In this document: one piece after another, positions 1 to 64,000 of the stretch
How positions within the stretch are numbered: position 1 is the first letter of the stretch
How the letters are laid out: each line of letters opens with the position of its first letter
Origin: Hirschia sp.
GTDB taxonomy: Bacteria > Pseudomonadota > Alphaproteobacteria > Caulobacterales > Hyphomonadaceae
Assembly: GCA_002709235.1 (NCBI GenBank)
Contig: PAQI01000024.1
Coordinates: forward strand, 145,581 to 209,580
Direction: 5' to 3'
Length of the DNA stretch: 64,000 bases
The notes under the pieces: model-generated
The model's database searches: none
Seen by the model: only the letters and a program-made list of their open reading frames with translations
Told to the model about the DNA's origin: nothing
Made by a program: the position numbers and the translations under genes

Positions 1-37
1 CTGTGTTGAATTAGACATTCCGGAACCGCCGACATGA
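1..37 (+). CDS. Possible 3' end of an upstream gene (hemD position)
   Basis: Reading frame 2 of the first bases stays open and stops with TGA at 35-37, overlapping the ATG of the next gene as ATGA, a typical coupled junction. In many Alphaproteobacteria the gene before the mitofilin-like gene is hemD (uroporphyrinogen-III synthase), so this may be its last codons. Only about a dozen residues are visible, so the identity is a guess from gene order. Confidence 0.25.
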   Translation, partial: CVELDIPEPPT

Positions 38-1626
38 CCAGTTCGAACGAAACGCCTGAAACCGAGACAACCGAGGGAACTCCCACGGAGCCCGAACCCA
101 TTGATGCCGAGTTCGAACCCGCTGACGGACCAGAGCCAGAAGCTGAAAAGCCCGTAAAGTCAGGCATCGGGATGGCAACGCTTGCTGCCTGGAGCATCGG
201 CGCGGCCCTGGCCGGTGGTACGATCGGTGTGATCGGATCAGGTTCGACCAATATCGATACGGCCAAATTCGCGCCCGCTGAACTCGAAACTGACCTGAAG
301 GACCTGTCTTCCAAACAGGGTAACGTTTCCGAAAAGCTCGACAAGGCTTGGGAAACACTCAGCGTGACCGAAGCCCGGCTTGAAGGCCAGGTTGAAAAGT
401 TGAACGCGGAACTGGAAGCTCGAGAGGAAAGCCAGGCCCTGTTGCAATCGGAATTCGATGCACTTGTAGCGCAGTTGGATGCGCTGGTCGGCAGCTCCGG
501 TGACACCGCAAAACTTGCCGAGGGCGAGACGGCTACAGCAGCAGGCAATACCGGTGACACCGCAGGCGCTGCGACAATTCCTCCCCTGCAACGACTGATG
601 ACGCGTATCACCTATCTGGAAGAGCGGTTGGCTGAGAGTGACGCCAGCCCTGAAACATCTGGTCAGCTTAAACGCGCACTGACTGATGTATCTGCGCGGG
701 TAGAAAGCCTTGAAGGCGCGAATGACGAAGTTCAACGTGCCATGACAAAACGCGAAGAAGCACTGGCCTCGTTGCAGGCAGGACTGTTCAACGCCAATCA
801 AGCTATCGCTGATGTCGAGGACCGTGTCGTCGAGCTTGCCAAGACTAAAAACTCTGCACCCGAATCCGCCAGTACCAGTGATGTAGAAAAGGAGCTTGCT
901 GCGCTTCGTGAGCAAGTCGCAACGCTTGGCATCGCATCGACAGCAAAAGAGCAACCAGTTCCAAAGCCGACATCATCTGCATCTTCCGGAACCACCCCTG
1001 AAACAAAGGTCAGTCCTACACCACAAGACAGCGCAAGCACTGGAATGGCACCTGTGCAACCGGCGTCATCCGACACTACCGATACCCAGACCGCCAAGGC
1101 CGCCAAACAGATTTCTGATGCTGCTTTGGCCATGTCGGCACTAGAAAGCCAGTCTGCACGTGGCAAGCCATTCCCATCTGCCTGGGACCGCTTGGATGAG
1201 GCCATGCCGGACAATGCCAATGTTCAGGCTATCAAATCCATTTCCCGTCGGGGTGCACCACCCCTATCCGATTTGCGGACCAGTTTCGCTGATGTGAATT
1301 CGGTACTCAACAAGCGTATTCAGGATGAAGGCAAGGGCGATGGACTGGACTGGGCCCGGCGAGCATTTGGTGGTGTTGTTTCTGTTCGCAGAACAGATGT
1401 AGACGGCGACACACCCGAAGCAGTTCTCAACCGCATCCGCAATGCCCTAGATGATGCCGACCTGACCACCGCCATTGAAAATGCCGACCTGTTGGAAGGT
1501 TTCAGCGATACCGAATTTGATGAATGGCTCACGGCAGCGCGGGCACGCCTGACGCTCGATACCAATGTTGCAGCGGTGCGTGAGGAGATTCTTGACAAGA
1601 GCGCCGAGCTCTCGGGAAGGAATTAG
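34..1626 (+). CDS. Mic60/mitofilin-like inner membrane protein
   Basis: A 530-residue protein with an acidic, Glu/Pro-rich cytoplasmic N-terminus, one membrane segment at about residues 44-69 (Gly/Ala-rich), a long Glu/Lys/Gln-rich region likely to be coiled coil (about 80-300), a low-complexity Ser/Thr/Pro linker (about 305-360) and a compact C-terminal domain resembling the mitofilin signature region. This is the architecture of bacterial Mic60 homologues, the presumed ancestors of the mitochondrial MICOS subunit that bends membranes. The position directly before hemY is typical of these genes. It lies 3 bases upstream of hemY and is probably co-transcribed with it. Role in membrane shaping is inferred from family and context. 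Confidence 0.8.
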   Translation: MTSSNETPETETTEGTPTEPEPIDAEFEPADGPEPEAEKPVKSGIGMATLAAWSIGAALAGGTIGVIGSGSTNIDTAKFAPAELETDLKDLSSKQGNVSEKLDKAWETLSVTEARLEGQVEKLNAELEAREESQALLQSEFDALVAQLDALVGSSGDTAKLAEGETATAAGNTGDTAGAATIPPLQRLMTRITYLEERLAESDASPETSGQLKRALTDVSARVESLEGANDEVQRAMTKREEALASLQAGLFNANQAIADVEDRVVELAKTKNSAPESASTSDVEKELAALREQVATLGIASTAKEQPVPKPTSSASSGTTPETKVSPTPQDSASTGMAPVQPASSDTTDTQTAKAAKQISDAALAMSALESQSARGKPFPSAWDRLDEAMPDNANVQAIKSISRRGAPPLSDLRTSFADVNSVLNKRIQDEGKGDGLDWARRAFGGVVSVRRTDVDGDTPEAVLNRIRNALDDADLTTAIENADLLEGFSDTEFDEWLTAARARLTLDTNVAAVREEILDKSAELSGRN

Positions 1627-1629
1627 ACC

Positions 1630-3096
1630 TTGATCCGCAAAGCGCTTTTACTGGCCCTCGTGATTGTCGCAGTGGGCGTCGCACTCTGGGCGGCAAATGC
1701 GCCCAAGGATGTGCTTGTCAGATTGCCCGGTTTCGAGGTCGAAACATCCAGAATCCTTCTAGCGCTTCTAATGTTGTTGCTGGGCGCAGTAATCGCATGG
1801 GTCTGGGGATTGTTGGCCTCGATATTCAACCTGCCCGGCAAGGTTGCGCGGTCCTCCCGGCAATCACGCATTAATAAGGCACGTGCGGCCCTGTCCGATG
1901 GCTTGATCGCTGCTGAAGGGGGTGATGCTGAAGAAGCTGCCAAGCAGGCCAAGCGTGCTGCGGCGCTGGCAAAAATCGGATCACCCGACCGAAAGCTGGC
2001 TTTGCTATTGTCTGCTCGCGCCGCCGAGACCAATGACGACTGGATCGAAGCAGAAAAGACTTATGCCGAACTTTCCCGGGAAAAGGGTGCTGAACTGGCC
2101 GGATTACGCGGGCTGGCCGCAGCGGCCGTCAAACGCGGTGATCATATGGGCGCAAAGGCACATGCATCAGCTGCGTTCCAGCTGAAATCCAAGGCGGACT
2201 GGCCATTTGGCTCCCTGTTCGAACTCCAGACCAAGGCGGCAGACTGGATGGGAGCGGTCGACACGCTGGATGCTGGCCTCAAGCGTGGTGCGATTGATGG
2301 TGCCAGCGCTGCACGTCGCCGGGCTGTCCTGCTGTCGGCACAGGCTTACAGGCAAAGGCGCAATGATCCTGCCGAAGCAGAAGCACTGGCCGTTGAAGCG
2401 ACAAAGGCGTCTGCCGGGTTTCCTCCTGCGGCACTTCTGGCAGGTCGTCTGCAATTGGCCGCGGGACGCGCCGGCAAGGCCCAGTCTGTTGTCGAGGCGG
2501 CGTGGCGCACACGTCCCCATCCGGCCCTGTCATTATTGTGGTCTGACCTCAAACCCGGCGAAAGCGCTGACTCCCACGCAGCGCGTATCGACAAGCTGGC
2601 CCAGCAAAACCCCGATCACCGCGAAAGCCGTATCCTTAAGGGTGAAGCAGCCATTGCAACTGGCGACTGGATGAAAGCGGCTGAAATTCTCACCCCACTG
2701 ATCGAGGAAGGTGCGACCGGAAGATTGTGCACACTGATGGAAGCCGTTGCCCGTGGACGTGGCGACCTTGAAGAAGCCAATCGCTGGGCCCGGCTGGCGG
2801 CATCTGCGGCGCGTGAACCGGATTGGTCCGATATTGACCCCGACGGGCGCGCTTTTGATTTTTCCGATTCGGATTGGGCCCGCATGATCTACACCTATGG
2901 TGATGGTGGTGTACTGATTCACCCCCGTTATGAGGGCTATGGCCGAGAACTGGAAACCATGTCCAGACTGGCGCTTCCGCCAGCAGAATCAACCTCCGCT
3001 CCTGATACTTCCGAAATGGAGGATGTACGGGAAGTGTCACGCGTGGGTGCATCCGCACATATTGCACCACCTGTGGATTATGCCCCTGATGATTGA
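1630..3096 (+). CDS. hemY: HemY-like TPR membrane protein
   Basis: A 488-residue protein with two N-terminal membrane segments (about residues 4-22 and 42-64) followed by Ala-rich helical repeats typical of the HemY_N plus TPR family (COG3898). The family sits beside heme biosynthesis genes, but its molecular role is unsettled; it is not the protoporphyrinogen oxidase called HemY in Gram-positives. The start is a TTG three bases after the stop of the mitofilin-like gene, so translation is probably coupled. The acidic C-terminal tail (last 50 residues) is low in predicted structure. Confidence 0.85.
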   Translation: MIRKALLLALVIVAVGVALWAANAPKDVLVRLPGFEVETSRILLALLMLLLGAVIAWVWGLLASIFNLPGKVARSSRQSRINKARAALSDGLIAAEGGDAEEAAKQAKRAAALAKIGSPDRKLALLLSARAAETNDDWIEAEKTYAELSREKGAELAGLRGLAAAAVKRGDHMGAKAHASAAFQLKSKADWPFGSLFELQTKAADWMGAVDTLDAGLKRGAIDGASAARRRAVLLSAQAYRQRRNDPAEAEALAVEATKASAGFPPAALLAGRLQLAAGRAGKAQSVVEAAWRTRPHPALSLLWSDLKPGESADSHAARIDKLAQQNPDHRESRILKGEAAIATGDWMKAAEILTPLIEEGATGRLCTLMEAVARGRGDLEEANRWARLAASAAREPDWSDIDPDGRAFDFSDSDWARMIYTYGDGGVLIHPRYEGYGRELETMSRLALPPAESTSAPDTSEMEDVREVSRVGASAHIAPPVDYAPDD

Positions 3097-3226
3097 ATCA
3101 ACGACGAAAATCGGTTCATTTTGACCCAGTTCGCGCGTTATCTGCGTTAAATATTCGTCCTTGGCGCATTTATATGTGCAGGACGCTTTCCAAGTTCCTG
3201 ATCATTTCGATAGAGATGATATTCAT

Positions 3227-3254
3227 CAGCAAGGTCACGTGCATCACCTTGCTG
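3227..3254 (+). promoter_or_regulatory. Strong stem-loop in the hemY-yejF gap
   Basis: A perfect 9-base inverted repeat (CAGCAAGGT at 3227-3235, ACCTTGCTG at 3246-3254) with a 10-base loop lies 69 bases before the GTG of the ABC transporter gene. No T-run follows on either strand, so it is not a classical intrinsic terminator. It may be a terminator-like 3' end of the hemY unit or a leader structure; the 3097-3323 gap holds nothing else recognisable. Confidence 0.45.
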
Positions 3255-3323
3255 CTACCGCCCTTGAACGCACTCAGAATGCGTCGAGGCATGGTCGCGT
3301 AACCTGTAGAGAGGCCCTGTGCC

Positions 3324-5168
3324 GTGAGTAGTTCTTCCATCCTGTCTGTCAGTGACCTTGTCGTGAATTTCGACACTTCGGACGGTGAAGTAAATGCTGT
3401 GAAGGGTTTGAGTTTCGAGGTCGCTGCTGGCGAATGCGTCGGCCTTGTTGGCGAGAGTGGTTCAGGCAAAAGCCAGACAGTTCTCGCCGCGATGGGCCTG
3501 ATATCGCAAAATGGACACGTAAGTGGTCAGGCGCTGTTCGATGGGCAAGACCTGCTGACCATGCCGACGCCCGCGCTAAACAAGGTGCGTGGTGCGCAGA
3601 TCTCCATGATCTTCCAGGATCCGTTGACCTCTCTTACCCCACACATGACCATAGGCGCACAAATGCGCGAGGTTTTGCTGCATCACAAGGGACTGAAAGG
3701 TGCCGAAGCCGACAAGGTGTGTGTGGAATGGCTGGAGCGGGTGCGCATCCCAGAAGCCCGCAGGCGACTAGACCAGTTTCCTCACGAGCTGTCAGGTGGA
3801 ATGCGCCAACGCGTGATGATCGCTGCGGCCATGTTGTGCCAGCCGCGCCTGCTATTGGCGGATGAACCCACAACCGCACTGGATGTGACCGTCCAGGCGC
3901 AGGTCCTGGAACTGATGGATGATCTCAAACGCGAACATAATGCAGGCCTCGTTCTGATCACGCATGACATGGGAGTTGTCGCGCGGATGTGTGACCGTGT
4001 CATTGTGATGCGACATGGCGAACCCGTTGAACGCGGCAATGTCTCCGAGATTTTTGCCAATCCGAAGCACGAATATACCCGCATGTTGCTGGATGCCATG
4101 CCACGTCTGGACCGTGAAGACCGAGGTGGTCGACCGACCATCGAACCGATGGATCTGGAAAAGGCTGACCCCATTCTGGTCGCCCGCGATCTCAAGGTGA
4201 GTTTCGACGTCGTTGCGTCCAATGGCGGTCTGTTTCCCAAGAAAAAGCCATTACGCGCCGTGGATGGCGTGAGTTTTTCCTTGCTGGAAGGCGAAACACT
4301 GGGCGTTGTCGGTGAAAGTGGCTGCGGCAAGTCTACGCTAGCACGCGCCGTACTGCGCCTGATCGAACCCACGGCAGGCGCTGTGACGTGGCTGGGCAAG
4401 GACATTGCGCGCGCCGGACAAAAAGAACTGCAGTCTCTGCGAGAAGATCTTCAGATCGTGTTTCAGGATCCTCTCGCCAGCCTTGATCCACGCATGACGA
4501 TCGGTCAGTCGATTTCAGAACCCATGGGTGTGTTTCGTCCAGACATGAATGGCCGACAAAAAGACGAAGCTGTCCGCAAGATGATGCAGCGTGTCGGGCT
4601 CGATGACGCTCTGATCAACCGCTATCCGCATGAACTTTCCGGTGGGCAGAACCAGCGTGTTGGCGTGGGACGCGCAATGATCCTCAACCCGAAGCTGGTA
4701 ATCTGCGACGAGGCAGTCTCGGCGCTGGACGTATCTGTGCAGGCGCAGATCATTGATCTTCTGATCGATCTTCAGAAGGAATTCGGATTGTCACAGATGT
4801 TCATCAGCCATGACCTCAGTGTCGTTCGCGAGGTCGCACATCGCGTCATGGTGCTCTATCTGGGCCGTGTGGTGGAGATGGCAACACGCGAAGAGATCTT
4901 CGAGAACCCTATACACCCCTACACCAAGGCACTGATAAATGCGGTGCCGCGTCCTGATCCCGAAATCGAGCGCAATCGCAAGCGTATCCTGCTGGATGGC
5001 GACCTGCCCTCCCCGATGGACCCGCGCGCGGGCTTGAGATTCCTGAAATCACGCTTGTCGGAAGCCGGAGAAGATCAATACCGTCCCCTGCTGGTCGAAG
5101 TATCACCCGGCCATTTCGTTGCCGAACATGACCCCGTTGCTGATGTCTCAAAGGGCGTTTACGCCTGA
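3324..5168 (+). CDS. yejF: Peptide ABC transporter, double ATPase subunit (YejF/DppDF type)
   Basis: A 614-residue protein made of two ABC ATPase domains in tandem (about 7-265 and 285-560). Each carries a Walker A ([16 protein letters not shown]), the family signature (LSGGM, LSGGQ) and a Walker B followed by an H-loop (LITHD, FISHD). Each half ends with an oligopeptide/dipeptide transporter C-terminal extension. This is the YejF/GsiA-like fusion that energises uptake of peptides. The binding protein and permease genes are not in the window, so the substrate is unknown. The GTG start is preceded by AGAGAGG nine bases upstream. Confidence 0.9.
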
Positions 5169-5259
5169 TCGCGCTGTTTGATCAGATTTCTTCGGTCATA
5201 CGAATGCAAATTTCATCAAAGCCATGCTAAAGGCCCTCCCAAGGATTGGGACAGGATTG

Positions 5260-6345
5260 ATGCAAGTTGAAGCAATCGAACCGCTCGCGCTTGGGGATAG
5301 TGATATCGCTGCCTGGCATGCGCTTCAGGCGTCAGACCGCACGCTTGCGAGCCCTTATCTGACTCCCGACTGGGCAAGACTGGTCAACCGCTACAGACCG
5401 GACGCGCGTGTTGTGGTGTTTCGGGAGAATGGAAACCCTGTCGGATTTCTACCGGTTCAGCTCTCTGCTTCCAGTATAGCGCTACCTCTCGGTGGGCCCC
5501 TCTGCGACTACCAGGCGATCATCTCCGAACCTGGATCGGTGTTTGACGGGCAAAAAGCCATCGAAGCCCTGGGTGTAAGGCGGATCGATTTCACCTGCGC
5601 ACTGGCCGATCATTCGGCCACGAAAGATCATGTTTTCATTGAAGACCATGGCCATATCGTGCGGTTTGAAGATGGCTGGAGCGCATACGAGACCGAGCGA
5701 CGTGAGGCCGGATCGCAAGTGCTGAAACGCACGCGCAAGAAGATGAACAAGTTTCGCCGTGAGTGCGGAAATATCAGCTTTCATCCCTTTGTACGGGACG
5801 ACAAGGCATTCGAAACATTGCTGGGCTGGAAACGAACACAACATCGCCAGACCGGCTCTACCGACATCCTGTCACGTGCCTGGATCCGTTATGTTGTTGA
5901 TGCTGTCTATCAGGAACAATCAGAAGAATTCGGTGGCGAGCTATTCCTGCTCCGATCAAATGATGAACTGGTTGCCGGACTGTTTTGCATTCGGGCCGGC
6001 AAGACACTTCACGCCTGGTATGTTGGCCATAACCATGATTTCGATACCCATTCTCCCGGCTTGATCCTGTTCACAGAGGCGATAAGGGCTGCGGCTGATG
6101 CTGGTTTCACCGAGATGGACCTCGGTGCGGGTGACTATCGCTTCAAACAAAGCCTCGCCAATCATTCGCGTGCATGCGGACCGGGCTATATAGGTGCAGG
6201 CGGCCTGTCCAGTGCGTGGCGGGGCATGCAGTTTGGTGTGCGTCAGCAACTTGAGTCCAGAAAAATGGGGCGCTTGAGCCTGCTACCCGGCAAGGCCATG
6301 CGGCGGCTTGATGTCTGGCGCTGCATGGCGAAGAGCCGTCCCTAG
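5260..6345 (+). CDS. CelD/BcsL-type GNAT acetyltransferase
   Basis: About 361 residues with the architecture of the 'acetyltransferase involved in cellulose biosynthesis' group (COG5653, BioF2-like GNAT fold). Visible hallmarks are a basic central segment (about residues 158-172, RTRKKMNKFRRE), a region predicted to be the acyl-CoA domain, and a C-terminal 'DLGAGDYRFKQ' block typical of the family. Members acylate polysaccharides or amino-sugar substrates; the actual substrate here is unknown. An in-frame ATG at 5224 would add 12 residues, but the ATG at 5260 has the better purine-rich stretch (GGGACAGG) before it. Confidence 0.7.
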   Translation: MQVEAIEPLALGDSDIAAWHALQASDRTLASPYLTPDWARLVNRYRPDARVVVFRENGNPVGFLPVQLSASSIALPLGGPLCDYQAIISEPGSVFDGQKAIEALGVRRIDFTCALADHSATKDHVFIEDHGHIVRFEDGWSAYETERREAGSQVLKRTRKKMNKFRRECGNISFHPFVRDDKAFETLLGWKRTQHRQTGSTDILSRAWIRYVVDAVYQEQSEEFGGELFLLRSNDELVAGLFCIRAGKTLHAWYVGHNHDFDTHSPGLILFTEAIRAAADAGFTEMDLGAGDYRFKQSLANHSRACGPGYIGAGGLSSAWRGMQFGVRQQLESRKMGRLSLLPGKAMRRLDVWRCMAKSRP

Positions 6346-6468
6346 ACCATGGCTACCGGAATGCTTGGCAATTTCCACTTTCCTTGAGACTCGACTTGTC
6401 CTGAACGAGGCTGGGCAATAGTGTCCCGCGATCAATGATCCCGAACAGTCTGGAAGATCATTGTCATC

Positions 6469-7701
6469 ATGAACAAGGACAATTTCCCCGTGAGCCAACT
6501 TCCCATCTCCTTTGAGGATATCCAGGCCGCCGCACGTGCCATTGAAGGCGCTGTCGAGCGTACGCCCATGCGCCTGTCACGGACGCTATCCTCGATTACC
6601 GGAGCCGAAGTCTGGCTGAAGTTTGAAAACCTTCAGTTCACCGCTGCGTTCAAGGAACGCGGCGCGCTGAACAAGCTGATCAATCTCACAGATGCCGAGA
6701 AGAAGGCCGGAGTGATCGCCATGTCTGCGGGCAATCATGCCCAGGGAGTTGCCTATCACGCCCAGCGCCTTGGAATTCCCGCGACCATCGTGATGCCGCA
6801 GAACACCCCCTTTGTGAAAGTCGAACACACACGCAATTTCGGCGCACGCGTGATCCTACATGGCGACATGCTGACCGAGGCCGACAGCTTTGCTCGCGAA
6901 ACCGAGAAGAAAGAAGGCCTGACCTTCATCCATCCCTATGACGATCCACTAGTTGTCGCAGGTCAGGGCACTGTCGCCATCGAAATGATGGAAGACGGAC
7001 CAGAATTCGACGATCTGATAGTTCCCGTGGGGGGCGGTGGCCTGATCGGCGGTATTGCCGTGGCTGCCAAACACATGAATCCCAACATTCGGATCCATGG
7101 CTGTGAACCGCTCATGTACCCTTCCCTTCATGCAGCCATGCGTGGAGAAGAAGCGCAAGTCGGCGGCGCAACCATCGCCGAAGGCATCGCGGTCAAGACT
7201 GTCGGCAAGATCGGCGCAGCCATCTGTCGTGAATTGATTGAAGACGTCATGTTGCTGGATGAAGCGCATCTTGAACGTGCGATCACATTGTTGCTGACGG
7301 TTGAAAAAACAGTCGCCGAAGGTGCAGGCGCGGCAGGTCTCGCTGCTCTGCTTGCCCACCCGGATCGTTTCCGTGGTCGTCGTGTGGGCCTTGTTGTCTG
7401 TGGCGGTAATATCGATACGCGCCTTCTGGCATCCGTTCTGACGCGCTCGCTGGTGCGTGAGAAACGTCTGTCGAATATCCGCATCATTGGTGGAGACAAT
7501 CCGGGCCTGCTGGGCAAGGTTGCAAAGATCATTGGCGATGGTGGCGCAAACATCATCGAGGTTCAGCACAACCGTATCGCACTGGATGTGCCGGCCAAAG
7601 GCGCGGAATTCGACATCCTGATCGAAACACGCGACGCACAGCACACCCAGGAAATCTGTTCGGCGCTCGCTGATGAAGGTTTCCCTCCTCGCACGAACTG
7701 A
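6469..7701 (+). CDS. ilvA: Threonine ammonia-lyase with ACT domain
   Basis: A 410-residue PLP enzyme of fold type II that deaminates threonine to 2-oxobutanoate. The PLP lysine is K62 in AAFKERG, and the phosphate-binding glycine loop (VGGGGLIGG) is near residue 187. A short ACT-like domain occupies about 330-400 (NIRIIGGDNPGLLGKV), as in the TdcB/IlvA forms common in Alphaproteobacteria. It could feed isoleucine synthesis or act catabolically; the single ACT domain rather than two ACT-like regulatory domains leaves this open. It stands alone between an acetyltransferase and an FKBP gene. Confidence 0.9.
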   Translation: MNKDNFPVSQLPISFEDIQAAARAIEGAVERTPMRLSRTLSSITGAEVWLKFENLQFTAAFKERGALNKLINLTDAEKKAGVIAMSAGNHAQGVAYHAQRLGIPATIVMPQNTPFVKVEHTRNFGARVILHGDMLTEADSFARETEKKEGLTFIHPYDDPLVVAGQGTVAIEMMEDGPEFDDLIVPVGGGGLIGGIAVAAKHMNPNIRIHGCEPLMYPSLHAAMRGEEAQVGGATIAEGIAVKTVGKIGAAICRELIEDVMLLDEAHLERAITLLLTVEKTVAEGAGAAGLAALLAHPDRFRGRRVGLVVCGGNIDTRLLASVLTRSLVREKRLSNIRIIGGDNPGLLGKVAKIIGDGGANIIEVQHNRIALDVPAKGAEFDILIETRDAQHTQEICSALADEGFPPRTN

Positions 7702-7797
7702 ACTTATATTTCATGCAATTCGCCCTGTCATGGCGAGCCGGGCGATGGTAGTCCCACGGATGTCAAACCAAGATCGAGACCTCGGGAGGTCCCTGCC

Positions 7798-8715
7798 ATG
7801 CGTTCCGGCCTGATCACTGCTGCGATTCTTCTTGCGGCCCTGTCTGCGTGCTCGCCCAATAGCGATACGCCAGACAATTCTGAAACTTCAGCTAAAAGTG
7901 AGGCGCAAATGAGCGGTCCTTTCGAACAGTACACACCCTGGGATTCAAGCCGTGAAGGCGTCCACAAGACCGAATCCGGTTTGGAATATATCATCATCAA
8001 GTCCGGTGATGCTTCTGGTATTTCCCCTGTTCCAACCGATCAGGTTACAGTCCACTATGACGGTCGTTTGGCTGAAGGCGGCAAGAAATTCGATTCATCC
8101 TATGATCGCGGTGCCCCTGCTACCTTCCCGGCAGGCGGCCTGATTCCTGGTTGGGTAGAAGCCCTGCAGCTGATGAAGCCTGGCGATGAATGGCTGCTCT
8201 TCATTCCTTCTGACCTTGGATATGGTGCACGTGGCGCAGGCGCTGACATTCCAGCGAATGCCGATCTGATCTTCCACATGGAATTGCTGGACGTGATCAG
8301 GCCGCAAGCAGCGGACGAAGAAGCGTGGGCGAAATACACCCCATGGCCCGGTGAAGCCACAGATGTCATGAAAACAGAAAGCGGTCTGGAATACATCATT
8401 CTCGACAGTGGTGATGAAAGCCTTGCTCTGCCCGAGGCTGAAGATTTCGTTCTCATACATGCTGAATGCCGTGTCGCAAAAAGCGGTGAGATTGTTGTGT
8501 CCTCCTTTCGCGAAGGATCACCCAAACGCCTGCCTGCCGGTGAGCCTGTCCTCGGTGAGGGATGGAAAGAAGCAATCATGATGATGCGCCCAGGCGATCA
8601 CTGGCTGGTGAAAGTGCCCTATCAGCTTGCCTTTGGCGAAGAAGGTAGCGGACCGATCCCCGAAAAGGCCGATGTGATCTTCGAGATCGACATGCAGCAG
8701 GTCATCGACCTCTGA
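7798..8715 (+). CDS. Tandem FKBP-type peptidyl-prolyl isomerase lipoprotein
   Basis: A 305-residue lipoprotein: signal peptide ending in the lipobox LSAC with Cys18, then two FKBP domains (about 60-168 and 190-305). The first keeps the usual active-site residues (VHYDG, KFDSS, FPAGGLIPGW, LGYGARG). In the second these become IHAEC, VVSS, LPAGEPVLGEGW and LAFGEEG, so the Tyr, Phe-Asp and central Phe/Ile positions are lost while the Trp is kept. The protein should act on folding in the envelope; the second domain is more likely to bind clients than to catalyse. Confidence 0.85.
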   Translation: MRSGLITAAILLAALSACSPNSDTPDNSETSAKSEAQMSGPFEQYTPWDSSREGVHKTESGLEYIIIKSGDASGISPVPTDQVTVHYDGRLAEGGKKFDSSYDRGAPATFPAGGLIPGWVEALQLMKPGDEWLLFIPSDLGYGARGAGADIPANADLIFHMELLDVIRPQAADEEAWAKYTPWPGEATDVMKTESGLEYIILDSGDESLALPEAEDFVLIHAECRVAKSGEIVVSSFREGSPKRLPAGEPVLGEGWKEAIMMMRPGDHWLVKVPYQLAFGEEGSGPIPEKADVIFEIDMQQVIDL

Positions 8716-8747
8716 TCATCCGCAAATCTTCATGCGCAGCAACAGCA

Positions 8748-10733
8748 TCAGGCCTTTCCGGTCGCCATTGCTGCGCGTGAAAGTGCCTCAAGCAATAACG
8801 GAACTTCGATCGGCTTGGACAGATAGTCCGTAATCCCGGCCGAAAGATATCCTTCCCGATCTCCTGTCATGGCATTCGCCGTAATGGCAATGATCGGTAC
8901 ACTTCCCCCACGCCCACCCATCTGCCGAATAGACCGCGCGGCCGTCGGGCCATCCATGACGGGCATCATCACATCCATCAGGATCACATCGAAATCCTGT
9001 GTCGCAGCAGCGGCCACAGCGGCCTGCCCGTCACCGACAATGGTGATATCATGACCCAGCGGCTGAAGCAGAGCAGACAATATTTTCTGCATTGCGGGGT
9101 TATCATCAGCAGCTAATATCTTCAGCGGCACAGTTGTAAGTGATGGTTCATTCACGACTTCAATCGTCGGACTGGAGGCTCGACTGGCCGGCAGTATGAC
9201 GCGAAATTCGCTTCCTTGTAGCTTGCGACTTCTCACGTGAATTTCACCATCCAGAAGGTCGACAAGTTGCCGGGTTATTGTAAGCCCCAGTCCCACCCCA
9301 CCAATTCGACGCGTGATCGCGGTATCAGCCTGGTAAAACTGATCAAAGGCGCTTTCAATCTCTTCCTTCGCCATGCCGATTCCAGTATCCAGAACCTTGA
9401 TATCTATCTGTTGATTTTCTTGACAAAAATCCACAATTATTCTGACCCCACCCGAGTTTGTGAACTTGACGGCATTGCCAACGATATTGGTGAGAATCTG
9501 TCGAATCCGAAGTTCATCGCCTGCGACCCATTCTGGCAGGGATGAGCTATATTCAACGCTGAGATTCAGCCCCTTTTCACAGGCTGCACTCCTGAACAGG
9601 GCCATGATATCACTTATCGTCCTGTCGAGTTGGAATGGTTCGCTTACCCGACGAAACTGTGGTGCTTCAAGCAATGAAAGATCGATAACATCATTAAGGA
9701 TGTGCAAGAGACTACGAGCGGAGCTGATCGCAACATCGACATGTTTATACTGTTCGTGTTGAAGCTCTGATCGCTTGAGTACCTCCAACATTCCGATCAC
9801 ACCATTCATCGGCGTGCGGATTTCGTGACTCATACGAGCCACAAAGTCCTTTTGTGTCTTCAATGCCGCTTCAGCTTCCCGGGACTTCGCCTCCAGGGAC
9901 ATCTGTAACTGCTTTTCCTTGGTGCTTTCGCGGGCCACACCAATGATCTCGACGCCACCATCAATACCGATTTCGCGTCCCATATTCACATCAAAGCTGC
10001 GGATCTGACCCCCGATCTCTCGCGACCATGACGTGGACATCGATTCGCCAGTGCGCTGGACACGCATGATCTCGTCCGCGACACGTTGCTGATCGCAAGG
10101 CAGCAGATTTGCGAGAAACTCATCAAGTGGTCGAACAATCTGCTTCTGGACCAGAAATTTCTCAGGACAGACCTCATCAAAGGCAAAGGTGTTCTTGTCG
10201 ACATTGATAGACCAGATTCCAATGCCGCTGAGCTCCAGCGCTGATTTCAGCTTACGAGTGGTGACCGCAATCCGGGTATCCTTCATTTTTTCTTCAGTGA
10301 CATCCTGAAGAAACCCGATCAGCTTTGAACCCTCTTCCAGGAAATCCATCCTGGCGGTAAGTCTGCACACACGATGCATACCGTCTGGTGTGAAGAAGTC
10401 GACCTGCGTATCCACCTTGCCGAAGGCGTTCACCTGCTCAATCAGGTGGGACCTGGTTTGAAGAAACTTCTCCGACCCGAAGAGCATCTTCTGATTTTCT
10501 TCAGTCGGTTTGAAACTCCTGTCGATACTCAGGATTTCATAGATCTGAGGAGACCATTCAAAGTCACCCGTCGAAAGCACAATTGACCATGCCCCGATAC
10601 GCGCCAACCCTGCCATCTCTTCATATGGCCAGATAGTTTGTTTGCGGCGATCCTGATCCGTAGCATCAGGGTCAACTAAACTTGCAATGTTCATTCGCCG
10701 CTCATTCAAGTCGTTTTCGTTCCCTGGAAACAT
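8748..10733 (-). CDS. Hybrid sensor histidine kinase with PAS domains and receiver
   Basis: A 661-residue soluble hybrid kinase: two PAS/PAC regions (about 30-160 and 165-270), a HisKA dimerisation domain with phospho-acceptor His303 (MSHEIRTPMNG), a HATPase_c domain (NIVGNAVKFT, DTGIGM, GVGLGL) and a C-terminal receiver with phospho-acceptor Asp587 (ILMDVMMP). No membrane segment is visible, so it should sense a cytoplasmic signal. No output domain or cognate response regulator lies nearby, so it probably feeds a phosphorelay elsewhere. An in-frame ATG at 10694 is an alternative start. Confidence 0.88.
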   Translation of the reverse strand: MFPGNENDLNERRMNIASLVDPDATDQDRRKQTIWPYEEMAGLARIGAWSIVLSTGDFEWSPQIYEILSIDRSFKPTEENQKMLFGSEKFLQTRSHLIEQVNAFGKVDTQVDFFTPDGMHRVCRLTARMDFLEEGSKLIGFLQDVTEEKMKDTRIAVTTRKLKSALELSGIGIWSINVDKNTFAFDEVCPEKFLVQKQIVRPLDEFLANLLPCDQQRVADEIMRVQRTGESMSTSWSREIGGQIRSFDVNMGREIGIDGGVEIIGVARESTKEKQLQMSLEAKSREAEAALKTQKDFVARMSHEIRTPMNGVIGMLEVLKRSELQHEQYKHVDVAISSARSLLHILNDVIDLSLLEAPQFRRVSEPFQLDRTISDIMALFRSAACEKGLNLSVEYSSSLPEWVAGDELRIRQILTNIVGNAVKFTNSGGVRIIVDFCQENQQIDIKVLDTGIGMAKEEIESAFDQFYQADTAITRRIGGVGLGLTITRQLVDLLDGEIHVRSRKLQGSEFRVILPASRASSPTIEVVNEPSLTTVPLKILAADDNPAMQKILSALLQPLGHDITIVGDGQAAVAAAATQDFDVILMDVMMPVMDGPTAARSIRQMGGRGGSVPIIAITANAMTGDREGYLSAGITDYLSKPIEVPLLLEALSRAAMATGKA

Positions 10734-11029
10734 GCGCGACCTGAAGCTGTATTCTTTTACAGAGCAGATCAGTTTCGTTGTTTGAGAATGGCTTTCATTG
10801 TTAAAGACAAACCCAAGGTAGTGTGTCGAGTATTTACAACGTTAACTATAGTGGATTTGATCTTACTTCAATCCTGAAGGATTCGAAAAGCTAGGGATTT
10901 CCACTAGGAAGCGATCATACTTTGGTATGATAATTCGTTGAATTCGACGTTAAGCGCAAAACAGGCCTGCAAATTCGTCCATTTTGATCGGATTATACCT
11001 CTTTAGAAAACTTGTTCTATCGAGCTTGT
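10734..11029. other. 296-base AT-rich intergenic region with inverted repeats
   Basis: The region upstream of the hybrid kinase has no convincing ORF. It carries two short perfect inverted repeats: AATCC/GGATT around TGAA (10870-10883) and TCATAC/GTATGA around TTTG (10915-10930). It also has two GTTAA elements. These could be operators or promoter parts for the kinase gene, which reads leftward from 10733. Nothing else is evident. Confidence 0.4.
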
Positions 11030-11689
11030 TCAATCGAGACCTTCGGTCTTACGCAATGCCTCGCGGACGCGCCCCCTGAGAACCAATACTTCAACATTCT
11101 CAGGATCCAGCTGCATCGCCATGCGCACATCATCTTGTGCACCGCTAAGATCATGCTGACGAAGTTTGGTTTCGGCGCGCAATTGATATGCGATCACGTC
11201 GTCACCCCTGATCTCCAGCGCCTTGTCCAGATCAGTTTGCGCTTCATGCCAGCGCTCCTGGAGCAATGTAGACCGGGCACGGGCCAGATATTTGTCAGCA
11301 TCTGACGGATCGAGTTTGACAGCCTCATCCAGAGCAGTCTGCGCTGCTTCCGGCCTTCTTGCGATTATCCAGGCATTGCCTGCCTGAAAGAAATAATGGG
11401 CGCGATCCTCTCGTGACCCTCCATCGGTTGCCATCGCCAGGTTTTCAAGGCGCGCGGCCCCTTCCTCGGGACGGCCCAGCTCGATCAACGCCAATGCGAC
11501 ACAATGCCTGGCCTCGGGGCGATTGCCCTCAGCCTGCCATGTCAGGCCATCCTCATAGGCATTTACCGGATCCTGCTCGAGCTTGACGATACAATCGGCC
11601 AGTCGTTCCCTGTCTTCCAGTCTCAACATGTCTCCGGCGCTCATCTGCATGATGAGCGGAGCGATAAGCGCGAACAGGGCAGCCTGCAT
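11030..11689 (-). CDS. Secreted TPR-repeat protein
   Basis: A 219-residue protein with an N-terminal signal-like hydrophobic segment (about 1-19) and four or more tetratricopeptide-like helical repeats through the rest of the protein (for example ALDEAVKLDPSDADKYLAR, DLDKALEIRGDDVIAYQLR). TPR proteins serve as protein-interaction scaffolds, here probably in the periplasm. It is divergent from the epimerase gene at 11755. No specific partner can be named. Confidence 0.7.
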   Translation of the reverse strand: MQAALFALIAPLIMQMSAGDMLRLEDRERLADCIVKLEQDPVNAYEDGLTWQAEGNRPEARHCVALALIELGRPEEGAARLENLAMATDGGSREDRAHYFFQAGNAWIIARRPEAAQTALDEAVKLDPSDADKYLARARSTLLQERWHEAQTDLDKALEIRGDDVIAYQLRAETKLRQHDLSGAQDDVRMAMQLDPENVEVLVLRGRVREALRKTEGLD

Positions 11690-11754
11690 GATTTTTCATA
11701 CTCCACGAGATGTCAGGCTTGTCATACCGCCACCAATGGACGATCTCAAATGAC

Positions 11755-12609
11755 ATGACTGTTAAATCTTTCATCGGTTTTGGTTTCGGCTATGTCGCGC
11801 ACGCTCTGGCAGCGCGGCTACTTCAATCATCTCCCGCCTCATCGCCGGACTGGTCAGTTACCGGGACGCACCGAAACCTGTCCGTGGCAAACAATGCAGA
11901 AGCATTTGTTCAGATTGAGGCCTTTCCCGGCAGCTGGACTCCGCGAGGCGATGAAACAGCATGGCTGATCTCCATTCCCCCGGATGATGAAGGCTGTCCC
12001 GTTTTCAGGGCCTTTGCAGACAAAGCAGACAATGTCTCGTGGATCGGATATCTCTCTTCAACCGGTGTATATGGGGATCTTGGTGGTGGATGGGCCTTTG
12101 AGGATATCCCGACAAATGCACAGAGCCGCGAAGCCAAACGACGCGTGATTGCAGAGAACCAATGGCGCGACAAAGGTGCGCATCTGTTCCGCCTTCCTGG
12201 AATTTACGGGCCTGGTCGATCTGCATTCGATCGGCTGAGATCAGGTCGCGCGCGCCGTATCATAAAACCCGGGCAGGTTTTCTCCCGCGCGCATGTCGAC
12301 GATATCGCGGATGTGCTCGTCAGATCGATTGCCAGACCCAATCCAGGCCGTATCTACAATATTGCGGATGACAAACCTGCCCCGGCACAGGATGTCATCA
12401 GCTATGCCGCGCATCTGATCGGAATGGACCCTCCCCCCGAAATCGCATTCGAGGATGCCAATCTGCCAGACGCGGCGCAGCGTTTCTATGCCGAATGCAA
12501 ACGCTTGCCCAATTCCCGGATCAAGGCAGAGCTTGGCTGGCGACCGGCATTTTCCGATTACAAATCCGGACTGGTATCCATACTGGAAGCGGAAAAACTG
12601 ATGGATTAG
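11755..12609 (+). CDS. NAD-dependent epimerase/dehydratase-like protein (YeeZ type)
   Basis: A 284-residue SDR-type protein of the COG0451 group. It opens with a Rossmann dinucleotide motif (FIGFGFGYVA), shows the STGVYGD segment carrying the Ser/Tyr region of extended SDRs, and continues with LPGIYGPGRSAFDRLRSG, common in the YeeZ-like branch. The ATG at 11755 is preferred over the in-frame ATG at 11710 because the Rossmann fold begins directly behind it. The substrate is unknown. Its stop overlaps the stop of the convergent hydrolase gene by 4 bases. Confidence 0.75.
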   Translation: MTVKSFIGFGFGYVAHALAARLLQSSPASSPDWSVTGTHRNLSVANNAEAFVQIEAFPGSWTPRGDETAWLISIPPDDEGCPVFRAFADKADNVSWIGYLSSTGVYGDLGGGWAFEDIPTNAQSREAKRRVIAENQWRDKGAHLFRLPGIYGPGRSAFDRLRSGRARRIIKPGQVFSRAHVDDIADVLVRSIARPNPGRIYNIADDKPAPAQDVISYAAHLIGMDPPPEIAFEDANLPDAAQRFYAECKRLPNSRIKAELGWRPAFSDYKSGLVSILEAEKLMD

Positions 12610-13376
12610 GCTTGGCGTCGGTCAACCTTACGGGCCAATGCCTCCGTCGTACGCCGCAGCAAGGCAAGATCCTGCGGACGCGACAATCTGTGATCACCAT
12701 CCTTGATCAGGGTAAAGCAGATCTCATCACTGGTAATCTGCTCAACCAGCTTCTGGGAATAGTCCCACGGAACCGCATCATCCAGCCTGCCCTGCAGGAT
12801 GTGTATCGGGATATCCAGCGCGATAGGCTTGTCCATGATCCGCCAGAGTCGGCCATCCTCAATCAGCTCACGTGTGATCGGATAGGGATCTTCATATTCC
12901 GAAGGACGCATCCAGAAACCGACTTCTTCGATTTGCTGTCGTGAATCTGCCGGAAGATTATCCCAGAACAGATCCGTGAAATCGGGAGCTGGCGCGATAA
13001 GGACCATGCCCTTCACACGCTCCGGGCGGGCCATGGCAGACAATAGTGCCACGCATCCACCCATGGATGACCCGATCAGGACCAAAGGCCCTTCGGTCAG
13101 CGAATCGATCATGGTCAGTGCATCTTCGCGCCAGTGCGACAGGACCGTATCCTTGAAATCCACATCACTTTGCCCGTGACCACGATAATCAAACCGAAGA
13201 CAGGACCGATTGTCAGCGAGGGCCGCGGCATGCAGGAGACTCGCCTTCCCGCCCAGCATGTCTGAGCGCAATCCCGACATCCAGACCAGCGTCGCCTTGT
13301 CCCTATCGCCTTGCGTGACGCGATATGCGAGGCGTCCACCATCGGTCTGAAGGTATTGGGTTTCATCAATCGGCAT
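12606..13376 (-). CDS. Alpha/beta hydrolase
   Basis: About 256 residues with the alpha/beta hydrolase fold: nucleophile elbow GSSMGG (Ser), a lid-like middle region, an acid in GRLDDAVP and a C-terminal catalytic His in DGDHRLS. The pattern resembles carboxylesterases and the ABHD10-like thioesterases. The ATG at 13376 is chosen because GGGAGG stands five bases before it; a GTG at 13382 overlaps that ribosome binding site. It is divergent from the GT4 gene, and the substrate cannot be told. Confidence 0.8.
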   Translation of the reverse strand: MPIDETQYLQTDGGRLAYRVTQGDRDKATLVWMSGLRSDMLGGKASLLHAAALADNRSCLRFDYRGHGQSDVDFKDTVLSHWREDALTMIDSLTEGPLVLIGSSMGGCVALLSAMARPERVKGMVLIAPAPDFTDLFWDNLPADSRQQIEEVGFWMRPSEYEDPYPITRELIEDGRLWRIMDKPIALDIPIHILQGRLDDAVPWDYSQKLVEQITSDEICFTLIKDGDHRLSRPQDLALLRRTTEALARKVDRRQA

Positions 13377-13460
13377 TGGCACCTCCCATCCTGCATGTCA
13401 TATCACACCAGAGCTCAGCTACGGCGCAGTGTCGACGCGCACACTATTCGGAACCCCTTC

Positions 13461-14639
13461 ATGGTCAAACCCGTTTCGCTTGAGGGCGCAACCTTATTAC
13501 AGGTCATACCAGATCTGGCCGCGGGCGGTGCTGAGCGTACCGTCATCGAAGTGTGTGAAGCCGTGGTGTCAGCTGGCGGACGCGCAATTGTAGCCAGCGC
13601 AGGTGGCCGACTTGAAACCGAGCTGACAGAGACTGGAGCGGTACTGGTGCGCAATGAAAGCCTGCCATCCAAGAACCCCGTAACGATCCGCCGGAATGTT
13701 GGCTGGCTCAAGGCATTGATCCAACGCGAACATGTCGATCTGATCCATGCGCGGTCGCGGGCCCCAGCCTGGAGTGCCTATTGGGCGGCCAAATCTACAC
13801 GCACGCCCTTTGTGACAACCTATCATGGGGCCTATAATGCGAAGAGCAGCTTCAAGCGCTGGTATAATTCGGTAATGGCCCGCGGCGATATCGTGATCGC
13901 CAATTCAACCTATATTGCCGCGCACATTGCCCAGACCTATCCGGATGCGACAGCCAGAATTGTCACCATTCCCCGCGGAGTGGACCTGGAAGCGATCCAT
14001 CCGGATAACATCTCTTCTAACAGAACAGAAATGCTGCAACAACAATGGTTTGGCGATGCATGCCCAGACCGACCCCTCATCCTGTTGCCTGGTCGTTTGA
14101 CAGCCTGGAAGGGCCAGCAGGATGCAATAAGCGCGATGGCGATACGCCGGGATCGCGGTGCTGACGTATTGGGCACACTGGTTCTAGCTGGCGATGATCA
14201 AGGCCGAAGCGGCTATCTTGAAGCCCTGAAAGCACAGATTACATCCCTGAAACTTGACGAATCTGTCTCGATTGTGGGCCATTGTTCCGATATGGGCGCG
14301 GCTTACAAGCTGTGCGACATCGTTCTTGCGCCTTCGCGTGAGCCGGAGGCCTTTGGGCGCGTCGCCGCAGAGGCGGGAGCAATGGGTCGACCTGTAATTG
14401 CTGCTGCACATGGTGGGCAGCTTGAGATAGTAGATGACAAATTGACCGGACGATTGGTTGCGCCGGGTCAACCGGGGGAGATAGCTGACATGATCGACGA
14501 CATCCTGAAACTGGATGCTTCACAGCTGTCCGCCTTGTCACAGGCGGCCAGGGAACGTATCGCCAGCCGCTTTTCAAAAGCCAGCCTTCAAGCTGCTACG
14601 CTGAATGTCTATGCCCGGTTGCTGGAGCGTGGCCATTGA
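13461..14639 (+). CDS. Family 4 glycosyltransferase
   Basis: About 392 residues with GT-B fold features: an N-terminal glycine-rich loop (PDLAAGGAERTV), a central LLPGRLTAWKGQ segment that marks the start of the C-terminal Rossmann domain, and the E-x7-E type donor site (REPEAFGRVAAEA). It probably transfers a sugar to lipopolysaccharide or another envelope glycan. The ATG at 13461 is chosen because the conserved GT4 sequence follows it; upstream residues in the same frame look non-coding. It is coupled to a GT9 gene by a TTGA overlap, which supports an LPS-core role. Confidence 0.82.
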   Translation: MVKPVSLEGATLLQVIPDLAAGGAERTVIEVCEAVVSAGGRAIVASAGGRLETELTETGAVLVRNESLPSKNPVTIRRNVGWLKALIQREHVDLIHARSRAPAWSAYWAAKSTRTPFVTTYHGAYNAKSSFKRWYNSVMARGDIVIANSTYIAAHIAQTYPDATARIVTIPRGVDLEAIHPDNISSNRTEMLQQQWFGDACPDRPLILLPGRLTAWKGQQDAISAMAIRRDRGADVLGTLVLAGDDQGRSGYLEALKAQITSLKLDESVSIVGHCSDMGAAYKLCDIVLAPSREPEAFGRVAAEAGAMGRPVIAAAHGGQLEIVDDKLTGRLVAPGQPGEIADMIDDILKLDASQLSALSQAARERIASRFSKASLQAATLNVYARLLERGH

Positions 14640-15727
14640 GCAAACAGGCCGCCATTCCAGATCTGTCCGATTTCACTCCGCCTGCGAATCCAGGTGATAC
14701 GCTGAAACGCGTGCTTGTCATCAAGCTCGGTGCACTTGGTGATTTTGTTCAGTGCCTTGGTGCCTGCAAGATTGTCCGGGACGTTCACCGCTCAGCGCAT
14801 ATCACATTGCTGACAACCCCTCCCTTTGCAGAATTTGCCCGTGTCTCACCCTATTTCAATGCGGTTGAAGATGACGGACGCGACAAAGAGATGAAATCCC
14901 AGGTCGCCATGACCAAGCGGGTGAGGAATGTAGGCTATGACATGGTCTATGACTTTCAGAACAATAGCCGCACCGAACGCTATTGCAGAGCATTTGGCGC
15001 GCGTTACTGGTCCGGGTCAGCCAAGGGTGCCTCACACAGGCACATAAACCCCGACCGAGCAGCCATGCACAATTTCGATCGGCTGGGCGAACAGCTATAT
15101 CATGCCGGGATAGGACCGAACGGCATTATCGATCCTCAACCCTGGCCCGAAGGGAAAGGGCCGCTGCCCGATCTGAGCTGGATCAAATCGGCTTTCCGTA
15201 ATCCGCCCCATCTGGAACCCGCATTTTTCAGCCTCTATGATCGATATGCGCTGATCATTCCCGGCTCGTCACCAGAACACCCCGAGAAACGCTGGCCACC
15301 GGAGCGGTTTGCAGACATCTGCAGGCGTTTGAGTGCGGCTGACATCACACCGGTGCTGATTGGTGGCAAGGCTGAAGGCGATATCGGCAAGGCAATTGCC
15401 AGAGATGCGCCTGGCGTCAAGAATTTGATCACCCGAACTGACCTCTTCCAGCTGGCAACACTGGCCGCCGAGGCCGTTTTCACGATAGGCGGTGATACCG
15501 GTCCAATGCATCTGGCCGCAGCCACGCGCACACCCGGGGTGTGCCTGTTTGCTCAGGACTGGAATGAAGACATGGAGGACGATCTGGATACGATCTGGAA
15601 TCCACAAACACGTCTGGGCCGTGCCGCGCCAAAGGGTGGATCTGTCATCGTCATGAACGCCGCATCGCTGGATGAGCTATCCACAGATGATGTCTGGCGA
15701 TCCATCAAGGCGCTTGGCGTTCTCTGA
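14636..15727 (+). CDS. Family 9 glycosyltransferase (heptosyltransferase-like)
   Basis: A 363-residue GT9 protein with the hallmark N-terminal VLVIKLGALGDF, the central IPGSSPEHPEKRWP nucleotide-sugar loop and the C-terminal IGGDTGPMHLAAA. GT9 members include ADP-heptose:LPS heptosyltransferases of the inner core. The start is a TTG overlapping the TGA of the GT4 gene, indicating translational coupling. The exact sugar is not determinable from the sequence. Confidence 0.85.
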   Translation: MSKQAAIPDLSDFTPPANPGDTLKRVLVIKLGALGDFVQCLGACKIVRDVHRSAHITLLTTPPFAEFARVSPYFNAVEDDGRDKEMKSQVAMTKRVRNVGYDMVYDFQNNSRTERYCRAFGARYWSGSAKGASHRHINPDRAAMHNFDRLGEQLYHAGIGPNGIIDPQPWPEGKGPLPDLSWIKSAFRNPPHLEPAFFSLYDRYALIIPGSSPEHPEKRWPPERFADICRRLSAADITPVLIGGKAEGDIGKAIARDAPGVKNLITRTDLFQLATLAAEAVFTIGGDTGPMHLAAATRTPGVCLFAQDWNEDMEDDLDTIWNPQTRLGRAAPKGGSVIVMNAASLDELSTDDVWRSIKALGVL

Positions 15728-15829
15728 TCTCATTCCCCTTATCCCAGAAACGTCTTGAAATTTGGCGCGTTTTTAGCCATATTTCGCAGCTGAACATTCA
15801 ACGTTCCAGGCAATCGAAGGAGTATCGCC

Positions 15830-16366
15830 ATAGCACGTCGTCCACATGCGGCCCCGCCGACAAAGAAAAAAGGCCCAAACATCAATGATGAAATCACTGC
15901 CTCACGCGTATTGCTGATCGACGAAAGTGGCGAAAAACAGGGGGAAATGCCTCTGGAAGCCGCACTCGACGCTGCACGAGAAGCAGGATTGGACCTGGTG
16001 GAAGTCGGTGGTGAAGACCCGATCGTGGTCAAGATCCTGGATTATGGTAAGCTCCGCTTCGAAGAACAGAAGAAAAAAGCCGCTGCTAAAAAGAAGCAGA
16101 AATCCGCTGATCTCAAGGAGATCAAGATGCGGCCGAACATCGACACGCATGACTATGAAGTGAAGAAGCGTGCCATGATCCGGTTCTTTGACGATGGCGA
16201 CAAGGTAAAGGTCACCTTGCGTTTCCGTGGTCGCGAAATGGCACACCAGGAACTGGGAATGGAATTGCTGCAGAAGGTAAAGGCCGAGTTCTCCGAAACC
16301 ACCAAGGTAGAAGCCGAGCCCAAACTTGAAGGTCGCCAGATGATCATGGTGCTGGCACCGCGCTGA
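15830..16366 (+). CDS. infC: Translation initiation factor IF-3, ATA start
   Basis: IF-3 of 178 residues when read from an ATA codon at 15830. The N-terminus then reads [20 protein letters not shown], which matches the conserved IF-3 start, and GAAGGAG stands seven bases upstream. The first ordinary start codon in frame (TTG, 15911) would remove 27 conserved residues. An N-domain (to about residue 75), a Lys/Ala-rich linker helix and a C-domain with the 30S-binding KMRPN/K-x-K region follow. A rare start codon is a known device by which IF-3 represses its own translation in E. coli (ATT). It heads the translation cluster. Confidence 0.92.
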
Positions 16367-16387
16367 CCGTCCTGTCCCACCTCATGG

Positions 16388-16837
16388 ATGGAGACTGATC
16401 TGAATTCTGCGCGCGATATCATCGAACATCTCAACCTCCTCCCCCATCCGGAAGGCGGTTGGTATCGTGAGACATGGCGCGCAGCTGCCGTCGAGGGACA
16501 CCGACCTTCCGGCACAGCGATCTACTATCTTCTCGAAGCGGATGATGTCAGCCATTGGCACAAGGTCGATGCTGTCGAAATATGGCACTGGCATGCTGGT
16601 GGACCATTGGCGCTGACCATTTCATCCGATGGAGTAAATGCTGAAAACTACATGCTCGGTCCCGCCCTGCACGCCGGTCAGGAACCTCAACGGATCGTGC
16701 CAGCTGACTGGTGGCAATGCGCCGCATCACTGGGTGCATTCACGCTGGTCAGCTGCACAGTCTCTCCAGGATTTCACTTTGGCGGCTTCACGCTCGCACC
16801 GCCCGACTGGCGTCCCGGGGCTGGGCCACCTGAGTAA
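16388..16837 (+). CDS. Cupin-fold protein, DUF985 family
   Basis: A 149-residue member of the COG3542/DUF985 cupin group, shown by HPEGGWYRETWR, SAIYYLL-like TAIYYLLEADD, HWHKVDAVEIWHWHAGGPL and a C-terminal VSCTVSPGFHFGGFTLAPP. Cupin histidines (HWH, HWH) could bind a metal; the family has no settled function, although some members resemble sugar isomerases or epimerases. It lies 21 bases after infC, inside a cluster normally restricted to translation genes. Confidence 0.85.
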   Translation: METDLNSARDIIEHLNLLPHPEGGWYRETWRAAAVEGHRPSGTAIYYLLEADDVSHWHKVDAVEIWHWHAGGPLALTISSDGVNAENYMLGPALHAGQEPQRIVPADWWQCAASLGAFTLVSCTVSPGFHFGGFTLAPPDWRPGAGPPE

Positions 16838-17023
16838 AAGAGCTGAACATTGTCACCTCAGAACAAACCGCTTTTCCAATACGGCATTGAACCTGCATTC
16901 CCCTGAAAGACGAATCACCCCTTGCGGATAACCGCTGGGTTCCGATAAGGTAAACAAAGCGTTAAGCAAGAGCCTGCCAATTCAAGACTGGGACTGCTGA
17001 AGACGCTATATGGGAGGCAGGAC

Positions 17024-17629
17024 ATGACAGCTGGATTTGCAGCATTGGCGCGATTTGCATGCGCAACACTCGGCGCAGCAGGTCTGTTGACCGCCCCCGC
17101 GCTCAGCGCAGATACAAAAGATCTTCTTTCCGGGTTCGATTTCCAGACCGGACAAATTCTCATCGTTCCACCTGAAGGCGTAAAGCCGGATTATGACTGG
17201 TCGGTCAAATTCGTCATGGAACTTGGTGGTCAACGCGCTCATTCTGCACCATTGCCGATCAATTGGAGCGACGCCTCCAGGGCGGGCCTGCCTGAAAGCG
17301 TTCAGGATCAACGCGCATACATACTGAATATAAGCGACGGTGAAGCCGAAAGCGCCGAAACCATGCTGGATGAATACCGCATGATGACATCCATGACGGG
17401 GGGCGCACCGATCAAGGTAAAAATCCAGCTCACCGCAGGTTTTCAGTTCAACGAAAGACAGGCCGCGAATATCTGTCGTTTGCACACACCTGCAGCCGTC
17501 GATGTCTGGGTGAAACCGGATGCCGGTTCTTCCTGGAGGCAGATGGGGGACCAGGATTCAGCCATGTCGCTGACAAATTTCGTCCGCGCGGCAATCATTG
17601 AAGCCTGCCCTGTTGATCAAGAGGCTTGA
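17024..17629 (+). CDS. Secreted protein of unknown function
   Basis: A 201-residue protein with a signal peptide (about 1-29, ending APALSA), likely periplasmic. No known domain was recognised. It has two Cys residues beyond the signal peptide (CRLHTP and EACPVD), which could form a disulfide. The ATG has an excellent GGGAGG ten bases upstream. It is placed between the DUF985 gene and rpmI, interrupting the infC-rpmI order. Confidence 0.7.
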   Translation: MTAGFAALARFACATLGAAGLLTAPALSADTKDLLSGFDFQTGQILIVPPEGVKPDYDWSVKFVMELGGQRAHSAPLPINWSDASRAGLPESVQDQRAYILNISDGEAESAETMLDEYRMMTSMTGGAPIKVKIQLTAGFQFNERQAANICRLHTPAAVDVWVKPDAGSSWRQMGDQDSAMSLTNFVRAAIIEACPVDQEA

Positions 17630-17742
17630 TTCGTTCTCCCAGTTGAGCTTATAAGCGCCCTTTCCGCGCTGGCCGGGCCGACAGGCATGCCTGGAGCCAG
17701 CATTGGCGTTCTTTATGAATGCTCACGATCAAGGAGACCGAA

Positions 17743-17943
17743 ATGCCAAAGATGAAGACCAAGAGCGGCGCGAAGAAACGCTTCAAGCTGACCGCAACCG
17801 GCAAAGTGAAATCCTCACAGACCGGTAAGCGCCACGGTATGATCAAGCGCACCAACAAGCAGATCCGCCAACAGCGCGGCACAACCGTGATGGAGCCTGA
17901 AGAGGCCCGCAAGGTGAAGAGCTTCCTGCCATACGGCCTCTAA
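17743..17943 (+). CDS. rpmI: 50S ribosomal protein bL35
   Basis: A 66-residue, Lys/Arg-rich protein with the bL35 signature ([19 protein letters not shown]) and the C-terminal [14 protein letters not shown] precedes the ATG. It is followed 59 bases later by rplT, the standard order. It is separated from infC by two unrelated genes, which is unusual. Confidence 0.97.
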
Positions 17944-18002
17944 GGCCTCCCGCAGACGCTATCAGCTTACATTTACAGCGCTTTTTCTGAAGGAAATCAC
18001 CT

Positions 18003-18365
18003 ATGCCCCGCGCTCGTGGTAAAGTCCCCGCACACGCCCGTCACAAGAAGATCATCAAGGCCGCCAAAGGCTATTATGGTCGCCGTAAGAATACATTCCG
18101 TACAGCAAACTCTGCCGTCCAGAAGGCCGGTCAGTACGCTTATGTCGGCCGCAAGATCAAGAAGCGTGAGTACCGCTCGCTCTGGATCCAGCGCCTGAAC
18201 GCTGCTGTGCGTGAAATTGACCCGAACCTGAACTATTCCCAGTTCATCAATGGCGTCACCAAGGCTGGTATCGAAGTTGACCGCAAGGTCCTTTCCGATC
18301 TCGCTATCCATGAACCAGCTGCCTTCAAGGCAATCGTGGACCAGGCCAAGGCCGCACTGGCCTAA
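18003..18365 (+). CDS. rplT: 50S ribosomal protein bL20
   Basis: A 120-residue bL20 with the conserved N-terminus [20 protein letters not shown] and [10 protein letters not shown]. bL20 is needed for early assembly of the 50S subunit, and in E. coli it represses its own operon by binding leader mRNA. The 59-base rpmI-rplT gap was not seen to contain an obvious pseudoknot. Followed 20 bases later by an unannotated small basic gene. Confidence 0.97.
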
Positions 18366-18385
18366 GCGAACAGGAGACGAAGACA

Positions 18386-18514
18386 ATGAAATTCAGCGCG
18401 CGCAAGACACGCAAGCAGAACAATCACAAAAACAAGAAGGGCAATGGCCGCAAGAAGGTCAACCGCAACAAGGGCAATAGCCGTTGGAACGGAAAGCGCT
18501 TCGCATCCAAGTGA
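18386..18514 (+). CDS. 42-residue very basic small protein behind rplT
   Basis: A small ORF beginning ATG at 18386, with AGGAGA eight bases upstream, encodes 42 residues starting MKFSARKTRKQNNHKNKK and ending WNGKRFASK. It has 17 Lys/Arg and 8 Asn and no acidic residue. Codons are those of highly expressed genes (AAG, AAC, CGC, GGC). It lies 20 bases after rplT and just before a good terminator, so it is the last gene of the rpmI-rplT transcript. The composition is like that of small ribosomal proteins, but it does not match bL34, bL36, bS22 or bTHX as I know them. Role in the ribosome is inferred only. Confidence 0.75.
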   Translation: MKFSARKTRKQNNHKNKKGNGRKKVNRNKGNSRWNGKRFASK

Positions 18515-18545
18515 TGTACTTGCAGACTGCCTGAAATTGACTCAC

Positions 18546-18581
18546 AAAAGCCCGCCGGTCTCATGATCAGCGGGCTTTTTT
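18546..18581 (+). terminator. Intrinsic terminator of the rplT unit
   Basis: The stem AAAAGCCCGC (18546-18555) pairs with GCGGGCTTTT (18570-18579), loop of 14 bases, ending in a T-run. It closes the infC/rpmI/rplT/small-ORF transcript and separates it from the SUKH membrane protein gene, whose ATG is 13 bases beyond it. Confidence 0.9.
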
Positions 18582-18594
18582 GCGGGAAAACGCC

Positions 18595-19617
18595 ATGAAC
18601 AAGCTCTCTATCGCCCTGCGCATCATCATGGGTGTCGGTGTTGTCCTGTTGGGATTGACAGCAGGCTTCCTCAAGCGTTCACCCTGGATCATACTTCCCC
18701 TGGGTGTAGCCTTCACTGTCCTGTTCATTCTCGGCAAGCTGCGCCATTGGCGGATCGGCTATCAGCAGGAAGGCTTAAAAGGCCTTGCTGCTGCCCTGCC
18801 TCAGACGATTCTGGTCCAGCTGATACTGGTCGGCTTACTCTATTTCGTTGGGCTGGGGTTCGGCTTCCTTCTCTACCCTGTTGGCTATGTTCAACAATTT
18901 GGCCGATTCGACGTAATCTATACGCTGGCAACATTGTGTGGTGCGGGCATGGTTGGTGGTTTGATCGCTTTGATTGAACGCGACCTGCCCGATCCGATAC
19001 AGCGAGCCTTGTCGCGTTTTGAAAGCGATGTCGATGAGGAAGACGCTTTCTATTCCCGCCACAGCTATCACGAGCGTGATGTGTTGGTGCTTCGCGACTC
19101 GATGACACCCGAAGCCCTGTTTCATTCCGACGGCGTACCAGCAAGCCAAGGCGAACTGCGCGCGACGCAAGAACGGCTAGGCTTCCTTTTGCCCGAATCG
19201 CTGAGCGCAATCTATCGAGTTCAGAATGGCGGGTTGGTTACAGATATCGTTGTGCCAATGACCGAGGAAGACCCGGAAGATGACCTGTCCGAAGTGCGCC
19301 ACTGGTTCAATCCCTTTGGCGGCAACAATGAATTGTGGCCGTTGCAGCGCCTGAAAACCCTGTATGATGTAATCTGCGAGCATGCGGATCCCGACGACCC
19401 TGACTATGCAGATCAGTTTCCCGCAGGCTGTGAGACAATGATCGTTTTGTCACGATGGTATGACCAGACCCTGTTTCTTGATTATGGCAGCGGCGCTTCG
19501 CCAGTTGTCGGCTATGTTGATTTCAAAAAATCAGATTGGATGGAACGGGCGATATACTGGCCTGATTTCGAAACATTTTTTGGCTTGTTACGTCGCCGCG
19601 CGGACATTCCGGACTGA
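18595..19617 (+). CDS. Membrane-anchored SMI1/KNR4 (SUKH) domain protein
   Basis: A 340-residue protein with about four N-terminal hydrophobic segments (residues 5-25, 30-45, 68-95 and 108-128) and a C-terminal SUKH/SMI1-KNR4-like domain (about 180-335), recognised from the 'LGFLLPESLSAIYRVQNGG' helix-turn and the final Trp-rich WPDFETFFGLL. SUKH domains are often immunity proteins of polymorphic toxins but also occur in cellular proteins. The in-frame TTG at 18580 lies inside the terminator, so the ATG at 18595 is used. No toxin gene is nearby. Confidence 0.7.
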   Translation: MNKLSIALRIIMGVGVVLLGLTAGFLKRSPWIILPLGVAFTVLFILGKLRHWRIGYQQEGLKGLAAALPQTILVQLILVGLLYFVGLGFGFLLYPVGYVQQFGRFDVIYTLATLCGAGMVGGLIALIERDLPDPIQRALSRFESDVDEEDAFYSRHSYHERDVLVLRDSMTPEALFHSDGVPASQGELRATQERLGFLLPESLSAIYRVQNGGLVTDIVVPMTEEDPEDDLSEVRHWFNPFGGNNELWPLQRLKTLYDVICEHADPDDPDYADQFPAGCETMIVLSRWYDQTLFLDYGSGASPVVGYVDFKKSDWMERAIYWPDFETFFGLLRRRADIPD

Positions 19618-19764
19618 GTGGTACCCAATCTGGAAATCCTCGCTTTTTGGTAAACTTGCACCCTGAGGCTTTGACCTGATAAGGCGGACGGGTCTACAGA
19701 CAGTGCTTGAATGCCTGACGCGTTCATGTTCCCGCTGAATCGACCGTTCCTGTTTCGAGATCCC

Positions 19765-20850
19765 ATGACCGACGTGACCGAAAACCTGCCCGCCCTCAAG
19801 GACGAAGCGCTCAACGCCATTGCAGAGGCGTCTGACCTCAGTGCACTGGATGCAGTGCGTGTCGCCGAACTTGGCAAGAAAGGTCGCATTTCCGGCCTGA
19901 TGAAAACCCTTGGCAAGATGAGCCCGGAAGAGCGTCAGGAAATGGGTCCCAGGCTGAATGGCCTGCGCAATGAAGTTGCAGCGGCGATTGATGCCCGCAA
20001 GGCAGCTCTAGAAACAGCTGCACTCAATGCGAAGCTGGAATCAGAGCGCGTCGACCTGACCCTGCCACCTCGTCCGGAACCGGTGGGTGCTCTCCATCCA
20101 GTCATGCAGGTCTTCGAGGAAATCGCCGCGATTTTTGGTGAGATGGGATTTGCAGTCGCTGAAGGTCCGGACATCGAAGACGATTTTCACAACTTCACTG
20201 CTCTGAACTTTCCCGAGGGCCACCCCGCCCGTGAGGATCACGATACGTTCTTCATGCACCCCGATGAAAATGGTGTCCGCAAGGTGCTGCGCACCCACAC
20301 CTCACCCGTTCAGATCCGCACCATGATGAGCGAGAAGCCGCCCATTCGCGTGATCATTCCCGGCCGCGTCTACCGCAAGGACTGGGACGCAACGCACACT
20401 CCCATGTTCCATCAGGTTGAGGGGCTTGTGATCGACAAGACCACCCATATGGGTCACCTCAAGCAGTGCCTTACAGATTTTCTGGCGGCTTTTTTCGAAG
20501 TCGAAACAGCCGAGACGCGTTTTCGCCCGCATTTCTTCCCCTTCACAGAGCCATCGGCGGAGATGGATGTGCGCTGCGACCGTTCGGGCGATACGATCAA
20601 GGTGGGTGAGGGTGATAGCTGGCTGGAGATTCTCGGTTCCGGCATGGTTCACCCAAATGTCTTGCGCAATGTCGGTCTGGACCCAGATGAATATCAGGGG
20701 TTCGCTTTCGGCATGGGTGTCGACCGGCTTGCCATGCTGAAATATGGCATGCCCGATCTGCGTCCCTATTTCGAGGCTGATGTCGACTGGATCAGCCATT
20801 ATGGTTTCAAGCCTTGGCTACTGCCATCCTTGAGCGGAGGATTGAGCTGA
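19765..20850 (+). CDS. pheS: Phenylalanyl-tRNA synthetase alpha subunit
   Basis: About 361 residues: an N-terminal coiled-coil tRNA-binding arm, motif 2 region ([19 protein letters not shown]) and motif 3 ([16 protein letters not shown]). It forms a heterotetramer with PheT to charge tRNA-Phe. The ATG at 19765 gives the usual N-terminus; an in-frame ATG at 19711 would add 18 residues with unlike composition. The stop is one base before the next ATG, and pheT follows only after two unrelated genes. Confidence 0.97.
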
Positions 20851-20851
20851 G

Positions 20852-21520
20852 ATGAGCCTATCCGGCGATGACGCCCGGCAAGCCATACGCTCAACGCGAA
20901 AGCGGCTGAAGGATCTGGGTTCAGAGGCCGCCAGGCGTCTGAAGCCTGGACACAAAATTGGCGGAGCCAAACTGGCGCACACATTTCCCGAATTATCTGT
21001 TCCTGATGACCTCTATGCATTGTGGCAGGAGACCGATGGAGTGGACCTGGAAGGCGACCCGGCTCTGGATGCCTTGTGGCTGGATGGCATGAACGCATTT
21101 CTGTCCGAAGAAGAAGCGATTGACGATTATGTGATGGCCTCGCGATTACAGGCTGATGAACCTGAATTCGGACAATACTGGCCGCGAGGATTTGTACCTG
21201 TGGCCTCCCCCGGGGAAGGGTCACGGCTTCTGGTCAATTGCGTGAAGGGATCACCCACCCATGGTGCACTCTATATGCTGGATCACGGCGTTGGCCTGTC
21301 TCGTATGACAATCAGTCTGGGGCAGTATTTTGAAACCATTCTGGATTGGGTCGACACCAATTCTCTTCGTATCAATCGAGACGGCGTGGTGGAGCTTAAT
21401 CTGGACGCGTCCATGAAGGTTGCCCATACCATGAACCCCGGCTGCGATGCATGGGATGACGCGATGCCACCTGCGCATGAAACACGTGACTGGGTGGGGC
21501 GCAGGGAGGGCAATTCATGA
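20852..21520 (+). CDS. SUKH-like (SMI1/KNR4) soluble protein between pheS and pheT
   Basis: A 222-residue protein without signal peptide or membrane segments. The arrangement 'FPELSVPDDLYALWQETDG' followed by FVPVASPGEGSRLL, ALYMLDHG and a final SLGQYFETILDWV matches the SMI1/KNR4 pattern. Its ATG is one base after the pheS stop, and its 3' end overlaps the next gene as ATGA, so it is coupled within the pheST unit. Function unknown; immunity or a housekeeping adaptor role are both possible. Confidence 0.65.
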   Translation: MSLSGDDARQAIRSTRKRLKDLGSEAARRLKPGHKIGGAKLAHTFPELSVPDDLYALWQETDGVDLEGDPALDALWLDGMNAFLSEEEAIDDYVMASRLQADEPEFGQYWPRGFVPVASPGEGSRLLVNCVKGSPTHGALYMLDHGVGLSRMTISLGQYFETILDWVDTNSLRINRDGVVELNLDASMKVAHTMNPGCDAWDDAMPPAHETRDWVGRREGNS

Positions 21521-22080
21521 GCAAGCAGAGCTTTTCATTGCTGGAAGGCGTGATCACGGTCGGGGCGCTGGTGACATCTGCCGCAGCCGTCTATATCGCC
21601 TGGGATCAAGCCCAGACCATGCGCGTTGAACAGCATGCATCCGTATTTCCCGCGATCCAGATTGACCCCATAGAAGGTTACTCCAATGGTGGCGGGCTGA
21701 CAGTTGGCTTTTCTGTCGAAAATGCAGGTGTTGGTCCAGCCTTTATCGGCCACGCCAAACTCTACAAGGGTGCTACCCCCCTTTTGGGCTATGAGGAAAT
21801 TACCAGAATCGTTCCGTCTGATGTCGATATCCAGTTTGAACAGTTGACTGGCCGCGTCCTTGCGCCCGGCGTTTCCCGCAATGCGCTGAAACTGCATTGG
21901 CGCGAATTTGCCATTCCGCAGGAAAAGATTGATGGGGTCTATACCTCCACATCCGACTGGTCGATGGAAGTCTGCTATTGCTCCACCCTGGATCGATGCT
22001 GGATCTCCCGGTCCGGCCAGCGTGTTCACCCTCACCGTGTCGAAACATGCGATCAGCCAGATGAAACCGGATTGTTCTGA
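21517..22080 (+). CDS. Membrane-anchored protein of unknown function
   Basis: A 187-residue protein with one N-terminal membrane segment (about residues 10-29, ITVGALVTSAAAVYIAW) and a periplasm- or cytoplasm-facing beta-rich domain containing four Cys (CYCSTLDRC and VETCDQ). No family was recognised. It overlaps the SUKH gene by 4 bases and ends 39 bases before pheT. It is co-transcribed with pheS and pheT. Confidence 0.6.
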   Translation: MSKQSFSLLEGVITVGALVTSAAAVYIAWDQAQTMRVEQHASVFPAIQIDPIEGYSNGGGLTVGFSVENAGVGPAFIGHAKLYKGATPLLGYEEITRIVPSDVDIQFEQLTGRVLAPGVSRNALKLHWREFAIPQEKIDGVYTSTSDWSMEVCYCSTLDRCWISRSGQRVHPHRVETCDQPDETGLF

Positions 22081-22119
22081 TCACCTGAATTCAAACTCCA
22101 GATATTTGCGAATACAATC

Positions 22120-24540
22120 ATGAAATTCTCTCTTTCCTGGCTCCAGGACTATCTGACCACTGATGCATCACTGGATGAGATCGTCGAAGCGATGATCCTA
22201 GCTGGTCTGGAAGTGGAAGAAGTCGAGAATCCGGCTGAGAAGCTGGCCGCCTTTACCATTGCCAAGGTCACGAAAGCCGAACAGCACCCGGATGCTGACA
22301 AGCTGCGCGTCTGTACGGTCGATACAAAGGACGGCGAAAAGCAGATAGTCTGCGGTGCCCCAAATGCACGCGCCGGGATGACGGCGGTTTATGCCCCTCT
22401 GGGTGCCTATATTCCCGGTCTCGACTTTGCGCTGGACGCCAAGCCGCGCAAGCTGCGTGGTGTGGAAAGCCACGGCATGATGTGTTCGGCCAATGAACTG
22501 GAAATCGGCGAGGATCATGATGGCATCATCGACCTTGAAGGCGACCACGAAGTTGGCACTCCTATTGCGGAAATTCTGGGCCTCAACGATCCCGTCATTG
22601 ATTTCGAGGTTACGCCCAACCGGCCTGACTGGCTGGGCGTGACCGGCATTGCACGAGACCTGGCCGCAACCGGCATTGGAAAATTGAAGATTGCCGAGAT
22701 CAAACCGGTCAAGGGAAATTTCCCCTGCCCCGTGCAGATACGTACTGAAGATGAAACTGCGTGCCCGGTTTTCATGGGTCGTGTCATTCGTGGCGTAAAG
22801 AATGGCCCTTCGCCGGAATGGATGCAAAAGCGCCTGAAAGCCATTGGTATCAATCCCAAGACCATGCTGGTGGATGTCACCAATTATGTTTCGTTTGATC
22901 GCTGCCGCCCTCTTCACGCCTATGATGCTGGCAAGCTGAAAGGCGATGTGGTCGCCCGGCTCGGTGCTGAGGGTGAAACGCTCGACGCGCTCGACGACAA
23001 GACCTATGACATCACACCCGACATGTGCGTAATCGCGGATGAGTCCGGGGTGATTGGCCTTGGCGGCGTTATGGGTGGGCTTTCCACCGCCTCACAGCCC
23101 GAAACAGTGGATGTGTTCATTGAAAGCGCCCTGTTCGATCCAATGCGCACGGCACGCACAGGACGTGCAACTGGGATCATCTCTGATGCACGCTACCGCA
23201 ATGAGCGCGGCATTGATCCCGCATCCTGTCAGGAGGGGCTCGATCTTGCGACACAATTGATCATCGACCAGTGCGGCGGTGAGCCGTCAGAGATTGTTGT
23301 TGCGGGCGCTATTCCTGACGCTCAGGAACCCGTTATCTTCAAACCTCGTGACATGAAGCGCTTGACTGGCGTCGACATGACCGCCAAGCGCATGACCCAG
23401 ATCCTGAAAACGCTTGGTTTTGAGGTGACCCCGGAAACAAAACTCACAGACGATAGCTGGAAAGTATCAGTCCCCTCTTATCGTCGCGATATCGTACAAT
23501 CTGCTGATATCGTTGAAGAGCTGATCCGCATTGAAGGTTTTGATGCTCTGCCGACCGAAAGCCTACCACGAGAAACAGCCACCACCCGAATGGTTGTGAC
23601 CCCCATGCAGGCGCGCATTCGTACTGCGCGTCGCGTGATGGCCGCACGCGGCTTTCTGGAAGCTGTCACCTGGAGCTTCATGGACAAGAACAAGGCTGCC
23701 TGTTTCACAGGCGGTGCTGACGGCTTGAAAACATCACTGATGGTCGACAATCCGATTGCCAGCGAGCTGAATTATATGCGCCCTTCTGCCATCGCCAATC
23801 TCGCAGTGGCCGCACAGAAGAATATCGATCACGGAGCTGACGAGATCCGCCTGTTTGAAGCAGGCCCGATCTATCTGGATGACAGTCCGAAAGGCCAACG
23901 CTCTGTGATCACGGCTCTCGTTCGCCCGCGACCTGCCCGGCATTGGGCGGCTGGTGATGCACCCTATGACGTATTTGCAGCCAAGGCAGACCTTTTCGCA
24001 CTGCTCGGCGCACTGGATCAGCCCGGAGACCGCTTCCAGATCGGCGAGGCACCCAACGCTGCATGGCATCCCGGCCGCGCAGGTGTCCTGAAACTGGGTC
24101 CCAAGAATGTCGTCGCGACTTTCGGTGAACTGCATCCGGCCCTGCTCAAAGAACTCGATGTTGATGGTCCGATGATCGGCTTTGAACTGATTCTGGATGC
24201 GTTGCCTGTGCCAAAGTCAAAAGGTGGCAAAACCAAGCAAAGGTTGGAGAAAGCAGAACTGACACCCGTGCGCAGGGATTTTGCTTTTCTCGTGAGCAAA
24301 TCAACAGCTGCCGCTGATCTGGTGCGAGCAGCTGCCGGAGCCGATAAGAAACTGATTACCGGAGCCCGCGTCTTCGATGTGTATACGGGTCAGGGCGTAC
24401 CTGAGGACAAGGTTTCCATTGCTATCGAAATAGTGCTCCAGCCTCGTGACAAGACATTGACCGATGAAGACATCGATCAAGTATCAAATAACGTGGTTAA
24501 AGCGGTCGAAAAGGCGGTTGGCGGCGTTTTGCGGGCCTGA
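22120..24540 (+). CDS. pheT: Phenylalanyl-tRNA synthetase beta subunit
   Basis: An 806-residue PheT with the full domain order: N-terminal start (KFSLSWLQDYL), EMAP/tRNA-binding domain (about 40-150), B3/B4 editing domain (about 210-390), B5 (about 400-475), the catalytic-like core and a C-terminal ferredoxin-fold anticodon-binding domain (TPVRRDFAFLV). It pairs with PheS to form the alpha2beta2 enzyme. It is separated from pheS by two genes of unknown function rather than directly adjoining it. Confidence 0.97.
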   Translation: MKFSLSWLQDYLTTDASLDEIVEAMILAGLEVEEVENPAEKLAAFTIAKVTKAEQHPDADKLRVCTVDTKDGEKQIVCGAPNARAGMTAVYAPLGAYIPGLDFALDAKPRKLRGVESHGMMCSANELEIGEDHDGIIDLEGDHEVGTPIAEILGLNDPVIDFEVTPNRPDWLGVTGIARDLAATGIGKLKIAEIKPVKGNFPCPVQIRTEDETACPVFMGRVIRGVKNGPSPEWMQKRLKAIGINPKTMLVDVTNYVSFDRCRPLHAYDAGKLKGDVVARLGAEGETLDALDDKTYDITPDMCVIADESGVIGLGGVMGGLSTASQPETVDVFIESALFDPMRTARTGRATGIISDARYRNERGIDPASCQEGLDLATQLIIDQCGGEPSEIVVAGAIPDAQEPVIFKPRDMKRLTGVDMTAKRMTQILKTLGFEVTPETKLTDDSWKVSVPSYRRDIVQSADIVEELIRIEGFDALPTESLPRETATTRMVVTPMQARIRTARRVMAARGFLEAVTWSFMDKNKAACFTGGADGLKTSLMVDNPIASELNYMRPSAIANLAVAAQKNIDHGADEIRLFEAGPIYLDDSPKGQRSVITALVRPRPARHWAAGDAPYDVFAAKADLFALLGALDQPGDRFQIGEAPNAAWHPGRAGVLKLGPKNVVATFGELHPALLKELDVDGPMIGFELILDALPVPKSKGGKTKQRLEKAELTPVRRDFAFLVSKSTAAADLVRAAAGADKKLITGARVFDVYTGQGVPEDKVSIAIEIVLQPRDKTLTDEDIDQVSNNVVKAVEKAVGGVLRA

Positions 24541-24744
24541 ATTACGCAGACTTTACACTTGCAGCCCACTACCCGACCGTGCGAAGAATTACACCTCTTG
24601 CTGCAAGGGATGTGTAGCCTTGAGACTTGCTCTTTGATATCGCTGAAGCAGGAAAAAGTAGAATAGTCGGTGAGGCGGTTCTGAACCGGGGGGATCACTC
24701 GCGCCATCGTCATTGGAGAGGCAGCAATCTCTCTGGAGTTGGGC

Positions 24745-25722
24745 ATGACGAAAAGAACGCCTGTCGTGGCAGTCGCCAACCTCAAGGGAGGGGTTGGCAA
24801 ATCGACCACGACTCTCATGTTGGCTGAAGGCCTTGCGTTGCAGTATGGGCTGAACGTGCTCATTTTCGATTTCGATGCACAGGCCAATCTTTCCGAACTG
24901 CTACTCACATCTGAAGGCGTCCAGCGCGAGCGTAATCAAGATCGTGGGGTTGCCGCGATTCTGGACACCTTCGTTCCCGGAAAGAACCGCTCGGTTGAAG
25001 ACCTGCGCATTGTTGTAGAACAATGGAACAGCTGCTGCATCGAGGAACTCGTCCGCAAGAAGAACAGGGATAGTGAAGAAGGCTGGATATCGCTTCTTGC
25101 GGCAGACCCTTCCATGCGTTTCCTGGAACCGTTTCTGGAGCGCAGCCCCGGTCAGGGCTGGTATGATATTGGTGAAGAGCTGATCTGGGCTCTGGAAGAA
25201 GCCACGCAATTTGAACGCTCGCAGGCGGATATCATACTGATCGATTGCCCGCCGCATGTATCCACACTTTGCCGATCGGCTCTGAAAATGGCCGATTATT
25301 ACGTCACGCCTACGCTTGCGGAGACGTTGTCGATCTGGGGCCTTCAGCAATTTACGCGCTGGATGACACACACGGACCAGACACCATGGTTCTCGAAACC
25401 GGGTCCGAGTTTTAATGAACGTCAGTTTGTTGTCTGCACAAGATTTTCAGCAACATCGCGCAGTCATCAAAAAGCGCTTGAAGACCTCAAGCGCGACTGG
25501 TCGGATCGAACCTTTTCCTCTCCCATCGGTGCGAGGGTCTCGCTCAATCGCGAGTTGCCGCGCCGTACGATCAATTCCCTTCACTCATTTGGAAGCCGTT
25601 ATCGCGGCAAGCTGAAATCGGATGTGATGACTTTAGCCGATGAATTTGTAGGATTCATCCATTCGCGTGAACCACATATCTCCTGGTCACGCTCAAGCAC
25701 GGCTGGCGGGCTCTTCAACTGA
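24745..25722 (+). CDS. Orphan ParA-like ATPase
   Basis: About 325 residues of the MinD/ParA family: deviant Walker A NLKGGVGKSTTT near residue 13, FDFDAQAN switch I region and IILIDCPPH Walker B-like segment. A GGAG stands before the ATG at 24745; the TTG at 24739 is less likely. There is no ParB-like partner beside it, and the true chromosomal parA lies at the right edge. The insertion between the N-terminal part and the switch II region is long. A role in positioning a cargo, as known for other orphan ParA proteins, is plausible but unproven. It overlaps the convergent ribD-like gene by 8 bases. Confidence 0.8.
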   Translation: MTKRTPVVAVANLKGGVGKSTTTLMLAEGLALQYGLNVLIFDFDAQANLSELLLTSEGVQRERNQDRGVAAILDTFVPGKNRSVEDLRIVVEQWNSCCIEELVRKKNRDSEEGWISLLAADPSMRFLEPFLERSPGQGWYDIGEELIWALEEATQFERSQADIILIDCPPHVSTLCRSALKMADYYVTPTLAETLSIWGLQQFTRWMTHTDQTPWFSKPGPSFNERQFVVCTRFSATSRSHQKALEDLKRDWSDRTFSSPIGARVSLNRELPRRTINSLHSFGSRYRGKLKSDVMTLADEFVGFIHSREPHISWSRSSTAGGLFN

Positions 25723-26359
25723 TATCGTGATCAATCAGGCCGTGCGATCTTAACAACGTCAGATGCGGCGAACTTGGTGGAATGCGAATGCGGGTAAGCC
25801 CTTCTCGCCCCAAGCGCAACACAGCATCGCCAGGGCTTTCGCCTGCATTCATTGTAAATTCGGCATCATATCCTTGCTGCGCGGCATCGACGACCATCAG
25901 AGGACGGCCTGTATTCAGAAGCTTGAAGAATCCCTCGACCAACGGAAATGCTTCAGCCCTGCACAACCCGATATCAACTCTGATGCCCGCTGCTTTCAGT
26001 TTCGCAAAGCCATCCATCGCCGTGGGATGAGGGTCAGCACTCGCCGCAACCACTCTTGCTACACCCGCATTGATCAACCTGTCTGAACATCCAGGCGCAC
26101 CGGAAGACCGAGAATGGCAGGGCTCCAGCGTCACATAGGCCGTCGAGCCTTGTGCCTTGTCACCTGCCAGCTCCAGGGCAATCTGCTCTGCATGTGGATG
26201 ACCGCCCTGTCCCGTCGCGCCTGTGCTGACTACAATATCATTCTTGACCAATACACAACCGACGGCGGGATTCGGAGCCGTCCTGCCAAGCTGAGTATAT
26301 GCCAGAGCAATTGCCTGGCGCATGAAGGTCAGGTCAAAGGCGTTCGCTTTGTCATCCAT
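25715..26359 (-). CDS. RibD-type deaminase with truncated reductase region
   Basis: About 214 residues. The deaminase half is complete: TAPNPAVGCVLV, zinc ligands in HAEQIAL and PCHSRSSGAPGC, then ADPHP. After about residue 140 the start of the reductase domain is visible (GFFKLLNTGRPLMVVDA), but only about 60 residues remain instead of the usual 200. It could deaminate the riboflavin pyrimidine intermediate or another substrate; the reductase step must be done elsewhere if it is active. The ATG at 26359 is used because longer starts would overlap the upstream gene. Confidence 0.8.
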   Translation of the reverse strand: MDDKANAFDLTFMRQAIALAYTQLGRTAPNPAVGCVLVKNDIVVSTGATGQGGHPHAEQIALELAGDKAQGSTAYVTLEPCHSRSSGAPGCSDRLINAGVARVVAASADPHPTAMDGFAKLKAAGIRVDIGLCRAEAFPLVEGFFKLLNTGRPLMVVDAAQQGYDAEFTMNAGESPGDAVLRLGREGLTRIRIPPSSPHLTLLRSHGLIDHDIS

Positions 26360-26375
26360 AAGCTTGCATTCTCTC

Positions 26376-26729
26376 TCAGCCTTCCTTGAACTGCTCATAG
26401 GCAGTCCACGCATCTGCCGCATACATCAGCGAAGGCCCGCCGCCCATATAGACAGTCATGGCCAGGGTTTCAGCAATTTCTTCTTCTGTCACACCGAGCG
26501 AGACCAGTTCCTTGACGTGAAAACCAATACAGCCATCACAATGCGTTGCCACTCCAATGGCCAGAGCGATCAATTCCTTGGTCTTGCGGTCCAGCGCGCC
26601 ATCCTTGGTCGCACCAGCAGCAAGCGCGGAAAACCCCTTCATCGTTTCAGGAACCCGCGCATGAATCTCCTTCATCCCAGATTTGATGCTTTGCGTAATT
26701 TTTCGATAGTCCTTGTGGCCGTCTGTCAT
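26376..26729 (-). CDS. Carboxymuconolactone decarboxylase/AhpD-like protein
   Basis: A 117-residue all-helical protein of the CMD/AhpD family. The redox motif is visible as HCDGCIGFH (CxxC plus His). Such proteins are small peroxidase-like or disulfide oxidoreductases, often linked to peroxide defence. The gene reads leftward, 16 bases before the ribD-like gene, and is divergent from gpmI across a 276-base gap holding a 12-base palindrome. Confidence 0.85.
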   Translation of the reverse strand: MTDGHKDYRKITQSIKSGMKEIHARVPETMKGFSALAAGATKDGALDRKTKELIALAIGVATHCDGCIGFHVKELVSLGVTEEEIAETLAMTVYMGGGPSLMYAADAWTAYEQFKEG

Positions 26730-26797
26730 GGGGTTTCTCCGTTAACTGATATGTCGTGAAGATAGTGACGGGCGACTGCAAAAGACAGCGGCCACCG

Positions 26798-26816
26798 GTC
26801 ACATGTGACGATATCG
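26798..26816. promoter_or_regulatory. Abutting palindromes in the ahpD-like/gpmI divergent gap
   Basis: A perfect 12-base palindrome GTCACATGTGAC (26798-26809) is directly followed by an 8-base palindrome CGATATCG (26809-26816). This is the length and symmetry of a dimeric regulator site. It lies 69 bases upstream of the AhpD-like start and 190 bases upstream of gpmI. No regulator can be named, so this is a candidate operator only. Confidence 0.35.
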
Positions 26817-27005
26817 TACAGATTAAAAAACACCACTCCAGGGTACGGAAAGCCAACTGTGAGAGAGGCATGAAGGCTGCATGGATAGGTCAGCTGTTGA
26901 GAAGCTTGCCGACTGGCGCCATAAAGCTACGCAAGCACGCATCCATAAGGTCTTGAGGCTGTTTCGACCTGAAGACAGAACTTGCCACCAAGGGATTGAA
27001 TTCAC

Positions 27006-28526
27006 ATGACCAAACCTGTCCTACTTTGCATCCTTGATGGAGTTGGTCTGGCGAGTCCCGGTCCCGGCAATGCAGTCACACTCGCGGACACGCCGTTCAT
27101 CGACAAGCTGTTTGAAACTCGTGCTCACTCTGCACTGCGCACAGATGGCCCGTTTGTAGGTCTGCCTGAAGGCCAGATGGGCAATTCGGAAGTTGGCCAC
27201 ATGACGATCGGTTCCGGCCGCATCATTCGCCAGTCTCTGGAACAAGTGCGCCATGATCTTGCAAATGGCACGTTGGAAGCGCTGCCGGGCTATTCTGCGT
27301 TCAAGCAGAAAGCAAAAGAGAAACGCGCGATTCACCTGATCGGTCTGATCTCTAGCGGCGGTGTACACAGTCACATGGACCACATTGTGGGCATTGCCAA
27401 GAGTCTCAGCAAGCTTGGCAAACCTGTTTATATTCACGGCCTGACTGACGGTCGCGATACAGACCCGCAGGCCGCTAAGGAAGAAATCCCTGCTTTCGTT
27501 TCACAGATCGCGGACATTCCCGGTGTTGAACTGGTAAGCCTTGTGGGTCGCTATTACGGCATGGACCGGGATGGCCGCTGGGAACGCATGGAGATTGCCT
27601 GGAAACTCTGGACGCAAGGCATTGGCGAGGAAGCCGCCGACTACAATGCAGCGATCGCAAAGGTGCACGAGGCAGGCAAGACGGATGAATTCCTGCCAGC
27701 ACTCAATCTGATGCCGGGCGACAGGGATGCCCAGATCCAGTCTGGCGATGCCGTCATGGTCTGTAATTTCCGCGCAGACCGTGCACGCCAAATTGTCGAA
27801 TTGCTCATGCAGACGCAGGACAGCGCGAAGCTTGAACCCGTGGTGAACATTGATGCCATCGCCACACTGACAGAATACAAGTCAGACTTTCCCAAGCCTG
27901 TTGATGTGCTTTACCCGAACCGCGAATTTACCGGCCTGCTGGGGGACGTCGTCGCAGCCGCCGGCCTAAAACAGTTGCGCATTTCGGAAACCGAAAAATA
28001 CGCCCACGTCACCTATTATCTCAATTGCGGTCGCGAAACCCCGTTTGACGGTGAAGACCGCATACTTGTCGATTCACCGCGCGAAGTGGCGACCTATGAC
28101 GAAAAGCCTGAAATGTCCCTGCCGGAAGTGTCGGAAAAACTGATCGAGCAGATCCACTCAGGCAAATATTCCCTGATCGTCCTGAACATCGCCAATGGCG
28201 ACCAGGTGGGACATAGCGGCAATATTCCTGCATCTCTCAAGGCGATGGAATTTGTGGATAAATACCTGTCCAACATCGTGACCGAGCTCGAGAAAGCAGG
28301 CGGCGAAGGCGTCATCATCGCGGACCACGGCAATATCGAAGAGCTGCTTCAAAATGGCGAAATGTCCACCGCGCACTCAATGAACCCTGTGCCCTGTATC
28401 TATATCGGCAATCGCAAAGTCAAACTCCACGATGGTGGCCTGAAGGATGTCGCGCCGACCATGCTTGATCTGATCGGCTTGCCGAAACCTTCCGAGATGG
28501 AAGGCAACACGCTGATCGAGAGCTGA
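27006..28526 (+). CDS. gpmI: 2,3-bisphosphoglycerate-independent phosphoglycerate mutase
   Basis: A 506-residue enzyme with the alkaline-phosphatase-like fold: LLCILDGVG at the N-terminus, the phosphorylated Ser in GQMGNSEVGHM (Ser near residue 62), HLIGLISSGGVHSH and the metal-binding ADHGNIE near the C-terminus. It interconverts 3- and 2-phosphoglycerate with manganese. The length fits the family. AAGGGA precedes the ATG. Confidence 0.97.
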   Translation: MTKPVLLCILDGVGLASPGPGNAVTLADTPFIDKLFETRAHSALRTDGPFVGLPEGQMGNSEVGHMTIGSGRIIRQSLEQVRHDLANGTLEALPGYSAFKQKAKEKRAIHLIGLISSGGVHSHMDHIVGIAKSLSKLGKPVYIHGLTDGRDTDPQAAKEEIPAFVSQIADIPGVELVSLVGRYYGMDRDGRWERMEIAWKLWTQGIGEEAADYNAAIAKVHEAGKTDEFLPALNLMPGDRDAQIQSGDAVMVCNFRADRARQIVELLMQTQDSAKLEPVVNIDAIATLTEYKSDFPKPVDVLYPNREFTGLLGDVVAAAGLKQLRISETEKYAHVTYYLNCGRETPFDGEDRILVDSPREVATYDEKPEMSLPEVSEKLIEQIHSGKYSLIVLNIANGDQVGHSGNIPASLKAMEFVDKYLSNIVTELEKAGGEGVIIADHGNIEELLQNGEMSTAHSMNPVPCIYIGNRKVKLHDGGLKDVAPTMLDLIGLPKPSEMEGNTLIES

Positions 28527-28534
28527 TTTTCGAT

Positions 28535-28768
28535 CTACTCGCTGTCCAGATAGATTTCGCCATCAAGGTCATCCAGCTTGATCTGGAGATGTTGGCGTAC
28601 ATCCTGAACCGCCTGATTGTAGACGGTTGGGCCGAGTGTCTTGAGCATCAGATCGATCACGGCATCGGCGCGAAACTCCGTCAGGGTCTCATCAAAATCA
28701 GAACTGAACAGACGGATCAGGTGATCTCGCAGGGCCTCCCGGCGCTCTTCTGACAGGTCCGGCATCAT
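28535..28768 (-). CDS. DUF2164 family small protein
   Basis: A 77-residue acidic helical protein of the DUF2164/COG5460 type, shown by the 'GPTVYNQAVQDVRQHLQIKLDDLDGEIY' central segment. Function is unknown. It overlaps the upstream M23 lipoprotein gene by 4 bases, as ATGA, so it is the last gene of the 28.5-33.3 kb minus-strand operon. Its 3' end is 8 bases from the gpmI stop. Confidence 0.8.
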   Translation of the reverse strand: MMPDLSEERREALRDHLIRLFSSDFDETLTEFRADAVIDLMLKTLGPTVYNQAVQDVRQHLQIKLDDLDGEIYLDSE

Positions 28769-29808
28769 TCTGAGGCGATAGCTACATTCGAATCGCCATC
28801 ATCCGAAACCATCTTTCCGGGTGCGCCTTCCCTGCGCTCATAGGCGGCAACCAGTGAGGTATAGGGCGGTGCCCAGGTCCATCCATGTTCAGCAGTGTTG
28901 TGCTTGATCTCGAAATGCAGGTGTAGGGTCGTGGGCGTCCCGCCAAAATCATTGGAGACATAGCCAAGCGTATCACCAGCTTTGACCGACTGGCCCAACT
29001 GTACTTTCAGTGCCTGCATGTTCATGTGCATATAGCGATAGATCCGGCCACCGGCTCTTACATTCACCGTGTAGCGTCCGACATTGGAAATGACTCCATC
29101 TTCGGCCGCAACCACCTCATAACGCTTGCGGTTTGCGGAAGACAATCTGCGCTCGGCATTGCAGCCAGCTGGCGTGCCTACGCGAATGTCCTGCCCAAGA
29201 TGCACCTTGTTGAGTGGGCAATAGGGGGTGCCATTATTTGTCGAACGCTTTTCGCAATAATTATCCCGCCAAGGATATTCGAAATTGCGCGCATCGCACT
29301 GGTCACCACCGCCAATGCCGCCGCCAAACCGATAGACCTGACTTTGTGGATATGCGGGAGCATCCTTGATCGGGAACACCATCTCAGGAACATAGATTGT
29401 ATCGTCGACAACGCCCTGCCCGCTATTTTCTTCCAGATCGCCCGGTGGGTAATAGAAAAATGCGGGTTCAACAGTCGGCGTCGGTGTCGGCGTGAGGGTC
29501 TCTTCCGGCGGGACGGATGGAGTGGGTTCAGGCGTTGAGGTGTCGACCGGTTCGGGTGTCTCCGTTTCTGTAGGAAGCGGCGTTGGAACAATTGGATCAC
29601 CTTCCATACCGTCGGTCGGTTCAGAAGTCGGGGTACCAGCCTCGTCTGGTGTGTTTGAGGGCGCAGGCACAGGTGTAGGCGTTTGCGCTACCGGCGGAGA
29701 AGAACCCTTGGGTTCAAGTATCTGAACCTGGTCACACGCTGCCAACAGCAGGGTCGACACCGATAAAAAGGCACATAAACGCCAGACGGATGATCTGCTG
29801 ATACTCAT
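28765..29808 (-). CDS. M23 metallopeptidase lipoprotein with Thr/Pro-rich tether
   Basis: A 347-residue lipoprotein (lipobox LLAAC, Cys25). Residues about 30-115 are a Thr/Pro/Glu-rich low-complexity tether, followed by a C-terminal M23 peptidase domain (about 190-330). The zinc and catalytic residues of active LytM enzymes are present: HLGQD, YMHM and HLHFE. It should cleave peptidoglycan peptides while tethered to a membrane, reaching across the periplasm. A GGGA precedes the ATG. It is part of the S8 protease operon. Confidence 0.85.
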   Translation of the reverse strand: MSISRSSVWRLCAFLSVSTLLLAACDQVQILEPKGSSPPVAQTPTPVPAPSNTPDEAGTPTSEPTDGMEGDPIVPTPLPTETETPEPVDTSTPEPTPSVPPEETLTPTPTPTVEPAFFYYPPGDLEENSGQGVVDDTIYVPEMVFPIKDAPAYPQSQVYRFGGGIGGGDQCDARNFEYPWRDNYCEKRSTNNGTPYCPLNKVHLGQDIRVGTPAGCNAERRLSSANRKRYEVVAAEDGVISNVGRYTVNVRAGGRIYRYMHMNMQALKVQLGQSVKAGDTLGYVSNDFGGTPTTLHLHFEIKHNTAEHGWTWAPPYTSLVAAYERREGAPGKMVSDDGDSNVAIASE

Positions 29809-29851
29809 ATCCGGTCCCTTGGCTCAAAATACAACTGGATCCGCAGTCGGC

Positions 29852-30436
29852 TTATTCTTCAGCCGCAGCGACGAACAGTCCCTTGGCAACATCCAGAGCC
29901 TCTTCCTGGGAGATGCAGTTTTCTTCACCATCCAGGATGCGGCACTCGAATTCGATCAGATAATCCGCCCCATAGCGGGAAAAGGATACCTGCGCACCAG
30001 CCTCCATCGCAGTGAAGACCATATTGGCGCGTTCGTCTTCATTCATGTCGGCAGCACTGTCACCAAACACTTCATCAGTACCGTTTACGATGATGTCGTA
30101 TTTAGGGCCGGGATAATGGGCGAAGTATCCATCTGAAGATGGCGCATAGGTCGGGCTTGCATTTTGAGGCATGACCACACCTGTTGGCAAAAGCACGGGA
30201 ACAGGGCTTCCGGCACCATTGCTCTGCACCGTTACGATATCAGCCGACTTGCCAGCCTCGATCGCTTCAATACGCGCCTGACGCGCAGCAGCCCAGTCAA
30301 TCGAACGCGTTTCAGCCTTGGGTGTATCACCGCCGGTCAGCTTTTCGGGCTCCTGTGCTTCCTGACTTTCGCCGCTACAGGCAACCAGCGACAGACAAAG
30401 CATGGCGGTGGCGACACTCATGGACAAGCGGATCAT
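29852..30436 (-). CDS. Small lipoprotein of unknown function
   Basis: A 194-residue lipoprotein (lipobox LVAC, Cys20) with no recognised domain. The C-terminal half is acidic and has two Cys (FECRILDGEENC) likely to form a disulfide. Its start overlaps the stop of the pro-domain-like gene as ATGA, and the M23 lipoprotein follows after 43 bases. It is a likely component of the same envelope system. Confidence 0.65.
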   Translation of the reverse strand: MIRLSMSVATAMLCLSLVACSGESQEAQEPEKLTGGDTPKAETRSIDWAAARQARIEAIEAGKSADIVTVQSNGAGSPVPVLLPTGVVMPQNASPTYAPSSDGYFAHYPGPKYDIIVNGTDEVFGDSAADMNEDERANMVFTAMEAGAQVSFSRYGADYLIEFECRILDGEENCISQEEALDVAKGLFVAAAEE

Positions 30437-31056
30437 TTATCATCCTTTCCCGGCTGGGCAGTTGCATTGGGTTCTGCGTAGGAAACATCCGGGGATTCGC
30501 GAAGTTTCCGTGTTGCCTCATAATAACGCGACCGAAGCTCGGAAGATCCCGGCTCAGCATCAATCCCAGACAGATCGAGCACCAATTCATTGGAATAGGT
30601 CGCCCGTTTCAATTGCAGACCTTCAAGATAAGGCTTGTTCGCAATGAATGCAGCGAATGCCTCTTGAGCAGCGGCCTTGTCTTTCCAGAACAGGTTGCAG
30701 ATTTCCTTGACCTCGGCACTATCCTTGAACTTGACGACGATCTCGGGCGAAACAGGAGGCATGCCGCCAGGACGTGGCGGCGCGCCCATTTGTGTCGGAC
30801 TGACAACGCCGCTTGCGGTATCAGACCCGGACATGGGATCTGGTGCTGCAGTACTCTGATCAGCGATTTCTGTGGACCTGTTGCGCGACTCCTCGCCAGG
30901 AGGTGGACCATCTTCTGACAGAAAAAACCCGGTCGCAGCGGCAACACCCAGACCCAGAACAACACCCAATGGACCAGTAACGCGACTACCTGTTCCATCC
31001 TGAGCGGTCGGAGCATGTATGCCGGTCATGGCGTCATCTGGATCTGGTTTCGTCAT
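30433..31056 (-). CDS. Membrane-tethered protein resembling a stand-alone subtilase pro-domain
   Basis: About 207 residues: a membrane segment (about 28-46), a Pro/Ser-rich linker, and a domain starting PEIVVKFKDSAEV and ending ESPDVSYAEPN. The start and end match the I9-type pro-domain of subtilisin-like proteases (for example 'IVKFK...VEYAEPN'). The S8 protease is immediately upstream in the operon, 38 bases away, and carries its own pro-region. This protein may fold or inhibit the protease in trans. This reading is from motif similarity and neighbourhood. Confidence 0.6.
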   Translation of the reverse strand: MTKPDPDDAMTGIHAPTAQDGTGSRVTGPLGVVLGLGVAAATGFFLSEDGPPPGEESRNRSTEIADQSTAAPDPMSGSDTASGVVSPTQMGAPPRPGGMPPVSPEIVVKFKDSAEVKEICNLFWKDKAAAQEAFAAFIANKPYLEGLQLKRATYSNELVLDLSGIDAEPGSSELRSRYYEATRKLRESPDVSYAEPNATAQPGKDDK

Positions 31057-31094
31057 GTCAATCGGCCCCTCCGCCCAACAGGGCAATTACCAAT

Positions 31095-33338
31095 TTACTC
31101 CAACGGCGCTTTGGCAAGATCGAGTGTGGCACCACCACAGGGGCGGTAACACATGCCTTCTTCACCTGGAATTGGCGTGGAACCTGGATATTGGGTACAT
31201 TTTCCCGAGCATTGCAATTGGCTGCGTGGCTGAGTTGCAGTCAAAAGCCGCGATTTGAGCTGATCTGCACTCGCGGCCGGAAACTGTGATTTCAAAAGCG
31301 CCAATGCAGCAGATACATGCGGTGCTGCCATCGAAGTTCCGTTTTCATAGGCATAAAAGCAGGTCTCGACGGGCTCTTCAGTCACTGGATCATAGCAATT
31401 GTGAGAGGTCTTGGTGGAGAGGATTCCATCCGGCCGACCATCATTATCATCGTCCCGGGACATATCCCCTCCAGGTGCCATGATATCAACGGCGTCTCCA
31501 TAATTGGAATAATAGGCCAGCTGTCCTCGACCATCACCCGCCGCAACTGTCACGACATTATCGCAACCGCCAGGTGCGTAGTATTTGGTGTCGATGCGTG
31601 CATTGCCTGCAGCTGCGACAACAATGGCACCAGATGCGGTAGCGTCATTGATGGCTTCCTGAAGTGAAGCGGGGCAACGCTCGAACAGACCAATTGACAG
31701 GTTGATGATATCGGCCGGATTGGCATTCCAGATCTCACTACCAATATCGTCACGCGCCGGAACCACGCCGGCTGCCCAACGGATGGCGTCGTTGATGTCA
31801 GACAATTGCCCGCCACATCGTCCCAGGGCACGCACAGGCACAATCGTGACATTCCACGCACCACCAGCAACACCACTTGCATTGTTTGTCGCCGCCACTC
31901 CAACAGTTCCGGCTACATGGGTCCCGTGAAAAGTGTCTTCGGAAAGCGGGTCGCTCGGGTCACATGCATCGCCCGGATCTGACGGGTCACTATCGCGCCC
32001 GTCACCATCATTTCCCATGAACGGATCTGAAACCATGTCGAAACCAGGTGCCAGATTAGCCGACCCCTTGATGTCGGGATGATCCATCTGCAGGCCGGTA
32101 TCGACAACGGCCACCGTCACTGCAGCTGATCCTGTCTGGTGCGTGCGGTTCCAGAAATCTGCAAACCCTGCCCCGCCTTCAGACTTGTCATTACCTTTTC
32201 CGAATTCTCGGAAATGCCACTGCAAGGACCAAAGCGGATCATTCGGCTTGATGTTGGAAATCGTTGCTGTCGGAGTGTTAGACGGACGGCGCTCAAACTG
32301 GTGTGAGAAGATGAAGTCTTTTTCCACATATTCATAATCACCCGACTCCTCGAGTGTCTCGACGACGCAACGCGTGGCCAGTTCAGCATCGGTTTTCATC
32401 AATGCCTTTGCGCGCTCACTATTACAGGCCAGGTCGTTAGTGGTGAGTTTCGCAGGCGCAAACCTGTTGCGAATGCGCTGCTCCTTTATTCCCCGAATAT
32501 CCTGCGAGCCTTCAAGCGGATATTTCGTCGGACTGATATTGACCTGAATGACCATTGAGCCGCCATCACGGGCCTCCACCTGTCCGGGCAGACCGAGCTT
32601 TTCAAGACGCTCTCGCGTGCGTTCACGCATGACCACAGCTTTATCCTCATCCAGCATGCGACGCATACGCGGACCAGCGGTATCAGGCATTTTCTCCATT
32701 CTTTTCAAGGCTTCCTGAGAAAGCCCGTCGATCTGGCGCAATTTTTCCAACCGCGGTGCATCCGACATTTCCGGCAGTTTTCTCGCCATGGTATCGTCGA
32801 GTCGCTTCACAACGGGTGGCTTCATGGCGCGTGCAGATTCACGTAAGGCCTTGAGCGACGGTTCGCGAGCTTCCATCGGAGTTGAACGGCCCTCAATAAA
32901 GGGTTCCGGCTCTGGTGCGGACATGATGGCTTCAGGAAGCGGTGCCTGATCAGCTTCCGCGCTGAATTCTTCTTCAACTTCAGCCGCGACTTCGTCTGAG
33001 GTGATGATTGCCGACATGTCTTCACGTGGTTTGGCAATCACAGACCCGACAGCGAAATAGCTTTCCGTGCGCAAGGCTTCTTCAAGCGTGACATCCGCAA
33101 CTCCGGCGCGTTGAACCATGACGCCTGCCAGGGCGCGATCATCCAGAGAAGCAGCCTGCAAAATTTCCTGATCCGTTGGCTCTCCCAGAACATCATGCGT
33201 GAGTTGCTCTTGCACCTGTCCGCTAAGTTCTTCAAAATTCTTCTTGCGCTCTTCGACCTTTTCGCAAGCAGCGAGGGTCAGGCAAAACGCCAGCGCTCCA
33301 CCTGACAAAGCCGTTTTCACAAAGCGAATTCGCATCAT
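31095..33338 (-). CDS. Subtilisin-like (S8) serine protease lipoprotein
   Basis: About 747 residues. Signal peptide with lipobox (LTLAAC), then a long charged N-terminal region (about 30-310), a pro-domain-like part ending ESGDYEYVEKDF, and a catalytic domain with Asp413 (VAVVDTG), His471 (HGTHVAGT) and Ser669 (NGTSMAAPH), plus the oxyanion Asn in VAAAGN. All active-site residues are present. Tethered to an envelope membrane, it should cleave proteins there. GGAG stands five bases before the ATG at 33338. It is the first gene of a five-gene minus-strand operon. Confidence 0.88.
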   Translation of the reverse strand: MMRIRFVKTALSGGALAFCLTLAACEKVEERKKNFEELSGQVQEQLTHDVLGEPTDQEILQAASLDDRALAGVMVQRAGVADVTLEEALRTESYFAVGSVIAKPREDMSAIITSDEVAAEVEEEFSAEADQAPLPEAIMSAPEPEPFIEGRSTPMEAREPSLKALRESARAMKPPVVKRLDDTMARKLPEMSDAPRLEKLRQIDGLSQEALKRMEKMPDTAGPRMRRMLDEDKAVVMRERTRERLEKLGLPGQVEARDGGSMVIQVNISPTKYPLEGSQDIRGIKEQRIRNRFAPAKLTTNDLACNSERAKALMKTDAELATRCVVETLEESGDYEYVEKDFIFSHQFERRPSNTPTATISNIKPNDPLWSLQWHFREFGKGNDKSEGGAGFADFWNRTHQTGSAAVTVAVVDTGLQMDHPDIKGSANLAPGFDMVSDPFMGNDGDGRDSDPSDPGDACDPSDPLSEDTFHGTHVAGTVGVAATNNASGVAGGAWNVTIVPVRALGRCGGQLSDINDAIRWAAGVVPARDDIGSEIWNANPADIINLSIGLFERCPASLQEAINDATASGAIVVAAAGNARIDTKYYAPGGCDNVVTVAAGDGRGQLAYYSNYGDAVDIMAPGGDMSRDDDNDGRPDGILSTKTSHNCYDPVTEEPVETCFYAYENGTSMAAPHVSAALALLKSQFPAASADQLKSRLLTATQPRSQLQCSGKCTQYPGSTPIPGEEGMCYRPCGGATLDLAKAPLE

Positions 33339-33452
33339 TGATGCTCCATCTTCGTTGAGCCCGAAACCTGATTTCATCGACCGATCATCCCTGTCGTAAA
33401 ACCATTTACCAAGGTCTGTTTACCATGCCTGACGCATATGACGATGACATAA

Positions 33453-33476
33453 CGCCTATTTGTCATGAATTAGGCG
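33453..33476. promoter_or_regulatory. CGCCTA inverted repeat between S8 protease and sirtuin genes
   Basis: CGCCTA (33453-33458) and TAGGCG (33471-33476) are perfect inverted repeats around a 12-base spacer, in the 253-base divergent gap. The layout is that of a dimeric regulator site or a weak hairpin. No regulator can be named. Confidence 0.3.
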
Positions 33477-33591
33477 ACATCAAATATTTTCAGCGGACAC
33501 CCGTAGCGACACTGATTCCGGTGTAAGGTATTTCCGAGGCATAAAAGACCGGCCCACAGGAAATGGCGAACCTTTAAACGGGATTTGAAGC

Positions 33592-34317
33592 ATGCAGATT
33601 GTCATACTCACCGGTGCAGGTATTTCAGCAGAATCGGGGCTCGGCACCTTCCGTGACAAGGACGGCATATGGACTCGGGTCAATCTGGAGGATGTTGCCA
33701 CGCCTGAAGGCTTTGCCCGCAATCCCGACATGGTCCACGAGTTTTACAACAAGCGCCGAAGCGACCTGACCACCGCAAAGGCCAATCCCGCCCATTTCGC
33801 ACTTGCACGGCTGGAGCAGCAGATTGGGCAGCTTGCAAAACGTCCTGCAGACGATAGCCGCTTCACCCTCGTCACCCAGAATATCGACAATCTGCACCAA
33901 CAAGCAGGCTCCAGAAGTGTCATCCACATGCATGGCGAACTGCTCAAGGGCTTATGCACCAATTGTGACTGGCGCGGCGAGTGGTCGGTCGACATGCAAA
34001 CCGATATGCCCTGCCCTCAATGCGCTCATGATGGACGGATCAGGCCGGATGTCGTGTGGTTCGGCGAAATGCCATATCACATGGATGAAATCTTCGAACG
34101 ACTGCATAGCTGCGATCTGTTCGTGTCCATAGGCACATCAGGCAGTGTCTATCCGGCGGCGATGTTTGTCGGCGAAGCCAAGCGAGCCGGTGCCATGACG
34201 CTGGAACTCAATCTGGAACCTTCGGAAAATGCCGACGAATTCAATGAGGGCCTTTACGGGCCTGCAAGCGAAATCGTCCCCGCATGGGTCGACAAGATGA
34301 TTGCTGCCAGTTCCTGA
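33592..34317 (+). CDS. cobB: Sir2-family NAD-dependent deacylase (CobB-like)
   Basis: A 241-residue sirtuin: NAD-binding GAGISAESG, catalytic His in MHGE, and zinc ribbon CTNC...CPQC. The FYNKRR motif contains the Tyr and Arg (Y-x-x-R) typical of class III sirtuins that remove succinyl/malonyl groups as well as acetyl. CobB-like enzymes regulate metabolism by deacylating lysines. It is convergent, with no gap, with the DUF3667 gene. Confidence 0.92.
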   Translation: MQIVILTGAGISAESGLGTFRDKDGIWTRVNLEDVATPEGFARNPDMVHEFYNKRRSDLTTAKANPAHFALARLEQQIGQLAKRPADDSRFTLVTQNIDNLHQQAGSRSVIHMHGELLKGLCTNCDWRGEWSVDMQTDMPCPQCAHDGRIRPDVVWFGEMPYHMDEIFERLHSCDLFVSIGTSGSVYPAAMFVGEAKRAGAMTLELNLEPSENADEFNEGLYGPASEIVPAWVDKMIAASS

Positions 34318-35355
34318 TCAGGCTGTCGCCAGAACAACCGTGACCAGCGCCACGACCAGCAATGATATGCTTACCATTGCGGCGATCCAGAGAATGAAGG
34401 TCCGCAACCCGCCCAACCACCAGGAACTTCCATAAACAACGCAGATCATCCGCCAGAAATAGATCGGCAAGGCAAAGAAATAGATCGAAGTCATCAATGA
34501 TTGAAGCGAGGTTGGCATCACCATCACAATCGCCGACATGATAAAGGTGAAGGTCTGATAATGCAGTGCCGTGACGATGTGATCATAGATGAAGACATTC
34601 TTGCGAAACGGAAAAGCAAGGGCCAATCCCAGCACAGTCAGTGGCACCAGAGCGAGGGATATACGCGGTGCCCATGACTGGATCATCAGCCAGTGACGTC
34701 TGGGGTCGTCCACAAAATCCTTGATATTGTTTTCAAGGCGCTTGCCGAACGAAGACAGTTCCTCGTCTGGAATTGTAACAATGTCCGTCCCACTTTTTGA
34801 ATCGGTGTCTGGCTTTGATATCTCGCCAACATCTGATGGGCTGTCGCTGGACGTTTCAGGTGATGGCAAAGCTGGAGATTCTGGTGCGCCTGGAGATCCC
34901 GTGTCGTCAGGGTTAGTCGTGGTTTGTTCAACCGCCGCTCCATTCCCCCTCTCCATTTCAACAAGGCGCGAGATATCTTCTTCGGTTGCGCCGAAACTGA
35001 AGAAAACAAAAAAGCAAAGAACACTCACCAGAAGGTAGAGACGAAATGGCGGTACGTAGCGCGCACGCTTGCCATTGATATAATTGCGGGTGACGCGTCC
35101 CGGCCGGAAGATCAATGCCGGAATCGTCCGGGCCACCCGGCTGTCGATCGCGAAAAGGTCGGTCGCTCCTTCTCCCAGCAATTTCAAAAAGGGTCGCTGG
35201 AAGTTATCATTGACCTGCCCACAGGCATGACAGAACCGCCCCTCAAGCACGGTCTCACAATTGAGGCAGATTTCTCCCGCAGCGGGTTCATGGCCGCCCT
35301 TGCGACCCAGTCCACCCGCCGACCCCAGAGCGGCACCTTCCATTTCCTGCGACAT
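34318..35355 (-). CDS. DUF3667 membrane protein with zinc ribbon
   Basis: A 345-residue protein with an N-terminal zinc ribbon (CLNCETVLEGRFCHACG), a conserved block DSRVARTIPALIFRPGRV and NYINGKRARYVPP, a first membrane segment (about 107-120), a long acidic linker (Ser/Pro/Asp-rich, about 135-195), and three or four C-terminal membrane segments. This is the DUF3667 architecture, with no known function. It is divergent from yebC. Confidence 0.8.
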   Translation of the reverse strand: MSQEMEGAALGSAGGLGRKGGHEPAAGEICLNCETVLEGRFCHACGQVNDNFQRPFLKLLGEGATDLFAIDSRVARTIPALIFRPGRVTRNYINGKRARYVPPFRLYLLVSVLCFFVFFSFGATEEDISRLVEMERGNGAAVEQTTTNPDDTGSPGAPESPALPSPETSSDSPSDVGEISKPDTDSKSGTDIVTIPDEELSSFGKRLENNIKDFVDDPRRHWLMIQSWAPRISLALVPLTVLGLALAFPFRKNVFIYDHIVTALHYQTFTFIMSAIVMVMPTSLQSLMTSIYFFALPIYFWRMICVVYGSSWWLGGLRTFILWIAAMVSISLLVVALVTVVLATA

Positions 35356-35501
35356 CAGCCGATCCCCCTCAGGATGATTGATTGCATGCTGTTACCCTGT
35401 CCGATGGCAACAGTCTTTGCCTTGTGTACTTGTCGCGACACCGACTTGTCGGTTACACCCGCGCATTACTCCCACGATACAGACAAATCCAAGAGGTCCA
35501 A

Positions 35502-36257
35502 ATGGCCGGCCACTCAAAATGGGCGAATATCCAGCACCGCAAGGGCGCTCAGGACAAGAAAAAGGCAAAGATCTTCTCCAAGCTGTCCAAGGAGATCACA
35601 ATCGCAGCCAAAATGGGCGGCGGTGACCCCGACATGAATCCCCGCCTGCGTCTGGCAATTGCCAACGCCAAGGGACAGTCCATGCCCAAGGACAATATCC
35701 AGCGCGCAATCGACAAGGCAGTCGGCGGCGATGTCGATGCCTATGAAGATATCCGTTATGAAGGGTTCGCTTCGGGCGGTGTCGGGATCATCGTTGAGTG
35801 TTCGACTGACAACAAGAACCGCTCGGGCTCAGACGTGCGCACAGCATTCTCCAAGAATGGTGGAAATCTTGGTGAAACAGGTTCTGTTTCATTTGGGTTC
35901 GATCAGGTCGGAGAGATTGTCTTTCCCGCAGAGGCTGGAAGTGAAGACGCCATCATGGAAGCAGCTATCGAAGCGGGTGCCGAGGATGTTGTCACAGAAG
36001 AAGACGTGCACCTGATCTACACGGCACGAGAAGACCTGATGGAAGTGGCGGGAAATCTGGAAGGCAAGTTCGGGGACATTGAACCTTCCTCCACTGCCCT
36101 CATCTGGAAGCCTCAGAATTTGATAGAATGTGATGAGGATGCTGCTGCCAAGGTCCTGAAAATGGTCGAGGCGCTCGAAGATCTTGATGATGTTCAGAAT
36201 GTCTACGGCAATTATGACATTCCCGATGAAGTCATGGAAAAGCTGGCCGAGGACTAG
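35502..36257 (+). CDS. yebC: YebC/PmpR/TACO1 family regulatory protein
   Basis: A 251-residue protein starting MAGHSKWANIQHRKGAQD, the standard N-terminus of the YebC family, followed by AKIFSKLSKEITIAAKMGG and MPKDNIQRAI. Family members act as transcription regulators and, as shown for the TACO1/YebC group, as factors helping ribosomes translate polyproline stretches. The in-frame upstream region is excluded because the family starts at MAGHSKW. It ends just before a convergent DUF2269 gene. Confidence 0.95.
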   Translation: MAGHSKWANIQHRKGAQDKKKAKIFSKLSKEITIAAKMGGGDPDMNPRLRLAIANAKGQSMPKDNIQRAIDKAVGGDVDAYEDIRYEGFASGGVGIIVECSTDNKNRSGSDVRTAFSKNGGNLGETGSVSFGFDQVGEIVFPAEAGSEDAIMEAAIEAGAEDVVTEEDVHLIYTAREDLMEVAGNLEGKFGDIEPSSTALIWKPQNLIECDEDAAAKVLKMVEALEDLDDVQNVYGNYDIPDEVMEKLAED

Positions 36258-36264
36258 TGCTCCG

Positions 36265-36732
36265 TTAGAAAGCCGGTCTTGTGGTCATCAACCACAAGAT
36301 CGCGAGCACTGCGAAAAACGCCGGGAACCCGCAGGCAAACCAGATCCGGTAAAAGGTGAAATAGCGCGGTGGAAGCTTTGTACCAGCCAGTGCAGATGCA
36401 CGCGCCATATCTCTGAGTTGTGATTGTATCCACACCACAGGCAGCCAGAAAAGACCTGTCAGGATGTAGAGCCCGACAGAGGCGAGGATCCATGGCGAGC
36501 TCAGCGGCCATCCCATCAAATGCGCCAGTATCAGGCCCGTGATAGGTTGGATCACGACAGCAGATGCTGTAAATATCCAATCTGCAATCACAACTGTATT
36601 GGCAACATGCGCGATCAGGCGCGCATCGCGCGTGCGGTGTGCCATGACCATGAAGAAAGCGATGCCTGCACCCGTCCCCAGAAGAACGGTTGCCCCTATG
36701 ATATGCGCCCAGCGCGTCAGTTCCAGGATCAT
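36265..36732 (-). CDS. DUF2269 integral membrane protein
   Basis: About 155 residues with four membrane segments. The conserved first segment (RWAHIIGATVLLGTGAGIA) and the DUF2269/COG5528 pattern are visible. Function unknown. Start ATG at 36732, 4 bases after the end of the SDR-DoxX gene, so the two are co-transcribed. Confidence 0.8.
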   Translation of the reverse strand: MILELTRWAHIIGATVLLGTGAGIAFFMVMAHRTRDARLIAHVANTVVIADWIFTASAVVIQPITGLILAHLMGWPLSSPWILASVGLYILTGLFWLPVVWIQSQLRDMARASALAGTKLPPRYFTFYRIWFACGFPAFFAVLAILWLMTTRPAF

Positions 36733-36736
36733 GGTC

Positions 36737-38032
36737 TCAGCGCTCCGGTTTGATAGCCAATATGGTAAGCGCCAGCCCGATGGCAGGAAACACCTTGACC
36801 ATGGGTCCAAGCGGATCTGCCCACAAATGGGGTGCAAACAAAGCTGCGCCAACAAGATAACATAGCGCCAGCCCAATGGACGCGACACAGGCCAGACGGC
36901 AAAACGGCCTGAACAACATGGCCGCCCCGATTGCGATATCGCCAATCCCTCCACCGATCACACTGGCATTCACCATGCTGGCAGGTAATGTATCGGCCAA
37001 TACTGCCCGCGCAGCATCTGCCCTGATGAGGCCGATAATACCTGAAGCAATCCAGAACCCCGACAGAAGCATCAGGACAAGCGGAAAGACCAGCATGGCC
37101 CGCGCATAGAGCTTTTCCTGAGACGTTGCCGGCAGCGCGGTCATTGTCTGCTTCAGTGGTTTCATAACCTGGCCACTCGCCTCCCGCCAGGGTCCTGCAT
37201 CACCACTGACTCCCAGTTCGAGCACTTTAAGAGATGTGGTGCGCAATGCGGAACGCCACCCCAACCAACCGGTCAGATCAGCCACCCTCCCCACCAGACG
37301 ACCGAGCCACAAAGGGGCAGACAAGATAGCAACCGGCCTTCCACCCCCCAGCCATTGCCTGAAAATCAGCACGATCTCTCTGAGGCCATGCCCCTCATCT
37401 TCTACAAGATCAAAATCACGCCGGGAAAAGTCTGACGATTCAACGCAGCGGCGAACAGCGTCTGCCACATCCTCAACACTCACCGTCTGGATCTGACGAT
37501 CGGCAAGCATGACAGGCTGTAGGAAAGGCATTGCTGCCAGCATTCGCAGCAGGCTGGTCCCACCATAGGCCTGGGGTGCAATCACCAGCCCAGGTCGCAG
37601 AATCGTCCAGTCCAGCTTGCTGGCGGAGATGCATTTATCGGCCAGTGCCTTGGTCTGGTAAAATTCTGTATTCGACTGCTCCGATACGCCAGGTGCCGAG
37701 ATATGCACCAGCTTTTTCAGTCCGGTCTCTTCACATGCCGTGACCAGTGCCTTGACGGCCTCAAACTGAACGGCGGAGACATTGTCACTCATTCCATTCT
37801 GCAGCAGTCCGGCACAATTGATCACAGCATCCTGTCCGATAAGGTGTCGCTCCCATTTAGCCGGATTGTTGAGATGGGTGAGATCTGCGCCGATCCAACT
37901 AATCTGAGGAATGATCATCCGACCTTTCTGGATACTTCGTCCCAGTCCGGTCACCTTGTGTCCTGCACTCTCCAGTTCACGACAAACGGACTGACCGATT
38001 AGACCATAGGCTCCAATCACAAGAATATTCAT
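36737..38032 (-). CDS. NAD(P)-binding protein fused to a DoxX-like membrane domain
   Basis: About 431 residues. The N-terminal half (1-290) is an atypical SDR with NILVIGAYGLIGQSV Rossmann motif. The C-terminal half (about 300-431) has four membrane segments of the DoxX-like type. This SDR-DoxX fusion occurs in many Proteobacteria without a known substrate. GGGAGG precedes the ATG at 38032; in-frame codons further upstream look non-coding. Co-transcribed with the DUF2269 gene. Confidence 0.8.
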   Translation of the reverse strand: MNILVIGAYGLIGQSVCRELESAGHKVTGLGRSIQKGRMIIPQISWIGADLTHLNNPAKWERHLIGQDAVINCAGLLQNGMSDNVSAVQFEAVKALVTACEETGLKKLVHISAPGVSEQSNTEFYQTKALADKCISASKLDWTILRPGLVIAPQAYGGTSLLRMLAAMPFLQPVMLADRQIQTVSVEDVADAVRRCVESSDFSRRDFDLVEDEGHGLREIVLIFRQWLGGGRPVAILSAPLWLGRLVGRVADLTGWLGWRSALRTTSLKVLELGVSGDAGPWREASGQVMKPLKQTMTALPATSQEKLYARAMLVFPLVLMLLSGFWIASGIIGLIRADAARAVLADTLPASMVNASVIGGGIGDIAIGAAMLFRPFCRLACVASIGLALCYLVGAALFAPHLWADPLGPMVKVFPAIGLALTILAIKPER

Positions 38033-38235
38033 GCCCGCCTCCCGCATTAAACTGCCCAATGACTGGTCTAGAGCATCGACCTGGTCGTGACCATCGGCGC
38101 AGATCTTAAGTAACTGCCCAGTTTGCACCTTTAAAATCATTTCAACCAAGCTGGCTTTGGGGTAAAATGAGGATCTTCGTGATGGAGGGGGCCCTCCACG
38201 ACAATATCAAGGTACAGGAAGGGGACCGCCGGATC

Positions 38236-38742
38236 ATGGCAGCTCCCATCAACAATTATATGACACCCGTCATGCCGGATGAGGAATTTGTCGTCTTCCT
38301 GACTGGCATGCGAATCAATCGGTGGTGGAAGCCCTGGAAGTGGATACGCGTCATGTATGACATGCCCCGTATGTGCCGGGAACTTCAGGCCAATCCGGAA
38401 CACGGCATGATGCATTTTCGCTATCATGTAGGGTTTCGGCAGATGATGGTGGTTCAATACTGGAAAAGTTTTGACCACATACATCGCTGGGCGACATCAA
38501 AGACACACACTCATCTGCCTGCCTGGCGCTGGATGAACAAGAATGTCGGCCTTAATGGCGATGTCGGCACCTGGCACGAAACCTATGTCGTCAAGCGCGG
38601 ATGTTATGAGGCGCTATATGTGAACATGCCTCCACATGGTCTGGGAAATGTCGGTGAGTTGGTCGAAGCCCGGGGCAAGCACCGCACAGCCAGGGGCCGC
38701 ATGGGTCAGGGCGAGGATGACTGGTCAGACCTTGGAGTCTGA
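38236..38742 (+). CDS. DUF4188 (monooxygenase-like) protein
   Basis: About 168 residues in the DUF4188 family, whose members start near a phenylalanine-valine pair (EEFVVFLTGMRINRWWKP) and show VVQYWKSFDHIHRWA plus a WHETYVV block. The fold is a dimeric alpha/beta barrel found in heme-binding monooxygenases. In-frame upstream ATGs at 38182 and 38167 are possible, but the family usually starts nearer 38236, and AAGGGGA precedes that codon. Function unknown. Confidence 0.75.
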   Translation: MAAPINNYMTPVMPDEEFVVFLTGMRINRWWKPWKWIRVMYDMPRMCRELQANPEHGMMHFRYHVGFRQMMVVQYWKSFDHIHRWATSKTHTHLPAWRWMNKNVGLNGDVGTWHETYVVKRGCYEALYVNMPPHGLGNVGELVEARGKHRTARGRMGQGEDDWSDLGV

Positions 38743-38764
38743 AGACACAGAACGGATCATATAA

Positions 38765-39265
38765 ATGGACGATTTCAATATCGCCGCGCCCGACAATCTG
38801 TCCGACAGCATTAAGACCTCACTGCGCGCCATAGCATCGCGTGCACCCGGACCAAGCCATGATTGGGTCCTGATAGGCTCTATGGCAGCGCGGTTGGTTG
38901 GCGCAGATATCGAGCCGGAAGATGTTGATATTGTTGCATCCCGCTTCACCATTCAGGCCTTTTTGGATGCTTTCGGGCTCGCAGCCGGTCAACGCGCAGG
39001 CCACCCACAGTTCCGGTCTGTCATTTTCAAGCGCGCCAACATAAAAGATGGCCTTCCCATCGAATTCATGGGCGACATGACGCTAATGCGCGAAAATGCC
39101 CGCACACCTTTCCAGACAAAGACGCGTTTTCCTGTGACAGGTGATTTCGGGACCGTGTTTGTCCCAAGCGTCGAAGAACAGATCAGCATTTTGCGTCGGT
39201 TTGGCCGCGGCAAGGATCTGGCACGTGTCCCCTTATTGCAAGCCGTGCTTGACCAGCAAAGTTGA
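38765..39265 (+). CDS. Nucleotidyltransferase-fold protein without obvious partner
   Basis: A 166-residue protein showing the nucleotidyltransferase signature: LIGSMAARLVG (GS motif) followed by EPEDVDIV (DxD-type metal ligands), and the FLDAFGLAAG and IEFMGDM segments. Many such proteins are antibiotic adenylyltransferases or AbiEii-like toxins. No antitoxin gene stands beside it; xthA follows convergently with a 3-base gap. The substrate is unknown. Confidence 0.6.
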   Translation: MDDFNIAAPDNLSDSIKTSLRAIASRAPGPSHDWVLIGSMAARLVGADIEPEDVDIVASRFTIQAFLDAFGLAAGQRAGHPQFRSVIFKRANIKDGLPIEFMGDMTLMRENARTPFQTKTRFPVTGDFGTVFVPSVEEQISILRRFGRGKDLARVPLLQAVLDQQS

Positions 39266-39268
39266 TCG

Positions 39269-40081
39269 TCAACCGGGTGCTTTCATCCTGATCGCAACCG
39301 GACAATGGTCCGATGGCTTTTCGCCGCCACGATCTTCTTCATGGATTGTGTAGCTGCCCATTTCCACCAGTGGCGTTGCGCGTTCATCAGACCAGATATG
39401 ATCCAGGCGACGACCACGATTGGAGGCTTTCCAGTCACGCGCGCGATAGCTCCACCATGTGTAAAGCTTTTCATCCGGGCCTCGCGCGGCCCGCGCAATA
39501 TCTGTAAAGCCACCATTTGATATGATGCGTTTCAGGCCATCGACCTCAATGGGTGTGTGGCTGACAACCTTCAGCAATTGCTTGTGAGACCAGACATCAT
39601 GTTCTTCAGGCGCGATGTTAAGATCTCCGACAACGATCAAGGGATCTGCATTCCCAGCCCGACGTGTCGTATAGATGCTGTCCATACGATCAATGAAATC
39701 AAGCTTGTGCGCGAATTTTGGGTTTATTTCAGGGTCGGGCTCATCGCCTCCCGCTGGCACGTAAAGGTTGTGAACCTCAACACCTCTGACCTTCACGGCG
39801 ACACCACGCGCTTCGCCATGCATGCAAAACTCCGGTGTATCCAAGCGCTGCAGCGGGTAACGCGAGACAGTTGCGACGCCGTGATAGCCCTTCTGGCCGG
39901 CGATCTCGACATGTTCATAGCCCGCCTTCTGGAAAGCCTTGAGCGGGTATTCACCTTCCCTGCATTTGATTTCCTGCAGGCACAGGACATCCGGACTGGT
40001 GGCATCTAGAAAGCTGCACACCCGATCAATGCGAAGACGAACGGAATTGATATTCCATGTCACGATATGAAGATCTGTCAT
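39269..40081 (-). CDS. xthA: Exodeoxyribonuclease III
   Basis: A 270-residue EEP nuclease with TWNINSVRLR, CLQEIK (metal Glu), NLYVPAGG, GDLNIAPEE and the final SDHCPV with the catalytic Asp-His. It acts at abasic sites and 3' ends in base excision repair. The ftsK/lolA/xthA neighbourhood is typical of Alphaproteobacteria and supports the call. Confidence 0.95.
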   Translation of the reverse strand: MTDLHIVTWNINSVRLRIDRVCSFLDATSPDVLCLQEIKCREGEYPLKAFQKAGYEHVEIAGQKGYHGVATVSRYPLQRLDTPEFCMHGEARGVAVKVRGVEVHNLYVPAGGDEPDPEINPKFAHKLDFIDRMDSIYTTRRAGNADPLIVVGDLNIAPEEHDVWSHKQLLKVVSHTPIEVDGLKRIISNGGFTDIARAARGPDEKLYTWWSYRARDWKASNRGRRLDHIWSDERATPLVEMGSYTIHEEDRGGEKPSDHCPVAIRMKAPG

Positions 40082-40153
40082 GAAGGCGGTCTAGGCGGCG
40101 TTGTCAGTTCAGACAAGAGTTTTTGCCAGAACTCCAAACAATTACAGCCAGAA

Positions 40154-40295
40154 ATGAATTGCGCGCCTAGCCGCGGGGTCAGCCAGGCGCGCATTCACGC
40201 TTTTCAGCGCTCAGCCGGGAGGGGATAAAGCCGGCCAGATCAGAAACAAGAACTCAGCCTGCGGGGGGATATCAAGCTATCTACCGCTTCTGATC
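40154..40295. ncRNA. Candidate structured RNA in the xthA-lolA gap
   Basis: The 337-base gap 40082-40418 has no ORF. A first hairpin pairs TGAATTGCGCGCCT with AGGCGCGCATTCA (40154-40197, one bulged T). A second pairs GATCAGAA (40238-40245) with TTCTGATC (40288-40295), continued by inner pairs GCGG/CCGC and GATA/TATC and with a one-sided 15-base bulge. A poly-A tract of seven follows near 40318. The pairing is strong enough to suggest a structured RNA or leader of the minus-strand genes, but neither strand shows a clean intrinsic terminator and no known RNA family was recognised. Confidence 0.4.
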
Positions 40296-40418
40296 TAGTT
40301 GCAGAATAGCCACAACAAAAAAAGAAATCAACTTAATCATGTTTTATTTCGATGCGTGATTGAAATGCATCAACCGAATCAGCGACTTGCACTGAAATAA
40401 AGTTTGGTATCCGCGCCG

Positions 40419-41255
40419 CTATCTATCCCGACGGTCATCCTCGTCATCTTCAATCACAAACAGGCGCGGACTGATGTCCACATTCTGCTCCACGCGCGTC
40501 AGGTCCACACGGGTCTGGCCACCTGTTTCGTCGAGCGCCAGCCACCCCATCAGATCAAAGCTGTCGCGTGCAAACATCAAGATCAGCTGACCTTCGATTC
40601 GGTCTTCCTCAGACGAACGATTGTCTTCCACATAAATCAAATGACGGTCCTGCACCGAACGCACATCGACAACATTTACGCCATCATTCAGGTCAACATC
40701 CTTGCCCAGGAACAATTTCAGTGGAGTGGCCTTAAGTGGTATGCGGTCATCAGTTTCCAGTTCCATATCCTGATAGGACACAGTTGATCCGTCAGAGATG
40801 ACCAGCAATCGCACCGGCGAACCATATTCAAACCTTATCTTGCCTGGTCGACGGATATAGAAATCGCCCGTGACACGATCGCCATAGGTATCTGTCTGAG
40901 TGAAGGCTCCACGCGCAGTCTTCGACGCTTTCAAAGCGGCAGAGGCTTTTTCCAGGACCTTTTCACGTGACAATTCAGCCGGTTTTGGCGTGATCAGCTC
41001 TGGCTGTTCAGAGAGGTCTGCCTGTGCCAATTGCACAATAGGTGCCTCGGTTTTCACAGACGGCGTAATCTGGGTGTCCTGTTTAGCGGCGGGCGAAGAT
41101 ACAGACAGCTTCGTCTCCTTCACCGCTGGAGCCTCAGCTACAGAGGGTACCGGTGCAATGGCTACCGGCTCATCTGCACTGACAGGTGACATGCCAAGAG
41201 CGGCGGCGAGCGGAAAAAGGGATGCGAGCAAGAGTTTCATAACGAGCAAGATCAT
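40419..41255 (-). CDS. lolA: LolA-family outer-membrane lipoprotein carrier protein
   Basis: About 278 residues: signal peptide (MKLLLASLFPLAAALG region), a Pro/Ala/Lys-rich linker (about 25-100), then a LolA domain (about 110-270) with GRIRFEYG-like PGKIRFEYG and GQTRVDLTRVEQN. LolA shuttles lipoproteins from the LolCDE complex to the outer membrane. The linker is longer than in E. coli LolA. An in-frame ATG at 41240 is an equally possible start. The typical place between ftsK and xthA supports the call. Confidence 0.85.
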   Translation of the reverse strand: MILLVMKLLLASLFPLAAALGMSPVSADEPVAIAPVPSVAEAPAVKETKLSVSSPAAKQDTQITPSVKTEAPIVQLAQADLSEQPELITPKPAELSREKVLEKASAALKASKTARGAFTQTDTYGDRVTGDFYIRRPGKIRFEYGSPVRLLVISDGSTVSYQDMELETDDRIPLKATPLKLFLGKDVDLNDGVNVVDVRSVQDRHLIYVEDNRSSEEDRIEGQLILMFARDSFDLMGWLALDETGGQTRVDLTRVEQNVDISPRLFVIEDDEDDRRDR

Positions 41256-41319
41256 GCCTGAGCACGGCGAAAACAAGACGGAGCAATGGTATTTTGGCCC
41301 TGTTTCGCTGAACGTCTGT

Positions 41320-41988
41320 TCAGCCTCCCCTTTCACGTATTTTCGTCAGGCTCACCTTCTGATGCCCGGTGTGGTCAAAATTGTTATCGGCCAACCACGT
41401 TTGTATGGCTGAACCTATCGCTGGCCATTCATGATCAAGCATTGAGAACCATGCTGTATCGCGGTTCTTTCCCTTTGAAACCATGTCCTGCCTGAAAATA
41501 CCCTCGAATTGAAAGCCCAGCCTGAGCGCGGCTTTTCGTGAAGGTGCGTTGTTTGCGTCGCACTTCCATTCATAGCGGCGATAACCCAGGTCCTCAAAAA
41601 CGTGGCGCGCCATCAGATACATGGCTTCTGTTGCTTCCGGCGTACGTTTGAGAGCCTCACCGAAAGCGACACACCCGACTTCCACACTCCCATGTTCTGG
41701 TCTCAACCGCATATAGCTGGCCATTCCGACCAGACTTTCATCAGATGCCCGGCGGATCACATAGGTGATCCAGTCATTGCTTCTGGCCTTTTCTCCAAAA
41801 CCCACCGCAAAATCATCAGCATCCTGGAATCCCGTAAACGGCAGATAGGTCCAGAGCTCCTTGTCGGACAGCGCGATAAAAAGGCCATCCGCATGGATGG
41901 TCATGTCCAGGGGCTCCAGTACGACCCTGTCGCCCGTCAGCACAATTCCGCCGGGAGCCTTGCGGGATGTCCACTCCGATAGAGCCAT
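41320..41988 (-). CDS. GNAT family N-acetyltransferase (RimJ/RimL-like)
   Basis: A 222-residue acetyltransferase with GDRVVLEPLDM, the acetyl-CoA loop region and YEWKCDANNAPSRKAALRLGFQFEGIF, the C-terminal signature of the RimJ/RimL group. It probably acetylates a protein N-terminus or a small amine. It lies between ftsK and lolA, which are often nearer neighbours, and is preceded by a terminator for ftsK. Confidence 0.85.
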   Translation of the reverse strand: MALSEWTSRKAPGGIVLTGDRVVLEPLDMTIHADGLFIALSDKELWTYLPFTGFQDADDFAVGFGEKARSNDWITYVIRRASDESLVGMASYMRLRPEHGSVEVGCVAFGEALKRTPEATEAMYLMARHVFEDLGYRRYEWKCDANNAPSRKAALRLGFQFEGIFRQDMVSKGKNRDTAWFSMLDHEWPAIGSAIQTWLADNNFDHTGHQKVSLTKIRERGG

Positions 41989-42007
41989 TGATCAGTTCCA
42001 CATGCAG

Positions 42008-42035
42008 AAAGAGCGGCCGCACTGGACCGCTCTTT
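42008..42035 (-). terminator. Terminator behind ftsK
   Basis: A perfect 9-base stem (AAAGAGCGG at 42008-42016, CCGCTCTTT at 42027-42035) with a 10-base loop lies in the gap between the ftsK stop and the GNAT start. Read on the minus strand it ends in a short T-run. Confidence 0.65.
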
Positions 42036-42061
42036 CCGATAATCGATTTGGTCTGAAACCG

Positions 42062-44578
42062 CTAGGCGGCATCACTGTCTTCACCAAGGATCTGGCGCTT
42101 GCCTGCATGGTTAGGACCTGAAATCACGCCCTCCTGCTCCATGCGCTCGATGAGCGAAGCAGCCCGGTTGTAACCGATCTTCAAGCGGCGCTGGACATAG
42201 GATGTCGATGCGCGCTTGTCACGTCGAACCACTGCAACAGCTTCGCGGTAAAGGTCTTCTTCCGGGTCGCCTGATGACGTTCCAAAGGCATTGTCAGCCA
42301 CTGACCCCGCATCTTCATCAACTTCTTCGGTGATCCCTTCAATATAGTCTGGTTCACCCAGCGCCTTGAGATGGGACACGATTGCCTCGACTTCCTCATC
42401 CGACACAAACGGACCGTGCAAACGCTGAAGACGCCCACCAGAGGCCTGATACAACAGGTCCCCCTGACCCAGTAGCTGTTCAGCCCCCTGCTCTCCCAGA
42501 ATGGTGCGCGAGTCGATCTTGGTCGTCACCATATAGGAAATGCGCGTCGGGAAGTTGGCCTTGATCGTACCGGTGATGACATCCACCGACGGACGCTGCG
42601 TTGCGGTGATCAAGTGAATACCGGCTGCACGCGCCATCTGCGCCAGGCGCTGAACGAGTGCCTCGATTTCCTTGCCTGCGACAATCATGAGGTCGGCCAT
42701 CTCATCGATCACGACCACGATGTGCGGCATGTGGCGCATATCGATGATTTCGTTCTCATAGGTGGGCTCGCCCGTATCGGAATTGTATCCAGTCTGCACA
42801 GGGCGCGTGAAGACTTCTCCGGTCTTGCGTGCTTCCGAGGCCTTGGCGTTGAAACCGGAAATGTTTCTCACGCCCATCTTGGCCATGACTTCGTAGCGGC
42901 TTTCCATCTCGCGAACGACCCATTTGAGCGCTGCAACCGCCTTTTGAGGATCGATCACCACAGGAGACAACAGGTGCGGGATGCCCTCATAGATCGACAA
43001 TTCCAGCATTTTCGGGTCGATCATGATGAAACGGCATTCTTCCGGCGACAGCTTGTAGAGCAGCGACAGGATCATCGCATTGATCCCCACTGACTTACCC
43101 GATCCAGTCGTACCCGCGATCAGCAGGTGAGGCATTTTCGCAAGGTCAGCAACCGTGGGTTCCCCACCGATTGTTTCCCCAAGCGCCATTGGCAATGCCG
43201 CACGGTTACGACGAAATGCCTGCGAAGCCAGAAGATCGCGCAGATAGACGGTTTCCCGATCAGGATTGGGCAGTTCGATACCGATTGCATTACGGCCAGG
43301 AACAACCGCGACACGCGCTGATGTTGAACTCATGGAGCGCGCAATATCTTCAGCCAGCGCGATCACGCGAGATGACTTGGTACCCGGCGCAGGTTCAAGT
43401 TCGAACAAGGTCACGACCGGACCGGGACGAACTTCCGTAATGCGCCCCTTCACGCCAAAATCGTTCAGGACAATCTGAAGTTCATCTGCCATTTCCAGAA
43501 GGCGTTGCTCATCAATGTCAGAGCGACGAGGTGGTGGTGCATCAAGAAGGTCAATCGGCGGCAAGATTCGATCGGCGGGTGAATGTCCTGCCATCGGTGC
43601 GGGTGCTGCTGGGCGCTGAACCGGCTTGGCCGGGTTCAAGTTTGGTGCGGGAGAATCTGCACTTCTCTGAATTTGCTGAGCTTTTTCCTGTGTGTCTTCA
43701 ACGCGCTTGAGAACACCCTTCTCTGCAACGGTGAACTGAGATGCGATATCATCTGCAGGAGCCTCTACTGGCAATTGCGCATCTTGCTGTGCTGTTTTTC
43801 GCGTACCCATGTTCTCGAAGAACGAATTTGCACGCTCGCGTAGATCAGACACTTCATTGTTCGACGTTCCAGCGACCTCTACTGGTGCATCGTCCCGCTT
43901 GTGTGTAGCAGTGGCGGCGGCTGTAGCAGCAACATTAGCAGTCGCGCGCCCAGCAATGGATAATGAGTGGCGCACTGTACGAAGAACTGCAATGGCATCA
44001 GATGCATCCAGGCCCATTGCGATCGCCGCACTGATCATCGCGCCGAGACCACACACAGTTGCCGCCCAAGTGTCAGGTGCCGGCAGTCCCAATGCCGCAA
44101 ACGGCCTCGACAAAAGATAAAGAAGCCGCTCACCTGCAACACCGCCCAGCCCAGTTTCTGCGGCAAGGGGCCAATTGGCCGGAATGGGCCAGGCTGCCAG
44201 GCAGATACCAGCAAAGGTTATTGCTGCTGTTCCCCATACCCAACGCATGCCGCGCCGTGGACCAATCGCAAAAGTGCGACGAAGGCCAGCTGCCATCAGG
44301 CCGAAGCCCGCAAGCCAGGCCGTCCAACCAAAGGTCTGCGTTAACAAGTCAGCGGCAATTGCACCGCCCGACCCAAAAAGATTATTGACGGGCCCGTCAG
44401 TTGCCGCATTCAGACTGGGGTCGGATGGCATGTAGGAACCACAGGCTCCACAGATGAAGACGCCAATGGAAAATGCCATCACACCGGTCAGAAAGCGCAG
44501 CAATGCACTGGGGCGGCGGCCGCCATATTCGGCACTTGCCTGTCTCTGATCGGAATTGTCTGGGCGCTGGGATGACAT
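42062..44578 (-). CDS. ftsK: DNA translocase FtsK
   Basis: About 838 residues: four N-terminal membrane segments (about 30-200), a short linker (about 200-360), a motor domain with Walker [11 protein letters not shown] and the [10 protein letters not shown] Walker B, and a C-terminal winged-helix gamma domain ([17 protein letters not shown]... LIERMEQEG) that reads KOPS sequences. It segregates the chromosome at the division septum and activates dimer resolution. The linker is shorter than in E. coli. AAGGA precedes the ATG at 44578; a perfect DnaA box (44703-44711) is upstream. Confidence 0.96.
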
Positions 44579-44702
44579 GTCGGCGTCCTTCTCCGGGGTT
44601 TGGGGTTGATCATTTGAGACACACCCTGCCCAAACGCCCTTAACGCCAAGCAAACGACTTGCTTAAAAAGTCGACATTTTAAGTTAACAACGCAGTCATA
44701 AC

Positions 44703-44711
44703 TTATCCACA
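44703..44711 (+). promoter_or_regulatory. Consensus DnaA box upstream of ftsK
   Basis: TTATCCACA, the perfect DnaA consensus, lies in the ftsK/amtB gap, 125 bases upstream of the ftsK start. Short TTAA/GTTAAC elements are adjacent at 44661-44690, reminiscent of CtrA half-sites but without the full TTAA-N7-TTAA spacing. DnaA can act as a transcription factor in Alphaproteobacteria. A single box may also be chance. Confidence 0.4.
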
Positions 44712-44772
44712 GACACGCATTTGATCCGGGTCACAGGGGCCCCTCCCCCCTTTGAATGTCCCATAAATACAA

Positions 44773-44801
44773 AAAGGCCCGGAGCTGAGCTCCAGGCCTT
44801 T
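44773..44801 (-). terminator. Intrinsic terminator of amtB
   Basis: AAAGGCC (44773-44779) pairs with GGCCTTT (44795-44801), with the inner pair GGAGC/GCTCC and a TGA loop. On the minus strand the stem is followed by TTTTTG, fitting termination of amtB, which ends at 44863. Confidence 0.85.
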
Positions 44802-44862
44802 CATCCCCCCGGAAGAACGCCAGCGATTACAAATCGTAGCGCTCTTCTCTAACAATCCGCGA

Positions 44863-46170
44863 CTATTGCTTTCCGAAGTCTGGGTAGGCTTCCAGACCAC
44901 ATTCACCAATGTCGAGACCTTCCATCTCTTCTTCCTCACTCACACGGATACCCATTGTGAATTTGAGAATGAACCAGATAATGGCCGAAAAGACGAGTAC
45001 AAAGGCACCCACTGAAACAACACCGATCAGCTGAGTGACGAAGCTCGTACCAGAATTGGTGAGCGGAACAGCCATTGTTCCCCAGATACCTGCGAACAGG
45101 TGTACAGGGATCGCACCAACAACATCATCGATTTTCAGCTTGTCGAGCAATGGAACCGTGAAGACTACAATTGCCGCACCAACTGCACCGATGAGGATCG
45201 CCTGCCACATGACCGGAGTCAGCGGCTCAGCCGTGATCGATACCAGACCTGCAAGCGCACCGTTGAATGCCATGGTGGAATCGACCTTCTTGTAGAGGAT
45301 CGAGGTCAGAAGCATTGCTGTCACGGTACCAGCTGCAGCAGCTGTGTTTGTGTTCAGGAAGATCATGGACACAGCGTTGATGTCGTCAAACGTGCCTGCA
45401 GCAAGCTGCGAACCACCGTTGAAGCCGAACCAACCGAACCACAGGATGAATGTACCCAGAGCGGCCATTGGAATGTTTGAACCCGGCATCGGGTTGACGC
45501 GACCATCAACATATTTACCCAGGCGCGGCCCAAGAATGATGGCACCAGCCAGCGCCGCCCAGCCACCTGTGGAGTGCACAAGGGTTGAACCTGCAAAGTC
45601 AGAGAAGCCCATTTCGCTGAGGAAACCGCCGCCCCACTGCCAGGAACACTGAATTGGGTAGATGAAACCCGTCAGAACGGCCGTGAAGATCAGGAAAGGC
45701 CAAAGTTTGATGCGCTCGGCAACCGTACCAGAAACGATGGAAGCTGCTGTCGCAACAAACACCATCTGGAAGTAGTGGTCTGAACCGGACGAATATCCGG
45801 TGGCCAGGTCATCGCCCTGTGCCCACATGGCAGGCATTCCAAGAACGCCCTCAATGATCCATGTTCCCGGGTACAGGATCATGTAACCACATAGGTAGAA
45901 CATGATACCTGCGATCGAGTAGAGCGCGATGTTCTTTGTTACCTGCGTTGCAGCGTTCTTCTGGCGAACCAGACCGACTTCCAGCATACAGAACCCAGCC
46001 GCCATGAACATGACGACAAGTCCTGAAATCAGGAACAGCATTGAGTTATCCACGTAGGCAGCGACTGTTGCCACTTCCTCCGCAGTCTGAGCGAGCGCCG
46101 GGGTTGTTCCCGCCACTGCGAGGAGACCAGCAAGGGCTGCTCTTCCTGTCCAACCGGATATATTTTTCAT
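44863..46170 (-). CDS. amtB: Ammonium transporter (AmtB family)
   Basis: A 435-residue Amt protein with an N-terminal signal peptide (about 1-27) and eleven membrane segments. The twin pore histidines are visible in STLVHSTGG and AIPVHLFAGIWG, and FWFGW-type segments follow. It transports ammonium or ammonia. A glnK gene usually precedes amtB, but none is present here; the upstream gap 46171-46357 holds no sigma-54 promoter that I could confirm. Preceded by a clear GAGAGGGA ribosome binding site. Confidence 0.95.
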   Translation of the reverse strand: MKNISGWTGRAALAGLLAVAGTTPALAQTAEEVATVAAYVDNSMLFLISGLVVMFMAAGFCMLEVGLVRQKNAATQVTKNIALYSIAGIMFYLCGYMILYPGTWIIEGVLGMPAMWAQGDDLATGYSSGSDHYFQMVFVATAASIVSGTVAERIKLWPFLIFTAVLTGFIYPIQCSWQWGGGFLSEMGFSDFAGSTLVHSTGGWAALAGAIILGPRLGKYVDGRVNPMPGSNIPMAALGTFILWFGWFGFNGGSQLAAGTFDDINAVSMIFLNTNTAAAAGTVTAMLLTSILYKKVDSTMAFNGALAGLVSITAEPLTPVMWQAILIGAVGAAIVVFTVPLLDKLKIDDVVGAIPVHLFAGIWGTMAVPLTNSGTSFVTQLIGVVSVGAFVLVFSAIIWFILKFTMGIRVSEEEEMEGLDIGECGLEAYPDFGKQ

Positions 46171-46357
46171 TTAATCCCTCTCCAAGTCCACGTACAGTAA
46201 CGCCATCAGACGCCTATGACGCACACAGAGGGCCTAGGAGGTGCGCCAACGACAAGTTTTCGGTTGCCATGAACTCTCCGTCATACGAAATTGAGCAAGC
46301 GACAGGCGCCCTGATCAATTTTCGCCCAAAGCAGCGGCACCCAGATTAAGCAAAATC

Positions 46358-47620
46358 ATGCCGCAAATGGATTACCAGATGTCCCAACGCGCAAATTCCC
46401 GCCCCAAACCAGAGATTTGTATTGTCGGCGCTGGTCCGGTTGGCCTGACGCTGGCACTGGCCCTTGCAGATGCCGGAATCCCCTGCCTTGTCGTGGATCG
46501 CGGTACCGCACCCATGTCCCAGTCCACCGATTTTGATGGTCGCGCCTATTCCATTTCTCCCTCCTGCTGGAAAATATGGCAGGCTCTCAATGTTTCTGAT
46601 GCTCTAGAAGCCCGCACTTTGCGCGTAACTCATATTTCTGCCGAGAGCGCAGGTGGACATCCAATCATCTTCTCTGAAGGTGATCTCGAAGATGAAGGTG
46701 GGCCGCTTGGATATATGGTGGAAGCAGATCTGTTGAGCCGGACGCTCTATCGTCGGGTGACGGAACAACCCCTGATCACGATCAAGCAAAAATGTACCTT
46801 GTCCGGCATCTCTGTAGCCGGCACGGGCATTGATCTCAAATTCTCAGGAGAGAAAACGCCGACACACGTCTCCTTGCTTGTGGGATGCGATGGACGTGAG
46901 TCAACAGTGCGCAAACAGGCGGGTATCCATTGGTTCGGTCATGACTATAACGCCAAGGGCCTCGTTGCCACCGTCGCACTTGAGCGGCCTCACGAAAACG
47001 CTGCTCGTCAGTCATTCCTGAAATCCGGGCCCCTCGCCATCCTGCCCCTCATGAACAATATGGCCAATCTTGTCTGGACCGAACATAGCGATGTCGCAGA
47101 TGTGTTGAGCACCATGTCGGATACGGACTTTGAAGCAGAACTGGCTGAACGCATCGGCGATTTCATTGGCGGGTTCAAACTCACCGGGCCGCGCTATACC
47201 TATCCACTGACCATGCGGGTTGCGGAGAACTTCCATGCAGACCGCATCGCAATCGCCGGGGATTCCGCACACACTATTCATCCACTCGCCGGTCAGGGCC
47301 TGAACCTGGGCCTGAAGGATGTCGCAGTGATGGCAGAGAAGATTGTCGAAGCAGATCGTGTCGGGCTGGACTTAGGTGCCACTGACATATTGCGTGCCTA
47401 TGACGATGCCCGCAGACCAGATGTCCTGACCACAGCATTCGCAATGGACGGCTTTGACAAGCTGTTTTCCGCGGCCTCCCCTATTCGCACACTCGCAGCA
47501 ATCGGGATGGGGATAGTTGGTGATATAAAGCCTGCACGACAATTCCTTGCCCGCCAGACATCTGGAGAACAGGGCGATGCCCCACGACTAATGCGTGGCA
47601 AGGCGTTCAGTCTCGGCTAA
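46358..47620 (+). CDS. UbiH/UbiF-type FAD-dependent ubiquinone hydroxylase
   Basis: A 420-residue flavoprotein with an N-terminal FAD motif (IVGAGPVGLTLALALADAG), the middle GCDGRES motif and the DSAHTIHPLAGQGLNLGLKD motif of the ubiquinone-biosynthesis hydroxylases. It hydroxylates the benzoquinone ring. Which ring position is modified cannot be told from the sequence. It is divergent from amtB. Its 3' end overlaps the convergent DUF971 gene by 14 bases. Confidence 0.88.
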   Translation: MPQMDYQMSQRANSRPKPEICIVGAGPVGLTLALALADAGIPCLVVDRGTAPMSQSTDFDGRAYSISPSCWKIWQALNVSDALEARTLRVTHISAESAGGHPIIFSEGDLEDEGGPLGYMVEADLLSRTLYRRVTEQPLITIKQKCTLSGISVAGTGIDLKFSGEKTPTHVSLLVGCDGRESTVRKQAGIHWFGHDYNAKGLVATVALERPHENAARQSFLKSGPLAILPLMNNMANLVWTEHSDVADVLSTMSDTDFEAELAERIGDFIGGFKLTGPRYTYPLTMRVAENFHADRIAIAGDSAHTIHPLAGQGLNLGLKDVAVMAEKIVEADRVGLDLGATDILRAYDDARRPDVLTTAFAMDGFDKLFSAASPIRTLAAIGMGIVGDIKPARQFLARQTSGEQGDAPRLMRGKAFSLG

Positions 47621-47993
47621 GACCGGCCTCCGCCAGGCGGTCCAGATAGGCTTTCATCCTGGGCTTGGCATCTGCCGCCAGCTCTCGCAAATAGGGCCAG
47701 GTATAAAGCCCCGTCGCATGACCATCATCGAATTCTATACACACGGCATAGCGTCCGACAGGCTGGGCCGATGTTACACCCACGGATTTCTTGCCAGCGG
47801 GCGGCGGTGGCATTTCTCCGCCATGACCGCGTGTTTCAGCGCTTGGGCTTTCCACACGCAGGAGCTCAAAGGGGATATCACCCTTGAAGCCATCATCATA
47901 AGCCAGCTTCAGCTTGCCCTGCTTCTTGTCGAATCTGAGTTCCAGCGGCCAAGCGCTTCCCATTTCGGACTTGTCAGACCCAAATCCCATCAT
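47607..47993 (-). CDS. DUF971 family protein
   Basis: A 128-residue member of the DUF971/GBBH N-terminal-like family, recognised from [34 protein letters not shown] and the [21 protein letters not shown] block. The family is often beside iron-sulfur cluster or Trm112 genes; its role is unsettled. The start overlaps the Trm112 stop by 4 bases. Overlaps ubiH at its 3' end. Confidence 0.88.
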
Positions 47994-48202
47994 GTCTCGT
48001 CATCCAGAGAGCGTGCTTCATCTTCAAGCATGATCGGCACATTGTCCCGTATAGGGTAAGCCAGCCTTGCTCGTTCGGAGACGAGTTCGTTGGTTTCACG
48101 GTCATAGCGTAGCGGGCCGCGTGATGCCGGGCAGATCAACACTTCAAGCAGCCTGGGATCGATACCGCTTTTAACTGATCGAGGACCTGTATGATCATTC
48201 AC
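47990..48202 (-). CDS. Trm112 family protein
   Basis: A 70-residue protein with [17 protein letters not shown] and [12 protein letters not shown], the Trm112/COG2835 pattern. In eukaryotes Trm112 activates methyltransferases; bacterial relatives are thought to be small stabilising partners. Overlaps its neighbours by 4 bases at both ends, so it is firmly in an operon with the LON-domain and DUF971 genes. Confidence 0.9.
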
Positions 48203-48858
48203 TGCATGGTTCCCCCACTTTGAGATGCGTTGACGCGCAAAAGTGCCGCCAGTGCATCACACCTGTCTTCAAGTGTTCCCGCTTCCAGTAATAACTGCTT
48301 TTCAGCTGGTGCAAACGGACATCCGGCTGCCAGTGCATGCACCAGTGTTTCAACAGGTGCGCCATGAACTGCCGACCAATCCGTATTCAGTCCATTACGG
48401 CCCAGATATCCTCTCAATGCCACCAATAATTGTTCACGCACGGCATCTTCATCCATTTGCGGTGGAGCGGTCGAAAGATCTCTTTCAAAGGAAGAAAAAT
48501 CCACTTTTGCACGTCGATAGGGCTTGCCCCCATTGGTTTCTTCGACAAGTCGGAAACGGCAAAGGCCTTTCAATGAGATCAGATAACGACCATCATCGGT
48601 TTCCGAATAGCTGACAATTCGTCCAGCACACCCTACCCGTGACAAGGCCGGACATTCATTCTGGATCTGAGCAGAAACTGGTTGGATCATTCCGATCAAC
48701 CGGTCACCCCGCATGGCATCATCAATCATGTTAAGATAACGCGGCTCGAAAATATTGAGCGGCAGGTTTGCGCGCGGAAACAGCAAGGCACCGCTGAGCG
48801 GAAACAATGTGATTGTTTCCGGCAGGTCTGTCGCTTTCCTGTAAACCGGGGCGTTCAC
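48199..48858 (-). CDS. LON substrate-binding domain protein
   Basis: A 219-residue protein starting with the N-terminal domain of Lon protease ([24 protein letters not shown]) without ATPase or protease domain. Such stand-alone proteins are common in Alphaproteobacteria; their function is unclear. Overlaps Trm112 gene by 4 bases and is 103 bases from the ybbN-like gene. Confidence 0.9.
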
Positions 48859-48961
48859 GCGCTCTACTCCTGTCTCGGTATTTCCCTAAAGACATGGGTC
48901 CAAAACCCGGTGAGTCCAGCCCCCGATACCCGCTCATCTGGTTTTTCTTTGATCTGGCCCA

Positions 48962-49858
48962 CTAGTTGAACAACAATGCCGACAAGCGACGCCGGCCTGA
49001 TTTGCTGACATCTGCCTTCGGTCCGGCAGCTTCAAAAATCTTCAACAACTGCTCCTTGGCCGCACCTTCATTCCAATCAAGGTCCTTTTCCAGGATCATC
49101 AGCAATTGGTCGGCAGCACCCTCATGATCGGATTTTGCCGAGAGCGCCTTGGCCAGCTCAAAGCGGCTTTCACAATCGTCAGGATTGGCCTCTACAGTTG
49201 CGCGCAATTCTCCAAGATCATCAGACGAAGTCCCATCGCCAGACAATTCCAATGCGGTCAACACTGATTTGATGGCTGGATCTGACTTCTGATCTTCCGG
49301 TGCCATATCAATGATGGCGCGCGCGCGATCTGCATCACCCGAAGCGAAATAAACCCGCGCCAAACCGGCAATGGCCTCGACATTATCCGGCGCAGCCTGG
49401 ACGATCTGGCTGTAGATTTCCGCTGCCTGTGTGAGATCGCCGCCCTGAAAGGCCTGCTGTGCAACTGCCAGCGCCTGTTCAATCTGCTCGGCCATTCCGC
49501 CGCCGCCAATGCGTTTGAGGAAATCCTTGATCTGACTTTCCGACTGCGCACCCTGAAATCCATCAACCGGCTTTCCATCCTTGAAGGCGAACACAGTCGG
49601 AACCGAGCGAACCCCCATCTGACCAGCCACGCCCTGGTTTTCATCAATATTGATCTTGACGAGGCGCACTGCCCCACCCGCTTCATTGACCACTTTTTCC
49701 AGCGTCGGGGTCAGCTGTTTACAGGGACCACACCAAGGTGCCCAGAAATCGACCAGGACAACCGAGTCCTTGGATGCTTCAATTACATCCTGCATGAAGC
49801 GCTGATCTGTGCTGTCCGAAATAAGCGCTCCGGCGACACCGCCAGTTGAAATATCCAT
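48962..49858 (-). CDS. Thioredoxin-TPR protein (YbbN/CnoX-like)
   Basis: About 298 residues with a thioredoxin domain containing the redox motif WCGPC and a C-terminal TPR-like helical region (about 150-290). This is the YbbN/CnoX architecture, a chaperone-redox protein that cooperates with DnaK and GroEL. GGAGG precedes the ATG at 49858; in-frame codons upstream look non-coding. CnoX in E. coli lacks the CxxC; here both Cys are present, so it may be redox active. Confidence 0.9.
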   Translation of the reverse strand: MDISTGGVAGALISDSTDQRFMQDVIEASKDSVVLVDFWAPWCGPCKQLTPTLEKVVNEAGGAVRLVKINIDENQGVAGQMGVRSVPTVFAFKDGKPVDGFQGAQSESQIKDFLKRIGGGGMAEQIEQALAVAQQAFQGGDLTQAAEIYSQIVQAAPDNVEAIAGLARVYFASGDADRARAIIDMAPEDQKSDPAIKSVLTALELSGDGTSSDDLGELRATVEANPDDCESRFELAKALSAKSDHEGAADQLLMILEKDLDWNEGAAKEQLLKIFEAAGPKADVSKSGRRRLSALLFN

Positions 49859-49964
49859 GAGAACGGCCTCCAATTCATGTGTATGGCGGATGTATGCTTG
49901 TCCCCGCCTGTCATCTTGTTGTCTAGATGGTTTCAATTACACCCGGACGCAATGGGTTCAACGC

Positions 49965-50492
49965 CTATGGCAAGGTGGAAAAGTCGATGCTTTCCGGTTC
50001 GCGGCCCGTTGTCCGAATAAAACGTACCAGGTCGTCACGCGAAATCCGGGTCGTCATGTCGCATCGCAGTGGATGAAAATTCACCCAGTCATATTCCATC
50101 AGCTTCGTATCGAGTACGAACTTCACCTCCTGTTCGACATCATGGATCAGGGTAAACGCCGAAACTGATCCCGGCGTAACCTTGAGGACCTCCCACAAGA
50201 GGTCTGCTTTCGTGAATGACAGGCGTTGCGTGCCGATCAGCCTGTGCAGCTTGTTGAGTGGCAACTGGCTATGAGCCCAGGCACTGACAAGAACCAGATT
50301 GCCCTTCTTGTCCTTCAAAAACAACGTCTTGGTATGCCCTCCTGGCATATCGGCTTTCACATTCGCCGATTCAGCGACCGTGAATGTCGGTGCATGTGTC
50401 GTCGTATGATGTTCGATCCCGTGCTGCTCCAGCCAGTCAAACACCTGCTTTTCCGGTGCGCGAGAGAAATCATCGGTCTCGGGTATCAGCAT
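49965..50492 (-). CDS. Prolyl-tRNA deacylase-like protein (ProXp-ala type)
   Basis: A 175-residue member of the YbaK/EbsC family (INS-like). TTHAPTFTVAES, KTLFLKDKKGNLVLV and the SVSAFTLIHD segment match the PrdX/ProXp-ala group, which hydrolyses alanine misattached to tRNA-Pro. It is a free-standing editing domain. It is the first gene of the minus-strand unit, 106 bases before the thioredoxin gene. Confidence 0.85.
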   Translation of the reverse strand: MLIPETDDFSRAPEKQVFDWLEQHGIEHHTTTHAPTFTVAESANVKADMPGGHTKTLFLKDKKGNLVLVSAWAHSQLPLNKLHRLIGTQRLSFTKADLLWEVLKVTPGSVSAFTLIHDVEQEVKFVLDTKLMEYDWVNFHPLRCDMTTRISRDDLVRFIRTTGREPESIDFSTLP

Positions 50493-50668
50493 TATTGGGT
50501 CTCATCTTTGCGTACCGACGGAACTCATACCTTCAGCACGTTCAACACGGAATCTGGAATTCAGGATCGGAAATACAGCGTTACGAATAAAAGGCTACGG
50601 GGCTTGCCGATTTTACGGCATCCTGCTTTTTCGTGGGCTGACAAGCAATGTTTGAGGGATTCATCGCC

Positions 50669-51415
50669 ATGCGCCTTGATTGCTACAAGATACATGAATT
50701 CGTACCGGAAATCGTGCCGGGCAATCCCCGCCGTGCCTGGATGGATGCGTTTACTGACCGTCACCCCTATCGCTGCCTGCCGCTGACCATGGCCAATTCA
50801 ACCGGCTGGGAAATCCTCTGCCAGGTCGGCCTGACCATGGAATGGGATGGTGGCCCAATGGAAGAGAACATCACCATCACTGCTGATGAACACTGGCCGC
50901 CCGTCAAGAATGTTGCCGACAGCCATTTCAGAAAAGGCATAGTGACCTTTCACACGGGCCACCTTTTCAAGACACCGCCCGGCTGGGGTGTCTGGGTGTC
51001 GGGTCCTCCCAATGAAGCCAAGGATGGCATTGCACCCCTGACTGGGCTGGTCGAGACGGACTGGCTCCCCTTCCCTTTCACAATGAATTGGCAATTCACA
51101 CGGCCCGGACGCGTTCGCTTTGAAAAGGGCGAGCCCTTCGCCTTCATCACACTGATGGAGCATCACAAGCTGGAAGAGATTCAGCCCACATTACGCATGC
51201 TGGACGACAATCGCGTGCTCAAGGAAGAATACAGCGCCTGGTCACTGAGCCGGGGTGACTTCCTCAAGCGTCTGGCCGCAGGTGAGGAAAACGCCAAGAA
51301 GGAACGCTGGCAACGCAACTACATGCGCGGGCAGACCGTCACGGGTAAGGAAGGCGAAGGCCACAAGACCAAGCGCCGCCTGAAAGCTCCGAGAAAACCG
51401 CTACCGGGGCTTTAG
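50669..51415 (+). CDS. DUF6065 family protein
   Basis: A 248-residue protein of the DUF6065 type, recognised from CYKIHEFVPEIVPG, RCLPLTMANSTGWEIL, the SHFRKGIVTFHTGHLFKTPPG segment and FEKGEPFAFIT. It is Trp-rich, with a very basic C-terminal tail (TKRRLKAPRKPLP). Function unknown. The ATG at 50669 is chosen over the one at 50648 on the basis of a GAGGGA ribosome binding site. It is convergent with the desaturase gene across a hairpin. Confidence 0.78.
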   Translation: MRLDCYKIHEFVPEIVPGNPRRAWMDAFTDRHPYRCLPLTMANSTGWEILCQVGLTMEWDGGPMEENITITADEHWPPVKNVADSHFRKGIVTFHTGHLFKTPPGWGVWVSGPPNEAKDGIAPLTGLVETDWLPFPFTMNWQFTRPGRVRFEKGEPFAFITLMEHHKLEEIQPTLRMLDDNRVLKEEYSAWSLSRGDFLKRLAAGEENAKKERWQRNYMRGQTVTGKEGEGHKTKRRLKAPRKPLPGL

Positions 51416-51429
51416 GCCTGCACATTAAA

Positions 51430-51458
51430 GTCCGCCCGAATATTTCATTCGGACGGAC
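51430..51458. terminator. Bidirectional terminator hairpin
   Basis: GTCCGCCCGAAT (51430-51441) pairs with ATTCGGACGGAC (51447-51458) with one mismatch and a 5-base loop. It lies between the convergent DUF6065 and desaturase genes. The T-run is poor on the plus strand; the minus strand continues TTTAAT. Probably serves both genes. Confidence 0.7.
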
Positions 51459-51490
51459 CATCATTCTACTCAAAAGCGGTAAAACTGGCG

Positions 51491-52525
51491 TCAGGCTGCT
51501 TTTGCAATGCGCGGCGCATTTGCCATGCGACGGGCCTGTCGGAAGGTGATCAGCGATTTGCTCGCTTCATCCCACAATGCCAATCCGGTGCATTTCAGTG
51601 TTTCGGAAAGTTTCATCCGGCTCATGTCTTCCAGCGCGGGATGATCCTTGATGACTTTTGGCAATCGGTAGAACGGAATACGTGCCGACAGATGGTGGAC
51701 GTGGTGAATGCCGATATAGCCGGTCAACCATGGCAGAGGACCAGGAAGTACAAGATGAGATGATCCCGTCAGTGCGGCTGCACCCAGATCCCATTCGGCC
51801 TGGCGTTCCCAATAAGTATCCTCGAACTGATGCTGCACGTAAAACAGCCAGACACCAATTGATGCTGCCAATATCACCGTCGGCACGAAAATCAGCAGCG
51901 CAAGCTGCCAGCCACCGACCATGAACAGTCCGGCCATGAATGCAACCAGCATGATATTGTGAGAGATGGAGTCTGCCCAGACACGCCATCCATCCTTGAA
52001 CATGCCATAGGGGATGCGGTTTTGCAGGACAAACATGAAGGTCGGCCCCACACCAAACATCACTACAGGGTGACGATATAACCGGTAGCCAAAACGCTTG
52101 AGTGGCGACAATGCGCGGTATTCTTCAACGGTCAGCGTATCAACAGCACCCAGCCCGCGACGGTCAAGATTGCCCGATGTGGCGTGGTGTGCGGCGTGAG
52201 AGCGCCGCCAATAGCCATGCGGCGTCATCGTCAACACACCCAGAATGCGGCCTGTCCAGTCATTTGCCCAGCGATTGCGGAAATAGGAACGGTGCCCGCA
52301 ATCATGCTGAATGATGAACAAACGTACGAGGAAGAACCCCGCAGGCAGGCAAAGTGCGAGCGCAATCGGCCAATAGCCCTGAGACACCGCAAACCATGCA
52401 GCACCCCAAATGGCGAAAAGTGGAATAACAGTCAGGAAGATTTCCAGTATGGAGCGCTTCAATGACGGTTGCTGATAAGGCGCCAGGGCCTTCCGCCAAT
52501 GGCGGAGGTCGGTGGTGTTGCTCAT
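51491..52525 (-). CDS. Fatty acid desaturase
   Basis: A 344-residue integral membrane desaturase with three His boxes: HDCGH, HAAHH and HHVHH, with about four membrane segments. The pattern matches the DesA/delta-12-type acyl-lipid desaturases; the exact bond cannot be told. The TTG at 52528 is dropped in favour of the ATG at 52525. It probably adjusts membrane fluidity. Confidence 0.92.
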   Translation of the reverse strand: MSNTTDLRHWRKALAPYQQPSLKRSILEIFLTVIPLFAIWGAAWFAVSQGYWPIALALCLPAGFFLVRLFIIQHDCGHRSYFRNRWANDWTGRILGVLTMTPHGYWRRSHAAHHATSGNLDRRGLGAVDTLTVEEYRALSPLKRFGYRLYRHPVVMFGVGPTFMFVLQNRIPYGMFKDGWRVWADSISHNIMLVAFMAGLFMVGGWQLALLIFVPTVILAASIGVWLFYVQHQFEDTYWERQAEWDLGAAALTGSSHLVLPGPLPWLTGYIGIHHVHHLSARIPFYRLPKVIKDHPALEDMSRMKLSETLKCTGLALWDEASKSLITFRQARRMANAPRIAKAA

Positions 52526-52665
52526 CAAAATATACTTTCTTCCCTGATTTCCGGTCTGAGACGGCGTGCATCGCCGCTTTGTTCTTCTTGTCTGATCTCG
52601 AAATACAGCAATTTCTTGGCAGTGATAGTCTTCTGATGATTTTCACGCATTATCTTTAACAATCA

Positions 52666-53226
52666 TCAAACATCTGCGCGGACATGCGGTAAAATCTTCA
52701 CATGAAAGGACAAGGCTGCCAGCAACATGGCATTGGAGCCATCAATTGTATCCATTGAAATGCAGTAATCTGGCAGGCCAATCATATGGTTTACTGAACG
52801 ACTTGATTGTAATGATTGCGATTTCAGGGACGCATGAAGTGGGTCGGCTGGCACAAGTTCTACGAGCTGTTTGCCGCGCCCGGTCCCGCTCTTCTGCAGC
52901 TGGACGGTTGTCAATCTGGCACCCTGAAGCGCTTTCCAGGGTATCAATGCATCGAATGATTTCAGATAAATGCCGCTCTTGTCGACATGAATCATGACGG
53001 GTCGCCAGATCATCCGATAGGCCATAAGCACCATGATCAGCGTGCTTATTCCACAGATGAAGACAACCAGACTCAGCGGCAGGATATCCATTTTAAGGTT
53101 CAACAACGCAATCAGACACCACACTGCAATTATGCTGGATGCAAAGAAATAAGCAGCGGACTTGCCGAGACCCGCCCGAAACGATTGGCCCTCCAGAACA
53201 GATGGCGGTTCCTCATATATAGGCAT
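52666..53226 (-). CDS. Two-helix membrane protein with PH-like domain
   Basis: A 186-residue protein with two membrane segments (about 25-40 and 50-72) and a soluble C-terminal half resembling a bacterial PH-like fold (IHVDKSGIYLKSFDALIPWKAL). The layout is like the STM3941 family. Function unknown. It lies in the gap between the desaturase and hslU. Confidence in the gene is fair, in the family low. Confidence 0.55.
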   Translation of the reverse strand: MPIYEEPPSVLEGQSFRAGLGKSAAYFFASSIIAVWCLIALLNLKMDILPLSLVVFICGISTLIMVLMAYRMIWRPVMIHVDKSGIYLKSFDALIPWKALQGARLTTVQLQKSGTGRGKQLVELVPADPLHASLKSQSLQSSRSVNHMIGLPDYCISMDTIDGSNAMLLAALSFHVKILPHVRADV

Positions 53227-53243
53227 GCCTAAGCCTGTGTATC

Positions 53244-54551
53244 CTAAAGGATGAATTTCGACAGATTGGTGTCACCCGCATAATCGCCGACCTTTTCCTG
53301 AACATAGTCGGCCGTGATCGAGAACGTCTCACCGGAACGATCCGGGGCCGTGAAGGAAATCTCTTCCAGCAAACGCTCCATGACCGTATGCAGGCGCCTT
53401 GCTCCGATATTCTCCACCGTGTCATTCACCTGAACCGCCAGATCAGCAATCTTTTCTATTGCTGCCTCTTCAAATTCGATGGTCATGCCTTCAGCTGCGA
53501 TCAATGCCTTGTACTGGCGGATCAGGCTGGCTTCCGGCTCGGTTAGAATCCGCCGGAAGTCGTCCCGCGTCAGTGCCTGTAGTTCAACCCTGATCGGCAA
53601 GCGGCCCTGTAGTTCCGGCAACAGATCCGATGGTTTGGCTACATGAAATGCGCCCGAAGCGATAAACAGGATATAGTCTGTTTTCACAGCCCCATATTTC
53701 GTGGCGACGGTCGTACCTTCTATCAAAGGTAGAAGATCACGCTGGACACCTTCACGCGAGACATCCGCCCCTCCCCTGTCCTTGCGCGCCGCAACCTTGT
53801 CGATCTCGTCGAGAAAGACGATGCCATCTTCCTCAACCGCGTGAATGGCTTCGCGCGTGATCATGTCCTGATCAATCAGTTTATCGGATTCTTCTTCTAC
53901 CAGAGGGCGATAAGCGTCCTTGACGGTCGACGTGATGGTTTTCTTGCGCGCGCCAAACCCCTTGCCGAGAAGATCACCTAGATTGATCATTCCAACCGAC
54001 GACCCTGGCTGGCCCGGTATATCCATCCCCTGAAGCGGTGAGGCATTATCGGAAACCTCGATCTCGATTTCCTTGTCGTCAAAATCCCCATTGCGAAGCT
54101 TGATACGAAAAGCATCACGGGTCTTTGAAGAGGAATCGGCACCTACAATCGCTGAAAGCACGCGTTCCTCGGCAGCACTTTGCGCCTGCGCGCGAACATC
54201 CTTACGCTTGGTTTCGCGCACCATGGAAATCGCGGCCTCGACCAGGTCGCGAATGATCTGTTCCACATCGCGCCCGACATAGCCGACTTCCGTGAACTTC
54301 GTTGCCTCGACCTTGAGAAAAGGTGCCTGCGCCAGTTTCGCAAGTCGGCGTGAGATCTCAGTCTTGCCCACACCCGTCGGCCCGATCATCAAAATATTCT
54401 TGGGCGTGACTTCCTCACGAAGGTCATCTTCCAGCTGCTTGCGGCGCCAGCGATTGCGCAGTGCAAGGGCAACAGCACGCTTGGCGTCTGGCTGGCCAAT
54501 GATGAACCGATCCAGTTCAGATACGATCTCGCGGGGGGAAAATTCAGTCAT
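53244..54551 (-). CDS. hslU: HslU ATPase subunit of the HslVU protease
   Basis: A 435-residue AAA+ unfoldase: [18 protein letters not shown] start, Walker [10 protein letters not shown], the I-domain (about 110-240), FLDEIDKVA Walker B and the C-terminal [10 protein letters not shown] tail that docks into HslV. Forms a hexamer feeding substrates to HslV. The ATG at 54551 overlaps the stop of the inserted DUF2157-like gene by ATGA. The longer in-frame reading upstream is not family-like. Confidence 0.97.
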
Positions 54552-55696
54552 GAGGTCTTCGAATTGCCTTTCAACAGGTCTTCGGACGGAAACAATCGGG
54601 AAAGCAATGAGTGTTCTGGAATAATCGCCAGCACAATACGCCGGGCCGTACCCCAGCCAGCGCCCAACAGGACCACACTCACGCCGACGATCAGCAATGG
54701 CCACATCGCAAGTTCAAATCCGGACAGGCCCGATTGGCGCGCCAATGAGAATACAACCAGGGTAAACGTCACCAATCCGGAGAAAATCAGGGCGCGGCGG
54801 TTCAGTGCCAGCGATAACAATCCCACCGCAAGCAATGCCAGCAGCATCACGACAGCAGATGATGATGAACTTTCAATCGAGGGGCCGATGATCATGAATC
54901 GCAAGCCGAGCATGATCTGTGGTGCCGCCGCCAGATGCAGCCAGAAAGCATTATCGGACTGCCGCGTCGCACGAGTCGGGTCAAAGGCATCAAAGGTCAT
55001 TGCAGCTACAAGGGTTGCAAGGCCTGCAGCGAGCATGGCTCCGCCGCCCAGAGTTTCCAGCCCGGCCACATCCGCAAGAAAAGTATAGAACGCCATCGCC
55101 CCTATGACCGCGAGAAGGAACAAGGAGAACGGTAGTCGAAACCGAAAATAAAATGCCAGCGCACAAAGCGCCGCACCCAGTTGAGCCCAATATGCACCGG
55201 AAATGGCCTGTGCACGGAATAATTTGAAGATTTCCCGTTCTGCGCCGTCACCATTTGCCGCGGCACGAAAGAACTCATTCTTGATGTCACCCAGGCCCAT
55301 CTTGATAAGCAGGGCACCAAACGCGAGGCCGCCAAAAAAGCAGAACACTGTCGCCAGGGCCATGGTCGGAAGGGACAATCTGCGCTTGCGTCCGAAATAT
55401 TCGGCCAGCGCCCATGCCACACCCGCAACAACCGTCCCCACAAGGACCGGTATAAGCGCGTAATCCGGCGTCCCCATGAAAATGACCAGAGCCGCGATGA
55501 AGACGCCCGTCATCAGGATCATCAGACCTAATGTCAGGAAAATGTCGTTGAAAGATGAGAGGAATTTCAGGTTTTCGGGGTCTTGCCCGCCAAGGGGGTC
55601 CCCTCCCCGCGCCAGGTAATGGCGAAGCTGCTCAGCCTGATCTGCAGAGACCACACCGTCTTTTATCGCCTGTTCCAATGCCTCTCGCTCGGACAT
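54548..55696 (-). CDS. DUF2157-like polytopic membrane protein between hslV and hslU
   Basis: A 382-residue protein with a soluble N-terminal helix pair (about 1-50, [18 protein letters not shown]) of the DUF2157 type and about eleven membrane segments. The sequence is rich in Leu/Ala/Gly. Function is unknown. Its start is three bases after the hslV stop, and its 3' end overlaps hslU by 4 bases. It is therefore co-translated with HslVU, an unusual operon order. Confidence 0.8.
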
Positions 55697-55699
55697 GGC

Positions 55700-56257
55700 C
55701 TAAAGCTCCAGCATCTCAAGCGTGGTATTCTCATTTGTGTAGACGCAGACATCAGCTGCAATCTTCATCGCTTTCCGGGCAAGGATTTCAGCATCATCTT
55801 CATAATCGAACAGGGCCCGACCCGCCGAGAGCGCAAAATTGCCACCTGATCCGATTGCCACCACATCATGTTCGGGCTCCAGAACATCGCCTGAACCGGT
55901 CAGAACCAGCGTCACATGCTTGTCCGCAACGATAAGCAATGCTTCCAGCTTTTGAAGATATTTGTCCGTGCGCCAATCTTTCGCCAATTCGACCGCGGCG
56001 CGTTGCAATTGCCCCGGAAATCGTTCCAGCTTCAGCTCAAGCCGCTCAAACAGTGTGAATGCGTCCGCAGTTGCACCGGCAAATCCCGCGATGATTTGTC
56101 CACCCTCGCCTATTCGACGCACCTTGCGGGCATTGCCCTTCATGACTGTGTTGCCCATCGAAACCTGACCATCACCAATGACGACAAGTTTGCCGGGCTT
56201 TCGGACAGCCAGAATGGTTGTGCCGTGCCAGTTCTGAGTAAAGCTGTCAGTCGCCAT
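55700..56257 (-). CDS. hslV: HslV protease subunit
   Basis: A 185-residue proteasome-like peptidase. WHGTTILAV contains the catalytic N-terminal threonine (exposed after processing), and [12 protein letters not shown] follows. The protein forms a dodecamer capped by HslU. GGGAGA precedes the ATG. The leader before the Thr (12 residues) is longer than in E. coli, consistent with an alphaproteobacterial HslV pro-sequence. Confidence 0.96.
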
Positions 56258-56329
56258 ACCGGATCTCCCGCAATTTGCTCCACCATTAGGTGGACTGCCC
56301 GAAGCGGCGGATCAAGTGCACAATGTCGT

Positions 56330-58441
56330 TCAGGCTGCGCCAGTTAGCCGTGCAGAGCCCGAAGTTGCCTTCCAGTGACGCAGAAAAGCCCGGAACTCAT
56401 GGCCCGGCAAAGGCGGTGAGAAATAATAGCCTTGACCGATCGTGCAATCGCGCCGTTTCAGGAATTTGTACTGCTCTTCGGTTTCAACTCCCTCGGCGAC
56501 GGTCTCCTGCCCGAGCGCTTCCGCCATCGCCAGAATCATCTCGATAATGGCAGGCGCATGCGGATCTTCATTGAGCGCTCGTACGAATTGCTGATCGATC
56601 TTGAAGACATCAAAGGGTAATCGGGTGACTGTTGTGAAGTTGGAATGACCGGTTCCAAAATCATCTATGGCAAGCCGCACTCCCCTCGCCCGCAGGGGTC
56701 GCATGACGCGGGCCACCTTGTCTGGATCTTCCACCGCGACACTTTCGGTGATTTCCAGTTCGAGACGGTCCGGTGACAAACCACTTTCATCCAGGGCTTC
56801 ATAAATGGCCGGGATGAATTCCGGATCTTCAAACTGATGAGGCGAGACATTCACGGCAATGCGCACATCCTGATTATCACCATGCCATCGCGCCGCTTCC
56901 ATACATGCATCGCGAAGGACTGCGATCCCGATCTTGGAGATCAGACCCAATTCCTCGGCAATCGGGATGAACCGACCAGGTGAAACCGCTGACCCATCCG
57001 CACGGCGCCATCGCGCCAGTGCTTCAGCACCCACAACCTTGTTCGATTCAAATTCGACCTTGGGCTGGAACACAGCAATGAATTCGCCGTTTTCTACACC
57101 GCGGCGAATTTCATCTTCCATGCGAACGCGTGAATTGGCTTCTTCGGCCATGGACCGATTATAGAAGAACGGCTTCGTCATACGATCGAACTTGGATCGC
57201 TCAAGTGCCATTTCTGCCTGTTTCAGCAAATCAAAGCCGCTGAGCGCATCTCTGGGTGCGATCGCTGCGGCTGTTGAGACTGAAATCTCGATCTTCCTGC
57301 CATCAATTTCAAAAGGTTTCAAAAATCCACCGACGACAGAACTGATCATTTCGGTGGCCAGGCTTTCATCAGCCATCGGAATTAGCATGGCAAACTGGTC
57401 GCCATTCAACCGACCAAGCTGACAGGGTGCAGTCCCGTACAGGTCCGGGCGAACTGAACGATCCGCAATCTCGACCTGATCGCGCAATCGGCGGCCTATC
57501 AATGCGAGAACCTCATCCGCCCGCTTCACACCGATCTGATCATTGAGGCGCCGAAACCGGTTGATATCGATCAAACCAAGTACAACGGATCTATCACCGT
57601 ATATCTTGATCTTGTCGTCGATCAGATTCATGAAATTGATTCGGTTCATGAGGCCTGTTGCAGGATCGGTTACAGCCGCTCGCTGATGCGTAAAGATCGC
57701 GGCTTCATATTGGCCAACCAGAGACATCATGCTTTCGGACAGTTTCGGGTCTATCTCCGAAAGATCATCAAGAACGGTATCAGCACTACCAGGCTTGATC
57801 TGCTTGATTGCTGCGGTTGCAAGATCGATGAACGATTTGGAGCGTCGGGACAATGAATAAACAAGCAACGCAGCGAACAGGGCACAGAACAATGCCAGCA
57901 AGGCAGATTTCCACATGCCCGATTTTATATGCGCCACACCATAACTGAAGGTCGTTCGAACCAGTATTGTTCCTTGTTGCTCACCTCCCTGATCCATCGG
58001 AAGCGCCAGATATATTCGACCGTCACGACTGAATGAACCCGTAGAGGCGTGGATCAAGCGCTGCACATCCGCATCATTTTCAAATGCACCAGGCACTCCG
58101 GCGGAAACCCAGACATCCCCTGTCGGTCCGAAAATCCTTATGCTGTCAATATCTGTATCCTTGAGGAATATGCGCGCAATGCGATCAAGTTCAGCAAAGT
58201 CAGAGCCGGACTCCGGCGTCTGAAAAAGATCGGACATGATCCGGGCATCACGGTTCAGATTGAGCTGTCCGGATATTGCATCATGGCCGGAATGATCGGC
58301 TTCACGCTCCAATGCCACGACAGTCGCAGTCGCCAGCACAATCAGTGCAGCACCTGCCGCATGTTTGGCAGGTCGACTGATTCTGGATAAAAGGGCTTTA
58401 CCCTTGATCTTCTTAATCCCAAAATCTGCGTTTTCAGGCAT
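56330..58441 (-). CDS. Membrane GGDEF-EAL protein, probable c-di-GMP phosphodiesterase
   Basis: A 703-residue protein with two membrane segments (about 23-45 and 180-200) bounding a periplasmic sensor region, a GGDEF domain (about 255-425) and an EAL domain (about 440-690). The GGDEF motif is degenerate (NGDQF; catalytic Glu replaced by Gln), so it should not make c-di-GMP. The EAL domain keeps EALARW, VNVSPHQF, ELEITES and DDFGTGHSN, so it should hydrolyse c-di-GMP. The GGDEF part may bind GTP to regulate. It precedes hslV on the minus strand. Confidence 0.9.
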   Translation of the reverse strand: MPENADFGIKKIKGKALLSRISRPAKHAAGAALIVLATATVVALEREADHSGHDAISGQLNLNRDARIMSDLFQTPESGSDFAELDRIARIFLKDTDIDSIRIFGPTGDVWVSAGVPGAFENDADVQRLIHASTGSFSRDGRIYLALPMDQGGEQQGTILVRTTFSYGVAHIKSGMWKSALLALFCALFAALLVYSLSRRSKSFIDLATAAIKQIKPGSADTVLDDLSEIDPKLSESMMSLVGQYEAAIFTHQRAAVTDPATGLMNRINFMNLIDDKIKIYGDRSVVLGLIDINRFRRLNDQIGVKRADEVLALIGRRLRDQVEIADRSVRPDLYGTAPCQLGRLNGDQFAMLIPMADESLATEMISSVVGGFLKPFEIDGRKIEISVSTAAAIAPRDALSGFDLLKQAEMALERSKFDRMTKPFFYNRSMAEEANSRVRMEDEIRRGVENGEFIAVFQPKVEFESNKVVGAEALARWRRADGSAVSPGRFIPIAEELGLISKIGIAVLRDACMEAARWHGDNQDVRIAVNVSPHQFEDPEFIPAIYEALDESGLSPDRLELEITESVAVEDPDKVARVMRPLRARGVRLAIDDFGTGHSNFTTVTRLPFDVFKIDQQFVRALNEDPHAPAIIEMILAMAEALGQETVAEGVETEEQYKFLKRRDCTIGQGYYFSPPLPGHEFRAFLRHWKATSGSARLTGAA

Positions 58442-58550
58442 CGCACGGTCCGGTCTTAGAAAGGAGTTAAGCCTTGCCCTTTACTCCAGAGCATCGTTTA
58501 GACTTCATTTCTTTCACTCAGACCGTAAAAGAGTGAACAGGAAGTAACCA

Positions 58551-58562
58551 CTCCTTAAGGAG
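58551..58562 (+). promoter_or_regulatory. Palindrome overlapping hisB ribosome binding site
   Basis: CTCCTTAAGGAG is a perfect 12-base palindrome containing the AAGGAG upstream of hisB. The distance to the ATG is 14 bases, longer than usual. The element could mask ribosome entry in the mRNA or be an operator; both are speculative. Confidence 0.3.
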
Positions 58563-58576
58563 ACCTTGGAAACAGC

Positions 58577-59188
58577 ATGGCCAAATCTGCCCGTTCAGCT
58601 GAAAAATCCCGTGAGACCAAAGAGACGCAGATCAAGGTGCGTGTCGATGTCGATGGTGTCGGCGCTTCGAATATATCAACCGGTATCGGTTTTTTCGACC
58701 ACATGCTCGAAAGCCTCGCCAAGCATTCCTCCATCGATATGGACATTGAATGCAAAGGCGATCTGCACATCGATTTTCACCATACAATGGAAGATGTCGG
58801 TATCGTCCTGGGGGTTGCAATCAGGGAAGCGCTGACCGGCAAGAGCGGTGGATTTTCCGGGATCCAGCGATTCGGGCATGCATATATTCCGATGGATGAA
58901 ACGCTGGCCCGCGCCACAATGGATCTTTGCAATCGCCCCTATCTGATCTGGCGCGTGGATTTCACACGAGACAAGGTGGGCGATGTCGATACAGAGCTCT
59001 TCAAGGAATTCTTCCATGCCTTCGCGATGAATTCCGGTACATGCCTGCATGTTGAATGCCTGTATGGCGTCAACAGTCACCATATCGCCGAAGCCTGTTT
59101 CAAGGCCCTCGCACGAGCATTGCGAATGGCTGTGTCACCGGACGAACGCCTCAAGGGTCAGGCTGCATCGACCAAGGGCGCACTCTGA
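58577..59188 (+). CDS. hisB: Imidazoleglycerol-phosphate dehydratase
   Basis: A 203-residue mono-functional HisB. GIGFFDHMLE, HIDFHHTMEDVGI (metal histidines) and SGGFSGIQRFGHA are visible, with the second repeat HHIAEACFKALA. It dehydrates imidazole-glycerol phosphate in histidine synthesis. It is the first of a plus-strand his cluster followed by hisH with 31 bases. Confidence 0.96.
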   Translation: MAKSARSAEKSRETKETQIKVRVDVDGVGASNISTGIGFFDHMLESLAKHSSIDMDIECKGDLHIDFHHTMEDVGIVLGVAIREALTGKSGGFSGIQRFGHAYIPMDETLARATMDLCNRPYLIWRVDFTRDKVGDVDTELFKEFFHAFAMNSGTCLHVECLYGVNSHHIAEACFKALARALRMAVSPDERLKGQAASTKGAL

Positions 59189-59219
59189 ACATAACCTCAA
59201 ACACGATTGGAGTGTGATT

Positions 59220-59864
59220 GTGGTGACCACTATAGCGCTGATCGATTATGGCGCTGGCAATGTCAGGTCAGCCTCACGTGCCCTCGCCCGCTCGGCCGAG
59301 TTGATCGAACTTGATGCAAAGATCCTGATGACTGCCGACCCGGAAGACATCCTCGGCGCGGACCGCATCGTCTTGCCCGGCGTTGGGCATTATGCCGATT
59401 GCATGGCGGGACTTCAGTCTCGCCCCGGCGTCATTGATGCATTGACAGAAGCCGTCAGACACAATGGCCGTCCCTTTCTTGGCATCTGTGTGGGTATGCA
59501 ATTGCTCGCCAGTCTGGGTCTGGAGGATGGCGAAACAGATGGTTTGGGCTGGATTCCAGGCGTTGTTGATCGTCTTGAGCCGTGGGACAGCGAACTGGCC
59601 ATTCCTCACATGGGCTGGAACGAAATCTTTCCACGCTCACATGCTGTACTCGCGGATCTGGGCGATAATCCCCATGTCTATTTCACACACAGCTATGCAA
59701 TGTCCTGCGAAGATGAGAATCACATCGCCGCCACCTTCGACTATGGTGGGTCATTCGTTGCCGCTGTCATGCGCGACAATATGTTCGGTACACAGTTCCA
59801 CCCGGAAAAAAGCCAGAAAACCGGCCAGAAAATCCTGTCAAACTTCCTGAAATGGAATCCCTAG
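59220..59864 (+). CDS. hisH: Imidazole glycerol phosphate synthase glutaminase subunit
   Basis: A 214-residue class-I glutamine amidotransferase: ALIDYGAGNVRS start, nucleophile Cys in GICVGMQLL, and His-Glu in FHPEKSQK. Provides ammonia to HisF. The start is a GTG with GGAG seven bases before it; GTG at 59223 is equally readable. In-frame sequence further upstream lies inside hisB and is not used. Confidence 0.95.
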   Translation: MVTTIALIDYGAGNVRSASRALARSAELIELDAKILMTADPEDILGADRIVLPGVGHYADCMAGLQSRPGVIDALTEAVRHNGRPFLGICVGMQLLASLGLEDGETDGLGWIPGVVDRLEPWDSELAIPHMGWNEIFPRSHAVLADLGDNPHVYFTHSYAMSCEDENHIAATFDYGGSFVAAVMRDNMFGTQFHPEKSQKTGQKILSNFLKWNP

Positions 59865-59900
59865 ATTGCCCTTCCCTCGCCTTTGATCTAGACGAGCCGA

Positions 59901-60629
59901 ATGGAACTTTACCCCGCTATAGACCTCAAGGACGGTGCCTGTGTTCGCCTGATCAAAGGTGACATGAACCAGGCCACCACCTTCAACAATGATCCTGCCG
60001 ATCAGGCCGCGCAATTTGCCAGGATGGGCTTTGGCAATCTGCATGTCGTAGACCTTAATGGTGCCTTTGCTGGCCAGTCCGCGAATACGGGAGCCGTCAA
60101 GGCAATATTGTCCGCAACGAACGCTCCTGTGCAATTGGGTGGTGGCATTCGGGACATGGCAGGCGTGGAAAACTGGCTGAATGCCGGCATTTCTCGCGTG
60201 ATCCTTGGTACTGCTGCCGTGCGTGATCCAGACTTTGTGAAAACAGCAGCACGCACTTTTCCCGGTCAGGTCGCTGTTGGCATTGATGCCATTGGTGGCC
60301 ATGTCGCCGTCGAAGGCTGGGCTGAAGCCACAGACCTGCCCGTGGTCGATCTGGCCCGGAAATTCGAGGATTGCGGTGTGGCTGCAATCATCTTCACCGA
60401 TATCGGCCGGGATGGCATGAAGACCGGCGTCAATGTCATGGCAACAGGACAGCTTGCAGATAGTGTTGCCATCCCGATCATTGCTTCGGGCGGTGTGAAG
60501 GATGTCGAGGATATTCGCCATCTCATGGCTTATCCTGGCGCAAGGATCCACGGCAGCATATTGGGCCGTGCTCTTTACGATGGCGATATTGATCCCGCCA
60601 CCGCCATTGAGCTTGCGGCCGGGCACTGA
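59901..60629 (+). CDS. hisA: HisA isomerase (ProFAR isomerase)
   Basis: A 242-residue TIM barrel: [18 protein letters not shown] with catalytic Asp8, ending with [12 protein letters not shown] and [11 protein letters not shown]. It converts ProFAR to PRFAR. It is followed by a terminator-like hairpin and then a lipoprotein gene rather than hisF. Confidence 0.96.
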
Positions 60630-60640
60630 CCACCCTCTCC

Positions 60641-60667
60641 TTCCGAACCCACCTTCGGAACCTTTTT
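60641..60667 (+). terminator. Terminator-like hairpin after hisA
   Basis: TTCCGAA (60641-60647) pairs perfectly with TTCGGAA (60654-60660), loop CCCACC, followed by CCTTTTT. The stem is only 7 bases and AT-containing, so termination may be partial. It would allow separate control of hisBHA and hisFE. Confidence 0.6.
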
Positions 60668-60718
60668 GCCTTCAGTTTGGTTTAACCATGAAACCACCAT
60701 GGCTGGGAGGCTATACCA

Positions 60719-61447
60719 ATGACGCGCGCTCTACTTGCTGCACCCATGACATTACTCCTGCTCGCTGCCTGTGACGTAAATGGATCAACGGGTCAGGAAA
60801 CCGCAGTCTCTGAAGCCTGCCTGGATGCCATCACCGACGCATCCATCGGCTTTTGGGAAGGTGGCGGTGCTTCGCGAAACCCCCAAACTGGCGAGAATTC
60901 AGCCCGTACGACACGCTATGCGGTCGAACGCTCCAATGATGGTGCACTCGTGAGGCGAGACCTGCTGAATCCTGATGATGTTCGAACGATTGCGCGCGAT
61001 GGAGCTGTCATCAGCTACATCAAGGGCGATCCCAGCAATCTGGCGACCAGTGGCTTGAAAACATCAAAGATTGTTGCTTGTTTAGGGCCGGATTCCGACG
61101 GATCGCTGAGTTGGGCAGAACTGCGTCAGGAAGGCAAGGGAGATTCAGTCTACCAGGTTCTGGAAGCTATTGAAATGAAACAGAATTCTCAATGGAGGGT
61201 CCAATATCTTGGTTCCAGCCGGTCTGCAGACACCCAAAATATCATCGGATCATTTGCCTATCAGCGTATCGACAAGAAGCAGGCCTATAATGGTCTGCAA
61301 AGCCCTCAAGCAAGTGCAGCCCCCGCCCTTCCAGCCAATGCCGCGACACCAGCAAATTTCGATGTAGACCAGCCAATCATTTCGGAAAATTCAGAGACAT
61401 TGATGACGCCGGACGAACAGCTTGATCAAACCGAGCCATCCGAGTAG
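60719..61447 (+). CDS. Lipoprotein of unknown function in the his cluster
   Basis: A 242-residue lipoprotein (lipobox LLAAC, Cys18) with no recognised domain. Residues about 40-190 look globular, with a further Cys pair (SEACLD and IVACLG), and the C-terminal 60 residues are Ala/Pro/Gln-rich and unstructured. It lies between hisA and hisF with 89 and 70 base gaps. A role in histidine synthesis is unlikely for an exported protein. Confidence 0.65.
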   Translation: MTRALLAAPMTLLLLAACDVNGSTGQETAVSEACLDAITDASIGFWEGGGASRNPQTGENSARTTRYAVERSNDGALVRRDLLNPDDVRTIARDGAVISYIKGDPSNLATSGLKTSKIVACLGPDSDGSLSWAELRQEGKGDSVYQVLEAIEMKQNSQWRVQYLGSSRSADTQNIIGSFAYQRIDKKQAYNGLQSPQASAAPALPANAATPANFDVDQPIISENSETLMTPDEQLDQTEPSE

Positions 61448-61517
61448 ATCCAAAATTCAGGTTCGTCTCGGGAATTTGGACTTGTGACGTTCATCGAAAA
61501 ACGCCACAACGCTGGTC

Positions 61518-62279
61518 ATGCTGAAAACACGCATCATTCCATGTCTGGACGTAAAGGATGGGCGCACCGTCAAGGGTGTGAACTTCGTGGACCTGCGCGA
61601 TGCTGGTGACCCGGTTGCGCTTGCCAAGGCCTATGATGAGCAAGGCGCGGATGAACTCTGCTTTCTCGACATCACTGCCAGCCATGAAGGCCGGGCATCC
61701 ATGCTGGATGTCATTGAGCGCACGGCTGACCAGTGCTTCATGCCGGTTACGGTTGGCGGCGGCGTGCGGTCTCCCGATGACATGGTCACCCTGTTAGCTG
61801 CCGGGGCAGACAAATGCGCGATCAATACCGCTGCTGTAACCGATCCCGACCTCGTACGCGCCTGCGCACGCAAGGTTGGTTCACAGGCAGTTGTGATCGC
61901 CATTGATGCCCGTCGCGAAGGTGATGGATGGGGCGTCTATACACATGGTGGCCGCAAGTCTTCTGGACGCAATGCCGTGGAATTTGCAAAACTGGTCGCC
62001 GAGTTGGGCGCAGGTGAGATCCTTCTTACCTCCATGGATCGCGATGGCACCAAGTCGGGTTTCGACATCGCGCTGACAAAGGCCATCACAGATGCTGTTT
62101 CCATCCCTGTCATTGCATCAGGTGGCGCTGGCGGCGTGGATGATTTTGCGCCTGCCATATTGGAAGGCGGTGCCAATGCTGTTCTGGCAGCCTCGATATT
62201 TCACTTTGGCGAAGCCACGATAGCCCAGGCGCGTTCAGCCCTGAATGATGCTGGCGCGCCAGTGCGGCCACTGCCCTGA
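61518..62279 (+). CDS. hisF: Imidazole glycerol phosphate synthase cyclase subunit
   Basis: A 253-residue TIM barrel: [20 protein letters not shown] with catalytic Asp11, [13 protein letters not shown] and the second catalytic Asp in [10 protein letters not shown]. It receives ammonia from HisH to form imidazole-glycerol phosphate and AICAR. Confidence 0.97.
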
Positions 62280-62314
62280 CACCTTGTTTCGCCCAGACCT
62301 TCCAAGGAGCGACC

Positions 62315-62671
62315 ATGTCCACCCCCCTGTCATCCATTGATCGTCTATCCGGCGCACTCGCCCATCTTGCAACAACCATTGATGCCCGTGCCAGTGATCC
62401 ACAAACTGACAAGCCATCCTGGACAGCAAAACTGCTGCAGGACGGACCTGTCAAATGCGCGAAAAAGCTGGGTGAAGAAGGTGTGGAAGCAGCGCTTGCC
62501 ATCGCCGCTGGTACACAAGAGGAAGCCGCCTCGGAAGCCGCTGACCTGCTTTACCACCTGTTTGTGGCGCTCAGGTCACGCGGCGTGTCACTGGATGATG
62601 TTGCAAAGGCTCTCGAAGCACGCCAGGGCATTTCCGGTGTCGAGGAAAAGGCCGGTCGCAAGAACACCTAG
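62315..62671 (+). CDS. hisE: Phosphoribosyl-ATP pyrophosphatase
   Basis: A 118-residue all-helical MazG-like enzyme with WTAKLLQDGPVKCAKKLGEE, EAADLLYHLFVALRSRG. It hydrolyses phosphoribosyl-ATP to phosphoribosyl-AMP. GGAG precedes the ATG. Its stop overlaps the convergent parB stop by 4 bases. hisI, hisG and hisD are not in the window. Confidence 0.95.
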   Translation: MSTPLSSIDRLSGALAHLATTIDARASDPQTDKPSWTAKLLQDGPVKCAKKLGEEGVEAALAIAAGTQEEAASEAADLLYHLFVALRSRGVSLDDVAKALEARQGISGVEEKAGRKNT

Positions 62672-63621
62672 ATATTCTTGCGGCCCGAACTTAATCGCCT
62701 GCACAATTCATCAAGTTGTTCGAGCTTGCGGTAGCGAATTCGAAGTTCACCGCCCCGACCATCCTTCTTGCGACGGATCTCGACATCAAGTCCGAGTTTC
62801 TCTGCCAGGTCGATTTCCAGTGCCTTGGTATCCACGTCTTCGTCATCAGGCATCGTCTTGGATTGCCGCATCGCACTTCCAACACCGCTTTCCTGGATAC
62901 GTAGCTGTTGTGCAAACTTTTCGGCCTGGCGCACTGACAGGCCCTTATTCAGCACTTCATCAATAACGATCATCGGATCCGGAGCGGACAAGGCCGCGCG
63001 TGCATGACCTGCTGTCACGCTGTCATCCTGCATCATCAACTGACGGGCATCTTCAGGCAGATTCAATAGGCGCAGTGAGTTTGCGATATAGGAGCGGCTT
63101 TTACCAACCTGCTCGGCCAGTACGTCCTGGGTATGACCAAAGCGTTTGACCAGCGCATAATAGGCTTCTGCTTCTTCAATCGGGTTCAGATTGGCGCGTT
63201 GCACGTTCTCGATAATACCAATCTCGAGAATTTCCAGATCATCCAGCTTGCGAACAACAGCAGGAATGGACTTCAATCCCACGCGCTGAGCTGCACGCCA
63301 ACGACGTTCACCGGCTACAATCTGGTATTGGCCGTCCTTCTCTGGATCCGGTCTGACCAGAATGGCCTGAATGATCCCCTTGGATTTGACCGAGTTGCTG
63401 AGCTCGATGAGATCCTTCTCGTTGAAGACACGGCGCGGTTGTTTAGGGTTTGGCGTAATCGCGTCGATTGGAATCTCGACCGAAGGTCCCAGATTTGCGG
63501 CTTCCTTACCGGCTTCAACGGGTCCAGCAGCAATTGCCTGCTCGCCGATCAGGTCCATGAGACCGCGACCAAGACGTGATGGTTTGGCGGATGTCTCGAC
63601 TATCTTTGGCTGTGTGCTCAC
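62668..63621 (-). CDS. parB: Chromosome partitioning protein ParB
   Basis: About 317 residues. LGRGL near the N-terminus (ParA-stimulating segment), the N-terminal CTPase domain (PNPKQPRRVFNEKDL, GERRWRAAQ), a helix-turn-helix that reads parS (LAEQVGKSRSYIANSLRLL) and a C-terminal dimerisation domain. The start is a GTG overlapping the parA stop as GTGA, indicating coupling. It organises the origin region with ParA and SMC. No complete parS site was seen in the window. Confidence 0.95.
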   Translation of the reverse strand: MSTQPKIVETSAKPSRLGRGLMDLIGEQAIAAGPVEAGKEAANLGPSVEIPIDAITPNPKQPRRVFNEKDLIELSNSVKSKGIIQAILVRPDPEKDGQYQIVAGERRWRAAQRVGLKSIPAVVRKLDDLEILEIGIIENVQRANLNPIEEAEAYYALVKRFGHTQDVLAEQVGKSRSYIANSLRLLNLPEDARQLMMQDDSVTAGHARAALSAPDPMIVIDEVLNKGLSVRQAEKFAQQLRIQESGVGSAMRQSKTMPDDEDVDTKALEIDLAEKLGLDVEIRRKKDGRGGELRIRYRKLEQLDELCRRLSSGRKNI

Positions 63622-64000
63622 GCTGTTTCTCGCTCCCGTTCTCGAGTGATCAATTCGCTTGCAAGCCGAATATATGCTTCGCTGCCTGCACATTTGTGAT
63701 CATACAACAAAGCAGGTTTACCAAAGCTTGGCGCTTCGGACAGACGAACATTTCTTGGTATGACGGTCTGATAGACCTTCGCCCCAAAGTATGACCGCAC
63801 ATCACTCGCCACCTGATCGGATTGGGAATTGCGCTTGTCATACATGGTCAGAACCACACCCTGGATTTCAAGATCCGGATTCAAAGCACCGCGTACAACC
63901 TCCACTGTCCGCATCAATTGGGTCAGTCCCTCCAGCGCCAGAAATTCACACTGGAGCGGAACGAGCACAGCATTTGACCCGGTCATTGCGTTGATCGTGA
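63618..64000 (-). CDS. parA: Chromosome partitioning ATPase ParA, 3' part
   Basis: The last 127 or so codons of ParA, running off the right edge. AMTGSNAVLVPLQCEFLALEGLTQL and the VIPRNVRLSEAPSFGKP segment identify the family. It is the ATPase that, with ParB, moves replicated origins in the cell. The N-terminal Walker A is outside the window. Confidence 0.93.
   Translation of the reverse strand, partial: TINAMTGSNAVLVPLQCEFLALEGLTQLMRTVEVVRGALNPDLEIQGVVLTMYDKRNSQSDQVASDVRSYFGAKVYQTVIPRNVRLSEAPSFGKPALLYDHKCAGSEAYIRLASELITRERERETA

Follow-up and report, generated by a model that had tools for sequence, protein, structure and literature searches.

The locus raises the question of why an S8 (subtilase) protease should be followed directly by a gene for a separate, membrane-tethered protein that looks like a subtilase pro-domain. 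The original prediction, made from the letters of the window (the whole stretch of 64,000 nucleotides of Hirschia sp. DNA that was analysed), described a five-gene envelope operon with two 4-base overlaps at positions 28535-33338. All five genes were found there on the - strand (Table 1). The protease and partner genes are separated by 38 nt, the partner and lipoprotein genes overlap by 4 nt, the lipoprotein and M23 genes are separated by 43 nt, and the M23 and DUF2164 genes again overlap by 4 nt. The protease may instead start at an in-frame ATG at 33377. The numbers of promoter-like sites (4, with 3.3 expected) and of terminator-like sites (8, with 4.5 expected, sd 2.4) were uninformative. 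The conserved core is probably smaller than the five genes: a two-gene module of a lipid-anchored, envelope-facing S8 protease and a membrane-tethered stand-alone pro-domain encoded directly behind it.

Table 1. Features of the protease-partner locus (positions of the window)
Feature	Position	Strand	Basis and remarks
S8 (subtilase) protease, predicted lipoprotein	31095..33338	-	747 aa; lipobox Cys25; Pfam
Protease own pro-domain, strand 1 (residues 94-104, YFAVGSVIAKP)	33027..33059	-	Secondary structure of the model
Protease own pro-domain, remainder (residues 231-347)	32298..32648	-	Alignment and model; follows an insert of ~125 residues
S8 catalytic domain (residues 364-704; D413, H471, S669)	31227..32249	-	Pfam, alignment, structure match
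Partner, predicted membrane-tethered stand-alone pro-domain-like protein	30433..31056	-	207 aa; Pfam, AlphaFold2, profile alignment
Partner, predicted membrane anchor (residues 28-47)	30916..30975	-	Hydrophobic stretch
Partner, pro-domain-like fold and tail (residues 105-203)	30448..30744	-	AlphaFold2
Partner, C-terminal tail YAEPNATAQPG (residues 193-203)	30448..30480	-	Expected in the protease cleft; tail counts, profile alignment
Lipoprotein of unknown fold	29852..30436	-	Conserved with the protease-partner pair in the own family
M23 peptidase lipoprotein	28765..29808	-	Zinc ligands H203, D207, H296, H298 intact
DUF2164 gene, passenger	28535..28768	-	Pfam; in the cluster at 5/27 own-family loci

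The protease matched Peptidase_S8 (PF00082) with an E-value of 4.9e-55 (187.3 bits). The full Asp/His/Ser triad described for it was borne out, as D413, H471 and S669, together with the oxyanion Asn N579, were identical in 26/26 aligned proteases (the interrupted L043 was left out of this alignment), and the lipobox Cys25 was likewise present in 26/26 orthologues. The scores for two named subtilase groups were below the NCBIfam cut-offs, namely 44.5 bits for dentilisin PrtP (NF033595, denti_PrtP; cut-off 300) and 114.5 bits for mycosin (TIGR03921; cut-off 278.75). In the AlphaFold2 model of the protease, a strand at residues 94-104 is followed by a helix (231-247), two strands (252-256 and 262-266), a second helix (318-332) and a last strand (335-344), and the EpiP pro-enzyme structure matched residues 97-747 of the model with a Z score of 30.0. 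The model thus gives the protease a full pro-domain within its own chain, which makes the partner an additional pro-domain and not the missing half. An alignment had suggested a split pro-domain, in which the partner supplies the strand 1, helix 1 and hairpin missing from the protease. This was ruled out by the AlphaFold2 model, because strand 1 is seen at residues 94-104 and the EpiP pro-enzyme is aligned from residue 97.

The partner was originally likened to a pro-domain by eye, and its structure was predicted here. The AlphaFold2 model showed a pro-domain-like fold, not a different one: residues 105-196 form a strand-helix-helix-strand-strand-helix-strand block with pLDDT 83-97 (strands 105-110, 148-152, 157-161 and 191-196; helices 114-125, 127-138 and 172-187). 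The strand-helix-strand-strand-helix-strand order of the I9-type fold is contained in it, although this fold does not discriminate, and other ferredoxin-like chains tie with it. Among the best 50 structure matches listed, subtilase prodomain chains were present (3cnq_P, Z 5.5; 9fid_F, 5.3; 9fic, 5.2; 1scj_B, 4.8; 4lvn_P, 4.6), as was pro-subtilisin 3whi_A (Z 5.0); ACT- and RRM-type chains in the same 50 matched equally well, with Z scores up to 6.0, and none reached 8. Foldseek gave 0/608 matches at E <= 0.001 for the partner model. A fold as widespread as this is not enough to identify the partner as a pro-domain.

In Pfam, the window partner matched PF22148 (Fervidolysin_NPro-like) alone, at 22.3 bits, just above the cut-off of 21 (E 1.7e-4). 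This model was matched at E <= 1 by only 8/27 partners, and the I9 model PF05922 had no match at E <= 0.001 across the whole genome. The partner family profile was aligned to the prosegment of subtilisin BPN' in order and in register over strand 1 and from helix 2 through strand 4 to the tail, with 'dytAqp' placed on 'dhvAha'. The match is weak (E 0.28, vs E 0.23 for a hydrogenase chain on the anchor part of the profile). When the same part of the partner was compared with the last portion of the pro-domain in the protease itself, the P-value was 0.0078 and the hhalign probability 5%. In 27/27 aligned partners (an alignment that includes the paralogue L044 and omits L043, whose tail is out of frame), the domain follows a hydrophobic stretch, and no lipobox pattern was matched in the window partner.

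The pairing of the two genes is more than chance. In the genome search for the pair, the partner was found to adjoin the protease in 81/83 genomes having the protease in the own family of the source genome, and in 32/34 such genomes of a second family; contig breaks account for two of the four exceptions. A Fisher test was given no weight, as it takes no account of kinship. In 21/21 pairs drawn from seven loci of one genus, the dN/dS of the partner was 0.07-0.20. No partner relative was found in plasmid records at E <= 0.001. A natural fusion of protease and partner, considered for open frames of 972-997 aa in nine genomes, was rejected, as a stop codon lies between the genes in all junctions read. 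These nine and G101 make up the ten closest-coupled junctions that were read; the stop was present in 10/10 and the partner lay in the same frame in 9/10, so that the partner is an open frame of its own and a separate gene product. Taken together, the pLDDT of the model, the PF22148 match, the register with the BPN' prosegment, the conservation of the pair and the tail residues described below support the view of the partner as a pro-domain-like protein that stands alone.

The C-terminal tail carries the residues that would be expected to touch the enzyme. Among distinct readable tails beside a protease, position 3 was acidic in 47/47 of the own family and 29/30 of the second family, position 5 was D/N in 41/47 and 30/30, and position 8 was Ala in 43/47 and 23/30, respectively. 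These counts exclude one out-of-frame row of the own family (L082) and one masked row of the second (L113). Two further loci (L133 and L138) were classed as having no protease since their open frames overlap it, though the protease adjoins both; with them added, the counts of the second family become 31/32, 32/32 and 24/32. The readable tails extend 10-18 residues from the strand-4 Tyr, and P1 is expected at residue 11; capping acids and an active-site-type tail near the chain end, as in stand-alone inhibitors of the I9 type, were found in the partner. Positions 3 and 5 correspond to Glu69 and Asp71 in BPN', for which a capping role is described in the cited part of PMC6993865. The capping pair alone is not diagnostic, because it is also kept by paralogues away from the protease (5/5 distinct tails), two of which belong to genomes without the operon protease (G070 and G078).

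We therefore consider, with moderate confidence, that the partner, tethered to the membrane and encoded in the same operon, inhibits the neighbouring protease in the manner of a propeptide. The protease would fold and mature with its own pro-domain in cis, as its predicted anatomy suggests. Once this pro-domain is gone, the partner may bind the mature enzyme in the way of a subtilisin propeptide, with its sheet packed on the enzyme surface and E195 and N197 of the last strand capping two surface helices. The tail TAQPG would enter the cleft, placing Ala200 at P4 and Gly203 near P1, and the docked partner would keep the membrane-bound protease switched off until the partner itself is removed or degraded. 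If this is true, it would be a bacterial stand-alone subtilisin pro-domain that is fixed to a membrane and encoded directly behind its protease, and it would show how a bacterium can hold a harmful envelope protease ready but inactive once the enzyme's own pro-domain is spent.

Stand-alone propeptide-like inhibitors of MEROPS family I9 and similar kinds include the yeast peptidase B inhibitor, Pleurotus POIA1, Arabidopsis SPI-1, Plasmodium SUB1-ProM and TgMIC5, according to the part of PMC6993865 cited here. Like the partner, they are small separate proteins of propeptide fold with acidic capping residues and a C-terminal tail, and the SUB1-ProM gene also adjoins that of its protease. Those named in that part of the source are eukaryotic, whereas the partner comes from a bacterium, has a predicted membrane or lipid tether, and its gene lies directly behind that of a lipid-anchored protease. 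We found no description of a bacterial stand-alone propeptide-like subtilase inhibitor in the openly licensed PMC literature. The name of the fervidolysin type, PF22148, denotes an N-terminal portion of a protease, whereas the partner is a separate protein with its own anchor. In Tannerella forsythia, small lipoproteins called potempins are encoded next to the KLIKK proteases and inhibit them specifically, as described in the cited parts of PMC7296668 and PMC4404884. This arrangement is similar in that a bacterial protease, which in mirolase has the subtilase fold, is accompanied by an adjacent small protein, and the potempin C-mirolase entry 8ehe_A was a structure match of the window protease. 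In these accounts, however, the potempin gene precedes the protease, in another phylum, whereas the partner gene follows it and its product matched no lipobox pattern. No potempin chain was among the best 50 structure matches listed for the partner, which is no evidence of a different fold. The dentilisin operon prcB-prcA-prtP of Treponema denticola also combines an acylated S8 protease with accessory lipoproteins, and PrcB is needed for the protease (PMC8167434); unlike the partner, these accessory proteins are not called pro-domain-like in the cited part of that source.

The original prediction went further and proposed an envelope system for wall remodelling. In this explanation, the M23 hydrolase is switched on or destroyed by the protease at times set by the partner, which is compatible with an inhibitor. 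The M23 protein does look active, as was claimed: Peptidase_M23 was matched at E 1.5e-11, and H203, D207, H296 and H298 (HxxxD and HxH, as in peptidase family M23) as well as the lipoprotein +2 Asp were kept in 25/25 aligned proteins (L036, at a contig end, was left out). Its gene is in the cluster at 26/27 own-family loci, and the remaining locus stops at the contig edge. In the second family, however, it was present at 1/20 loci, three of which reach the contig edge too soon to tell, and at 0/15 further loci for which 4-5 kb was fetched; there, the pair works without M23. We consider wall remodelling unlikely as the purpose of the pair, and the M23 gene falls outside the conserved core. An envelope M23 peptidase is also found in the LmdC-bactofilin module of Hyphomonas neptunium, probably a related alphaproteobacterium; in the cited part of PMC10945521, LmdC is described as a coiled-coil protein of bitopic membrane topology, whereas the window M23 is a predicted lipoprotein encoded behind a protease gene.

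The five-gene operon of the original prediction thus stood in part: the protease-partner core extends over both families, the lipoprotein and M23 genes are mainly own-family members of the cluster, and the DUF2164 gene (domain E 6.9e-20 in Pfam) was found at only 5/27 own-family loci, two of the 27 ending at a contig edge before it, so that a five-gene unit was rejected. In the own family, the lipoprotein and the active-looking M23 hydrolase may have joined the module as clients or co-workers. The lipoprotein had no convincing family or structure match, its best hits being E 0.029 in Pfam and E 0.0047 in NCBIfam, each in 1/26 members (the over-long L059 was left out of the alignment), and E 0.47 in the PDB. 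Its candidacy as a third pro-domain was rejected at an hhalign probability of 0.3 against the partner.

Partners without a protease bear on the remaining explanations. In eight genomes, which were found via the partner and whose number is no gauge of how often stubs keep one, the partner lies beside a mere lipoprotein stub of the protease. These are the 7/7 g3 genomes and G064, in which the part of the protease found next to the partner is precisely its N-terminal lipoprotein segment. The expected enzyme-contact residues appear mostly lost from these tails: position 3 was acidic in 4/8, position 5 was D/N in 0/7 readable tails (L057 has X there), and position 8 was Ala in 0/6, the chains of L078 and L128 ending before it. 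In three close g3 pairs, the dN/dS of the partner was 0.08-0.12, which indicates purifying selection; seven more distant pairs of orphan partners (0.19-0.34 at dS 1.9-4.0, or with dS saturated) were not relied on. Selection maintains the partner even where the protease is missing, and G064, in which no S8 gene was detected, encodes it as well, so the partner also serves some other purpose.

This observation fits a partner that works as an adaptor or sensor: its pro-domain fold would be a scaffold for binding the lipid-anchored N-terminal part of the protease, with inhibition secondary or absent. However, a pure adaptor would not predict that tail residues of the active-site type are conserved beside proteases but have largely disappeared from the stub genomes, so that we regard it as rather improbable. 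An in-trans foldase, a membrane-tethered helper for folding the lipoprotein protease after export, would suit the common chaperone role of subtilase pro-domains (cited part of PMC10580911), the hydrophobic stretch and the position of the partner gene directly after the protease, mostly in the same frame behind the stop, but the protease model already has a complete pro-domain that makes a second foldase needless on the face of it and the partner is retained without a protease, so that this idea, part of the original prediction, gained no special support and is the least probable.

The preferred inhibitor may be combined with binding of the N-terminal segment, and we offer this only as a tentative, somewhat doubtful extension. 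Two pro-domains in series would control an envelope subtilase, the cis one for folding and the membrane-tethered trans one as a reversible off-switch. The latter would also bind the lipid-anchored N-terminal segment, and the anchor complex may have become an independent envelope module in lineages without the catalytic domain. If the pro-domain reading is true, lineages with stub and partner are a natural test of other uses of the pro-domain fold, and the eight stub genomes probably represent only about two independent losses. At one further locus (L145, in G269), where no protease lies within the 9 kb fetched, the partner has kept its full tail.

The five-gene, minus-strand cluster was present in the window as the original prediction described it, and Pfam confirmed the S8, M23 and DUF2164 genes. 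It starts with an S8 lipoprotein protease of 747 aa, followed by a 207-aa, predicted membrane-tethered protein that we call the partner. The intergenic distance is 38 nt between protease and partner and 43 nt between lipoprotein and M23 genes, while partner and lipoprotein, as well as M23 and DUF2164, overlap by 4 nt.

Genes of the cluster in the window and their family assignments
Gene	Coordinates	Strand	Assignment
S8 protease	33338-31095	minus	Pfam S8 match
Partner	31056-30433	minus	Pfam PF22148 match
Lipoprotein	30436-29852	minus	no convincing family
M23 peptidase	29808-28765	minus	Pfam M23 match
DUF2164	28768-28535	minus	Pfam DUF2164 match

All five genes lie together in the window, but the five-gene operon is not conserved as such. 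In f1, the family of the window genome, the lipoprotein gene was found in 82 of 105 genomes. Of 27 f1 loci inspected, 26 have the M23 gene within the cluster (a contig end cuts the remaining one) and 5 have DUF2164. Among the first 20 loci of f3, a second family of the same order, one (G058) has both the lipoprotein and the M23 gene, and the lipoprotein was also seen in G304, on a contig of 3.1 kb; three (G304, G201, G241) stop at a contig edge too early to show the remaining genes. In 15 further f3 loci, neither gene was found within the 4-5 kb fetched. Since the lipoprotein and M23 genes occur mainly in f1 and DUF2164 in few loci, protease and partner are the core, the lipoprotein and M23 genes are mainly an f1 addition, and DUF2164 is a passenger. 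The window lipoprotein showed no convincing family or structure in Pfam, NCBIfam and PDB comparisons; 17 positions, including two cysteines near the C-terminus, were invariant across 26 aligned sequences.

The pair of protease and partner, searched in other genomes, was found to be kept. The protease was detected in 83 of 105 f1 genomes (E ≤ 1e-150), with the partner match at most 167 nt away in 81 of these 83. Assembly breaks account for the other two: the G076 protease runs to the contig end, and in G113 the remaining locus is on another contig, where all four genes are visible. In the order-wide sample, the protease was present in 83 of 299 genomes at E ≤ 1e-120 (49 f1, 34 f3), and the partner adjoins it in 32 of the 34 f3 genomes (19 and 13 from two sets of loci); it was not found next to the protease in G130 and G296. 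The profile search detected the partner in 92/105 f1 genomes, in 78/299 genomes of the order (55 f1, 23 f3) and in 2/385 of the class-wide sample, both f1; this profile was built from f1 members and missed some f3 partners.

In one genus, g6, the partner follows immediately and in-frame behind the protease stop codon (L045, L053, L066, L067, L068, L069, L071, L072, L073), the junction being TGAATG in eight of nine loci and TAAGTG in L067. It suggests a tight translational coupling of the two genes, because the partner start lies directly behind the stop in the same frame.

The protease model indicated that this enzyme carries a pro-domain of its own. The AlphaFold2 model (mean pLDDT 65) has, before the catalytic domain, a strand (94-104), a helix (231-247), strands 252-256 and 262-266, a helix (318-332) and a strand (335-344), which matches the element order of subtilase pro-domains except that strand 1 is followed by a long insert; as the model confidence is modest, these boundaries are approximate. 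Mature subtilases align only from residue 363-367 onward, and the EpiP pro-enzyme (3t41_A, chain 30-452) aligns to residues 97-747 (Z 30.0, 349 residues). At the pro-domain end, Y337, V338, E339, D341 and Q347 are identical in 26/26 aligned proteases. In model and alignment, the insert comprises about 125 poorly conserved residues.

The partner appears to be a second pro-domain beside this one. The original prediction likened it to I9 pro-domains; the I9 model PF05922 matched nowhere in the genome at E ≤ 0.001, and the sole Pfam match of the partner is PF22148, the fervidolysin-type N-terminal pro-domain (22.3 bits, cut-off 21). Its model (residues 101-200) is confident, with block mean pLDDT of 83-97 and the order strand, helix, helix, strand, strand, helix, strand, and subtilase prodomains were among the structure matches listed (Z 4.6 to 5.5). 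However, the fold alone is little proof, since ACT- and RRM-type chains equalled or outscored them (Z up to 6.0), none of the matches listed reached Z 8, and Foldseek gave no match at E ≤ 0.001. More telling is the alignment of the family profile to the subtilisin BPN' prosegment, in which strand 1 ('evefiVkfKde') and helix 2-strand 4-tail ('ireivkrLralddvaYAepdytAqp') appear in order and register, although the similarity is weak (E only 0.28, the strand 1 piece by itself scoring below zero). In profile-profile comparison, partner helix 2-strand 4 aligned with the final part of the pro-domain that the protease itself carries (hhalign probability 5%, P 0.0078).

PMC6993865 describes Glu69 and Asp71 of the BPN' propeptide as capping two enzyme helices, with the tail in the cleft, and PMC10580911 also places the tail there. 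Counted from the partner strand-4 tyrosine (residue 1) in our own register from the BPN' alignment, these residues are positions 3 and 5, with P4 at 8 and P1 at 11. We counted distinct, readable tails next to a protease (47 f1, 30 f3), which are non-independent because many sequences are closely related. Position 3 is acidic in 47/47 f1 and 29/30 f3 tails, position 5 is Asp or Asn in 41/47 and 30/30, and position 8 is Ala in 43/47 and 23/30, with Val in six and Gly in one of the other f3 tails. In f1, position 10 is often Pro (38/47) and position 11 often Gly (38/47), which does not hold for f3 (10/30 and 7/30). Readable chains run 10 to 18 residues from the tyrosine, itself taken as residue 1.

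These tails have decayed in lineages that keep only a stub of the protease. The partner search located seven genomes of genus g3 (L063, L065, L127, L128, L057, L058, L064) and G064 (L078), in which the partner adjoins a lipoprotein of about 60-100 aa matching only the first ~60 protease residues, with no catalytic domain seen. Here position 3 is acidic in 4/8, position 5 is Asp or Asn in 0/7 readable tails, and position 8 is Ala in 0/6 chains long enough. No S8 gene was found in the G064 genome, while the g3 genomes carry 1 to 3 at other places. Purifying selection still acts on the partner (dN/dS 0.08-0.12 in three close g3 pairs), and the stub gives 0.17-0.27 in three pairs. This pattern fits a joint loss of the enzyme and of the contact with it, and an additional function of the partner; the stub state probably represents about two independent events rather than eight. 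However, two observations count against a simple explanation. The capping pair is retained in 5/5 distinct tails (Ala in 1/5) of partner paralogues that are not next to the protease, two of which come from genomes lacking the operon protease (G070, G078). In G269, the partner tail is intact although the 9 kb fetched contain no protease (L145).

A second stand-alone paralogue occurs at L062:9002-9493, L077:4916-5452 and L079-L081; at L062 and L077, where neighbours were read, it adjoins what we take, by sequence look, to be a Rieske-type Fe-S subunit gene. In G015, an extra partner-like gene (L044:8858-9337) with an apparent cleavable signal peptide immediately follows a small gene whose start resembles that of a lipoprotein, and the fetched stretch contains no protease of this type.

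By inference, the partner is an inhibitor that binds the neighbouring protease, perhaps reversibly; a protease substrate and any link to the cell wall are likewise presumptive. PMC6993865 lists stand-alone propeptide-like inhibitors from fungi, a plant and apicomplexan parasites, and no description of a bacterial one was found in openly licensed PMC papers. Potempins and KLIKK proteases form protease-inhibitor gene pairs in bacteria (PMC7296668, PMC4404884), and an operon encoding an S8 lipoprotein is known for dentilisin (PMC8167434).

The lipobox Cys is present in 26/26 aligned proteases, followed by Asp or Glu in 25/26, and the M23 protein has Cys-Asp in 25/25. In Escherichia coli, Asp at +2 is an inner-membrane retention signal of lipoproteins. 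The middle lipoprotein varies at this position (Asp or Glu in 13/25 having the Cys). Ahead of the domain, a hydrophobic stretch with a mean hydropathy of at least 1.5 occurs in each of the 27 aligned partners, and 12/27 match a loose lipobox pattern. On these grounds, a common membrane address is plausible.
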